The position numbers and the translations under genes are program-made. Below the pieces are notes generated by a model. It was not told the DNA's origin and made no database searches. It worked only from the letters and a program-made list of their open reading frames with translations. From Daphnia pulex (taxonomy: Eukaryota; Arthropoda; Branchiopoda; Diplostraca; Daphniidae), in the NCBI RefSeq assembly GCF_021134715.1, contig NC_060023.1, positions 10,168,001 through 10,232,000 on the forward strand: a stretch of DNA of 64,000 nucleotides. Reading direction: 5' to 3'. Below are positions 1 to 64,000 of the stretch, one piece after another; the first letter of the stretch is position 1, and each line of letters opens with the position of its first letter.

Positions 1-1
1 C

Positions 2-6377
<6,376 letters not shown>

Positions 6378-9300
6378 AAAACGTCCGGAGAAGCCAAGCG
6401 ACAAAAGGGGAAGAAATGAGAAGAAAGAGCAGCAACACTCGACCGTCATCAAGAGGCGAAGCTTACAGCGTTGCGACCTGCCAATTCATTTAATTAGCGA
6501 AAAATTGAAGGATCCCTCCACCTCCCGCCACCCCACACACACCGCCCCCCTCCACACCGCCCTCTTTGAATCTCTTAAAACGAAAGGGTATTTTTTTCAT
6601 TTCATTTCTCTTTTTTAAATTAAAAGCTGAAATTCGCTATGACACATTTTCACACACACACACACGGTGGGTTCAAACAAAAAAAGAAAACAATAAGTTA
6701 AATTTAACACCCACATCGCATTTTTTGACACAATTGTCTCTCGCTGTCGGTCGGGACTCTAATCGCAGTGCAATTTTGGGACTGGACCGACTTGATGGCG
6801 TTTGTCATTTGTTTTTTCTCTCTTTCTCTCTCTGGCCCACCACCCACCTCCCTCCTGAATCTCTGAAATTCTTTTGCAGGTAGACAATAACAAAGAAGTA
6901 AAAAACAAAAAAGAAATGAAGAAACCAGAAAAAAAAATAATCATGACGCCAATCTTTTGAGTGTGTACAGAGGGACGTACTTGCGTTGTTGGTTGTTGTT
7001 TTTATTAATGATCATGTTTTTTTTTGTGTGTGTTTTCTATGGCTTTCGATTAATTTTTCTTTCTTTTTTTTTAAATCACGGAAGAAAATTTGAATCTCCC
7101 GCGCTGTCCCCGAAAAAAAAATTTACCCGATGACCTTAAAAAAAATCCGACTCCCACCGACACCCCACCCACCTTTATAATTTCTCTTTTCATTTGATCA
7201 TTTCAAAAATGCCGGATGTGTTCCCCCTCCCCCAATCAAATGCTTATTTGTCTCCCTCTATCGCTTTCCATGCAAAAATTCTGTCGTGTCTTTTTCTGTC
7301 TCTCTCTTTCTATATCTCTTCTTTCCCCCGACTATTTCTTTCTCCATCATCTCCAATTTCACACAGCGTTTCATCCGACATATTTTGGGAGGGGAGGAAC
7401 TTGGAAGCTCTTTTTTTTTGTCCTTTTTAGAAACAAAACAAAATACGAAATAATCGAACGTAATGTTTTACGCCATGTCAACTGGGGAGGGCGAGAGGAA
7501 AACAGCCAATGTAGAAGGAAAGAAGAAAAACATGTGAAGTATTAAAACAAAAAGATCAAGAGAGAAAAAGAAGAAATCCCGTAGTACAAGTAGCTAAAAA
7601 AAAATTACAAAAAAACGCCGTCTGTTGTCTCGGAGGCATTTATTAAGCAAAAAAAATGTAACAAAAAAAATAAGTTTTTTGATGTATATCAGTGGATTGA
7701 ATCTACCGTTGTTGAATTTTTTCACACACCCGCCCCAACTCTCTCTCTCTCTATCTCTCTCTCTCCATTTCTACCTACTACTATTCTCTTTTGATGATTT
7801 ACCTATGAGGAATTCGTCGCCCTGGGCGTTTCCCACCCATCCTTCCTCTTTTTAATTCATTGCAATTAATTTTCTTAATTCGTCCAGCAATTTACATATG
7901 AATTCTCTTTTTTTTTTGTTCTTTTATAATCCTCCATCCAAAACACCCACCACCCACCTTCTCGTTTACCTTCTTATCTCTCTCTCTTATTTTGCGGAAA
8001 CGTCATGTAGTTATAGAAACGGAACGAAAATAATAAGAGAGAAAATGGCCGAAAATGTCGTCGTACAGCCATTGAAACAAAAAAAGAAAAGAAAAATCAA
8101 ACAAAATCTTGTCGACTGATTATTTGTTCCATTCTCATTTTTTTTTTCTCCTCTTCAAGGGTTGCAGCTGAAAAAATTTAGACTAACTCATATCTCAAAT
8201 CCTCTAAATTTTTCCTAGTGATTCGAAAAATATATGACGTGACTCTCTACCCGAGTCTGGGTAAAGTCGAAGAGATCCAGAAATTATTATTATTATTTTT
8301 TTTTTTAAATTATTATTATTATTTTTTTTCCCCCTTTAATTGGATGCAGCTGCCCCCTCCCAACGCATTTAAATTTTTCTTTTCCTTTTAATTTTCAATG
8401 TTTCTCGTAACCGTTTTGATTCTCTTGTTCCGATCTTCTTTATTCAAACCTGATCTTGACGAACCCTGCCTGGATTATTTTTTAATATTTATCATTTCAT
8501 TTTTCTCTTTTTTAAAAATCCTTCTCTTCTCTCTCAATCGATTTACTTGCTGGTGTAGCTGGGGTACCCTCAAACATATTCTCTCGTCGCTCCAATGGAT
8601 CGATCCCAACCAACAGGAGAAAATCTAAACAAAAAACCAATTCAGAGCCAGAACACATTCGTTTGTTTGCGTAAAACACGTTCAGGAGAAGTAATCAAAT
8701 AAGTATTTACACACACAAACAATAAATAAGTTCAATCAAGTTCATCCAACCCTCCCACCACATTCTATGAGACAGATTTTTAATTTCATTTTTCTCTCTC
8801 TTTTCTAGCTTACAATTCTTTAAATAGGGACAAATAATTCGTTGGGTCGGAATTCTTCTTCCATTTGTTTTTGCCTTTTGAATCCAACGACTTACAACCG
8901 CATACTGATCCAACTGGTGGCAAACGACTGCATCTCCTTGTATAATTAAAATCAATATTAGAGCCCGAGACATTCCAGTCGACAATTCAAGAAAAAAGAA
9001 ATTAGAACTTTCCTCCTTTAGAAATCTCGAATAACTTAAGCAAATATTTAGAGAATGAAAAACCAAAGTCTCCCAACTCATCTCACACATTCACACCGTT
9101 GATTTAGGCAAGACATTGGCGAGAGATGGATCCTTCATATTCATTTCGCAATCAGCAATTTCATGTCCCGCGAAACACACAAAAATTCTAATAGCTTTCC
9201 CCGTTTCATTTCCCAGAGAAAACAAAACTAAACTAAATTTACTGCGTTGCAATAATCGTGTTCATCATCTCTCTCCCCCCCCACCCCACATCATCTTCCC

Positions 9301-10714
9301 GTGTGTGACAAGTGTGTACGGATCGATCATCGACTCAATCGGGAACTTTCTCTCTTTTATTTTGGGTTCTTCCTTCTTCTTCTTCTTCTTCTTCTAGACC
9401 CTCACGTTCCCGACATGTTTCAGCATCTTCTTTCTTTCTCCCTATCGATCGATATCTTTTTATCATTTTTCCTTTATGGCCATTTTTCGTCGGGTCCCGT
9501 TTAGATCTTCCACCAAAAATAAGTAGAGGTCTCCCAAAATCTCAACATTTTCCATTTTTCGATTGTTTGTTTTTCCTAATTTTCGGTTTAATTCCTCTCG
9601 TTTTTTGGGCCCGTGGTTTCTATGGAAGAAGTTAAAAAAAAAAGCTAATTTTAATCAATTTGTGTAAAAGCATAAAAAAGGGTGGGGGAAAGGAGGGAAG
9701 CCTTGTGTAACGTCCATGGTTGTCGAAAATGTCATCAATTGACCCGCAATATGGCTTTTATTTAAAAAAAAAAAAACCTTTTTTTTTTGTTTAAAAGAAA
9801 AATCTTGTTTCCCTTTCTCATACTGTTCTGCCCATTCCCTTGTGTTGATAATCCCTGACCCCCATCTTTATCCTTGTTTACACCCGTACCGTTAATTCAT
9901 TAAGTATTATTATTACGATCAAAAGAAAAAGGAAAAAAAGAAACCCGAAATACACACCGACCTTAAAATTAACAAAATCAGACTACAATTTTGATCCCTT
10001 TACTTTTTCGTAAGAACTTGATGCCTAAATTGAATCGATTCTCAATTCATTCTTATCACAGAATGTCTAATCAAAACAGGGTCGACTATTTGAAAAACGT
10101 CATAGTTGGAAAGGAAACGCCATAGCATAAGTTGTTCGAAAAACAAAATTGAGACTCTGTTCGTCGACTGCATGTTCTATGCATTTGGTAAAAGGACGCA
10201 TAATCTGGCGAGAGAGTGCTACTTGAATTTATATCATGAGAGGTCGACGCACAATGGTACGTACTGTCAGTACGTGCTCGAGTTTGAAAATTGTGAAGAG
10301 AATTTCAAATCATCGCCAGCTGAAGGAAGGCAGGCTTTTTTTTAAAAAAAAAAGACTTTTGATCGCTGCACTGATTATCCAGTTTGTTCGTTGTAAAAGT
10401 GTGTTTCCAGACTCGCCGTCTAGATGGTGTACATTGTTTTGTTGGAGAGGATTTGATTTCCCGCCGAATAGAAATAGTGTGTCGAATAACCGTCGTGTCG
10501 CTGCTGATCTGACAGTTTTGACAGACGTCTCTAGCCAACGCCGCTCCAAGTCAAATACATTGCTGATTGCACAAAGGCATGTTTGCCTTCTTTGTTGTTT
10601 GAAATGTTCGAATAGTTGTCGATGGTCGTCCACGAAGAATCGTGTAAGTTGTCTTAAATTCCAAACGGAAAACTCTGTTTAGATTGTCAATTGTCAACAT
10701 TTTTTGCGTCACAG
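6378..10714. other. Gene-poor CT/poly-T-rich tract, probable ATPase 3' UTR plus intergenic
   Basis: I see no coding region with domain or splice support. The tract is rich in CT microsatellites, poly-T and poly-A runs (for example 6230-6250, 7290-7330, 7740-7765, 9370-9395). AATAAA-type signals occur, for example near 8720. At least the proximal part should be the 3' UTR of the ATPase gene. Open frames here, such as 7194-7545 and 9116-9635, are composition artefacts. The 5' UTR of the next gene probably begins after about 10500. Confidence 0.6.
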
Positions 10715-12423
10715 ATGATGGATTCCGACGATGAAGACGTGTCTGAGAACGACATTCTCGATTGGTACAAGAGTGAAGTAGCTGATATTTGGGACACGGC
10801 TACCGATTCAGCCTTCGCCGATCTCAGTTCCAATTTTACAGATATGTTTAGACAGGTCATGAATGATGTGAAGCAGAGGAGTCAGGCCAGCCAAGTGCCA
10901 AATGGCCATGCCCTTGAAGTCAATGGTCACCCTTCTGCGATGAATGGTGTACATGAACCACAGGCATCTGCAGAGCCTGCCACCAACACTGTTTCTGTCA
11001 GCTCTGACCAGTTGATGGCAATGCTTCAAGATGAAGATGAAGATTGGCTGGAGGATAGCAATAGTCCTTCACATGACGAAGAACCAATGGTTCTCTCCGT
11101 TCAGCTAACAGATCCCCAAAATCCACAAACTGAAGAGGACCAAAAAAACGTGAAGGGAGTCAGTCAGGAGAGTAATCACCTGGCTGACTCCATTTTGCTG
11201 CTGTCTGGAACAGCACTCCAAATCTCCCTGTCAGCATTAAAGTTTTTGTTCTATTTCTTCGTCATACTGATTGCAATTTATACTACTTCTCTCTTCCACA
11301 AGCCATTACAAAAGTGGTTTCTCAAAAATGTTCAAGACTATATTTATCCCTCCATGAGGCTGCTTCGCTTTGCAACACTGCCATTGATTAAATCCTACCC
11401 ATTTCTAACTGGTAAATCATTGTAACATTTTAGAATTTTGAACTTTCTTATCCTTTCATTCTATTTAGACCTACACGAAGAAACTTGCTTAATCTCTAAC
11501 CCGTGGTACGGCTACGGGAAGAGTTCTGCTGACTGTTGGCCTTGCAGTCAAGTAACTGCCGTCGAACAGAGAAATATGTTGGTCGACGAATTCAAATCTG
11601 GTTATTATAATTCTGGCATACCCATCTTGATGAAGGTATAATTTCTTAGTATTCGTGGTGCGCAATGGCAACATATTGACGCTTTCGTAATAGGGCGCTG
11701 GCGTCAAAGTAACGCTGGAAGATATTAAGCAAATCTATGCAAGGAACGGTAAACAACTTCTGCAGGGAATCGGCGGTTTCAAGTCGAATCAATTCTCAAA
11801 TTTAAGCAACTTTTTAGAACAGCCATCGAACCTCTTACAGAAGGACTTTCGAGCATACTGGTACTTGATTTATTTAAATTCGATTTGATTTTTATTGTTT
11901 TGAGCATTCTTTACAAAATAGGAAAATCAATCGTGTTGGTTCTGCTCGACTCTTTCGTCGATTGTATAATCGACCGCCATTTATTCCTTTGGATACCGAA
12001 GTAGCGCTTCATAAGCACTTATTCATCGAAGGAGTGCAATCGCACAATTCTAATAAGATGGTACACAAACAAAACAATCATTTTCTTTCTAATATAAACT
12101 ACAATATGTTTTGTCGTTTAATTTGAAGCCCAGAACAGAATTTGCGAACGTTTGGCTCGCGCAAAGTAGCGGTTCCAGGATTATTCGTTTGATTCCTATC
12201 GTGTCCTGTGCAGCTGTCTGCCCTCAGATGGAAGTTACGTTAAATGCCGGAGATATTTGTAAGGCTTTTAAATTGTGACCATGGCTGTTTTTATTACAAC
12301 TAAAATGTTTTACATTTTTATTTTATAGTGTACTACAACTGGCAGTTTTGGAATCCGATTTCTACTTCGGCAAATCGCTATGAGGATGAAATTAGTATAA
12401 CATATGTCGGTTCATTTTATTAA
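10715..12423 (+). CDS. C6orf89/BRAP-like single-pass membrane protein
   Basis: Exons 10715-11411, 11469-11635, 11694-11860, 11922-12060, 12129-12258 and 12329-12423 give 464 residues. The start is one of two adjacent ATGs (10715 or 10718). The N-terminal half is acidic and low-complexity (MMDSDDEDVSENDILDWYKS). A hydrophobic helix near residue 175 (LKFLFYFFVILIAIYTTSLF) is followed by a lumenal-type domain with DPWW-like SNPWYGYG, a Cys-x2-Cys pair (DCWPCSQ), a tryptophan before the basic RRLYNRPPF block, and a closing RLIPIVSCAAVCPQMEV...AGDILYYNWQFW segment. This order matches vertebrate C6orf89 (bombesin receptor-activated protein), a Golgi/ER type II membrane protein of poorly known function. 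The match is from memory of the family; the N-terminus is longer than in vertebrates. Confidence 0.6.
12416..12421 (-). terminator. Candidate poly(A) signal of TMEM41B overlapping the convergent gene's 3' end
   Basis: AATAAA on the minus strand, about 120 nt after the TMEM41B stop. It overlaps the last codons of the plus-strand C6orf89-like gene (stop 12421-12423), so the two 3' ends probably interdigitate. Confidence 0.45.
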
Positions 12424-12542
12424 TACACAATTCAGAGCCACATTGTTCGGAAATGGAATCCTCTGTCAAGAAACAGAAGCTTGTTGACAAAACTTAAAAT
12501 TACGTCTTAGTATGGTACGAGGAACATTGCGATGGCAATGTT

Positions 12543-13552
12543 TCAGCTAAACTTCTTTTGAAGTCGTTGTTTGAATACCACCGGTAGCATAGAGATGACG
12601 GCGAAAGCCGCAAGAATCAAAATGGAATTGAGGGACACCGTGTCGCTAGAGGAAGTCAATTGATTCAGCGTCGTTCCAGCTTGAATTGCAACAAAGGATG
12701 GAGGTGCGACACCTTGATTGGAAAATAGAAAATTCATTAAATGTTCAATAGTTTCCTCGACAAAAGATATGCAAATTACCGAGAAATGTTCCGAAAAAGA
12801 ACGGACCCATGGGGACACCGATTACCGGAGAAGTTATATTGATAAACCAATTTGGCAAGAAAGGTGTAATTCGTAGAAAGATAATGTAGTTGAGAAGGTT
12901 GTTCCTGTGTTCATTGACCTGATGTTGATGATTAAAAAATTGCTTTAGTCAGATAGCATATAAATGTGGTGAGGCAGTGTTCACCTTCTTGGCCCATGCT
13001 TGGGCTCTCTCTTTGGCAAATCGGTTAACAAGCTTTGTTCCCACCAAGTAAGAGAGTAGGTAACACAAGGTTGCACCAGTGGCAGAGCAGAAACAGACTA
13101 GAGTCAAAGCTAAATAAAAGGGAAACAAATATCCAGACAAAATGGACAAGAAAATTGATCCAGGAATAGCGAATGTCTGCAAACTGGAAAGAGACGATGG
13201 ATTTAAAGAGAGACACAATGCATAATTTTAAAATTGAATCTTACAAAATGTAGGTGATAAAGACTCCACCAAGAACTTCCACAAAGTATTTGTCCTTGAA
13301 ACGAGACAGAACTACACCAAGATGTTTTGCATCCTCAATATCTCTGGGCAACTTCATGTATTGCTTTTCTGATTCTTCTACTTCAGGAAAACAACTGTAT
13401 ACACAAATAAGCGATAGAATCGAAAAAATGAATATAATGACTAGAATTCCGATTGCATTTCGCGTGCTGATACCACCAGCATCACTGGATTTCTTGTTAG
13501 CTTCTTTCGCCGCTTTTTTAGCATTCTTAGTTTTTGCAGATCCGTTTTTCAT
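12543..13552 (-). CDS. TMEM41B: TMEM41B-type ER lipid scramblase (DedA/VTT family)
   Basis: Exons 13245-13552, 12985-13183, 12780-12918 and 12543-12712 (minus) give 271 residues. TMEM41B is an ER scramblase needed for autophagosome and lipid-droplet formation; Drosophila stasimon is the insect relative. Seen: lysine-rich N-terminus, first membrane helix (GILVIIFIFSILSLICVYSC), VTT-domain signature QTFAIPGSIFLSILSGYLFP, the re-entrant region RITPFLPNWFINITSPV, GTFLGVAPPSFVAIQAGTTL, and a last helix followed by basic KQRLQKKFS. The first intron splits a TTT codon within YIFLQTF. Length fits the family (about 290). The stop is only 119 bp from the stop of the convergent upstream gene. Confidence 0.95.
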
Positions 13553-14061
13553 TTCTTTTTTTAATTAAGAAAAGATGATGATAATGACTACTTTTCAATT
13601 GGGAAGATTATAGAAAAACTATTTTATTTTACAATTCAAAATTAAATCAGAGCAAACTATATTTTTTAACTCTTCACTGTTCACACGTCATGATTTAAAT
13701 TGGGGCGTCTTCTGCTAGCCAGCAACCAGAAGCTGATTCGATGCTAAAGGCCAAGCGGCCTATCTATTGATTTCTGATATTTCCAATCCCTTGACATTTT
13801 TTGTTTTTTGTTGATTCCAAATTAAGTTACATACATACACATACATTATTTTTCAATAAATATTAAATCTTATACTTCGTAAAGCATATAATTGCTTAAT
13901 TTCTTTGTGAAAGATTAAATGTCGATTCAAATTTGTTATCGCCACCAGGTGGCGTTCAAGGAATACTAATTTGACCTCCTTACCTACCTTCTTATCCTTG
14001 TGTGTATTTGCTAGAAGTCCAATTAGAAAAATTGTTGTTATCACGACTTGTCTACCGATGA
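13553..14061. promoter_or_regulatory. Shared upstream region of divergent TMEM41B and TNFR-like genes
   Basis: A 509-bp interval between two divergent start codons. It is AT-rich with no clear TATA box at the usual spacing for either gene. It must contain both promoters unless either gene has a distant 5' exon. Confidence 0.5.
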
Positions 14062-14796
14062 ATGATTGACAACATGTCAATATTGTACCCCTTGTGCTCT
14101 ATTAGTGGATTATACCTTCAGTTTCTTTATATTCTTATTTCTTCCATCTTATTTGGTGTACCAGTTATTGCAACAACCACATCTTCACAACTAGTGAAAG
14201 TGGAAGGATCATTGTCAGATTTCTGTGAACAATGGGTGGCTTTCAAAGATCCACAAACTGGGCGCTGTCTCCCCTGCTCACCCTGCCCTGAAGATCATTT
14301 GACTGTGGCTAAATGTGAATTTGATCGTGACACATTATGCAGGCCTCTGACAGATTTAGCCGAGCACATTGAATCTGTTGTTCATAGCAGCAGCAGTGTC
14401 ACACTGACTAAGAAAAACAACACCATAGTCATTGTAGAGCAAAATACGGTGTTTGAACATCTGCTGGGAGGAATAGAGTAATTTACATATATTTTTGTAT
14501 TTGTTTTTACATGTTCCACTTTTATGATTGGTCTTTCTTATATTAACAGATATTCACCTGCCCTGGTGGTCATCTTATCTTTAGTTGTTTTTGGCTGTAT
14601 TTCGTACATCCTAATGCAGTCCTTAAAAAGGTGCAGAAGAAATCAAAAGCAACAACATGGACTTAAAGATCCTCTTCATGAAAGTCTACTGGGCCAAGAG
14701 GAGCAGGATGAAAATGATAAACCTGTTTTGGACATGGACGAGATGCTGGCGCAGCGTTTCGGACGATCATTAGTCACCAACGTTTACGTTCCCTAA
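14062..14796 (+). CDS. TNF-receptor-like (Wengen-like) single-pass membrane protein
   Basis: Exons 14062-14477 and 14550-14796 give 220 residues; a second in-frame ATG at 14074 could be the start. An N-terminal hydrophobic signal is followed by one six-cysteine TNFR module: FCEQW, then GRCLPCSPCPEDH, then AKCEFDRDTLC. The second exon encodes one membrane helix (ALVVILSLVVFGCISYILM), a basic stop-transfer stretch KRCRRNQK and a 55-residue tail ending SLVTNVYVP. A single cysteine-rich module with one helix matches the arthropod TNF receptors Wengen and Grindelwald, which bind the TNF ligand Eiger and signal to JNK. Wengen seems the better fit from the DxxC cysteine spacing, but I cannot separate the two without alignment. 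Confidence 0.6.
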
Positions 14797-15110
14797 CTTT
14801 ACTGGTATTGTCGACTAAATCATCCAAATTATCCATGTTTTGACCATTGTCTATATGACCATTGTTGGCAAATGTACAGCAGTGCCTTCCTGTGATGGGA
14901 TTCAGCCAATATAACCAGATGAATTGATGCACAGTGTTCTTCATGTTAAGTTTTCCAACGTTAAAGCTTAAGATGGAAGAGTAAAATCAGATATCACAAA
15001 AATGTCGATTCTAGCCAAGTGAAATCATTACCAATAATTCATTTGCAAGGTGTTTCCTGGTCTTGATTCTTATGTTGCAGAAGGACATTTTATTGCTATC
15101 TGTCGTTAAT

Positions 15111-15116
15111 AATAAA
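15111..15116 (+). terminator. Poly(A) signal of the TNFR-like gene
   Basis: AATAAA about 315 nt after the stop codon at 14796, the first clear signal downstream on this strand. Confidence 0.5.
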
Positions 15117-15120
15117 TAAT

Positions 15121-15147
15121 GACAGAGATAAACATGTTATCTCTGTC
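15121..15147. repeat. Perfect 11-bp hairpin just after a poly(A) signal
   Basis: GACAGAGATAA and TTATCTCTGTC are exact reverse complements separated by ACATG. The hairpin begins 5 nt after the AATAAA at 15111, so it sits where cleavage of the TNFR-like transcript would occur. Confidence 0.7.
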
Positions 15148-16920
15148 ATTGTTTATCTGCCATCAACCGTAACTCATTTCATTTTTAGGAAAATGGCATC
15201 CAAGGTTACTCCATCCTATTTCGTTTATAGCGATAGGTAAAAGTGCCAATGCAAATAGAGAGGTTGAACCGCAATTGAAAGTCATTCGAAACCATGAAAG
15301 TTCTACCTAAAGATTTATTGCATAATCATTTTCCATCGATTGATCGCTTGAGTGAAATTTTCCCTTTAAAAGATAATGAAGTTTCTTCCAGTTTTTAGAA
15401 TTGCGAAATTGCGACTCTGACAGTGGCACGGTTAGTTTAAATCCACCGTTATCGATGTATACATGTCGATAGTAAATTTTAGAATATTGGGGTCAATATA
15501 TGATGCTGATTACACCACAGCGTGTCACAGCATCAGTGATCCATGGGGGGTCATGTCTGTGGCAAGCGGACGTGATCATTTGTAAGTTTCGATAAAGGGA
15601 TGTCGCAACTGAACCTAACCTAACCTGAACCGAGTCCTAGATTTTGTCGCTTGATATTCTTTCCCGATCGTTTGCAGCAGCTGTTACAGTTATCCCAGCA
15701 ATGACCAGCAAATAACTGCGAGTGTTGCGATACATTTTGGTAACTCGGTGGTGGTGGCCTGTTTTCTCGTATTGCTTCACAGAGTCTCGCAAGTTAGCGG
15801 GTTCTGTTTTTTTTTGCCGTTTTTCTTCAATAGAAAGCTTATATAATGTAGCGCGGTTAAAGTTTCCCCCTCTTTGGCCACATCGTGTACTGTTGGATTC
15901 GCTCATTGCACTTTATTATATGTAAAATTCCTTTCTTTTGCAATTTATCGATTATATTCTTCGTTGATCTTATAATCAAATTTGCTGCCAGTGTTAATGA
16001 GCCGCTATGTGGGAGAGGCTTGACACGCATGATGGTTCTTTGACTTGGCTAGTGAGAAAATTAGTGTTGAAAACTACCACCTTTCACTTTTCTTTTTTCG
16101 TTTCGTATTCTCTAGAGTGTTTAGAAGCGATTTGGTTCTCGATTGCCGAGTCGAGATTGTGGTCTTTAAGCATTAGTACGCTCACTTTTTACCTTTCAAT
16201 TTGAAGGTGGGTCTATTGTATCAAATTGGTAAAAGCGCTCAGGAATCTTTCACACTTAACTGTCAACTGCGATTATTTTCCCTCTTCCCCAAAAATTGTC
16301 ACGCTTTATTAATAGAAAGTCGGTTACTGACATCGCGCGTTTCCTCAATAGAAGGGAAAATTTAACAATTAAATTTGTCGGAATTTTGTCTGAATTGTTC
16401 TCCGTTCCTTCCTTTGTAAGATTTATCACGGCTGGAAATTGTTCAATCTGGCGATGTATGTATAGCTCAAGCGTCTTTATGCCCAGCAGGTTTCAAAGTG
16501 CCATTGGCAGCGTAGAAATTGCTTGTTAATTACGCTGGGACTAAGTGACACACCGGCTGGCTGTCACTTTCTACTGCTACTTTAATGCCGAAGCTGGGCG
16601 CTAAACTTATTGCTCTAGTTCCTCCTCTATTCTGCTAACAATTAGCGTCGAGCATACTATCAAAAATCTGGAAACAGCACTGTTATAGCGGTCTCTTAGT
16701 TGCACGGACTGTAGGTCTCAACTCGCTCGAGGCGTTTACCTTTTATCCAGTCCCGCAGTATTATTGCAATTGAAACCACGCCTCTGCGTTGCACGCTGTT
16801 CTCCTGTAGCCCGTGTCCGAGGAGAGCACTAAAGTCATCGTGTTTCGGCTCCGACACCATCAGTAGTCGCTCGCTGCTCTTCCGTCTCTCACGTTCAATC
16901 ACCACACTCGCGCAGAGATC

Positions 16921-17961
16921 ATGTTTAAGGTAACTAGTCATTCATTTCAATATTTATTGGATGTATTGATCATTGATTCTATTTGATTTGGTTAGACGAT
17001 CGCATTGTTGGTGATCTTCGGATGCGCTTTTGGCGCCCCCACTCCTCGCGTCGAAAAGCGGCATCCAGCGCAATTTAGAAGTGATAATCATAACAAATTA
17101 ACCCCCGGTAATGCCATCAAAGAATTGGAATCTTCGCTAGACAAAATCGACTCGATTTTCAAAAATCCGTTCGGGAAAATTGGTACGTATTTAGGGAATA
17201 GCGTGAGTGTTTTTCACAAAATATTATGTATAACCTTGCGTGTCCAAACAAAAAAAGGCGGAAGCCACGCTCAGGTGATTCCACCTCTGCCGTCAAGGTC
17301 GTAGGAAGGTGTCTTGCGGCTGTTTGTGTTTCGCACAATCGGCCAGCACGATCTTATATTTTTTTTGTATCATTGGAAAATGTTTTTAGATTTCCGCTAA
17401 CTGATTCCAAATTTGATTATCATCAAGGTTCCAACAAGAAATTCGGTTTCCTGGCTGACGATAATACAAAAGATTTTTTTCCTACTACTGATGCCGAAGA
17501 TTTCGAAGCTGCAACTCGTCCGTCGCGTCAAGATTCCCGAGAAGTGCTACGTGTTGCACAGGCCCGTGATCCATTTGTTGGCACAGAGGTATGGTCCACA
17601 CTTTCCAGTCGTTAGTTTTTAACTTTCTTCTTACCAGACGAGGAAAAGTACTGCTCAACCGACATTAAAATGAAATCTTATGGGAATGTTTGTTGACGCA
17701 TATGGTTCAATTACCAGGAGGCTGCGGCGCGTGCCATCGACTCTCCACTGTTCTTCAACACATTCGATCACGCCCACATGGTCACTGGATACGCCGAAAG
17801 ACGTCGCGATCGCCCAATGCTCTTTCGCAGCATCCGGCCAGACTTTCCCTTCTCCGACATTTCTAGGAGGTATGTACTATATAATTAGAAGAACTTCATC
17901 ATTCTTTCTCATAATAATACCTTTGCTTTGTTTAAATAGACGACAACGAGTGAATAACTAA
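16921..17961 (+). CDS. Orphan secreted protein with dibasic sites
   Basis: Exons 16921-16929, 16996-17182, 17428-17588, 17718-17869 and 17940-17961 give 176 residues. The first exon carries only three codons (MFK), a pattern common in arthropod secreted and cuticular genes. A signal peptide (MFKTIALLVIFGCAFGAPTP) precedes a basic RVEKR site that could be a convertase cleavage site. The rest has no cysteines and no repeat. It contains acidic DDNTKDFFPTTDAEDFE and an arginine-rich C-terminal part with YAERRRDRP and SRRRQRVNN. I do not recognise a family; it could be a peptide precursor or a structural secreted protein. In exon 3 an earlier AG at about 17390 would give an immediate stop, so the acceptor at 17427 is chosen. 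Confidence 0.7.
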
Positions 17962-18161
17962 ACACCCTGCAGGTCGGATTTTAAAAAAAAATGGTACACA
18001 GTGGTATTTTCTCTTTATATCTTTTAGTTATATACTTTGATAGAATATATTCAGTGATTGGTACACAATCGAAATTTGATTGAACAAATTAAAACATGTA
18101 TGTAGGCTTGCGAAATGTATTGTCCAAGCTGTAAGAAAGTATATATCGTTGTGCCCACTCA

Positions 18162-18167
18162 AATAAA
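18162..18167 (+). terminator. Poly(A) signal of the orphan secreted-protein gene
   Basis: AATAAA about 200 nt downstream of the stop at 17961, in a short AT-rich 3' UTR. Confidence 0.55.
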
Positions 18168-19067
18168 TGTTTATAAAACAAAACAGCTGGTGCTCGTATT
18201 TTCTTTTTTAATAATAAGTCAAAAAGAGAGAATCAAGTTCCATTCTTTTGGGGCGCGGTGTCATTTTCTACCTTTGAATTGATTGAAAACGAAAGTTTTT
18301 TACGAAAAACCACACACATTTACGTGTGGGGTAATCAAATAATCACGGTTGTCATTATATGGATATCCAACCTTGAGGTTATCACGGATTGCAGTAATCA
18401 AATTAGAAACACAGACTAATTTTTATGTCGCATGATACGAGAATAAGAGGAACCAGCATTTTTTTAAACAACCTTGTCAGAAACCTTTATTGCAATGAGC
18501 CGTATCGTCGCGTCATCGACATTGGCAGGAACCGGATGTGATTACAATCTTAAAAAACATGATTTATTAGAATCATTAGTGTGTAGGCCATATTAATAAC
18601 TAGTAGGATATAACAGAAACATGTAACTTAAGCCTTGGTCAATGTTCAGGCCTTGAATAAACAAAAAAAAAATAACGACATTCAAATAAAATCAAATTCT
18701 CCCGCGAAGACTGATGGCGCTAGAATGTGTCTGCACAAAGCTAAGGAAAATTTACTTGATTATGAAACCAATACAAATTTTAAAAAATTTGGTTCAATAC
18801 AACTCTGAGATTCGAGATAATATGATAACAGGAGTGAATGGAACAATCTAGAATGTTTTTGTTTATTTATGATAGCAATCTCAATAATAAACACTTGGAT
18901 AACCTATCTCTAAAAATCACAATTTAGTACCGTAACTGTTGATTGAACCATAGCAACAAACAATAAATGATGACTTGCGCGTTTGTCATACAAAATATAA
19001 TTATGTAAGAATCATTCAGAATATTTCGTTAAACTTACGTTGGCAAATGCAACAGTTGTTCTCATCT
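18168..19067. other. Intergenic before the GST cluster
   Basis: No coding signal seen. A block around 18971-18989 (GACTTGCGCGTTTGTCAT) recurs with one change near 21955-21977 upstream of the third GST, suggesting it was duplicated along with the genes or is a shared control element. Confidence 0.5.
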
Positions 19068-19138
19068 ATACGCCCCTTCCCATCCCTAAACCCTAAACCT
19101 ATAAATACCTAGACGCAACCAAGTTGTCTGCGTCATTC
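19068..19138 (+). promoter_or_regulatory. Core promoter of GST copy 1
   Basis: A C-rich block CGCCCCTTCCCATCCC is followed by a TATA box (TATAAATA, 19100-19107). An arthropod initiator TCATTC sits at 19133 inside GCGTCATTCGAGTGATTCGA. The TATA-to-initiator distance of about 33 bp is canonical. The same three elements recur before all four GST genes. Confidence 0.75.
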
Positions 19139-19197
19139 GAGTGATTCGACACCTGAGAGAAGAACTTCTGCAACTCAGCAACTCTACCTGATTTACA

Positions 19198-20154
19198 ATG
19201 GCTGTCAAAACTGGTTATTGGAATATTCGTGGGGTAAGTTAAGAAAAGAACAATCAACTATTCTTGCTTTTTCCAAACTGTGTATAACACATGCAACACT
19301 TTTGGTGAAAATTTTCAGTACATGCAACCCATTCGACTACTTTTGGCCTATGCCGGTGTTGAGTATGAGGACAAGCGTTATAATGTTGGACCGGCTCCCG
19401 ACTATGACAGGAGTGAGTGGTTGAACGACAAGTTTAACCTTGGTCTGGATTTCCCGAATGTAAGTAACTTTACTACACTATGTAATAATGAACATGGTGA
19501 GTGCTGATGATGACATTTAATGCCATGTATCGTTAGTGCCCTTATTATGTTGATGGAGATGTCAAGATTTCACAAACTTTTGCCATTCTGAAATATTTGG
19601 GCCGCAAACATAACTTGGCAGCCAAGACTGAGGAGGAGCAAATTAGAGTGGACTTGATGGAGGCAGAAGCCATTGACATGCGTACAAAGTGGTCTACACT
19701 GTGTTACAATGCTGATTTTGTAAGTAATTTTAACATTTCAAATATCATATGTATGACTAAATGTTCCTTCTTATTCTTTTATTGTAGGAGAAGATGAAAC
19801 CAGATTACATTAAAAATGCTCCAGTGAAGTTGAAGGAAGTTTCCACCTTTCTGGGAAGTCATCCATATTTTGCAGGACAGAATGTATGGTGAAATTTTCT
19901 TTTTAAACCATAGTTGCCATTGTAACATTTTAAACTTTTGGATTGTTTTAAAGATTACCTACATTGACTTTGTCATCTATGAGTTGTTGGACCAGAACTC
20001 TCAATTGATTCCTGGGCTACTTGATGAATTCCCCAATCTGAAAGAATTTCACGCGAGAATCGGAGGGCTAGAGAAAGTCGCGGCTTATCTTAGTTCGGAT
20101 AAATGCATCAAATATCCTTTCAATGGACCTATGGCTCAGTGGGGTGGAAAATAA
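19198..20154 (+). CDS. Glutathione S-transferase, mu class, copy 1
   Basis: Cytosolic dimeric enzyme conjugating glutathione to electrophiles. Exons 19198-19233, 19319-19459, 19537-19719, 19788-19883 and 19954-20154 give 218 residues, the usual mu length. Seen: N-terminal GYWNIRG with the catalytic tyrosine, mu loop ([16 protein letters not shown]), [12 protein letters not shown], the glutathione-site [14 protein letters not shown] with its Gln-Thr pair, and a C-terminal helical domain with [14 protein letters not shown] (N-capping Thr-x-x-Asp) and the end QWGGK. First of four tandem genes with identical intron positions. Confidence 0.96.
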
Positions 20155-20731
20155 GCAAAAGTTTTATCTGTGGTGCAACCATTATCATCTGTGAATTTAA
20201 TCTTGTTTTTTTGTTAGTCCTTTACTAGATAAAGTATAACAAAAGTTATTCAACATTCCTTGTTAATGGGCAATACAACATTAACCAAGAATGTTATTTT
20301 TAATTACTTATTTTTTAAAAAAAGGTTGTTATTTTTATAGCCTTTTCTGTCCTTTTGGTTCGCGCGATAAACGGAGACAGACAAGAGTATTGCAAGCTCT
20401 CAGTCGTCTAGTTTGACTTCAACGAGCCGCTGGCTGATGAGTTTGTTATACAGGTACGGGATACGGTTTTAGGTATTTTAACATTGAAAACTTGAATTTG
20501 TAAGAATTCCGGATAAGATCGATTCCGATCGATTCATTTACATTTTGTTCAAACGTTGGAAATACTCATCTATCGTCTTATCCGTTCACATACAATATGT
20601 ATATGCCCCTTCCCATCCCTCAACTCGTCATCTGTAAATATCTAAGCGCAAACAGGTTTACTGCGTCATTTGAGTGATTCGACTCACGAGAGAAGAACTT
20701 CTGCAACACTACAACTCTACCTGACTTTACC
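20155..20731. promoter_or_regulatory. Spacer and promoter of GST copy 2
   Basis: Contains the same block ATGCCCCTTCCCATCCCTCA at about 20603-20622, a weakened TATA box (TGTAAATA, 20633-20640) and initiator TCATTTG near 20666. A run near 20455-20500 (GATACGGTTTTAGGTATTTT) also has a counterpart upstream of copy 3. Confidence 0.65.
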
Positions 20732-21676
20732 ATGCCTGTCAAAACTGGTTATTGGAATCTTCGTGGGGTAAGTCAATAACATTGAACTGTTCCTATATAA
20801 ATCGTTTTCCAAACTATATTAAAAAATTTCGGTGTGAATAATTAGTACATGCAACCCATTCGACTTCTTTTGGCCTATGCTGGGGTTGAGTATGAGGACA
20901 AGCGTTATAGTATTGGACCGGCTCCCGATTATGACAGGAGTGAGTGGTTGAACGACAAGTTTAACCTAGGTCTGGATTTTCCAAATGTACGTATCTTTAA
21001 ACATGCTATGTAATAAAGATGATGATTAAAGATGAATTTTAATTCCATGTTTCTTTAGTGCCCTTACTACATTGATGGAGATGTGAAGCTTTCACAAACT
21101 TTTGCCATTCTGAAATATTTGGGCCGCAAGCATAACTTGGTAGCCAAGACTGAGGAGGAGCAAATTAGAGTGGACTTGATAGAGGCAGAAGCCATCGATA
21201 TGCGAATAAGGTGGTCCACACTGTGCTATAATGCCGATTTTGTAAGTACAATTTGAAACATTGCAATATTTTATGTATGACTTTAATGTTTCTTCTTTTT
21301 ATTGTAGGAGAAGATGAAACCAGATTACATTAAAAATGTTGCAGTGAAGTTGAAGGAAGTTTCCACCTTTCTGGGAAGTCATCCATATTTTGCAGGACAG
21401 AATGTATGGTGAAATTTTCTTTTTAGACAATAAGCAGCCAATGAAAAAAATTTAATTTATTGAATTTTTTTAAAGATTACCTACATTGATTTTGTAATGT
21501 ATGAGTTATTGGACCAGAACTCTCAATTGATTCCTGGGTTGCTTGATGAATTCCCAAATCTGAAAGAATTTCACGCGAGAATCGGAGGGCTAGAGAAAGT
21601 TGCAGCTTATCTTAGTTCGGATAAATTCATCAAGTATCCTTTTAATGGACCTAGCGCTCAGTGGGGTGGAAAATAA
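20732..21676 (+). CDS. Glutathione S-transferase, mu class, copy 2
   Basis: Exons 20732-20767, 20846-20986, 21059-21241, 21308-21403 and 21476-21676 give 218 residues with exactly the same exon lengths as copy 1. It starts [12 protein letters not shown]. Catalytic tyrosine, mu loop ([14 protein letters not shown]) and [14 protein letters not shown] are intact. It differs from copy 1 at scattered sites, for example NVAVKLKE for [15 protein letters not shown] for DKCIKYP and a GPSAQWGGK end. No frameshift or lost splice site, so it should be functional. Confidence 0.96.
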
Positions 21677-22234
21677 GCCACATTTTTATCTATGGTGTAT
21701 AACCACTATCATCTGTTAACTTTATCTTGTTTTTTTTTTGTTAGGATTTACTAGATAAAGTATAACAAAACTTGTTCAACATTCCTTGTTGAGTAATACA
21801 ACGTTAATGAGAAATGTTAATTATTATTTCTTATAACAAAAGACAATTTTTCAGCCCTTTTTGAATTTTTTTTTTGTCGCGCGTTACTTTTTAAACGGAG
21901 CCAGACAGAGCGTTGCATGCTTAGATCCAATTTGACTTGCGCTGGCCGCAGGGTGATTTGCGCGTTTGTCATGCAGGAAACAATTGTGAATATCGCGGTT
22001 TTAGGTATTAGAACGTTGAAAACTTAAATATCCAAGAAATTTGAATAAAAATCATACAATTCCTCCACACGTTGGAAAAATGCATCAACCACTTCATCCG
22101 TTCACATATATGCCCCTTCCCATCCCTCAACTCGAAATCTTTAAATACTTAAGCGCAAGTTTACTGCGTCATTCGAGTGATTCGACCCTAGAGAGAAGAG
22201 CTTCTGCAACACAACAACACTACCTGACTTTACC
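21677..22234. promoter_or_regulatory. Spacer and promoter of GST copy 3
   Basis: Contains block TGCCCCTTCCCATCCCTCAA at 22111-22130, a degenerate TATA box (TTTAAATA, 22140-22147) and initiator TCATTC at about 22169. An upstream GCGCGTTTGTCATGCAG segment near 21960 matches one before copy 1. Confidence 0.65.
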
Positions 22235-23185
22235 ATGACTGTTAAAACTGGTTATTGGAATATTCGTGGGGTAAGCCAATTCAAAATCATTCAACTGTTC
22301 TTGTATAAATCGTTTTACAAACTGTGTTTTTGTGTGTGTGAATAATTAGTTCATGCAACCCATTCGCCTTCTTTTGGCCCATGCCGGGGTTGAGTATGAG
22401 GACAAGCGTTATAGTATTGGACCGGCTCCCGATTATGAGAGGAATGAATGGTTGAACGACAAGTTTAACCTTGGTCTGGATTTCCCGAATGTAAGTATCT
22501 TTAAATATGCTATTTAATGAACATGAAGATTATTAAAGATGACATTTGTGTCTTTAGTGTCCTTATTACATTGATGGAGATGTCAAGCTTTCACAAACTT
22601 TTGCCATTCTGAAGTATTTGGGCCGCAAGCATAACATGGCAGCCAGGACCGAGGAAGAGCAAATCAGAGTGGACTTGATAGAAGCAGAAGCCATTGATAT
22701 GCGTACAAAGTGGGGCACACTGTGCTATGATGCTGATTTTGTAAGTATAATTTTAACATTTCAATATTATATGTTTGACTTTAATGTTTCTTACTTGTCT
22801 TATTATTATTGTAGGAGAAGAAGAAACCAGATTACATAAAAAATGTTGTAGTGAAGTTGAAAGAAGTTTCCACCTTTTTGGGAAGTCATCCATATTTTGC
22901 AGGACAGAATGTATGGTGAAATATTCTCTAGTACCCAATGCTTAAGAAGTTTATTTTTTTTTTAATCATTAAATTTTTTCAAAGGTTACCTACATTGACT
23001 TTGTAATCTATGAGTTGTTGGACCAGAACTCTCAATTGATTCCTGAGTTACTTGATGAATTTCCTAATCTGAAAGAATTTCAGGCGAGAATCGCAGGGCT
23101 AGAGAAAGTCGCGGCTTATCTTAGTTCGGATAAATTCATCAAGTATCCTTTCTTTGGACCTAGCGCTCTGTGGGGTGGAAAATAA
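22235..23185 (+). CDS. Glutathione S-transferase, mu class, copy 3
   Basis: Exons 22235-22270, 22350-22490, 22558-22740, 22815-22910 and 22985-23185 give 218 residues. It starts [16 protein letters not shown]. Mu-loop and glutathione-site motifs are kept. This is the most divergent copy: DYERNEW in the mu loop, an AARTEEEQ stretch, GTLCYDADF, EKKKPDY, and LPELLDEF in place of the LIPG turn. It ends GPSALWGGK. All splice sites are canonical. Confidence 0.96.
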
Positions 23186-23785
23186 TTAAGCAAAATCTAT
23201 TGGGACATTTCACTATTCATCTTTGAATTTGCTTTTGTTAAACTTCACCAGATAAATTTGTATTACAAAGTTATGTAACATTCCTTGTTAATGAACAATA
23301 TACATTGTTAAAAAAGTTATTCTTAATTATTGTTTATAAATAAAAATCTGTTGTTTTTGGTTAAATCTAAATTTTTCCTTTGCATTAATTATGCCTTTTT
23401 TTTATTAGTTAGCGCGATACGCGTAAAACGAAGCGTTACAGCCATGTATTTTTACTAGAGCAGGGTAGGCACTACAGGATGACGAGCGTGTTTCTGCAGG
23501 ATATATACTTATGAATAATACGGTCATAGCTATTATAGAGTGAGAACGTTGAAAACTTAAATACTCAAGACTTAACATTTCGTCCACACGTTGCAAGAAC
23601 GCATTAATCGCCTCATTATCCGATCACATAAAACACGCCCCTTCTTCTTGCCATCCCATCCCACATATCAAAACGCAACCTGGTGGCATGCAAACTGTCA
23701 AACTGCGTCATTCGAGTGGTTCCACTCCCGAGGGAAAGAACTTCTGCAACACAGGCACACATCAGCAACTCTACCTGTAATTACC
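23186..23785. promoter_or_regulatory. Spacer and promoter of GST copy 4
   Basis: AATAAA near 23339 probably ends copy 3. The promoter block is altered (CACGCCCCTTCTTCTTGCCA, 23634-23653). The TATA position reads CATATCAAAA at about 23673, so the TATA box appears lost. The initiator context TGCGTCATTCGAGTG (around 23704) is intact. Confidence 0.6.
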
Positions 23786-24778
23786 ATGGCTGTCAAAACT
23801 GGTTATTGGAATATTCGTGGGGTGAGTGAATATGAAATAGCATTTATGTGCTGTTCTTATTATGTATTGACTATTGATTGTTTTTCAAATGGTGTTTGAC
23901 AATTTTGTTGTAAATTAGTTCATGCAACCCATTCGACTTCTTTTGGCCCATGCCGGGGTTGAATATGAGGACAAGCGTTATAATTTTGGACCGGCTCCCG
24001 ATTATGACGGTACCGAGTGGTTGAACGACAAGTTTAACCTTGGTCTTGATTTTCCGAATGTAAGTAACTTTGAACATGCTATGTAATTAAGATAATGATT
24101 GGAGATTATATTTAATGCCATATATCTTTATTAGTGCCCTTACTACATTGATGGAGATGTCAAGCTTTCACAAACTTTTGCCATTCTGAAGTATTTGGGA
24201 CGCAAGCATAACATGGCAGCCAAGACTGAGGAAGAGCAAATCAGAGTGGACTTGATGGAGGCAGAAGCTGAAGATATGCGCACAAAGTGGTCCACACTGT
24301 GCTATCATGATGATTTTGTAAGTAATTTTAACATTTTCAATATTTAGGCATGATATGATGATTGTTTCTTCTTTTTATTGTTATCATTGTAGGAAAAGAT
24401 GAAACCAGATTATGTGAAGAATGTTCCAGTGAAGTTGAAGGAAGTTTCCACTTTTCTGGGAAGTCATCCATATTTTGCAGGACAGAATGTAATATGGTGA
24501 AACTTTATTTTTAAACCTTTAGTGATCAATGTACTTAACACTGTTTTTTTTCCTTCTCTCATGGGATTCTCTTGAAGATTACCTACATTGACTTTGTAGT
24601 CTATGAGTTATTGGACCAGAACTCTCAAATGATTCCTGGGTCAATTGATGAATTCCCAAATCTGAAAGAATTTCACGCGAGAATCGGAGGGCTAGAGAAA
24701 GTTGCAGCTTATCTGAGTTCGGATAAATGCATCAAGAATCCTTTCAATGGACCTATGGCTCATTGGGGCGGAAAATAA
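23786..24778 (+). CDS. Glutathione S-transferase, mu class, copy 4
   Basis: Exons 23786-23821, 23919-24059, 24135-24317, 24393-24488 and 24578-24778 give 218 residues. It starts [16 protein letters not shown]. The mu loop is [13 protein letters not shown], replacing the Asp-Arg-Ser triplet of the other copies, which may change the substrate pocket. [10 protein letters not shown] and CYHDDFEKMK are also specific to this copy. It ends GPMAHWGGK. Introns are the same in position but differ in length. Confidence 0.96.
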
Positions 24779-25107
24779 GCTAAATGGTGGTAACCACTAT
24801 CATATCTGTAAATTTAATCTGGTTCTTATTTGTTTGGCGTTACGAGAAAAAATGTAGACTATTAAAAGTTATTCAATATTTCGGGTTAATGGGTAATACA
24901 ATACAACGTTAATGAAAAATTATGGAATCCCTTTTCTGCTTTCTGCCACTTTTTTTTCCGAAGCAAAATATTTTCAATAAGTCCCCCCCCCCCCACCAAA
25001 TACCGTGCCATAGGCCTACCCGGAGTTTCTTTTTATCTTATACAAATGAAATAAAATAATAAATAAACCATATGTTATTACTGTATTCTAACAAATTTTT
25101 TACAAAT
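24779..25107. other. Intergenic between convergent GST copy 4 and mRpL23
   Basis: Short 3' UTRs only. Contains a poly-C run at about 24983-24994 and AATAAA-like repeats near 25055-25070. No coding signal. Confidence 0.5.
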
Positions 25108-25769
25108 TCAATGACTAAACCATGTAGGCACTCCTTGTTTAGAAATATTAATGCTTGTTTTCTGGGCATACAATTCTTTTGTCTGTTTCATAGTATTAGT
25201 TTGCTCATCATAAATGTCAGTACTGCCATGAATTTCTGGGAAGACAAATTTGTGGTCTTTGTGCTAAAAAACAAACAAAACAAAATGGTTACAGTTGAAG
25301 AAACATTAAACAAGATAAGTTTTCAAATTACCAGAGTTACAAAGGCTATTTTTTCATCATTTTCCTTAGTGACATAAGTGTTGGGTAAAGTTTTTGTTTT
25401 CCCTTTAAAGAAAATTATTCTAAGTGTTAGTAAAACATCACTTATTTTAACCTCAATAATGTTGTCGTACCCATTTGGTTGTAGGTGCTGACATGAACAA
25501 CAGGGAGGTTGTAAATTTTTTCAAGATATTGTTTAACATCAAGCTTGGTCATTTGTGATGAGACAACAAACTGAACTTGATTAGGTAGCAAATTGTGGCT
25601 CGGTTTGACAAGCTTCATCCAAAAGTCAGGTAGGAACACCCGTAATTTAGGACTACCGCTTTTGAAAGCTGGATATCTACATTTTTAGATTTTTTAATCG
25701 TAACTAATTATAAATTTTGAGTGAACCCAATTAAGCTTTGAAATTCTTGACTTACATTCTCGTCGACAT
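25108..25769 (-). CDS. mRpL23: Mitochondrial large ribosomal subunit protein uL23m
   Basis: Component of the mitochondrial 39S large subunit near the peptide exit tunnel. Exons 25756-25769, 25471-25676, 25332-25402 and 25108-25263 (minus) give 148 residues. The first exon encodes only MSTR and part of the next codon. Seen: the family block YPAFKSGSPKLRVFLPDFWMKLVKP, then SSQMTKLDVKQYLEKIYNLPVV, the loop GKTKTLPNTYVTKENDEKIAFVTL, and HKDHKFVFPEI after the last intron. Length and order match animal MRPL23. The gene runs head-to-head with cortactin, 433 bp apart. Confidence 0.95.
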
Positions 25770-26202
25770 TTTCTCAGGATGTTTGAAGCCTCAACACAAT
25801 CAGTTTGATGATTTCTTGTTTACTGTTTTCGTCTGCATTGACTGCATGGTGCATGCTTGAATCTTTATGCTGCGCCAAATCATATTTCAAACTTTTCATT
25901 AATGATATTTACACTTTTATACTCATAGAAACAATTTAAATTTTTTTTTTAATTATTATTAGTAGATTTTATGACGAAATAAAAATAAGTTTTTAAAATT
26001 CATTTCCGAATGGCATTGTTGCAAGATAAACTATCCGGATTGTTTAACTTCTTATCAAATAGAAAGGGCGTGTGACTCAACTTTTAGCCGGTTTAAATTA
26101 GTATTATATCTATTTATTAAAGAATTTGTACGTCAGAGAGATCATTAATTATCACAAATAATTTTAAATTAAAATTTATTTTTCTCTCTAGATTGTAATA
26201 AC
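25770..26202. promoter_or_regulatory. Shared upstream region of mRpL23 and cortactin
   Basis: A 433-bp AT-rich interval between divergent start codons. A CTCTCTAG acceptor at 26191 just before the cortactin ATG suggests an upstream non-coding cortactin exon, so its true promoter may lie within or beyond this interval. Confidence 0.5.
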
Positions 26203-28397
26203 ATGTGGAAATCAGCAGTTGGTTCCAGCATCAAGGCTCCTGTTGTCAACCAAGATGACGATGAATGGGATACCGATCCCAATTATATTAACAACGTAAC
26301 AGAAGAAGAACAACGATGGGGTGGGGGAAGAACTGCGGGTGCTATTGAGTGAGCATAAATGTTTTCTTCAAGACATTGTGTATTTACGTTAACGGTTTCT
26401 GTCAATGTTTACAGTATGAATGCTCTACGAGAGCAAACGACTAAAGAAGATCTGGAGCTCAAGAAAAAGGTAATGGCTGCAGGACCTCAAGCATCTTATG
26501 GATATGGTGGAAAATTTGGTGTACAAGGAGATCGGTATGTTTTTCTTAGAAAACTAAAATGTGAATTTCATCAACTTTTGTTTTTGTTTCTTCAGTATGG
26601 ATAAAAGTGCAGTCGGGCATGAACATATCGAAAAAGTTGAAAAACATGCTTCTCAAAAAGATTACACCACTGGTTTTGGTGGGAAATATGGCATTCAAAA
26701 GGACAGGTAAGAACAGGATTCATTTTTTGTACATCTTTCCAATTTCTTACTATTATTGTTTATTAAGGATGGATAAGTCTGCAGTGGGGCATGACTATGT
26801 AGCCAAGGTTGAAAAACATGGCAGTCAAACAGATGCTGCCAAAGGGTTTGGCGGCAAGTTTGGAGTTCAAACTGATCGAGTTGATAAGGTATTTCATTAA
26901 AATATGCGCATTATTGTTTTATTTCAGTTACTTTACAGTTATGCCCACTATTTTCTCACGTTTTATTTGGATCGGTTAAATAGAGTGCTGTTGGTTGGGA
27001 TTATCAGGAGAAGTTGGTAAAGCATGAAAGTCAAACAGATGGTTCCAAAGGTTTTGGTGGGAAATTCGGCGTACAAACCGACCGCATCGACAAAGTAACA
27101 AATTCTATAACTGTTTGAACAAAGGAATTTTTTCTATTGAAGTGCAATTTTTAGAGTGCAGTTGGCTGGGATTATCAAGAAAAAGTGGAGAAACATGAAA
27201 GTCAGGTGGATGGAAATAAAGGTTTTGGTGGTAAATTTGGTGTCCAGGCTGATCGAGTCGATAAAGTATAACCTACCAATGCAATGTTATTGTAATCCAA
27301 CTAATTTCTTAATTTATCTTTTGTGACAGAGTGCTGTTGGTTATGATTACCAAGAAAAAGTAGAGAAACATGAGAGCCAAGTAGATGGTTCAAAAGGTTT
27401 CGGAGGAAAATTTGGTGTTCAAACAGATAGACAAGATGCAGCGGCCGTCGGTTTTGATGAAGAACAAGGTCATGTTGGTACTACTTACGAGAAGGATAAG
27501 CCAGTTATTGCGGGTAACAATAAAAATTTCCGTTAAGTTTTTCTTGGTTTGAATTTATTAAACTCATTTGGTTCCATAGAGAAAGGTAAAGCGTCTTTGC
27601 TGAAATCCCGTTTTGAAAATTTTGCTGAAGAAAACAAGAAAGCAGCCATGGTAAACGTTTGATAGTTTCTTATTACAAACAAATGTATTACATCATTTTT
27701 CATTTCTTTAGGTTGTTCCTCCTCCACCGAAGAATCCCCGCCCAATGGCTAAGATAGCACACAAATTCGAAACACAGTCGACGCCTCAAACAGAGCCACC
27801 CATTAAACAAATCCCCCAAACAGAAAAACCTGTCCGACAAAACCAATTCCTCCCAGCCAAGTCGCCTGTTATACCAGAGCCAGTCATCCGAGAAAGTCCT
27901 GTGATTTCTCCAGTTCCAGAACCTGCTAGGTCGCCTTCACCTCCACCGACTGTCGTTCCACCTGTTCCGGCACAAACTCAACAACATATCGCGCAATCCC
28001 TTGAACGATGGAACGATGATCTGGCCGAAGCTGTCGAAGAAGTGGATGATGGAGCGTGGAGGGAGCAAGTGGATGAGCAGGATGACGCCTGGAAAGACGA
28101 AGAAGAGATAGGCTACGTCCAAGAGAATTCGAATTTAGAAACAGTTGCGGAAGAAACTGGATCCGGTCTTATTGCAGTCGCCCTCTACGATTACCAAGCT
28201 GCTGCAGAAGACGAGCTCTCCTTTGACCCGGATGAAGTCATTGTCAACATCGAAATGGTAATGTTTATTAATTTATAAAATGTGTTTAGTTTCTAACCAA
28301 CTCTTTTGCTGTGCAGATCGATGAAGGTTGGTGGCGAGGGGAGTGTAGAGGACAGATAGGATTATTTCCCGCTAATTACGTCCAACTGCAACAGTGA
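26203..28397 (+). CDS. Cttn: Cortactin (Arp2/3-activating actin-binding protein)
   Basis: Exons 26203-26348, 26415-26534, 26596-26706, 26768-26888, 26984-27094, 27155-27265, 27330-27513, 27580-27650, 27712-28257 and 28317-28397 give 533 residues. The N-terminal acidic region holds the Arp2/3-binding DDDEWD motif. Five full and one partial 37-residue cortactin repeats follow (core [21 protein letters not shown]), the F-actin-binding part. Next come a short charged helix ([15 protein letters not shown]), a proline-rich linker and a C-terminal SH3 domain ([38 protein letters not shown]). Vertebrates have 6.5 repeats and Drosophila four, so the count here is intermediate. Repeats 3-5 sit on in-phase exons of 111 nt, about one repeat per exon. 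Confidence 0.97.
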
Positions 28398-29201
28398 AAC
28401 CCTATCCAGTTTTTTTCGTCTTCCAGGTTTTATCCAACAATCCAAGGTTCTTTTTTATTCCCAATTGTTAAGCATTCTTTCCAAGAATTTTCCTTATCTC
28501 GTAAGCCAACCATATGGCGGTTCTTTTTACGCGTGGCGTTATATTCGTGTATTGTTGTCCAGTCAGTATTCACAACGCGGTGAAGAAAAACATTACTTAT
28601 TACAGATTAGTTGATTTGATGAAAATGTGTGACGGAAAAACATCGTTCTTGCCTATTATTGTGGAAAGAGAATTGCAAGTTATCCCTTATCTGCATTTAA
28701 TTAAGAACCAATAATTAGATGTTGTTTGCCGACTCAAATCACAATGCTTTGTTATGATTATTGTGCCGAGATCCAACCGACCAATCTATCTTATGCAGCC
28801 TGTTGATTCATTGGAAGAGTTTTCATGTCCATACTCACCGACTGCAAACAAAAGCCTCTGTGATGACGTGGTGGTCCAAATACATATCTGTGTGTTGATA
28901 ATGATTCAAATGTTACTAAAAACGCTTTTTACTGTTACAGGTACATTTTTAACCTTGTAAAGGGGTGAATCAAGGTCTGCTTCACAATTTCCCCCTATTT
29001 TGTGGCCTTCAAAGTTTTCATTTCAAGTTTTCATCTTTTTCCTTTAAGGTTACTTATAGGGGAGGAGCAGATTTTCCAACTGCTCACATCTCCTTGTCTT
29101 ATGTTTTTTGTCAATAGTCTGTTTCTTATCACTGTTCACAGTGATAAGAGTCTCAAGTTTGCACCGCTACTAAGGAAGCTGGTTGGTAGTTCTTAAAAAA
29201 A
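28398..29201. other. Cortactin 3' UTR and upstream region of hydroxyacid oxidase
   Basis: No splice-supported coding sequence. Small open frames (28514, 28754, 29002) lack family features. A short inverted pair CACTGTTCACAGTGAT lies near 29131-29146. Confidence 0.5.
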
Positions 29202-30785
29202 ATGACGAGCGAAAGTAAATTGCAGCTGGTTTGTCTTCAAGATTATGAAGAACATGCGAGCCAGATTCTTCCACCGTTCGTTTTGGACTTTTACAGGGGT
29301 GGAGCCGATCAAGAACAAACTCTTCGAGACAACCGTGAAGCCTTCAAACGGTTTGCTACAAATTTGTTTTTATATTCCGACTGATTGACGTGTGTGTTTG
29401 GTATAATGTCAGATGGCGATTGATGCCCCGAGTTCTTCGAGGAGTAGAACACCGTTTAATGGCTACCACCGCGCTCGGATACCCCATGTCTGCTCCTATT
29501 GGTATTGCACCAACTGCAATGCAGAAAATGGCTCACGAAATGGGCGAACTCGCTACTGCAAAAGGTAAATTATTATTATTATTAAGGTTGACTAGTTTTA
29601 TTTATTTTTTCTGTTTATTTAGCGGCATCCGACGAAGGAATTGTTTACGTATTGAGTACTGTAGCCACTAGTACGATTGAAGAAGTTTCCGAAGCGGCTC
29701 CTAAAGGCAACAACTGGTTTCAACTCTACATCTACAAAGATCGGTAAAAAGAAATTGACTAACGCTTATAAATTCTTAATCCTTATTTCATTCTGAGCAA
29801 TCTTTATTGTTTACTTAGCCAGGTCACTGTCGATATGGTTCGGCGTGCTGAGCAGGCGAATTTTAAAGCTCTCGTTGTGACCGTCGATACTGTCATTCTT
29901 GGCCGACGATTAGCTACCGAGCGGAATGAATTAAGGTAGAGTTACAGTAGTTAGAAAATTGAATGGTAACATTTGTTGCTCATTCGTTTCATTTCGTTTG
30001 GATAGTAATACAGGAAGTTCATCGTCCAATAACTTTGTGGCTTCCCTATTTGATCCAAGTTTAACCTGGAAGGATATTAGCTGGCTTAAAAGGTAACTAA
30101 TTGTTCAATGATTTTCCTTGGCATCAATAATGATCAAATGGGATGGCAGTATTACAAAAATGCCAATCGTGGTGAAAGGAATTCTGAGACCTGACGATGC
30201 TGAATTAGCTGTTCAACATGGCGTGGCGGCGATTGCAGTTTCGAACCATGGCGGAAGGCAACTTGACGGAGTTCCAGCCACGGTAATTCATCCATTAAGA
30301 TTGTATTTACCAAATTAATAAATGATTTTGAAATGATAATCCCTATTCATAGATCGATGCGCTTCCTGCTATTGTTAAACAAGTGAATGGTCGCTGTGAA
30401 GTTTTCGTTGATGGTGGCATCACCCAAGGAACGGATGTGTTCAAGGCATTAGCCCTCGGTGCACGCATGGTATTGTAATTTCGAAATGAATCAACATTCA
30501 AATTTCTCATTCTTTTTAAACCGAATTCCAGGTTTTCTTTGGTCGCCCTACATTGTGGGGTCTTGCACACAGTGGTGAAGCTGGAGTGGTCAGCATTATC
30601 CGTTTGCTGAAAAAGGAATTAGACTTGGCTATGGCACTATCGGGTAAGTTTAGCGAATTTAATTATTTCTTTTCCCTGAAAATTAAAGCTGAAGATTATT
30701 TTTGTTATAAATTCAAGGCTGTTCTTCAGTTACGGACATTGATCGTTCCTTAGTTGTTCATCAAAGCTTGTTTTCCAATATGTAA
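29202..30785 (+). CDS. (S)-2-hydroxyacid oxidase (glycolate-oxidase family)
   Basis: FMN enzyme oxidising 2-hydroxyacids such as glycolate with H2O2 release, usually peroxisomal. Exons 29202-29350, 29413-29564, 29623-29743, 29819-29935, 30006-30092, 30150-30282, 30353-30469, 30532-30643 and 30718-30785 give 351 residues. Seen: LQDYEEHAS start, [44 protein letters not shown]-like [19 protein letters not shown], the lysine of VVKGIL, catalytic histidine in [14 protein letters not shown]-phosphate motif [26 protein letters not shown] and MALSG. The segment after the LGRR motif is about 15-20 residues shorter than in HAO1. The protein ends FSNM, not an SKL-type signal. The first donor is GTTTGC. 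Related to HAO1/HAO2. Confidence 0.95.
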
Positions 30786-30868
30786 CTACAAGAGAAAGTA
30801 AATTTATTGGAATTCCAATCATGTGGATATTGTGCAATGGTGATCAGCATATTCAAAATAGCAGACTT

Positions 30869-30874
30869 AATAAA
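30869..30874 (+). terminator. Poly(A) signal of hydroxyacid oxidase
   Basis: AATAAA 84 nt after the stop at 30785. The next gene is convergent, its stop at 31103. Confidence 0.55.
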
Positions 30875-31102
30875 TAGTTTTCTTTGCTGAATGAGCCATT
30901 ACGTTACCAATCTTGGAAACCGCACAAACGAAGGTTTTTATGAGGTTCCAGATTTCAAAGTAAAACAAAACAGCGATTGATTTTTGAAGTAAATGTCTTT
31001 ATATTTATTAAGTTAATCTCATCAAATACTATAAAAACACGTTATAGTGTTCATGAGTTAATAGAATTATGCATAAATTTAATTTTCCGTGTTCCTTAGA
31101 TC

Positions 31103-31976
31103 CTATCCAGAGTGGCGGACGTATCCATTGTATTTGCCGTATTCTTCGTCCTTGTAGCTGGTTTCGTTGCTCTGGTATTTCTTTTCCTTTTTCTTGTTGT
31201 CACCTTTGCTCGATTTCGGTTTTTTGTATCCCTTTGGCTCGTCGTCCTTTTCTTCCTCGGAATCGTCTCCCTTTTTGTAGCCTTTAGATGCCTTGGATTT
31301 TTCGCCTTTTGGTTCGTATTCCTTCGCCTCTTCAGAGTCTTGACCTTTCTTGTAGCCTTTAGGAGCCTTGGATTTTTCGCCTTTTGGTTCGTATTCCTTT
31401 ACTTCTTCAGAGTCTTGACCTTTCTTGTAGCCTTTGTACACGGGCGGTTTCTCGTATTCCTTCACTTCCTCCGAGTTGTGTCCTTTTTGGTAGACGTATG
31501 GTTTTTGGTAACCGTAACTCTGTACAGCAGGGCGAGGGAGGACTGGGTGGTGGACAACGGGGTGATATTGAACGGGGTGATGTTGAACGGGCTGATGTTG
31601 AACGTATCCGTGTCCGCTATTGTGGTCTTGGAAGTAAATACCGAGACATGTTTTAATTTGTTTCTAGAAACAATGTTAGGGAAATGACTTTTACAAACCC
31701 TTACTATTATAAGTGTTATATCCGTGGTTGTTGTGGTGGTGTTTTGGCTTTTGTAGGACTTGTCCGTAGGTATTGGCGTGATCGTAGTTTGCGTACTGGT
31801 AGCGTCTTCCTTTTGTCTCGGAGAGCTCCAAGTCATTCTTTGCGGTAGGATTCTCGGCGTAAGCTACGATTGCCAAAGTTGCTAAAGCGATCAGTGCGAT
31901 CTGCATACCGGAAAAAGTGAATTAGACATGGAAAACTTTTAAATGAATTTGAATGTTGTACCTTAAACGCAGACAT
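31103..31976 (-). CDS. Secreted Lys/Glu-rich repeat protein with DLELSETKGRR motif
   Basis: Exons 31962-31976, 31699-31900 and 31103-31626 (minus) give 246 residues. A five-codon first exon (MSAFK) leads into a signal peptide (IALIALATLAIVAYA). The mature start carries DLELSETKGRRYQY, shared with the gene at 33270-34081. Then follow a His/Gln-rich part (VQHQPVQHHPVQYHPVV), a YGYQKPYVYQK stretch, and three or so 24-residue units of the type GYKKGQDSEEAKEYEPKGEK. A charged C-terminus ends YVRHSG. The intron-2 donor is GTTTGT. No cysteines. I do not recognise a known family; composition suggests an extracellular matrix, cuticle or secretion component. Read from the plus strand the region looks like an open frame, but that is a shadow. 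Confidence 0.8.
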
Positions 31977-32082
31977 TTTGTTGATTGTCAGAGGATAAGT
32001 GGAAATTGCGCCCAGTGTTCAGTATCCGTCTTGATGATTGAAGTGCTCAAGTAGTTGTTGCTTTGAATCTTGATCTGTTGCT

Positions 32083-32091
32083 CTTTTATAC
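32083..32091 (-). promoter_or_regulatory. TATA box of the 31103-31976 gene
   Basis: On the minus strand GGTATAAAAGAGCAACAG; the box lies about 110 nt upstream of the start codon. The sequence GTATAAAAGAGC also precedes the related gene at 34081 in the form ATATAAAAGAGC. Confidence 0.65.
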
Positions 32092-33172
32092 CAACAATTT
32101 GTTCGTTGTCGAGGACAAGAAAAACGAAACTGTGCCGAAAAAAGGAGACCAATGCCAATAAGAAAGTCCCGGTGGTTGGTTTGATCGAACTTGTGGTGAT
32201 TAAAGTTGGGTTTTCTTAACGGATCATTTATCACATTGCCATGTTCTTGCAATTGGGAGTCTGTGAAGGCTGGATGACATCATAGATCAGCACTTTCCAA
32301 TTGTTGGGTTACCTCTTAAAGTCATTATCAAGTTCTATGGTGGCATAGATCTCATTTGGTGGAGGTGTATACGTGTCCTTCATAATTACATTATGACGAC
32401 AAGAAGATAGATGGGACCTTCGGATCTTTATTCACGACAACAGTTTTTTAACAAATGGTAATTAATGTTGGTTTTTGTTTCATTGTTTCGTCACATTTAA
32501 AAATGTTAATGTTTCTTTTAGGGGCGAGTGATGTCGTCAGCTTAATCTTATTTGATGGATAGCTAGGAATGTTACCAAATAATTTTCAACTTTCAAGGAA
32601 CAACCCTCTGAACCGAAAAAGGTACACCTTTTAGATTAATTATAATTGCATCGGACAGTTTTTTTGTATTCCTTAATTATTCTTAGCTGTTCTGTATCTT
32701 GTAAGCGTGCTCTTGGTCCGTGTTAAAGAGTGTGAGACCGTGTGAGTCGTTAAAAGCCTAATTAAAGGCTTTTCAACCTTTAATTAACGACCTTAACGTA
32801 CTGTATACACGTATACAATAAGTTCCTTATTCAGGATTTTTTTCTGTTGTTTAAATTATTTTTAGGATTGGGTTATACTATCTTTAATGTTTGTTCAGGT
32901 TAAGTAATGCTGTAGATTTGCTGGATAAAGTGTATATTACCTTCAAATCGACAACATGCGTACATGTTGTCCACGAGTTTAAAGTTAATCGGTTTGCGTT
33001 TGAAATCAAAAGGAGTGTGTTACAAAAATATTATCATCGTATGCATCGTAAAAATTTGGCTGCATACTGTCTACCGTCTCAGAGTAATTAGTGAGCTGGA
33101 TCTAAAGGACCTCTCATTATCTTCGCTTTAACTTAATAATAACGCAACAATAATCTCTTTTTTTAGAATAGA
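32092..33172. other. Intergenic between the two related secreted-protein genes
   Basis: AT-rich, no coding signal. Contains hairpins near 32746-32790: AAAAGCCT/AGGCTTTT (32752-32773) nested in GTCGTTAA/TTAACGAC, followed at about 32803 by the near-palindrome GTATACACGTATAC. Confidence 0.5.
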
Positions 33173-33269
33173 TTTATTTTTGACCCTTTAGAAAAATAAT
33201 GCGTTCCATGTGCCGAAATAATGTGCGTACAATTTCTTGGATTGGAGCTCTAACTGATTTAGCAAGAGT

Positions 33270-34081
33270 TTAGTATGTACCACCACTGATGATCTCATAC
33301 TGTGGGCTGTATGCGTGTTGTTGCTGACCGTATCCGTAGGTGGATTGACCTGGATTGCCTATGATAAAAAAACAAACGTTTAGTTGATTTTCCAATGACA
33401 ATTTATTCGTTATGTGAATACCTCCATAACTTCCGTAAGTTTGCTGGCTGTGTCCTTTATGTTGGTTGTATCCCTGATGCTGCTGACCATGCCCGTAGCT
33501 GGATTGTCCTGGATTGAATATGTTAAGTTAAAATTCTATTTCTGCTTGATTTTCCAACGTCAATTTTTTAAATTAATTTAATGATTATTATTATACCTCC
33601 ATGTTGGTAAGTTTGCTGGGTTCCATATCCTCTATGCTGGCTGTATCCGTGTTGTTGCTGACCATATCCATGGCTGGATTGCCCTGGATTGAATAGGGTA
33701 AGTTAAAATTATTCTCCTTGATTTACCGACGACAATTAAAACAATTAATCTTGTGATAATAATTGATTATATAACTATACCTCCATGTCCGTAACTTTGC
33801 TGGCTTCCATGTCCGCTATGTTGGTTATAACCATGTTGTTGCTGTTTGTGTCCATGGCTGGATTGTTGATAGCTGTTGTAGTTGTGACGCCTTCCTTTAG
33901 ACTCAGCAAGCTCCAGGTCATAGTTTGCCGAGTTGCGGTCTTCGCCGGAAGCCACAGCTCCCAGTGCGACTAACACTAAAGCGATGAAGGCGATCTAAAA
34001 AATAGATAAATAGCATTTCAAATTTTAAAATGTAGGTATGTATACTTTCAACTGTATGAAATGTACCTTGAAAGTAGACAT
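33270..34081 (-). CDS. Secreted Gly/His/Gln-rich protein with exon-encoded repeats
   Basis: Exons 34067-34081, 33781-33994, 33597-33683, 33422-33508 and 33270-33349 (minus) give 160 residues. A five-codon first exon (MSTFK) and signal peptide (IAFIALVLVALGAVASG) are followed by DLELAESKGRRHNY, the same motif as in the gene at 31103. The rest is a run of 29-residue units: GQSSHGYGQQQHGYSQHRGY, GQSSYGHGQQHQGYNQHKGH, and a final GQSTYGYGQQQHAYSPQY. Exons 3 and 4 are both 87 nt, phase 1 to phase 1, each encoding one unit. The last exon has two in-frame acceptors 9 nt apart (33349 or 33358), adding GNP if the upstream one is used. Function unknown. Confidence 0.8.
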
Positions 34082-34170
34082 GTTATCGGCGTTCAATTGA
34101 TTTCAGGCTACTTTGTTTGAGGATCCTGATTGTAGTGTCGATGGTTATTGCTGGACTGCGTAGGTTTGCT

Positions 34171-34179
34171 CTTTTATAT
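34171..34179 (-). promoter_or_regulatory. TATA box of the 33270-34081 gene
   Basis: Minus-strand AATATAAAAGAGCAAACC, about 90 nt upstream of the start codon, matching the promoter of the related gene at 32083. Confidence 0.65.
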
Positions 34180-35626
34180 TCGGTTTTCAGTCATTTTCGA
34201 GGACAAGTGAAATGGTATTGTTCCCAAAGAACTGGACCAATCCCAAAGCCTAAAGGTTGATTTGTGGGAGGAAAATTAGGTTTTCGCACCGGCCGGATCA
34301 TGTATTGAATAATGGGAAGAGTCTGTGGTGGGAACGTAGAACCTCGTGGACAGTCACTTTCCAATTGTTTTAGCCCTTTCTGACAAGCGCCTACCATTGA
34401 AGCCTTGCAGAAAATTTGTTGCAGGGACAGTGAATGGAATAATTGCGGTCTCAAAATAAACCAGACTTACTTTTATGCCGCCTTAGCCGCACCGAATTTC
34501 GAAAAAGGCAATTGAATGCGCTCTGAAAGTAGTGTCAAATTCTACATCTATATATGGCCGTGTGCTATTATCGGATTGATTATGTTATTCCCCCTCAAAT
34601 GACATGGCATTTGAATTTCGCGGTTGGCGCTCTGCCAAAACAAGTCACGCTGAGCTGTCATAGACAATAAGAATGAATCACCAACAAAGGGTGTGTATCA
34701 AAAGCCGCTGGTGCGTGTGTACTGCATTATGTATTCGATTAATCTTTTTCTCTCTTGTAACGTCAGCTGATCCTTGCAAGTTTTTGAATTTGATCCAGCA
34801 ACAACTGCAGCTCTATCCAGTCTTTTTGACAAGCTATTTTTAAAAAAGTGATGGTGGGGCACTTGTTTTTGCAAACATATCTGGCCAGCGGCATCTGTCC
34901 TATGTCATGTGTTTCCATGTGCCCGGCACCCAAAGGATGGATAACAATTAAGTAGCATCATCACGATAGTCGTGAGAGCCACTCCACTGCCTAAGGAAGG
35001 AGATAGTTTGACCGTGCCGACATAGAAGCCGCAGGCCCAGAACGTACGTTCAAAAGTGGTTGGGGATAGATGTGGAGTAGTAAATTGATTAGTCACAAAG
35101 TAAATTTAAAACATAAAAGCTCTTATTTGGATTTCTTCTTTAACCCTATAGTTCTAAATATCACAATTTGTTTCGCAATAATCTTATTATAATCTTTTAT
35201 CACATGAAATCGGATTTCTACTGCTCCAGTAAATTCTAGTTGGAACACAAATCAAGCCAGCGGCCTATAGGCTCCCCGGAAAACCGTTATCGAAACACCA
35301 GCTGCGGCATCCGCTTTGTGTGTTTTCTCAGCCCTACTCCAGAGTGTCTTGAAGGTACAGCAGCAAACAAAATGTTGATTAAAAACTGTAATTTCTATTG
35401 TTGGTTTTACGGATTTTTGTGGGAATTTTTTTTATTTGAATTCCCCTTTGACTCTTTGAGGTACTGCCAAACCGTTTGGTTGCCAACCAATCCTTTTTTC
35501 AGATGAAATCATTAGTATTCGAGGCGGGGAACTTGAAAGGCCCATGCATGGGCGAGTGAGCTAACTTTGCGCAACCCAAACGGGATATGCTCGTCATCGT
35601 GCGGTGCAGACGCTGGCTTTGTGTTG
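34180..35626. other. Intergenic, no gene seen
   Basis: Open frames at 34191-34454 (-), 34905-35096 (-) and 35240-35506 (+) have no splice context, family motif or biased composition. Nothing else recognised. Confidence 0.5.
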
Positions 35627-35666
35627 GTATAAAAGCCAGCGAAAAAAGGGACAATTTCCAGTCACA
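35627..35666 (+). promoter_or_regulatory. Orphan TATA/initiator promoter
   Basis: GGTATAAAAGCC with an initiator-like CCAGTC about 30 bp downstream (near 35659-35664). No coding exon with a signal peptide follows. It may drive a 5' non-coding exon of bestrophin, whose ATG lies 530 bp downstream, or be left from a lost gene. Confidence 0.4.
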
Positions 35667-36194
35667 ACTGGATAAACGATCGCTATTGCTCGTCAAACTA
35701 ATATTCTGGAAAATCAATCCACCTGTTGCTTCGTGTACATCTTTATTCATGACATTGTAACGCGCGTGCGCCCCAGCTTCCTGCTTTGAATTAATTTCGA
35801 TTGGTCAGTGTGTAACCATCGATTCTTATTTTGACACAAAATGCAAATGCTTAGATTTAGATTTTTAGGTTTCTCCCTTCTTTTGGCAACAACAGTGTTT
35901 GTTGGGTTGGTCCGTTATTTCATCACATCCGTTTAGGATATATTTAGAGAAGACAACATTTACCGACTGTTTAGCTATAGCCTTAAGGAAAAGGGGGAGG
36001 AGCTAGCTTTATAGGGGGTCTTTTTGTTATGGCGCAACTTTTAGACTTTGGTTGGAGTGAGAAAGCTCTGTGTTTGTAGTTGGTTTTAGGTCCCGAGTGG
36101 ACGTGGTTGTCTTTCTATTTATGCGTTCGAAAGTGTGTTAGATTGCCGGTTTTTTGTTTATAACTATTCATGATCTCTTTGTCAGTCATTCATT

Positions 36195-39100
36195 ATGACA
36201 GTTACTTATACAGCACAAGTTGCAACTTGCACAGGACTTGGATGTTTTTGGAAACTTCTCTTCTGGTATCATTTATCTCTGCTTTTCTTTATTTTGCATA
36301 ACATAATGTATTTGATTTGTTTGCCACAGTTGGAAAGGCTCTATTTACAAATTACTTTGGCCAAACCTGGTTGTTTACGTTCTTCTGTACTATGTACTCT
36401 ATTTTGTTTACCTATTCGCTTTGGATGAAGCAGGACAGCAGTAAGTAAAATTTACTTGGAATTTAATGAGTAATTGTTAGTTTAAGAATACTTTTCTTAC
36501 AATCGTGTAAATTAGGCTGCCTTGTCAAGAAATATTTCTATTGTTATTTAGTATGTTTGTTGCTTCAAATGTTTTCGTTTCAAAAAGAGAAATTCTTGTT
36601 CCAGCTAGAATATTTCCCTTCTATGTAGTACACAGGATGTTGCTAGCATGCAGGCATATATTACTTCATAATTACTTTTGCCCTTGAGCTATGAAAGTCT
36701 GTTTTTAGATTGTAAAAAAGGCTAGAAAGACTCCTGTCATTATAAAGCCATTGTGGCATTTTTGAGTTCATTGGAATTTTGGGAATCACCAAGTATGGTG
36801 ATGCTTTCAATTACTAGGCACTTTCAATCATATTTACAAACGAAAAACAGTTAAGTGTGAAATTTAATTTTATTGTTATTAATATTTAGGCGGTTTGAAA
36901 AGATATCGAAACACTGTCTAGAGTACTCCGATCTTATTCCATTGTCGTTCGTCCTCGGCTTCTATGTAAATCTAGTAGTCAAGAGATGGTGGGAAATGTT
37001 TCAATCCATGTAAGTGAAATGTTATTAAATACAATATGTATCATTTAGTTTTCTAATCAAATACGTTTAAATGTAGCCCTGGAACGGACACACTGGCAAT
37101 ATTTGTAGCAAATTCTATTCCCGGACAGGTAAACGAAAATATTTTTAATATTGTTCGCAAGATAATCTTAATATGTGATTTTTTTTAGGACGACCGTTGC
37201 CGTTTGATGCGCCGCACTATCATGCGGTACGTCAATCTTTCGTACGCCATGATATTGTCCATGGTCTCAACGAGGGTCAAGAAACGATTTCCAACGCTCG
37301 ACCACCTTGTTGAAGCTGGTATGTTTGAACTACTATCGCTCTTTATCCTAGTTTTCCTGAAGTTGATGGGTTGATCCCTGTCTTTAAAGCTTCCGAAACT
37401 CTGAAAAATAACTAGGTTCCCATCCATCATACTGTACCGATGTGTGTCCGCAAACAAGTCAAACAGATGACGAGTTTTTCGCGTGCTAATGTTGACTCCT
37501 ACTGGCCGTATTTCCCCTCGTTGCGCAACAGCAAGCGTGGGTCAAGCAGTTTCGTGATGCCTCGCAAACTGAGGGTTTTAAAAGTCATTTAACGATTAAG
37601 ATAACGACGGTACCGGAAGAGCAATCTATCTCAAACCGAACTAGAGCCGGTCCCGGCTTATCAAGATGACATTATTTTCTGGAGCGTGTCCGGTTCCGTA
37701 GCTTGTTAGAATGTCTGAGTAGTAAAGTCGTAAAATATCTCTTACATTTCGTACTTGTGTCGAAAGCAAGATCAAAAAAAAATAATAAAAAACCACGAGT
37801 TTGAGAAAAATCACAATTGTTTCTCTGTTTGAACAGATAAGGAACGTGGTCTAACACATTGTGAAATTAATGACGATTAAATTTTTTCTACAGGTGTGCT
37901 GTTGCCCAATGAAAAGAAAATATTCGACGACCTCAACGCTCGTTCGCGTTACAGCAAATTCTGGATGCCGCTTGTTTGGGCTGGATCGATTATTACCCGG
38001 GCCCGAAGGGAAGGACGGATACGCGATGATTTTGCTGTCAAAACTATGCTCGATGAGTTATGTTCCTTCCGGGCCAAATGTGGCGCACTTAACGGTTATG
38101 ATTGGGTTCCCGTTCCTTTGGTTTACACTCAGGTTAGTAAAACTGTTCATTTTCACCAAATTCTGAATCGATCGAGATTTGTTAACTGTCTGCGTTCCTT
38201 TAGGTTGTGACCTTGGCAGTTTATACCTTTTTTATGGCAACACTTATGGGCCGCCAACTCGTTGGCGAACAGAAAGACTTGTACGTCCCAGTATTTGCAT
38301 TTCTCCAAGTATGGGTTATTTTTTTTTCTCTATTTCCTGCTTTTCCACATAGTTTAGCTGCAACGGTCTTAAACTAAATCTGATTTTTCTTTTTGTGTCT
38401 GTCTGGTGTCTAGTTTTTCTTCTACATGGGGTGGCTGAAAGTGGCCGAAAGTTTGGTCAATCCTTTCGGCGAAGACGATGACGACTTTGAAACTAACTGG
38501 TTGATTGATCGCAATCTCCAGGTACATATAGAAAGCACCACACAACTCGAAAACCATTATTTCATTAACACTATTTTCATTTAGGTGTCATACTTGATCG
38601 TAGACGAAATGCATAATGAACATCCAGAGCTACTCCGCGATCAGTACTGGGACGAAATCACGCCGCAAGAACTTCCGTACACAGTTGCATCTCAAGCCTT
38701 CCGCACATCTCCTCACATGGGCTCAACAGCTCAATTGACGATGACATCTTACGAAAAAGAATTATTCCAATCAGGTTCACAACTTCACAGACTGGAAGAA
38801 GAAAGTGATGGAGATCCTTCCACCGAAAGTGAGGGCATCATTCCAGATGACGGGGGAGAATCGGGGTATGAGGAACCGTAGTGTTATAGCAGATTGTCTT
38901 ATTTAAACATTTGTTTATTTTTGTAGTACACCGGTTAAAGAACGAAGCCCTAAAAAGAAAGTGCAACGGCAAATGTCCTTGCAATCGGAGGCACCAAATT
39001 CGTTCAATAGCCAATCTCGTCTTCGACTTTCACGAAAAGCTCCTTCCGTCTTGTCTGTTTTCCAGAAGGTTTTCACCAGAGACAATAGTAAACTTATTGA

Positions 39101-40158
39101 CGTGTTATACTTTATTGATCGCCCTGATTTGTAACGTACTTTTTCTTTTCTACTCGGTAAAAGCTATGGGTAGCAATGTATCCATCGCATCTGCACATCG
39201 TAAACCAGGATTCAATCGTAGCACCAGCCGGTACAGTACAGGTGGAGTTAGCCGGCCACATTCTCCGATAGTATTTGGACCTCAGGCAAATAATTTAACT
39301 CATACTTAATACTTTAAAAATGTTTAATTTTCAATTCCATTATAGGAAGATATATTCAAGATGTCCGATCTGAGTATCGACTCAGGATCCTCAACTCCAG
39401 TTAATCCCCCAATCGTGAAATCGCCGACTGCTAAGGCTGATCTTCCCCCCTTAAATTTGAAAAAAGCCAATGAAAGGCGTGGGAAATTTGGCAAGGTAAA
39501 ACAAACAGTCCAGAAAAATGTCGAAGATAAATTGAAAATAATGAGTCTTTCCTTAGAATTTGAGTGTTGATCCACCGCCTGGATCTTTTGCAATCTCTGA
39601 TCCAGAAGATGAACCTCTGATTTCAAGCAACGCGCCATCCCCTTCAGCTCCTCTAACTACATCAGCTCAGAATTCTCCCATTTCAAGACACAAGCAATTC
39701 TTACAACCCAACAAATCCAGTCCAAAGTTGATGCCGAAAATCTCTCCCAGCCCACAGGGATCTCCAAGAACTACTCGAATTCCTCCTGTCGCTTTTTTCA
39801 TGGGATCCGATGCATCGGTAAATGAACGTTTTATTATTTTTGTATTGCGTTACTGTTACTTTGTTTTAAATTTATCCAGCAAACTGATCGAGCTTCCACC
39901 TCAAAAGCTTCTAAAAAAGTGCACGTACCATTGGCCGAGGTAGAGGAAGATTGTCCAGAAGAGGATGTTGTTGAAGAAACTGTTGCAGTTGTTCCCACTA
40001 TTTCGACTCAAAGGCCTCCAGTAGTAGTTCCACCAAGAACTCATTTAGACAGCGTTCGAGAAATAACAGAGCTTGAGCCGATCGATGAGCACGGCGAGCG
40101 TCTTGAATCGACGTCAATTGAATCGGCCTCAATTGAGGAAACCGTAGAAGATAAATAA
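36195..40158 (+). CDS. Best: Bestrophin (Ca2+-activated anion channel)
   Basis: Exons 36195-36265, 36330-36440, 36890-37009, 37077-37128, 37189-37318, 37894-38132, 38204-38308, 38414-38521, 38585-38865, 38927-39130, 39174-39285, 39346-39495, 39557-39817 and 39880-40158 give about 740 residues. Pentameric plasma-membrane chloride channel. Seen: [10 protein letters not shown] start, [10 protein letters not shown], neck helix [82 protein letters not shown], and the calcium-clamp acidic run [10 protein letters not shown] then VDEMH. The last five exons encode a Ser/Pro-rich, probably disordered tail. Exon 9 has two in-phase donors (after 38865 or 38877). Exon 11 ends either at a GC donor (after 39285) or a GT donor (after 39270). 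Confidence 0.95.
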
Positions 40159-40628
40159 TGTATCTCAGTTTATTGAAAACTGCCATTTTGTTAAGGAAAG
40201 AAGCATTCCGTGTTAATAGTTCAGCAAAACCTTACTGTACAAATTTTCAAGTAACTTTTTAATAATTATTAGTTTAATTTTTTTTTGATCGTGTATTCCC
40301 TATCTTAACCTTTAATACTCTTTTACAAATTACCCGACGAGCGGTTTGAGAATACCAGAACGGCATTTTAAAATTTTCGAAGCACAACAGACCCATTATG
40401 AGAAGCAGCATATACATCATCAGGGTCGAAGGAATTTATCCAATTATTGGTAGAACAGTGCAGTGACACAGTGAATGGTGCAGAATCGTAGATTTGCTTC
40501 GGCTTTGTTTACTATTCCTCTTTTATTTGTCTTCCACTCGCGCTTCAATTTAGCATTAATTGCTGTTGCGAGCTCTTCAGTTGAATGTATTTGTAATTTG
40601 AATCCAAAGTGTTAGACTAGTGATTTTT

Positions 40629-40634
40629 AATAAA
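40629..40634 (+). terminator. Poly(A) signal of bestrophin
   Basis: AATAAA about 470 nt after the stop at 40158; another lies near 40777. The interval 40159-40960 otherwise holds only AT-rich sequence. Confidence 0.45.
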
Positions 40635-40964
40635 AAAAACAGTTAAACGTTTTATTTAAAATCTAGAAAATCGACAATTACTGTCGTTAATTTTTCCATT
40701 ACTTCCACAGCTCCTCTGATACGACAAAATCATAAAACCGAAATACGAAAATAACGAACATTGCTGAATATTTTTAATAAAAGATTTTGAATCGGTTAAA
40801 AATTTAAAATTCAAATTCAGCCACTAGGGGGATTCAGCTGAACGTCCAGAAGCTCTGTAGCCTAGCGACAGCAATTCGTGAGTCACCTGGGAGACCCGGA
40901 GAGGTAGTGAACAAACAACAAATGAGAAATAACTAAATTCTTTGCTGCTGCTGTTCACTTTTTT

Positions 40965-41858
40965 ATGGACCAAATTAATATCCACAAAATATATGTAGGT
41001 AAATCTGTAACTTTCATAATCTAATCACCACAGTTGATGCTTACACCCATCTCTGTATTCCAGTATTCTACATAACATGTGTTCGAGTGTTCAAGCTTGT
41101 CTACTGTCATCTCAAGATCTCATTTAGGTATTGCATTACTATTAATAGATTAATTGGATCATGGGCAAGTGTTACATTAAGTTGCTGAATAGACAACAAA
41201 CTTTTTAGCCACTGAGGATTCTTATTGCATTCTTGGCTAAACATTCATAAAATTTATTCAGCAAAGTTTTCTTGCGATACAGATGCTTGTGATGCAGGCG
41301 GTGTTTGTGATCATAGGGATAAAATGGTCCCATGTAATAAGCCAAGCTGTGTCTTCCAAATCAGAGAAAAACAGAAAAACAAACAAATTTTGGTAGAACC
41401 CATGTACCAGTGTTGTAGATTCAAACGTGTTACATCTACAATAATGAACATGTTTTTTTTTTATTAAATTGCAATTGCCCATGAGGTTGAACTAGACTAA
41501 CTATTATAAGTTGGGAATTCTTCCCAAGTGTAGATTCCTTTGTAAAATATGTAATATTGAAGTAGTTTTGAGGCACTGTTTAGTTAATTTTATGCCTGTT
41601 CTGTCATTATGTTATGTGATATTATAAGACATCTTCTTAATATGAATTAATTAATTTTTTACTATTTTAACAGTCTCTGAGTATGAGCTGCAGCCAGTCT
41701 GTGAAAGGTGTGAACAAGACAGCTGTGCATTCAGTTTGTGGTGCTGCTCGTTGCTGCTATTATTATCATTGAATGTGTTGGTTATTCTGACCAATATCAT
41801 TAAGCATCCCACAAAGAAACCAGAAAAAATTTACAAAAAAGTAATTATTATATGTTGA
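40965..41858 (+). CDS. Tentative small Cys-rich membrane protein, four exons
   Basis: Exons 40965-40998, 41064-41127, 41317-41426 and 41674-41858 can be joined in frame (130 residues). The product would have a hydrophobic N-terminal part (VVFYITCVRVFKLVYCHLK), paired cysteines (VPCNKPSC, YQCCRF, VCERCEQDSC), a strong membrane helix (WCCSLLLLLSLNVLVILTNI) and a lysine-rich end. The last exon is the best part: acceptor TTTTAACAG followed by a helix plus positive stop-transfer residues. The other splice sites were picked partly to keep the frame, and the third donor (AAAC followed by GTGTTA) is weak. No family recognised. A looser alternative is that only the last exon is coding, or none. Confidence 0.22.
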
Positions 41859-41884
41859 TAAATTTCTAATTACTTTACCATTGT

Positions 41885-42445
41885 AAAGTTCAACCTGCAG
41901 ACGGTCCGGCCAGTTTGCATGTCCTTCACTTTCAAAGGTCAGGGAGATCATTACGTGTAAAACTGTCAATGCGGTGGTGAAGAGGTTGGGTGAGAACGGG
42001 AAGTGTTACATCATTATCAAGCAGGTACAATAGCCGCAAGGGTAAGCCATTTGGTATTCATTTTGATATTGGTTGTTGTAGACCCATCCCCAGCAACCTC
42101 AACCTAAAGAAGGAAAGGGCAGTTTTCATGTAAAATCTTTCAATCGAAGGTCACGGAGATCATAACGTAAAACGTGTCATGCGGTGGTGTAGAGGTTGGG
42201 TGAGAATGACACGTGTTTCATCATTATCAAGCAGGTACAATAGCCGCAAGGGTAAGCTATTTGGTATTCATTTTGATATTTGTTTTTGTAGACCCATCCC
42301 CAGCAACGTCACCTGCAGAAGGAAAGGCTAGTTTGCATTTCAATCGAAGGTCATGGAGAACATAACGTAAAACGTGTCATGCAGTGGTGTAGAGGTTGGG
42401 TGAGAACGGGAAGTTTTGCATTATTATCAAAAAGGTAGAATAACC
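41885..42445. repeat. Three tandem copies of a ~200-bp unit
   Basis: The segment GAGGTTGGGTGAGAA recurs at about 41971, 42189 and 42391, each followed by CATCATTATCAAGCAGGTAC-type sequence. Copies are followed by ACCCATCCCCAGCAAC. A shorter relative lies at 42890-43020. The same repeat closes the right arm of the inverted duplication around 54256-54560. Confidence 0.7.
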
Positions 42446-42478
42446 GCAAGGCTTAAGAGGAGGGGTGAGAAAAAGTCG

Positions 42479-42513
42479 TATAAAAGGCGAGAGAAAAGTC
42501 GATAGGGATCAGT
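42479..42513 (+). promoter_or_regulatory. Promoter/first-exon unit 1 of the YYTE gene (left arm)
   Basis: TATAAAAGG at 42479-42487 and initiator TCAGT at 42509, 30 bp apart. A conserved first-exon stretch ATCTCCGACACGG follows. The usual ATGG that abuts the donor GTAAAT reads ATTGG here (about 42587-42591), so this unit lacks the start codon. Confidence 0.65.
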
Positions 42514-42669
42514 CGAGCGAGTATCTCCGACACGGTAACAGCTGCATTCCACTATCTGCCACAAGCTGCATTCATCAGTTCTCAATCATTGGTAAATATT
42601 CTGTCGAATTATTCTGTGTTACATGGAGTTTAAATATGCCAGTTATTGAATAGCCAAATTATTTAATGT

Positions 42670-42799
42670 CTAGTCGTAAAAAAGGAGAGAAGGCGATAGA
42701 AATCAGTCGAGTGAGAATCTCCGACACGGTAATTGCAGTCTGTAGTCACTATTCGTTACCAACTGCATTCTTTGTGGTATTATCAGTTCGTAATCATGG
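42670..42799 (+). promoter_or_regulatory. Promoter/first-exon unit 2 (left arm)
   Basis: Follows an intron-end-like GTCTAG directly. The TATA position reads CGTAAAAAAGG, so the box is damaged. TCAGT and ATCTCCGACACGG are kept, and ATGG at 42796-42799 stands at a GTAAATATT donor. Spliced to 43219 it would begin MVNYVVVLML. Confidence 0.55.
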
Positions 42800-43034
42800 G
42801 TAAATATTCTGTTTATTTACACGGAGTTTTTGTACCAATTCTTTTTTTATTTGATAATTTACCAGTCACAATCGGAAAAATTTGATGTTCACGCTTGGAG
42901 GTCACAAGAAACATTTCGTAAAACTGGCATGCGGTGGTGAAGAGGTTAGGTGAGAACCGGACGTTTTGCATCATTATCAGAAAGGTACAATAGCCGCAAG
43001 GCTTAAGAGGAGGGGTTAGGGTGAGAGAAGGTCG

Positions 43035-43069
43035 TATAAAAGGAGAGAGCAAAGGTTATAGAAATCAGT
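43035..43069 (+). promoter_or_regulatory. Promoter unit 3, main promoter of the left YYTE gene
   Basis: TATAAAAGG (43035-43043) and TCAGT at 43065, exactly 30 bp apart, the canonical arthropod spacing. It lies directly upstream of the first exon with a full signal-peptide start (ATG 43115). The mirror copy is at 53639-53673. Confidence 0.75.
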
Positions 43070-43114
43070 CGAGTGAGTATCTCCGACACGGCAACAGCAA
43101 CTGCAGTGCACAAT

Positions 43115-44799
43115 ATGTCAGCAACTGCCTTCTTGGTCGCTTTACTGTTCTCAATCATCTGTTTGTTAACATGCCAGTTTTTATTGAATGCAAATGTTTA
43201 AATTTATTAATTGTCTAGTAAACTATGTCGTCGTGCTGATGTTGGGGAATGTATCGGCTCGTTCAACCACTGGTGTACTGATGTCTTCTGGGTATGGCGG
43301 GTATGAAACCGCGACGCCGCACGTTACTACACCGAGGCCCCTAAGTACTACACTACCAAGTCTCCAGATTATTACACCACTACTTCGCTGCCCCGAACTA
43401 CTACACCGAATCCCCGAAATATTATTCTTCCCCAAGCTACGCCATCAAAGGGTCGAGTACTACATCGAGGACCCTGATTACTACACCACTACATATCATG
43501 GGTAAATATTCTGTTACATGGAATTTAAATATGCCAACTATTGAATATCCAAATCATTTATTGTCTAGTCGTATAACAGGAGAGAAGGCGATAGATACAG
43601 TCAAATGGTTATCACCGACATGGCAACAACTGTAGTGCAGTAGTGGTCACCAACTGCATTCTTCATCGTACAACCAGTTTTGCAATCATGGGTAAATTTT
43701 TTTTTCCTGAGGTGTGAATTCGTGTTTTCTATTTTTCAACATGGCAGTTATTTTTGCATATTAATTTTTCAATTTAAATATTGTTTAGTAACTATTTTGT
43801 CGTGCTGCTGTTGGGTGTCGTTTCGTTGATGGCTGAGTCGACCACTGGTGTACTAATGTCTCCTGGGTATGGCGGATCCCAAAGCACGACGCCGCCGTCT
43901 TACTATGCAACAACAACAAATGACACGACCAGTTACTACACCGAGGCCCCCAAGGAACCGGAGTATTACACAACTACAAATGCCGCGCCAGCTTATTACA
44001 CCGAGGCTCCCAAGTACTACTCTGCTCCCAGCTACTACACCGAGGTTTCAGCTTATTACACCACTGAAACAGTTGAATACTACACCGAAGTAATCATGGG
44101 TAAATATTATGATCTTTGTTTCATTGAGATGTGAATCAAATCTACTTTAATATTTTATTATGTAAGTTATTATTGCATATGAATGTTCTAATTTTTTTTT
44201 GTCTAGTAAACAATGGCCTGCTGCTGTTAGGTGTTGAATCGTTGATGGCTGGATTGACCACTGGTGTGTCGATGTCTCCTGGATATGGCGGTTATCAAAC
44301 CACAACGCCGGCGTCTGACTGCACGACAACAACAACATACGCAACGACCAGTTACTACACTGAGGCCTCCAAGTACTACACCACCAATATTCCAGATTGT
44401 ATACAAAAACATAAGCTGTCCCGAGTTACTACACAGAAGCCCCGAAGTATTATTCTTCCCCGAGTTCCACCACCAAGTCATCGGAGTATTACACAACTTC
44501 GTATGCAGCGCCAGCTTACTACACCGAGGTTCTCAAGAACTACTCTGCTCTCAGCTACTCCACCGAGGCTCCAGCTTATCACACCACTAACGGTCGAAAA
44601 CTTCACAGAAGTGCCAAAGTACTACTCTGCCCCGAGCTACACAACCCTAACTGAGGCGGCCAAGTATTACGTAGCCCTAACTTTCTACACAACTGCTGCC
44701 CCTTCGTATTACGCTGAACCAAAATACTACACTGAAGACCCAGTTTGCTACACCACAACCTACGCTACACTCTGCTACTACACCGAAGCTCTGAAGTAG
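43115..44799 (+). CDS. Secreted YYTE-repeat protein, three modules (left arm)
   Basis: Exons 43115-43160, 43219-43501, 43789-44099 and 44207-44799 join in frame to 410 residues. The first exon gives a signal peptide start MSATAFLVALLFSI. Each of the next three exons begins with a hydrophobic leader (NYVVVLMLG, NYFVVLLLGVVSLMA, NNGLLLLGVESLMA). A shared TTGVLMSPGYGGYQ-like motif follows, then Tyr/Thr-rich repeats (SYYTEAPKYY). Module A and part of module C are read in a shifted frame, giving TTP and LHR runs instead of YYT. Exon-1 donor is GTTTGT, used elsewhere in this window. A poly(A) signal follows at 45025. No known family recognised; Tyr-rich secreted repeats suggest a cuticle, silk-like or adhesive role. 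Some modules may instead be decaying. Confidence 0.6.
43569..43691 (+). promoter_or_regulatory. Promoter/first-exon unit 4, inside an intron (left arm)
   Basis: Damaged TATA (GTATAACAGG), modified first-exon sequence and ATGG at 43688-43691 before GTAAAT. It lies between modules A and B. From this ATG, splicing to module B at 43789 meets an early stop, so this unit is probably a relic or drives a non-coding start. Confidence 0.5.
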
Positions 44800-45024
44800 T
44801 ACACTACGAAGGAACCTGAGTTTTATGCCACTACATACGATGTTCCGACCTGCTACACCGAAGTTTTAAGTATTACTCTGCTCCGAGTTATTACACCACT
44901 AAGGGATCTGAATGTTACACCACGACCGACGGTTCTCCAGATAACTACAAGGAGGCTTCTAAACTAGATCTGAAATTGTTTTTCATGTGATTTCACTGAG
45001 AATTGTTGTTGATGTTGAATGAGA

Positions 45025-45030
45025 AATAAA
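45025..45030 (+). terminator. Poly(A) signal of the left YYTE gene
   Basis: AATAAA 226 nt after the stop. The mirror copy on the minus strand is at 50458-50463. Confidence 0.6.
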
Positions 45031-45379
45031 TTTGTATGCGGGTAAACATCTTGTAAAACTTTTCTTAAATCCTTCAAGCCTTTTGCCATTGCGAAGTGTT
45101 CTCATTGTTTTAGATCTTTCCTAATTAACTTATGTCTGAAAACTCTGCTAAACAACATTCTGAAGTGGACGAATTTCATTATCAGGTCAAGTTACGAGAG
45201 AAACGTACTACGTTCTTTAAATTTTCATAAATGTTTACTGAAAGCAAGTCTTGAGATAAATAATGTAATATATATTACAAGACACAATGAACAAATACTT
45301 AAAAAGGAATTGCTATTTTGTCCCACCTCCACCCACAATTCCACCACATTTTACAATCACATACATACATACACTTAAG

Positions 45380-45665
45380 TTAACCCGTTGGCTGCCACGC
45401 CATACAACCCGTAGGTTGCTCTCTACTAATCTACGCGCCACGTCTGAAGGATCCATGACCAAGTGGGACTTGCCATTGCTGACAAGTCCGTGCTGACAAG
45501 GGGGGTGGGGGGACTGAGGTGCATTGCCTTATAACAGGCTTGCCTTGCGGCAAATTTTGGGCTTGGCGACTCTCCGACCCCGCGGCTTGTAAACCACGAG
45601 ACCGAACAGCGCGGCCCGTGCAGGGGAGCTAGGGGAGAACAAAGGCGTGGCAGCCGACGGGTTAA
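45380..45665. mobile_element. piggyBac-like MITE, left copy
   Basis: TTAA (45380-45383), then CCCGTTGGCTGCCACGCC, and at the far end GGCGTGGCAGCCGACGGG, then TTAA (45662-45665). The terminal inverted repeats differ at one base. A TTAA target duplication with termini starting CCC is the piggyBac signature. The 278-bp interior has no transposase, so the element is non-autonomous. The open frame 45529-45750 on the minus strand crosses the element end and is not taken as a gene. Confidence 0.8.
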
Positions 45666-45929
45666 CTAACACTAACACAAATATATTACCAACAACAAAT
45701 GATGATCCGCGCTGACATTTTGGAGATACCGGCGAAGTTTTGGTGTCCATCTTCTCGACGTTTCCTCTGCATTACCTGAATAAAGAGAAAACAATTCTGA
45801 TTAAGTGACATGCCAATAAAAGTTACATAATACAGATGGAAACAATAATCAGGTTTTTAAGCTCAAACATTTAAAGATACACTTTTTTTAACTTAAAATC
45901 AAGCTTGCAATATTGAGAACTGTAAACAG

Positions 45930-46317
45930 AACAAAGCTCACTTGCTAGTTACAAAAAAAAATTCCAGAAGTAGACCGGAAGTAACCACAGCGCCTCAACC
46001 ATTGAGCTGTCGTCAAATTAAACCACATATTCGTGATCTCCATAAAATTTGGGGTCGATTAGGTGTGATTTAAACGAAATCCAAAATTTGGCCAAAATCG
46101 AGAATTTTCCTGAACTATAGTTCAGGAAAATTTTCGAAACCGGAAGTACGAAAACGTAAAAAAGATAACATGAACTTTACCACAAATTTTACGAGGATCA
46201 CGAATATGTGGTTCTTTTGCTCCTCGAATGCATATTTACTTAACTACTGACTGAAATGAGCAAACCGGAAGTAGAAAAAAAACCACATTTTTAAGAATCT
46301 AACAAGTGAGCTTTGTT
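45930..46317. mobile_element. Foldback MITE with central 30-bp palindrome, left copy
   Basis: Bounded by AACAAAGCTCACTTG (45930-45944) and its exact reverse complement (46303-46317). Inside, AACCACATATTCGTGATC-type sequence near 46020 reappears inverted near 46195, and the centre is a perfect 30-bp palindrome at 46103-46132 (half-site AATTTTCCTGAACTA). ACCGGAAGTA occurs three times (about 45974, 46139, 46264). No coding capacity. No obvious target duplication. Superfamily undetermined. Confidence 0.75.
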
Positions 46318-46569
46318 GGAGGAATAGATATCGTCAGTTTCCACTAAAAAATTTCCACACAACAGCTGCCGATAAATGTTTAAAGAGATTTCAAAGTAAC
46401 TGAAACTGACTGTTTTGACAGCTGCAAATTTTTGAAAAGCCATCTAGCGTTAGAAAAAAGAATCTAAGTATCTCCATCTAAGTAACACACTAACACTTCT
46501 TTTACGCACACGAAGGGCCTGATTTTGGAATTACTACACAGACAGAGTTTTACGCAAATAGATAACTAG

Positions 46570-47705
46570 TAGATAATCTAAGAAAATAAGTCAATTGTTG
46601 GGTACCTGGGCATAATCCCGTGGTGAGTGACTGCAGGTGTGTAACAGCGGACGGAAGCGATCACTGTTAAAGTGATCCAGAAACTCGCCAAGTCGCCAGT
46701 GAAGTAAAACCAATTGTGTTTAGAAGCAGTGAAACTTGATGAGCGTGCGTCACGAAGATAAGGATGGAGAAGAACGTTGATGGAGTCCCTCTTCCGTCAT
46801 GGACAAAGGTCAGCATTCAGCACAAGAATCTCCGTGACAGGACCACACGATTCCATAAAGAAACTGCGTGCTTCTGTAATATAAATTGTTTTTCATTAAT
46901 AAAAATTTAACTGTCAATAAAGCATATCAATCTTTACCTATTTTAAGAAGCACACTGATTGTTCATGATGAAAAAACCGTGAAAATGGAATTCACTGCAA
47001 CCAACAGCATTGCTCCACATGTTGAGATAAATTTCCTGATGCTCAAGAAAGTGTCATGAAGTATTGCAGTAGCATGGTGATAGGTGGTTCACTTCACACT
47101 CTTCATGTCACTGAAACTCTAAGTGGAAACGGGACAAGGAAATTCTCTATGTTATTTACAATTTACACAAATTTACCTATGAGAAATAAAACTGTACCTA
47201 TCTCTTAGCTGGGCTGCCTTCTAAACAGAAGTAAAAACAGCCATAACAACAAACATGCTGTTGCAGGGTACGCCACCAAAATTGCGAGATTCAGAAAAGA
47301 TCCTATGATTCAAGAATACCTATGTTACATGAAAATCTGAATTGTAATGGTCTGGTAGCAGTAATTGGAAAATACCTTATTTCGGTATTCCACTATATGT
47401 GTGCTTCAAACATGAGTTTTAGGCTTTTGACTGCATGAGGATCTAATGGATGGAAATTGACTCAGCGCTAAGTCAACTTGCTGGAATGACTGACAGTATG
47501 CATCTGAATTTGGAGAAATAAGTTGGTACAGTATAAAAATAATGAAACTATGTCAAGATAAACCTACATAAGTTACGAACTTCAATTTGGTATATGAAAT
47601 CACAGGAATATAAGTATTAATTAGCTACAATTTGTTTCGCCTTTTTCGCCTCGTTTCTCGATGTAACAACAACAAAGGCGACACTAGCGACATCTAGTAA
47701 TGCGT
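46570..47705. repeat. Unclassified repeat, left half of the central spacer
   Basis: Reverse-complement relative of 47735-48918 but with frequent mismatches and indels, unlike the flanking arms. The inner end is a block GGCGACACTAGCGACATCTAGT near 47678-47700 preceded by AACAACAACAA. The same end closes a third copy at about 55556. No open frame of note; probably a degenerate non-autonomous transposon. Confidence 0.65.
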
Positions 47706-47734
47706 TTTGAAATCCTAATTCGTAAGTAGGTAAC

Positions 47735-48918
47735 TAGATGTGGCTAGTGTCGCCTTTGTTGTTGTTTAATCGTGAAACGAGGCGAAAAAGGCGAAACAAA
47801 TTGTAGCCATTTAATACTTATATTCCTGTGATTTCATTTACCAAATTGAACTTCGTAACTTATACAGGTTTATCTTGACATAGTTTCCTTATTTTTATAC
47901 TGTATCAAATTATTTCTTCAAATTTTAGATGCATACTGTCAGTCATTCCATACAAGCTGACTTAACGCTCAGTCAATTTCCATCCATTAGGCCCATCATG
48001 CTATCAAAAGACTAAAACTAATGTTTGAATCTCACATATGGAATACACATCTCCAGAGTAAAGGTATTTTCCCATTACTACTACCAGACCATTACAATTC
48101 TGATTTTCTTATAACATAGGTATTCTTTTTCATGAACCATAGGACTTTTCTGAATCTCGCAATTTTGGTGGTGTAACCTGCAACATTATGTTTACTGTTA
48201 TAGCTGTTTCTACTTCTGTCTAAAAGATAACCCAGCTAAGAGATAGGTAGAGTTTTATTTCTCTTAGGTAAATTTGTGTAAATTTGTAAATAACATAGAA
48301 AATTTCCTTGTCCCATTGCTACTTAGAGTTTCAGTGACATGAAGAGTGTGATGTGAATAATGATGTGTGTATGCATACATGTTCCAGTTCTGCTTGATGC
48401 CTTACTAAATTCATCACCCGTATGATAAAGGTAAGCATCAATACCACCTATCACCAAGCTACTGCAACACTTCATGACACTTTCTTAATTAGCATCAGGA
48501 AATCTCAACATGTGGAGTAATGCTGTTGGTTTCTGTGATTTCCATTTTTACGGTTTTTTCATCATGAAAATTGCAGTGTGCTTCTTAGAAAAGGTAAAGA
48601 TTGATATGCTTTATTAACTGTTATATTTTCATTAATGTAATACATTTTATTTTTACAGAGCACGTAAGAGATCCTTAAGCCAATGCTGATCATTCTCCAT
48701 GACGGAAGAAGGACTTCCACCTACGTTCGGCTACATCCTAATCTTCTCGACGTACGATCATCCAGCTTCACTGCTTCAGTGCTTCTTATGCTGAAAAACA
48801 ACTTTTCTTGCTTCACTGGCGAGGCTGGATCACTTCAGTTGCTGTGACACACCTGCAATCACTCACCACGGGATAACGGCCAGGTACCGGACAATGACTT
48901 ATTTTCGTAGATTATCTT
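47735..48918. repeat. Unclassified repeat, right half of the central spacer
   Basis: Inverted relative of the left half, starting CTAGATGTGGCTAGTGTCGCC near 47737-47757. It contains an insertion relative to the left half around 48350-48430. Together the halves form an old, imperfect palindrome whose axis is near 47720. Confidence 0.65.
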
Positions 48919-49170
48919 CTAGTTATCTATTTGCGTAAAACTCTGTCTGTGTAGTAATTCCAAAATCAGGCCCTTCGTGTGCGTAAAAGAAGTGTTAGTG
49001 TGTTACTTAGATGGAGATACTTAGATTCTTTTTTCTAACGCTAGATGGCTTTTCAAAAATTTGCAGCTGTCAAAACAGTCAGTTTCAGTTACTTTGAAAT
49101 CTCTTTAAACATTTATCGGCAGCTGTTGTGTGGAAATTTTTTAGTGGAAACTGACGATATCTATTCCTCC

Positions 49171-49558
49171 AACAAAGCTCACTTGTTAGATTCTTAAAAA
49201 TGTGGTTTTTTTTCTACTTCCGGTTTGCTCATTTCAGTCAGTAGTTAAGTAAATATGCATTCGAGGAGCAAAAGAACCACATATTCGTGATCCTCGTAAA
49301 ATTTGTGGTAAAGTTCATGTTATCTTTTTTACGTTTTCGTACTTCCGGTTTCGAAAATTTTCCTGAACTATAGTTCAGGAAAATTCTCGATTTTGGCCAA
49401 ATTTTGGATTTCGTTTAAATCACACCTAATCGACCCCAAATTTTATGGAGATCACGAATATGTGGTTTAATTTGACGACAGCTCAATGGTTGAGGCGCTG
49501 TGGTTACTTCCGGTCTACTTCCGGAATTTTTTTTTGTAACTAGCAAGTGAGCTTTGTT
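49171..49558. mobile_element. Foldback MITE, right copy
   Basis: Mirror of 45930-46317, with the 30-bp palindrome at 49356-49385. Confidence 0.75.
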
Positions 49559-49822
49559 CTGTTTACAGTTCTCAATATTGCAAGCTTGATTTTAAGTTAA
49601 AAAAAGTGTATCTTTAAATGTTTGAGCTTAAAAACCTGATTATTGTTTCCATCTGTATTATGTAACTTTTATTGGCATGTCACTTAATCAGAATTGTTTT
49701 CTCTTTATTCAGGTAATGCAGAGGAAACGTCGAGAAGATGGACACCAAAACTTCGCCGGTATCTCCAAAATGTCAGCGCGGATCATCATTTGTTGTTGGT
49801 AATATATTTGTGTTAGTGTTAG

Positions 49823-50108
49823 TTAACCCGTCGGCTGCCACGCCTTTGTTCTCCCCTAGCTCCCCTGCACGGGCCGCGCTGTTCGGTCTCGTGGTTTACA
49901 AGCCGCGGGGTCGGAGAGTCGCCAAGCCCAAAATTTGCCGCAAGGCAAGCCTGTTATAAGGCAATGCACCTCAGTCCCCCCACCCCCCTTGTCAGCACGG
50001 ACTTGTCAGCAATGGCAAGTCCCACTTGGTCATGGATCCTTCAGACGTGGCGCGTAGATTAGTAGAGAGCAACCTACGGGTTGTATGGCGTGGCAGCCAA
50101 CGGGTTAA
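49823..50108. mobile_element. piggyBac-like MITE, right copy
   Basis: Exact mirror of 45380-45665, at the same relative place in the other arm. The insertion therefore preceded the inverted duplication or was copied by later conversion. Confidence 0.8.
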
Positions 50109-50688
50109 CTTAAGTGTATGTATGTATGTGATTGTAAAATGTGGTGGAATTGTGGGTGGAGGTGGGACAAAATAGCAATTCCTTTTTAAGTATTTGTTCA
50201 TTGTGTCTTGTAATATATATTACATCATTTATCTCAAGACTTGCTTTCAGTAAACATTTATGAAAATTTAAAGAACGTAGTACGTTTCTCTCGTAACTTG
50301 ACCTGATAATGAAATTCGTCCACTTCAGAATGTTGTTTAGCAGAGTTTTCAGACATAAGTTAATTAGGAAAGATCTAAAACAATGAGAACACTTCGCAAT
50401 GGCAAAAGGCTTGAAGGATTTAAGAAAAGTTTTACAAGATGTTTACCCGCATACAAATTTATTTCTCATTCAACATCAACAACAATTCTCAGTGAAATCA
50501 CATGAAAAACAATTTCAGATCTAGTTTAGAAGCCTCCTTGTAGTTATCTGGAGAACCGTCGGTCGTGGTGTAACATTCAGATCCCTTAGTGGTGTAATAA
50601 CTCGGAGCAGAGTAATACTTAAAACTTCGGTGTAGCAGGTCGGAACATCGTATGTAGTGGCATAAAACTCAGGTTCCTTCGTAGTGTA

Positions 50689-53593
50689 CTACTTCAGAGC
50701 TTCGGTGTAGTAGCAGAGTGTAGCGTAGGTTGTGGTGTAGCAAACTGGGTCTTCAGTGTAGTATTTTGGTTCAGCGTAATACGAAGGGGCAGCAGTTGTG
50801 TAGAAAGTTAGGGCTACGTAATACTTGGCCGCCTCAGTTAGGGTTGTGTAGCTCGGGGCAGAGTAGTACTTTGGCACTTCTGTGAAGTTTTCGACCGTTA
50901 GTGGTGTGATAAGCTGGAGCCTCGGTGGAGTAGCTGAGAGCAGAGTAGTTCTTGAGAACCTCGGTGTAGTAAGCTGGCGCTGCATACGAAGTTGTGTAAT
51001 ACTCCGATGACTTGGTGGTGGAACTCGGGGAAGAATAATACTTCGGGGCTTCTGTGTAGTAACTCGGGACAGCTTATGTTTTTGTATACAATCTGGAATA
51101 TTGGTGGTGTAGTACTTGGAGGCCTCAGTGTAGTAACTGGTCGTTGCGTATGTTGTTGTTGTCGTGCAGTCAGACGCCGGCGTTGTGGTTTGATAACCGC
51201 CATATCCAGGAGACATCGACACACCAGTGGTCAATCCAGCCATCAACGATTCAACACCTAACAGCAGCAGGCCATTGTTTACTAGACAAAAAAAAATTAG
51301 AACATTCATATGCAATAATAACTTACATAATAAAATATTAAAGTAGATTTGATTCACATCTCAATGAAACAAAGATCATAATATTTACCCATGATTACTT
51401 CGGTGTAGTATTCAACTGTTTCAGTGGTGTAATAAGCTGAAACCTCGGTGTAGTAGCTGGGAGCAGAGTAGTACTTGGGAGCCTCGGTGTAATAAGCTGG
51501 CGCGGCATTTGTAGTTGTGTAATACTCCGGTTCCTTGGTGGTGTAGTACTTGGGGACCTCAGTGTAGTAACTGGTCGTGTCGTATGTTGTTGTTGCATAG
51601 TAAGACGGCGGCGTCGTGCTTTGGTATCCGCCATACCCAGGAGACATTAGTACACCAGTGGTCGACTCGCTCATCAACGAAACGACACCCAACAGCAGCA
51701 CGACAAAATAGTTTACTAAACAATAATTCAATTGAAACATTAATATGCAATAATAACTGGCATTTAAAAATATAGAATAAATGTAGAGCTGATTCACATC
51801 TCAAGAAAAAAATTATTTACCCGTAATTGCAAAACAGTTGGGACGACGAAGAATGCAGTTGGTGACGACTACTGCACTGCAGTTGTTGCCATATCGGAGA
51901 TGACCACTCGACTGATTGTAGTGGTGTAGTACTGCCATGGTGGTGCAGTAATTAGGGGCCTCAGTATACTACTCAAAGCTTTGGTGTAGTAGCTCGGGGC
52001 AACATCAGTTGTGGTGTAACACTCTGGAGCTTTAGTGGTGAAGTACTTGAGTCGACACGAACATCACACGACTGCTTATTTCTTTCGCCTTTTATCTCCT
52101 TTTATACGACTAGTCTAGACAATAAATAATTTGAATATTCAATAGTTGGCACATTGAAATTCCATGTAACAGTATATTTACCCATGATATGCAGTTGTGC
52201 AGTACTCCTGTGCCTTGGTGGCGTATTATTTGGGAACCTCGGCGGAGTGCTCGACCCTCTAGTAGTGTAGCACGAGGAAGAATAATACTTCGGGGATTTG
52301 GCGTAAGTAGTTCGAGAGAGCATAATGTAATAATCTGGACACTTGGCGGTGTAGTAACTGGTCGTTGCGTATGTTGTTGTCGTGCAGTCAGACGCCGGCG
52401 TTGTGGTTTGATAACCGCCATATCCAGGAGACATCGGCACACCAGTGGTCAATCCAGCCATCAACGATTCAGCACCTAACAGCAGCAGGCCATTGTTTAC
52501 CAGACAAAAAAATAAATTAGAACATTCAAATGCAATAATAACTAATATATTTAAAAATTAAAGTAGAGTTGATTCATATTTCAATAGAATAAAATCATAA
52601 TATTTACCCATGATTACTTCGGTGTAGTATTCAACTGTTTTAGTGGTGTAATAAGCTGGAACCTCGGTGTAGTAGCTGGGAGCAGAGTAGTACTTGGGAG
52701 CCTCGGTGTAATAAGCTGGCGCGGCATTTGTAGTTGTGTAATACTCCGGTTCCTTGGGGGCCTCGGTGTAGTAACTGGTCGTGTCATTTGTTGTTGTTGC
52801 ATAGTAAGACGGCGGCGTCGTGCTTTGGTATCCGCCATACCCAGGAGACATTAGTACACCAGTGGTCGACTCAGCCATCAACGAAACGACACCCAACAGC
52901 AGCACGACAAAATAGTTACTAAACAATATTTAAATTGAAAAATTAATATGCAAAAATAACTGCCATGTTGAAAAATAGAAAACACGAATTCACACCTCAG
53001 GAAAAAAAAAATTTACCCATGATTGCAAAACTGGTTGTACGATGAAGAATGCAGTTGGTGACCACTACTGCACTACAGTTGTTGCCATGTCGGTGATAAC
53101 CATTTGACTGTATCTATCGCCTTCTCTCCTGTTATACGACTAGACAATAAATGATTTGGATATTCAATAGTTGGCATATTTAAATTCCATGTAACAGAAT
53201 ATTTACCCATGATATGTAGTGGTGTAGTAATCAGGGTCCTCGATGTAGTACTCGACCCTTTGATGGCGTAGCTTGGGGAAGAATAATATTTCGGGGATTC
53301 GGTGTAGTAGTTCGGGGCAGCGAAGTAGTGGTGTAATAATCTGGAGACTTGGTAGTGTAGTACTTAGGGGCCTCGGTGTAGTAACGTGCGGCGTCGCGGT
53401 TTCATACCCGCCATACCCAGAAGACATCAGTACACCAGTGGTTGAACGAGCCGATACATTCCCCAACATCAGCACGACGACATAGTTTACTAGACAATTA
53501 ATAAATTTAAACATTTGCATTCAATAAAAACTGGCATGTTAACAAACAGATGATTGAGAACAGTAAAGCGACCAAGAAGGCAGTTGCTGACAT
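50689..53593 (-). CDS. Secreted YYTE-repeat protein, five modules (right arm)
   Basis: Exons 53548-53593, 53207-53489, 52608-52918, 52182-52475, 51389-51715 and 50689-51281 (minus) join in frame to 617 residues. First exon, module A, module B and last module mirror the left-arm gene. Two additional modules lie between: one at 52182 (GVPMSPGYGGYQTTTPASD) and one at 51389 with the cleanest repeat run (SYYTEVPKYYTTKEPEYY). At the module starting near 52499 the usual acceptor is mutated from AG to GG. The next AG, 24 nt downstream (TTAG before GTGCTG), keeps the frame. The module at 51389 preserves the original leader NYFVVLLLGVVSLMS without the one-base loss seen in module B. Relics of a promoter and YYTE sequence lie at 51790-52180. 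Confidence 0.58.
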
Positions 53594-53638
53594 ATTGTGC
53601 ACTGCAGTTGCTGTTGCCGTGTCGGAGATACTCACTCG

Positions 53639-53673
53639 ACTGATTTCTATAACCTTTGCTCTCTCCTTTTATA
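53639..53673 (-). promoter_or_regulatory. Main promoter of the right YYTE gene
   Basis: Minus-strand TATAAAAGG (53665-53673) and TCAGT about 30 bp downstream, mirroring the left-arm promoter at 43035. Two further units mirror left units 2 and 1 at about 53910-54040 and 54120-54235. Confidence 0.7.
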
Positions 53674-54565
53674 CGACTTTTCTCACCCTGATCCACCTCT
53701 CAAGCCTTGTGGCTATTGTACCTTTTGATAATGATGCAAAACGTCCGGTTCTCACCTAACCTCTACACCACCGCATGCCAGTTTTACGAAATGTTTCTTG
53801 TGACCTCCAAGCGTGAACATCAAATTTTTCCGATTGTGACTGGTAAATTATCAAATAAAAAAAGGATTGGTACAAAAACTCCGTGTAAATAAACAGAATA
53901 TTTACCCATGATTACGAACTGATAATACCACGAAGAATGCAGTTGGTAACGAATAGTGACTACAGACAGCAATTACCGTGTCGGAGATTCTCACTCGACT
54001 GATTTCTATCATCTTTTTTTCTCCTTTTTTACGACTAGACAGACAATAAATAATTTAGCTATTCAATAACTGGCATATTTAAACTCCATGTAACACAGAA
54101 TAATTCGACAGAATATTTACCAATGATTGAGAACTGATGAATGCAGCTTGTGGCAGATAGTGGAATGCAGCTGTTACCGTGTCGGAGATACTCGCTCGAC
54201 TGATCCCTATCGACTTTTCTCTCGCCTTTTATACGACTTTTTCTCACCCCTCCTCTTAAGCCTTGCGGTTATTCTACCTTTTTGATAATAATGCAAAACT
54301 TCCCGTTCTCACCCAACCTCTACACCACTGCATGACACGTTTTACGTTATGTTCTCCATGACCTTCGATTGAAATGCAAACTAGCCTTTCCTTCTGCAGG
54401 TGACGTTGCTGGGGATGGGTCTACAAAAACAAATATCAAAATGAATACCAAATAGCTTACCCTTGCGGCTATGGTACCTGCTTGATAATGATGAAACACG
54501 TGTAATTCTCACCCAACCTCTACACCACCGCATGCCAGTTTTACGAAATGTTTCTTGTGACCTCC

Positions 54566-54899
54566 AAGCGATGCAAAAAAACACAACGAAGACATGCAAA
54601 AATTGTAACGAATTGAAAACTCCTCACATATGTTGACTGCAAAGTTACCTCGAGTATGAGTGAGAATTCCCTAGAGTCCAGACTCCAGAGCTATTATTCC
54701 AAACTGATATCAAGACGTCGAAAAAGGCCAGTAACGGCAACCAGCGCCAACTCCATTGACCCCAAAACGAAATTCATAAAATTCGTGTTTGCACGTCTGT
54801 TGGAAAGAATGAAATGATTATTGACTATATGGATTTAAAAAATAAAATTGTTTCCTATTATACATCTGTACTCATTTACAGATCTGGTACATGTACATA
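54566..54899. other. Unique sequence outside the right arm
   Basis: No similarity to the left flank and no coding signal seen. Confidence 0.5.
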
Positions 54900-55556
54900 C
54901 ACATTGCAGGTTATTCACTTGACACTCTTCATGTCACTGATTTTCTAAACAGCAATTGGACAAGGAAATTATCTACGTTATTTCCAAATTTACCTATACA
55001 AAATAAATCTTTACCTAACTCTTAGCTGGGTTGCCTTCTAAACCGAAGTTAAAACAGCCAAAACAACAAAAATGCTGTTGCAGGTACACCACCAAAATTC
55101 AGAAACGAGATTCAGAAAAGATCCTATGATTCATAAGCAAGAATACCCCTATGTTATATGAAAATCTGAATTGTAATGGTCTGGTAGTAGTAATGGGGAA
55201 ATACCTTATATTGGCACATTTGTATTCCTCTATGTGTGGGCTTGCTTCAAACATGAGTTTTAGGCTTTTGACAACATGAGGGTCTAATCCGATGGAAAGT
55301 GACTGAGCGCTAAGTCAACTTGTTGGAATGACTGACAGTATGCATCTAGATTTTTGGAGAAATAAGTTGGTACAGTATACAAATAAGGAATAAACTATGC
55401 CAAGATAAACCTACATAAGTTACGAAGTTCAATTTAGTATATGAAATCACAGGAATATAAGTATTAATTAGCAACAATTTGTTTTGCCCATTTCGCCTCG
55501 TTTCACAAAGCAACAACAACAAGGGCGACACTAGCGACATCTAGTAATGATGTCGG
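54900..55556. repeat. Third copy of the central-spacer repeat
   Basis: Matches about 47085-47705 in the same orientation, for example CTTAGCTGGG(T/C)TGCCTTCTAAAC, GATTCAGAAAAGATCCTATG and the end GGCGACACTAGCGACATCTAG. Diverged by substitutions and small indels. It ends where the other copies end, which marks a real element terminus. Confidence 0.75.
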
Positions 55557-55609
55557 TAGAACCCCAATTTTGAAACATTTCTTTGTATGCGACAGTAGAA
55601 CTCCAACGA

Positions 55610-55760
55610 AAAAAAAAAAAACGTGCGCGCCCAAATAAAAATAATTTTAGGTTAGGGTAGGTTAGGTTATGTTAGGTTAGGGGTGTTTTGTGATGGGCGC
55701 GCAGGTTTTTCGCGCAAATTAGAGTGCGCGCTTCGCGCAAATTAGGGACTCCCGTACACC
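55610..55760. repeat. Low-complexity GTTAGGTTAG tract between GC-rich CGCGC blocks
   Basis: About 35 bp of irregular GGTTAGGTTA/TAGGTTAGG units at 55649-55690, followed by GGGCGCGC and repeated CGCGCAAATTAG (twice, near 55711 and 55732). The pentamer resembles the arthropod telomere repeat TTAGG but is irregular and short. Confidence 0.55.
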
Positions 55761-56079
55761 AACAACACAAGAAAGTTATCGTTGTCACTTAAAAGGTTAA
55801 TTGAACAAAATGGTATGATGTGGTAGATGGTAATATAATACTGGTAATACGGATAATACCTCCTTTTCTGCGAAGGCCATCTTGATGGTCATGCATTATT
55901 GGAACGAGTCGCTGAATCATAAGTTACGAAGAAAATCCCCCAACAAAAGTTTCAAATTTGTTATTCATCTGTCAACGCATGACCGTTATTTGTACGCTTA
56001 AAAAATAATAAAAGAAACTGTAGTCCCCAACCCCATCTGTCTCACTCTCCAGCTACATACCATAAATGGGAAAAACTCT

Positions 56080-56235
56080 GATGGCAACAATTTATTTGCA
56101 CAACTACTGGTGATGTATGGTGTGGCAGCCAACGGGTTAACTTAAGTGTAAGTGTAATGGTGGAGGTGTGGGACGAATAGAACAATTCTTTACTAAATAT
56201 TTGTTTAAGTGTATTTTCTTTCATAAACATGTGTC
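56080..56235. repeat. Fragment of the arm sequence with a lone piggyBac-MITE end
   Basis: TGTGGCAGCCAACGGGTTAACTTAAGTGTA followed by diverged flanking sequence matches 50085-50215. Only the outer terminus of the MITE is present. It records an older partial duplication of the same block. Confidence 0.65.
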
Positions 56236-56760
56236 TGATGAGTCAATTATAAACCATGACTTATAAGATAAATTAAGATAAACACTAACTTTCTGCATCT
56301 CTTCACAAATCTACTTGATTAGTTTCTTCACCTCTTACAGATACTCTATACTCTTACGCTCTTATGTAGTTATGTAGATGAATGACAACTATGAAGAAGA
56401 CCAAGAAGTGCAAATTTTTCAAAGATGGGCAATACAACCCTTTGTCAGCTCTGGTCACACACATCAGTATAAGAGACTAAGAATAATGGAATTTAAACAT
56501 TGAAATATAGCAGCTAGTGATTATAGTCATGTACCAGTACCACTCAATTACAATATTAGGAGGTATGCAATAGCTTGATACACATTAATCTTTCAGTAAT
56601 CGTTTCTTTAACTATCGTAGTGCGTTTAAGGTTGATATGTGATGGTATGATTTACTTTAACTTTTTCAAATATTCTAGTAAAAGTTTTAATAGGTGAGGA
56701 ACCCTTGTTATTTTCCTCATTTCAATTTTTGATACCAGTTTGCATGCGAGTAATAATAAT
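56236..56760. other. Intergenic, 3' side of the 56761-60662 gene
   Basis: No coding signal. Presumably contains the 3' UTR of the minus-strand gene that ends at 56761. Confidence 0.5.
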
Positions 56761-59700
56761 CTACTCAAACGTCAATGATAAATTATCAGTTACATTTAAC
56801 GCACCTCGATAGGGAGAGTTGGTATCCGATGAAAGTGATGAGATGCTTGAAACTGAAATATTGGATGCAGCCATTCCATCACCGCCTCCTGGATTGGACG
56901 ACTTGGGTACTCCTCTGACCCGCTTACTACTCCTCAGTGAAGTTGTCGTCGATCCATTGGGTTCTGCATTCAGCTGCGACTGAGCCGTTGATCTTTCTTG
57001 GATGTCGTCTACATTTGGAACGTGCGACGATGGTTCAATGAGGAGCACACTATCCGCACAAGCTACTGATTCATGGATTCTAGATCTTTTTCCAATGCCA
57101 GACGCACTGGAAGTTGCAAAAGCTAAATCCGGTTCCAACACAGCACTGCTATCGCCACTTTCTGAATGATGGGAAACATGGCGGATGCGAGGTAATGGAG
57201 TTGAGGAGAAAATTTTTCCAAGACAATTCAGATGGTCTACAGATGGTCCCGCATCACTTTCCACACGCTTCTGAAGACCATCAGTGGTGAAAAATGATGA
57301 CAATTTATTATCTTCGACTAGCGTTTCCTTCTCACAGACGTTACTGCTTTCATTGTCATTACGTAATTTAACACTTCTGCGTCGTTTGTGTAACTGCACA
57401 ACAGGAATCAGGCTGGCCTGTAACAAAATATTTCATATTAAGCAAAACCCCCAAAAGTACACCAAAACTCAAAAATACCTGGGGTTCAGTGACACCTGTG
57501 ACACTTTTTCGTTTCATTTTTTCGACTCCCAGGTACTCTTTCTTAATATTTTCTATTGGAATCCAGGGGTGGCAATATCCGGATGCTTCTGTGGACATTT
57601 TGCTTCTACTGCTTGGTTCCTGGATGATATGTGTTGTCGAGTTGATAGTTGTTCTCGTCAGAACGACCTTGGGCTGCATATTGAGGGTACTGAGCATGGG
57701 CGCAAAATGATTAGCGACTAGACGATATGACGACACTTTGCGAGACTGCTGAGTTTTGGTAGCCGGTGACTTTGGAGAAAGATATTGCCACTTGCTGGTC
57801 ATGCCAAAATCAAGTCGGATTTCCCGCAATCTTTTTATCAAAGCAGCTGAATCACGAGTAACTTCAGTGCTGGTTCGCTATAGAGAAAACAAAAAGATTT
57901 TTACAGCATTACGAATTTAAGAATACTAAATGAATAACATAGAAAGTTGTTTAAACGGACCTTGCTGGCTTGAATCCTCGCGGACCGTTTGACACCATCA
58001 CAACAAGGGACAACTTCAGAATTCGTCTTGGAATTGTTCAATTCAATGCTTTTATCCGATTCTGATGACGATTTGAGTGATAGGGTAGTCCGTCTCATCC
58101 AAGTCTTCCTTTTCAGCTCTTCACTGCGTTTAGAGCGCACATCCGACGGAGAATTTCGAGAACCCTTTTTCCTCGAAGATGATTTCTTCGATTTACTTCG
58201 CCTTGGATCAGTTTTCAAACTAGGACTTTTTCTCTTGGGAACTGCCACTGCTGGTTCTAAACAGTTTTCATAACCTTTTTCAATTCCCCAGTAAACATCG
58301 CGTTCCGGCCTTGGCATATCTTTAAACTGGCTGTAATCGATTTTGAGGAAATTAAGTTCATTGGTGACAGAACGCATAGTTTCCTTATCGTTCATGTAAC
58401 GTCGACAAAGAGGCTCTAACTGCTTCCATCCAATATTCCAAGTTAGCACTTCCCATCGTACGCCATCCACGATAACGCCAAGTTCTTGGATAATTCCTTC
58501 CGAAAGACCCAAAGTGGCTGCAGCCAAGTTGGTGTAGGGCGACTTATTATCTTCCTCTTGAGTACTTGTACTTTCAAGCTCAATCTCATCCATTCCATTG
58601 GGTACTTTGACATCCTTGGTAATCAACGGACAAGGACCGTTGCTAATGGGAGATGGCGATTTTCCTTTTACGGCTTGATCGGCTGCTGCTAGTTCTACCA
58701 ACTTGTCGAAACGTTCCTGAGTAGGGTGAAGTGAGAAAGCTGCCAATGCCATTTCTTTGCAGATTCTGATGTCGACGCGCACCAGCTCAGCCAATTTGGA
58801 GAACACAGCAGCTAAACCGATTTCAGCACTCTTCACTCCACCTGTTTTTGGATCCCATTTTTGCTTTTCAAGGTAGTTGAGATCAACAATCACGGCTTTG
58901 ACGTAGAATTCTATACAAAACGACTTGAAATCATCCCCAAACTTGAAAAAAAAAATGAATTAGATAACGCACACTAGAATTTGAAACCATCATCAGTTAC
59001 CTTATCGAAAAGGGTTGCGCAGAAGACATACATGTGAGCCGAAGTCATCAGCTTCTTCAATTGATCTTTGTCCAGTAAAGCATGCAGACTCTTGATTATG
59101 TCTAGGCTAGATTTGCCGAGCTTCTTTTGTAGATTTACATGCTGAATGACTAGTGATGCTAGGCACTTTGGTGGAGGACATCTGATAAATGCAGTGCTAA
59201 GTAACCACTGACTAGTAAACTCGGCCGTCTCCATCCCATGCTCGCGCCAAATTCGGTTGATTCCACTATTTCTCTTGCTTGGAGCGTGACTTTGCGATGT
59301 CCTGCCGACAAGACGCTTTACTATATCCAACCCTTCCGAAAAATGTTTTTCTAACATGTTGACAATCTCATCCACTTTTTCATCACAAATGTAGAGTAGG
59401 GCCACGTGTAAATCTAACCACATTTGTCGGCACACCACTGAGCAATGAGGCTCCAGGATATTCTTTGAATCTTGAAAACATTTTCTGTAGAAGGCAACTA
59501 GTTTTAGTGCAAGGTCTTTACACTTGTCATCCCAGCATATTCTGTCCAGGCGAGCGTTCATCAAAATTGGCATTTCTGTTAGGAAGAAATCACACCCTAA
59601 GGGAGAAATAAATGAACAATAATTACAACATCTTTTCTCGTCCAAATAAAACTGCCATTGCACAAGTCCTAATTACCTTCAGATTCACTGATTGGTGTAT

Positions 59701-60662
59701 CATTTGTAATTTTTGTCACAATCGGGTAATTCCAAGGATTATTGACAATGCGTAGTGAACGAAGACACAGATGGAAGGCATGTGTGTTCGAAGAAATGAG
59801 ATTGGACGCAGCATTTTGAAGGCTGGTGTTAAGATGGCTTTTGCATGATTTTCTCAGTTTACCCCATTCAAATTGTAAAACAATCATAATAGTATCACTG
59901 ACAAATAGTACAAAAATAATGAATAAAGCACAGGAGTGACAGGACTCATACATTAGCATTTTTTACTTGTATAAGAAAGGAATCACTTCGGAATACTGGA
60001 TGCTACATGCTGAGAAGGTATCCCAGGCTTTACTAAGTGCATACACTTTATCCTTGTATGTGCTGTTGGGAGAGTCAAGGCAGGCTTTCAGAACCTGCAA
60101 AATTATTCAAATCAACACAACAGGGATCAAGCTATTTTCAAATAAAAAAATAATGAGCAAAACAGCTAAACCGAACCCTTAAACATTTTCATACAGCTTG
60201 AAAATAGCCTCACTTAATTACCGAAAATGTTTATGTGTGTGAATATTAACAACCAAGTACTTGGTTCTTAGTTGAATCCAGACACATGTTGATGAATCAT
60301 GAGTCGAAATATTTTTGAAAATTTGACCCACAAACTAAGTAAATGCAATTAACACAATTAAAAAAGTTCCAAGAGCTATAGTAACGATTTGATTCAATTG
60401 TAGTTTACAAGTGGAATAAAACAGCTGCATGTTGGACCATCAAAGATGAAACACTTATGGCACAATGTCCACTTTACTTAATTTGAAAAAAGTAAGGAAT
60501 ATATAGCAGCAACACGACAATTTTGAGTTAAAATTTCACATTTACCTGATAAAAGTCTGACTTGGAATCACTTTCTTCTTGAGATATCGTAGCATTTATT
60601 ACTTCAAGCATTTTGAACGGCTCAGAGTTGTGAAATTCGGTTTCGTTAATAACAGACGACAT
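56761..60662 (-). CDS. Large, probably nuclear protein with helical N-terminal half and basic Ser-rich tail
   Basis: Exons 60546-60662, 59967-60094, 59677-59897, 59001-59596, 57961-58941, 57479-57877 and 56761-57417 (minus) give 1032 residues. Residues 1 to about 520 are alpha-helical, Leu-rich and Cys-containing (LALKLVAFYRKC, RQMWLDLHVALLYICDEK, DFKSFCIEFYVKAVIVDLN), like a TPR/HEAT-type solenoid. The middle has basic clusters typical of nuclear signals (PRRSKSKKSSSRKKGSR, RSEELKRKTWMRR). The C-terminal third is Ser/Pro-rich with HKRRRS and SSKRVRG. No zinc fingers are visible. The layout recalls the N-terminal part of the RLF/ZNF292/ZNF654 family, but that is a weak recollection, not a match I can demonstrate. 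Exon joins are all in frame, so the gene itself is secure. Confidence 0.8.
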
Positions 60663-63491
60663 TCTGCAAACCCTTGACATCCGACATTTTACACATTTTT
60701 GATAAACAGCAACTTTTTATTTGACTTTCATAAAAATTATTTTTTCGTTCAAAGGCCATCTTCCATCTACATTTTATTTTTAAACAATTTCTAGTTAATC
60801 ATCCTAGATTTTCGCTGCCAAAAGTCCAACATAGGATTGTATTCATACAGCGTAGCAAGTAAGTATGCAGCAAAAAGCAATAGCTAAATTTTAGCTAAAT
60901 TGCGGGAGATCCTGAAATGCAAATTCATACAACGAATAGATCGACACAATATAGAGCGAGACAATGGCAGCAGTAAGACGGATTCTGGGTATTTTATTGA
61001 TTTTCAACAGAGAATTGCTTCAAGTTCTATTTACAGTTTTGTAAAGGTTTCTATGGTTGGTCATCACGCAATCGTGTAATCACTGGGTGAATATCAATCA
61101 TGCGTATACAAGCCAATGAATTGCGTTACGCGCTGTTAAACAAAGTTGAACCAATAGCCTTCATATATACGTTGAGAAAGAAACTCTTGTTCGTCTCGTA
61201 GCTAGCTAATAAATTCAAGAGACGAAGTGAACCCTTTACAAGTTGAACTCTGCTCAGGAGCCATCAAAGGACAAAGGGAAACACAGATAAAAAGTTTTCA
61301 GTTAACTTTCCCCAGTTTGAATTCGTTGATTTTATTAGCCTGCTGCTGGCTTGCCCGGAAAATTCTAGGATACCTAATTCAAAAAAATAATGTTCAATAC
61401 TATTAAGGCCTTTTACATTGGTCTAAACTATGTTCTCTACATCGAAATTGGTCTAATCAAGTTGGCAACTTCCACCGTCGCATTCAAATGTTCGACTCGG
61501 TACGTCGCGATTATCTAATTACGTTGATTATTCTATTCATCATTCACAGGGGGAGACAGGCAATCACACACACAAAAAAGACCTTGTATAACTTTGCTAT
61601 TTATGGTTAAAAAGGTTAAACCTTTTATCATAAGAGCCTAGCAGCAAGCAGCCGACCGACGAATGAAGATAAAAGACTATCGGAGCATTGAGAAAAAGTT
61701 CCATACGGTTTGGCTATTCGTGTGCGTGTAGTACCGTCATGTCAGCAACTTAAAGAGTTGCACTTGTTCATCTCTCCGCCCAGTTCACGGTGAGAGAGCG
61801 GGACTGCTGGAAAATCTATCCATCACGAACGAGAGGCTAGTCGTATGATAAAAGTTTTGCGCCGAGGCTGTTGTCACGCACAGGGGTTCAAAGTACTTTT
61901 GATACCGACGACAGAGTATACCTATATAGCTAGTAAAGTCTACATTCAGATTGTAATCCAATAACAAATTTAAAAGTCTAATTCGTTTTCCTTCTTCGCG
62001 TCGATCTCTCTTCCAGTTCGCCGGAATCGAAAGAGTTTTATTCAAGATGCGAGCGTCGTAAGGTTTTTTCCGAGAACTTGGCATCAAAGAGTTCACGGTC
62101 TATTTATTTATCGATGTTATTTCAACGTGAAATATTGAATTATTAATCCGTTCGAGTATGAACAGATGGCCTAGACGAGAGGCCAGTGTTTGACTAAAAA
62201 CAACTCGACCTGGCTTACAATAGAAAAGGCGATGCTCCACTCTCGGATACATGCTGAATTATAAGTCAAATCAATTATTCACTTGTGCGACTATACCAGC
62301 TGAATAAAACCCACCCCCACTGTCAGCTCCTAATAAAAAATTGAATTAAATTGTTGATCTTCTTTCCAAGGAAATAGTCTCTTTTAGTACCTTGTATACT
62401 TAAAAGGCTACAAAACAAGACCCGGAAAAAATACCGCCAGCAGTTTTGGATTCCATCGGGGTAAAAGTTACACAATAACGGGAATACTCCGGGCGTCAAT
62501 TTGCTGGCTGGATAATACAGAAAAATGGGTGAGCTGTAAGAGCGCTGTTATACGATGAAAAGATATCCCCCGGGGGGAAATCGTCCTAAATCAAATTTGT
62601 GGCAAAAGAAATCTAAACGTTTTATACGCGCCCTTTAATGTAATTCAAATCATGTTCACACACTCTACGTTTGATACATTTCGTAACAGCAGATTGTTGG
62701 GATATCGGATGTTTGACTAGGCGAAAAAAAAAAGTCTCGACTCGAATGCCATCCGCCACAAGTGAAAACCCTTGACATGCGTGAAATAGAGGGCTTTTGG
62801 CGAGCTTAAGTGCATTTTGTCAGACGGGGTGACAAAGAAAAAGGAAGATCTCATCGTCAACGACTGACATTTCCAAATTGTTATTCTAAGAAACTGACTT
62901 ACTTCAACATCACTGTCGTTTATTTTTGTAGTTATCCGATGGACGACTGCGAGCAGGTTGACAAAATGATGGAGCCCTACGATGAAAGACATGGCCATCA
63001 AAGAGCTGACTATCGATCCATCCGGATGACAACTCATTGGCTATAAATAAAAAAGGAAAAATCCACGCAATCATTGCAGAGATAAAACACAATGCAATTA
63101 AACGTCAGATTTTGATGGAAATAAGTTAAAGACGTTTCCACACTGCGTACCTTTGAATCAAAAGTCTGAAGAGTCCTGGAAGATCCCGATTTTTCGCAAA
63201 CCGAGAAGGATATCAGATTAAAACAACAAAAGAATAGGGAGGGGGGAGGAGGCAAGTGGCTGGTATAAGATTGACAATAGCTGGAAATAAATTAATGAGA
63301 AAGGCAGACGTGACTCAAAGAATGGCGGCCATGATCCCGGACATAAAATAAAAAAAAGGGGGGGACGAGCTTGCTGCCATATATAGACAACACACAAGAT
63401 TCAACTTTCCCTTTTCATTCGAAACAATTCAAATTTCAAGTATCATTTCCCGCTATATGGAAACTGCTGCTCTTATCAATAATTCAGGCTC
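60663..63491. other. Intergenic, no convincing gene
   Basis: Upstream of the minus-strand gene. AT-rich with short open frames only. The interval includes a short inverted pair TTCGTCTC/GAGACGAA near 61191-61227. An exon-like segment at 62932-63046 (+) follows a TTTTTGTAG acceptor and reads YPMDDCEQVDKMMEPYDERH to a stop, but no partner exon is seen. Confidence 0.45.
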
Positions 63492-63568
63492 TGACGTCAT
63501 TTTGATGGCCTTTCTTTTCAAAAGTCCCATATAAAACTGTTGGCTAGACGTTAAAAGCTCGGTCGTTC
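63492..63568 (+). promoter_or_regulatory. CRE plus TATA promoter-like segment
   Basis: A perfect CRE palindrome TGACGTCA (63492-63499) lies about 30 bp upstream of ATATAAAA (63529-63536), with an initiator-like TCGTTC about 34 bp further. No coding start is visible before the window ends, so it would serve a gene with its first coding exon beyond 64000. Confidence 0.4.
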
Positions 63569-63588
63569 CACCGACGCCGAGAGACAGT

Positions 63589-63629
63589 GAATAATAACGT
63601 CTCTGAATATAACGCTGGTGTTATTATTC
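63589..63629. repeat. Perfect 10-bp stem with 21-nt loop
   Basis: GAATAATAAC (63589-63598) and GTTATTATTC (63620-63629) are exact reverse complements. The hairpin would fall in the 5' UTR of a transcript from the promoter-like segment at 63529. Confidence 0.6.
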
Positions 63630-64000
63630 AGTTTCGTTCTCTATCTGCTGACTGCTGCTCAAACGACAGACATAAAAAGAAAACAACAAAAAAATCACGG
63701 CCGTTTCGTCTTTCAACTGGAAAACAAAAAAAAATATATTTATTGGGTCTTTTCTAGTTGAAGTGTTTCGACTATTACAACGCCAAGTCCTCCCGGAAGT
63801 TCATCCCCCCCCCCCACCAAAGTGACGAGTAAAACTCTCAGCCATTGGCTGTGGTGCCTTGCCAAAAGACACAAAAAATACGGAACAACAAATGCATCCG
63901 CTCCGTAAGATGGGCTAAAGGCGAGAGAAAGAACAAGAGTTAAACCGAGACTCTATTAAGAGCTATAGAGCTATAGACAATGTTCCGCTCAACTTTCAAA

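Follow-up and report, generated by a model that had tools for sequence, protein, structure and literature searches.

Several exons in a row that each open with a signal-peptide-like leader raise the question of whether such a row encodes one protein with repeated internal leaders or is what recombination has left of separate genes. The case studied here lies in a window of 64,000 nucleotides of Daphnia pulex DNA (NCBI RefSeq assembly GCF_021134715.1, contig NC_060023.1, positions 10,168,001 to 10,232,000, forward strand), from a genome that is presumably that of a cyclical parthenogen. We conclude, with a probability of roughly 0.78, that what remains here is a cluster of genes for secreted Tyr/Thr-rich repeat proteins in decay and that its in-frame chains are most likely by-products, because frame +1 of the repeats is nearly stop-free and because damage affects the promoters, one acceptor and modules 1 and 3.

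Structure of the locus

The original prediction described a gene with three modules in one arm and five in the other. Alignment bears out three modules in the left arm and five in the right, within a large inverted repeat whose features are as follows (a slash marks an exon boundary).

42138..54570, no strand: large inverted repeat (palindrome), approximate extent; genes point toward the centre
43947-46593 / 48895-51541 (2,647 bases) and 43028-43705 / 53003-53680 (678 bases): longest ungapped arm pieces, 100% alike
42479..42591, +: P1, promoter/exon-1 copy; TATAAAAGG kept, ATTG end (start codon lost), GTAAAT donor
42674..42799, +: P2, promoter/exon-1 copy; TATA lost (TCGTAAAAAAGG), ATGG (42796-42799) reads in frame into module 1
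43035..43160, +: P3, promoter/exon-1 copy; TATAAAAGG kept, ATGG/GTAAAT deleted, alternative ATG at 43115, donor GTTTGT
43219..43501, +: exon of left module 1; open leader frame, 3 frame shifts in the repeats
43572..43691, +: P4, promoter/exon-1 copy between modules 1 and 2; degenerate TATAACAGG, ATGG present (43688)
43789..44099, +: exon of left module 2 (m2a); free of frame switches
44207..44799, +: left module 3 exon; leader, frame-shifted repeats, TAG at 44797-44799
45280..47718, +: palindrome core, left half; common to other loci on C7, C9, C10 and C11
47733..50208, -: palindrome core, right half
50689..51281, -: right module 5 (m3b); same sequence as left module 3
51389..51715, -: right module 4 (m2b); free of frame switches
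51821..52106, -: fifth promoter/exon-1 copy; TATAAAAGG kept, start codon altered, ATTACGG/GTAAAT
52182..52499, -: right module 3 (m3a); GG acceptor, the 618-codon chain enters at 52475 and the leader is gone
52608..52918, -: right module 2 (m2a)
53207..53489, -: right module 1; same sequence as left module 1
53017..54233, -: right-arm copies of P1-P4; TATA-like at 54233, 53673 and 53136, P2 copy with TCGTAAAAAAGG at 54034

The right arm has an extra two-module tandem unit. All four promoter/exon-1 copies of the left arm have a defect, and the decayed repeats of left module 3 run on past its TAG, with AATAAA at 45025. Upstream repeats in the window lie about 200-210 bases apart.

Single-module relatives

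Each of the four intact relatives examined in the same genome has one module, in which an exon 1 ending ATGG/ is followed by a single exon with the leader, GVPMSPGYGGYQ and long Tyr/Thr repeats; their stop-to-stop frames measure 548, 347, 340 and 333 aa. Judged by dN/dS values of 0.09-0.27 in all six pairwise comparisons, the intact relatives are under constraint. The working form would be this one module: exon 1 with 5' UTR and ATGG, intron 1, then an exon encoding the signal peptide, GVPMSPGYGGYQ, YYTEAPKYYTT-type repeats and a stop. Tyrosine makes up 26% of the repeats in one intact member. No family reached the cut-off in a Pfam scan of two proteins, the nearest being Cornifin over a short stretch of the intact protein (31.3 versus 34.8 bits). 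From its composition, the intact family probably represents a secreted structural protein, for example of cuticle or eggshell.

Like the members of this single-module Tyr-rich family, the window modules carry a leader followed by a GVPMSPGYGGYQ-like motif within one exon. The ATGG/GTAAAT junction found near intact genes (e.g., L043:611) is present at 42796 and 43688 and is lost or altered in P1, P3 and the fifth copy. No uninterrupted repeat frame leading to a stop is found in the window, module 2 entering its donor without a family-type end.

Origin of the modules by fusion

That the modules are formerly separate genes, as had been proposed, is upheld by their ends, which hold another gene's exon-1 end and intron 1. 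The sequence from the end of module 1 through the next promoter copy matches the P1 to P2 stretch at 179 of 211 aligned bases, and comparisons of this kind support fusion of neighbouring genes as the origin. Recombination between adjacent copies would have fused one gene's repeats to the exon-1 end and intron 1 of its neighbour, a junction that can be read in the DNA itself, and elsewhere linked intron 1 to the following promoter. Modules would end like a first exon because their repeats were fused to the neighbour's exon-1 end; the donors indeed read ATCATGG/GTAAAT, as predicted, but the last module of each arm closes with a stop instead. L047 on C2 has an in-frame fusion of the same kind, but with ATTG.

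Palindromes across the genome

Close neighbours among 150 scored leader matches are arranged in 34 convergent, 16 tandem and 2 divergent pairs, and eight palindromes were recognised by alignment. Within four palindromes the core pieces of the arms are 97.7-100% identical, as against 91.8, 98.9, 98.9 and 96.6% for their best matches elsewhere, a small margin in three of them; the window's arm pieces are 100% alike and at best 96.0% identical to another locus. Core-half matches stop near window positions 47711-47742 in several loci, among them both arms of the 9.04-side pieces, C11 and L041. Since the centre is common to several loci, the palindrome is older than the identity of its arms. Arm identity and common centre together suggest that the arms have probably been kept alike through arm-to-arm gene conversion. 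The palindrome at 9.93 Mb does not fit such conversion, its arms being 90.5% alike and yet its left core 96.7% identical to another locus.

The core is dispersed, a 22-base word from it having 395 exact copies and scored core copies lying on C2, C3 and C6-C12, which might suggest that the gene travels in a mobile element made up of the entire palindrome. We consider this unlikely, given that the core has no stop-to-stop frame of at least 150 aa and that no common outer end or target-site duplication was seen among the 19 5' ends aligned, including four (L041, L042) clipped at the edge of the compared sequence. A transposon with fixed ends was rejected on the same absence of a common boundary among the 19 arm 5' ends. 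In a harsh test, only 2 of the 22 exact exon-1 sites on C1-C5 had the exact core word within 8 kb downstream. Alignment shows a core match of at least 250 bases in 16 of 17 compared regions (C9_7.436 has none), a proportion that says nothing on gene-less core copies as most of these regions were picked for holding the gene.

It is conceivable, if doubtful, that this large family is kept genome-wide as palindromic units of two convergent genes flanking a common core, in which repeated homogenisation of the arms through conversion would spread damage and fusions to both and which would generate fused multi-leader frames, some of them expressed. Convergent pairs show no clear shortage of intact genes (5/18 versus 63/132; Fisher P = 0.13). 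The setting outweighs the chain in importance, with eight palindromes and 34 convergent leader pairs belonging to one family, and in such units one could test directly whether conversion between arms preserves or spoils the genes of autosomal palindromes.

Coding state of the chains

The left chain (43115-43160, 43219-43501, 43789-44099 and 44207-44799) is open for the predicted 411 codons, stop counted. The right chain has the predicted 618 codons, for which its third module must begin at 52475. The usual acceptor of right module 3 is GG rather than AG (gtctgg/TAAACA at 52499, from which the count would be 626 codons), and the cryptic start at 52475 removes its hydrophobic leader, lowering the 13-aa Kyte-Doolittle maximum from 1.85 to 1.38. 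The expected leader at the head of every unit is present throughout the left chain but not the 618-codon chain. The proposed start, the ATG at 43115, is not that of the family, whose ATGG/GTAAAT is deleted there in P3, as judged by eye. From the in-frame ATGG of P2 at 42796-42799, module 1 and those that follow give 397 (left) or 612 (right) codons, the latter likewise using the GG acceptor of right module 3.

The YYTE repeats ascribed to every module are not clean in modules 1 and 3, whose best family match changes frame three times each (3>2>1>3 and 3>2>3>2). Switches are absent from left module 2, right modules 3 and 4 and both intact control genes. The forward frames of one intact member contain 0, 2 and 26 stops (547-548 codons each). 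With frame +1 almost stop-free (2 stops in 547 codons), a shift into it costs nearly no stop, and an open chain is thus weak evidence. We estimate that the left chain would be open by luck about 1 time in 9, from two free junctions.

Damage is lightest in module 2, which may yet be translated; it is open in all six translated copies, including one from the 9.93 Mb locus. One- or two-module short proteins, chiefly of module 2, might still be made from an exon-1 copy while the rest is dead, for example by splicing of the right-arm P4 copy (P4') to m2b. P4' keeps its ATGG (53020-53017), m2b keeps TAAACTATT and a phase suiting an ATGG exon 1, and P4'-m2b-m3b is open for 308 codons from the family's own start. 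Such proteins nonetheless seem quite improbable, as P4' must skip two exons (m2a and m3a), the exon 1 of m2b itself is without ATG, and m2a is out of frame with P4, meeting a stop after 14 codons (P4 and module 3 are in frame). None of the module 2 homologues at 2.157, 9.156 and 9.04 Mb is whole: there are frameshifts in the first two and a stop or a lost leader among the three; the 10.03 Mb copy is a partial alignment only.

Expression of each chain as one protein, its internal signal sequences cut by signal peptidase or its topology multi-pass, is very unlikely even though both chains and the 308-codon alternative are open, GTAAAT donors are in place and the leaders of m2a and m2b (Kyte-Doolittle 2.87 and 2.67) match the hydrophobicity of an intact gene (2.62). 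Those of modules 1 (1.82 from the family start) and 3 (2.03) are weaker, both modules switch frame, and right module 3 has lost its acceptor. Signs that the original prediction had held to count against such a protein appear in part: separate promoter/exon-1 copies, now relics within the chain, stand before modules 1 and 2 and right module 4, and relatives carry stops and frameshifts. In the sister palindrome (C7, 11.03 Mb) a TAG falls shortly past GYGGYQ in the first module-3 copy, leaving a 48-aa stop-to-stop frame, so that with the module 2 frameshifts at 2.157 and 9.156 Mb the chain frame is not kept between relatives.

Between the left arms at 10.21 and 11.03 Mb, modules 1 and 3 (3.2 and 3.6% different) have diverged about as much as the core (3.2%) and the 3' flank (4.9%). 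The introns between modules 2 and 3 differ at 12/106 and 6/105 sites, whereas module 3 differs by 3.6-3.7% and module 2 by 1.0-2.6%. The excess of these introns over adjoining exons would also fit some exon constraint; the intron between modules 1 and 2, promoter included, is 1.0% different and has no such excess. Recent module 2 changes comprise five nonsynonymous and one synonymous (6 columns; P approximately 0.07, calculated by hand against an omega of 0.26), too few to show that constraint has been lost, and dN/dS among close copies (15 pairs) likewise rests on too few changes for use. On its acceptor side m2a has one A fewer (TAACTATT) than m2b; the loss suits the phase-2 end of module 1, not exon 1, and might be taken as a sign that the chain is being maintained, a fit expected by luck 1 time in 3. 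A multi-leader protein would be unusual, and the evidence points toward decay; a functional one is not supported by these comparisons.

Hardly tenable is the idea that the palindrome is an assembly artefact, such as a fold-back or head-to-head haplotypes: long arm pieces are 100% identical, but the arms differ by the two-module unit, and this core also lies in palindromes at other loci on C7, C9, C10 and C11, the core piece being 82.6-98.9% identical between loci.

Relation to known systems

Unprocessed pseudogenes and chimeras arise by unequal recombination in tandem gene families. The decaying cluster resembles these in its neighbour fusions, lost promoters and acceptors and frameshifts, and differs in that the fusion point is the start-codon exon end, which yields an open multi-leader frame. 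Tyrosine-rich structural proteins occur in arthropod cuticle and eggshell, and the family shares with them a leader, low complexity and a high tyrosine content, but matches no Pfam family at the cut-off in the two proteins scanned. No account of this family or of such palindromes in Daphnia was found in titles and abstract openings. Gene-bearing palindromes with arm-to-arm gene conversion are described, in a palindrome survey in parthenogenetic animals (PMC7953838), for the primate Y, Adineta vaga and Folsomia candida, and D. pulex is named there among three species that could not be screened. The window and its relatives similarly carry inverted gene copies and similar arms; unlike those systems, the units are very roughly 10-16 kb long, hold one repeat-protein family and recur at several sites in one genome.

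Probable fused modules and their origin

The genome searched comprises 133.19 Mb in 13 contigs, with the window at C7:10168001-10232000. An inverted repeat spans ∼42.1-54.6 kb of the window; its longest ungapped arm pieces (2,647 and 678 bases) are identical between arms. The arms carry three (left) and five (right) modules, each an exon with a signal-peptide-like leader and Tyr/Thr repeats, and this multi-module chain most likely represents fused, decaying gene copies (probability roughly 0.78).

The proposed origin by fusion of formerly separate neighbouring genes is supported. The end of module 1 with the following intron and next promoter copy aligns to the stretch spanning the first two left-arm promoter/exon-1 copies, P1-P2 (179/211 bases), the end of module 2 with its intron aligns to exon 1 and intron of the fourth copy, P4 (92/112 bases), and the family repeats ACTACATATCATGG and ACACCGAAGTAATCATGG directly precede these ends. 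Recombination between one gene's repeats and the next gene's exon 1 would leave such module ends. Fusions of this kind recur, since repeats at a locus on C2 (L047) are fused in frame to a longer exon-1 piece.

Intact members of the family

Intact relatives outside the window have a single module, with exon 1 ending in ATGG/GTAAATATT (slash, exon end) and a second exon encoding the leader, the motif GVPMSPGYGGYQ and Tyr/Thr repeats that run to hundreds of residues (Tyr 26% and Thr 23% in the repeat part of the C7 2.078 Mb gene). One intact member, in L043, is preceded by a leader module that is truncated and carries a separate exon 1. The family is coding and constrained, because pairwise dN/dS is 0.09 to 0.27 (six pairs, four intact members) and third codon positions are the most changed in 6/6 pairs. 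Among the 150 leader hits scored out of 794 candidates, 18 are open for at least 270 aa without a stop in the leader match and 94 have open frames below 120 aa (median of the 150, 93 aa).

State of the window copies

Compared with intact proteins, the best-match reading frame switches three times within each of modules 1 and 3. Two intact control genes showed no switch in the same comparison, and neither did left module 2 or right modules 3 and 4. Shifting into frame +1 would cost little, because that frame of an intact gene is interrupted by only 2 stops over 547 codons, compared with 26 for frame +2. Each of three module-2 homologues (2.157, 9.156 and 9.04 Mb) has a frameshift, a stop or a lost leader; for the 10.03 Mb copy the alignment covered only a part. 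The module end reads ATTG at 9.93 Mb, ATTA at 2.157 Mb and ATTG at 9.04 Mb, and in the sister palindrome (C7 11.03 Mb) a TAG follows shortly past the GYGGYQ motif of the first module-3 copy.

Divergence was compared between the left arms of the window (10.21 Mb) and 11.03 Mb palindromes. Modules 1 (9/283 sites) and 3 (21/588; 14/381 against the other copy) diverge at a level like that of the core, the central part common to loci (57/1,786), and the 3' flank (12/245). The low divergence of module 2 (left module 2 at 3/311 sites, or 8/311 against right module 4) is common to one non-coding neighbour, the promoter-bearing intron beside left module 2 (3/287). Divergence is higher in the intron that separates module 2 from module 3 (12/106 and 6/105) than in the exons, and this pattern, with one intron faster than exons, falls short of proving constraint absent.

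Of the left-arm promoter/exon-1 copies, three lie upstream of module 1 and one between modules 1 and 2. Their defects, with those of a fifth copy, are as follows.

P1, left arm: ATG lost
P2, left arm: TATA lost
P3, left arm: ATGG/GTAAAT lost
P4, left arm: TATA degenerate; frame mismatched to module 2, matched to module 3
Fifth copy, right arm: ATG lost

The right-arm counterpart of P4 with right modules 4 and 5 gives 308 codons open from the family's own start, given that two exons are skipped, which would count against decay of the window copies. Short module-2 proteins, made alone or with one neighbouring module, are an alternative that we regard as improbable.

In-frame chains were predicted for both arms, and can be rebuilt at 411 codons (left) and 618 (right). 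The normal acceptor of right module 3 reads GG, so the 618-codon chain has to use a cryptic one at 52475, which strips the leader from this module; the chain from the normal position would have 626 codons. Expression of the multi-leader chain itself seems still less probable, and fused, decaying copies remain our preferred reading.

Upstream repeats spaced 200-210 bases occur at 41960-42460. In relatives, the matching region has AAGGTCA and then TTACGTAA, which we take to resemble nuclear-receptor (FTZ-F1-like) and bZIP sites.

Palindromic organization of the family

The part of the finding worth following is the family's palindromic layout. Genome-wide there are 494 occurrences of the exon-1 word (allowing one mismatch; reversed control 0), 395 exact occurrences of a 22-base core word (control 0) and 135 exact copies of the upstream pair motif (control 0). 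Neighbours within 15 kb among the 150 leader hits are convergent in 34 cases, divergent in 2 (P = 2e-8 for 34 versus 2) and tandem in 16; open-frame length is equal in both members of 24/34 convergent pairs. The other lists agree with this orientation (convergent, divergent, tandem): exon-1 words, 15, 1, 15 (among 100 of 494 matches listed); core words, 12, 3, 1 (100 of 395); upstream motifs within 18 kb, 22, 0, 10 (100 of 135); inner core, 6, 1, 0 (40 scored of 334 candidates); and outer core, 13, 0, 0 (40 of 344).

Of 16 regions aligned to themselves, 6 contain a palindrome and one more an inverted pair of 1.2 kb; the remaining nine include several single 10-kb pieces unable to reveal a distant arm. 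Two later loci, picked for looking paired, were both palindromes. Core halves terminate at about one common place in several loci. For four palindromes the core piece was measured in both arms, giving arm identities of 97.7, 99.7, 99.9 and 100%, and core identity between loci is 82.6 to 98.9%. Arm-to-arm conversion would fit, because the centre is shared and arms are closer within than between loci. The small within/between margin in three of the four counts against it, as does the 9.93 Mb palindrome, whose arms are just 90.5% alike and whose left core is 96.7% identical to another locus. A further point against it is that assembly polishing could have inflated arm identity.

Core loci seem spaced apart: among the 100 of 395 core-word matches listed, C1-C5 have 66 gaps under 500 kb, of which 2 are shorter than 50 kb, where a truncated exponential predicts 11 (post hoc P = 0.0006, KS P = 0.05). 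For the exon-1 matches listed, 2 of 39 gaps are this short, where 6.8 would be expected (P = 0.024, KS P = 0.21).

Within each core half of the window (45380-45665, mirror 49823-50108) is a stretch flanked by TTAACCCGTTGGCTGCCACGCC and its near-inverse, which may be likened to a small transposon with TTAA ends. An extra decayed core piece (55392-55549) lies ∼100 bases from degenerate TTAGG-type repeats (55648-55682); TTAGG is the usual arthropod telomere unit. Elsewhere in the window, a minus-strand open frame (31103-31663) that contains Tyr besides Lys/Glu-rich repeats (KGYKKGQDSEEVKEYEPKGEKSK) is another structural protein candidate, and an open frame at 511-1206 resembles a P-type ATPase exon, presumably Na/K-ATPase alpha-like.
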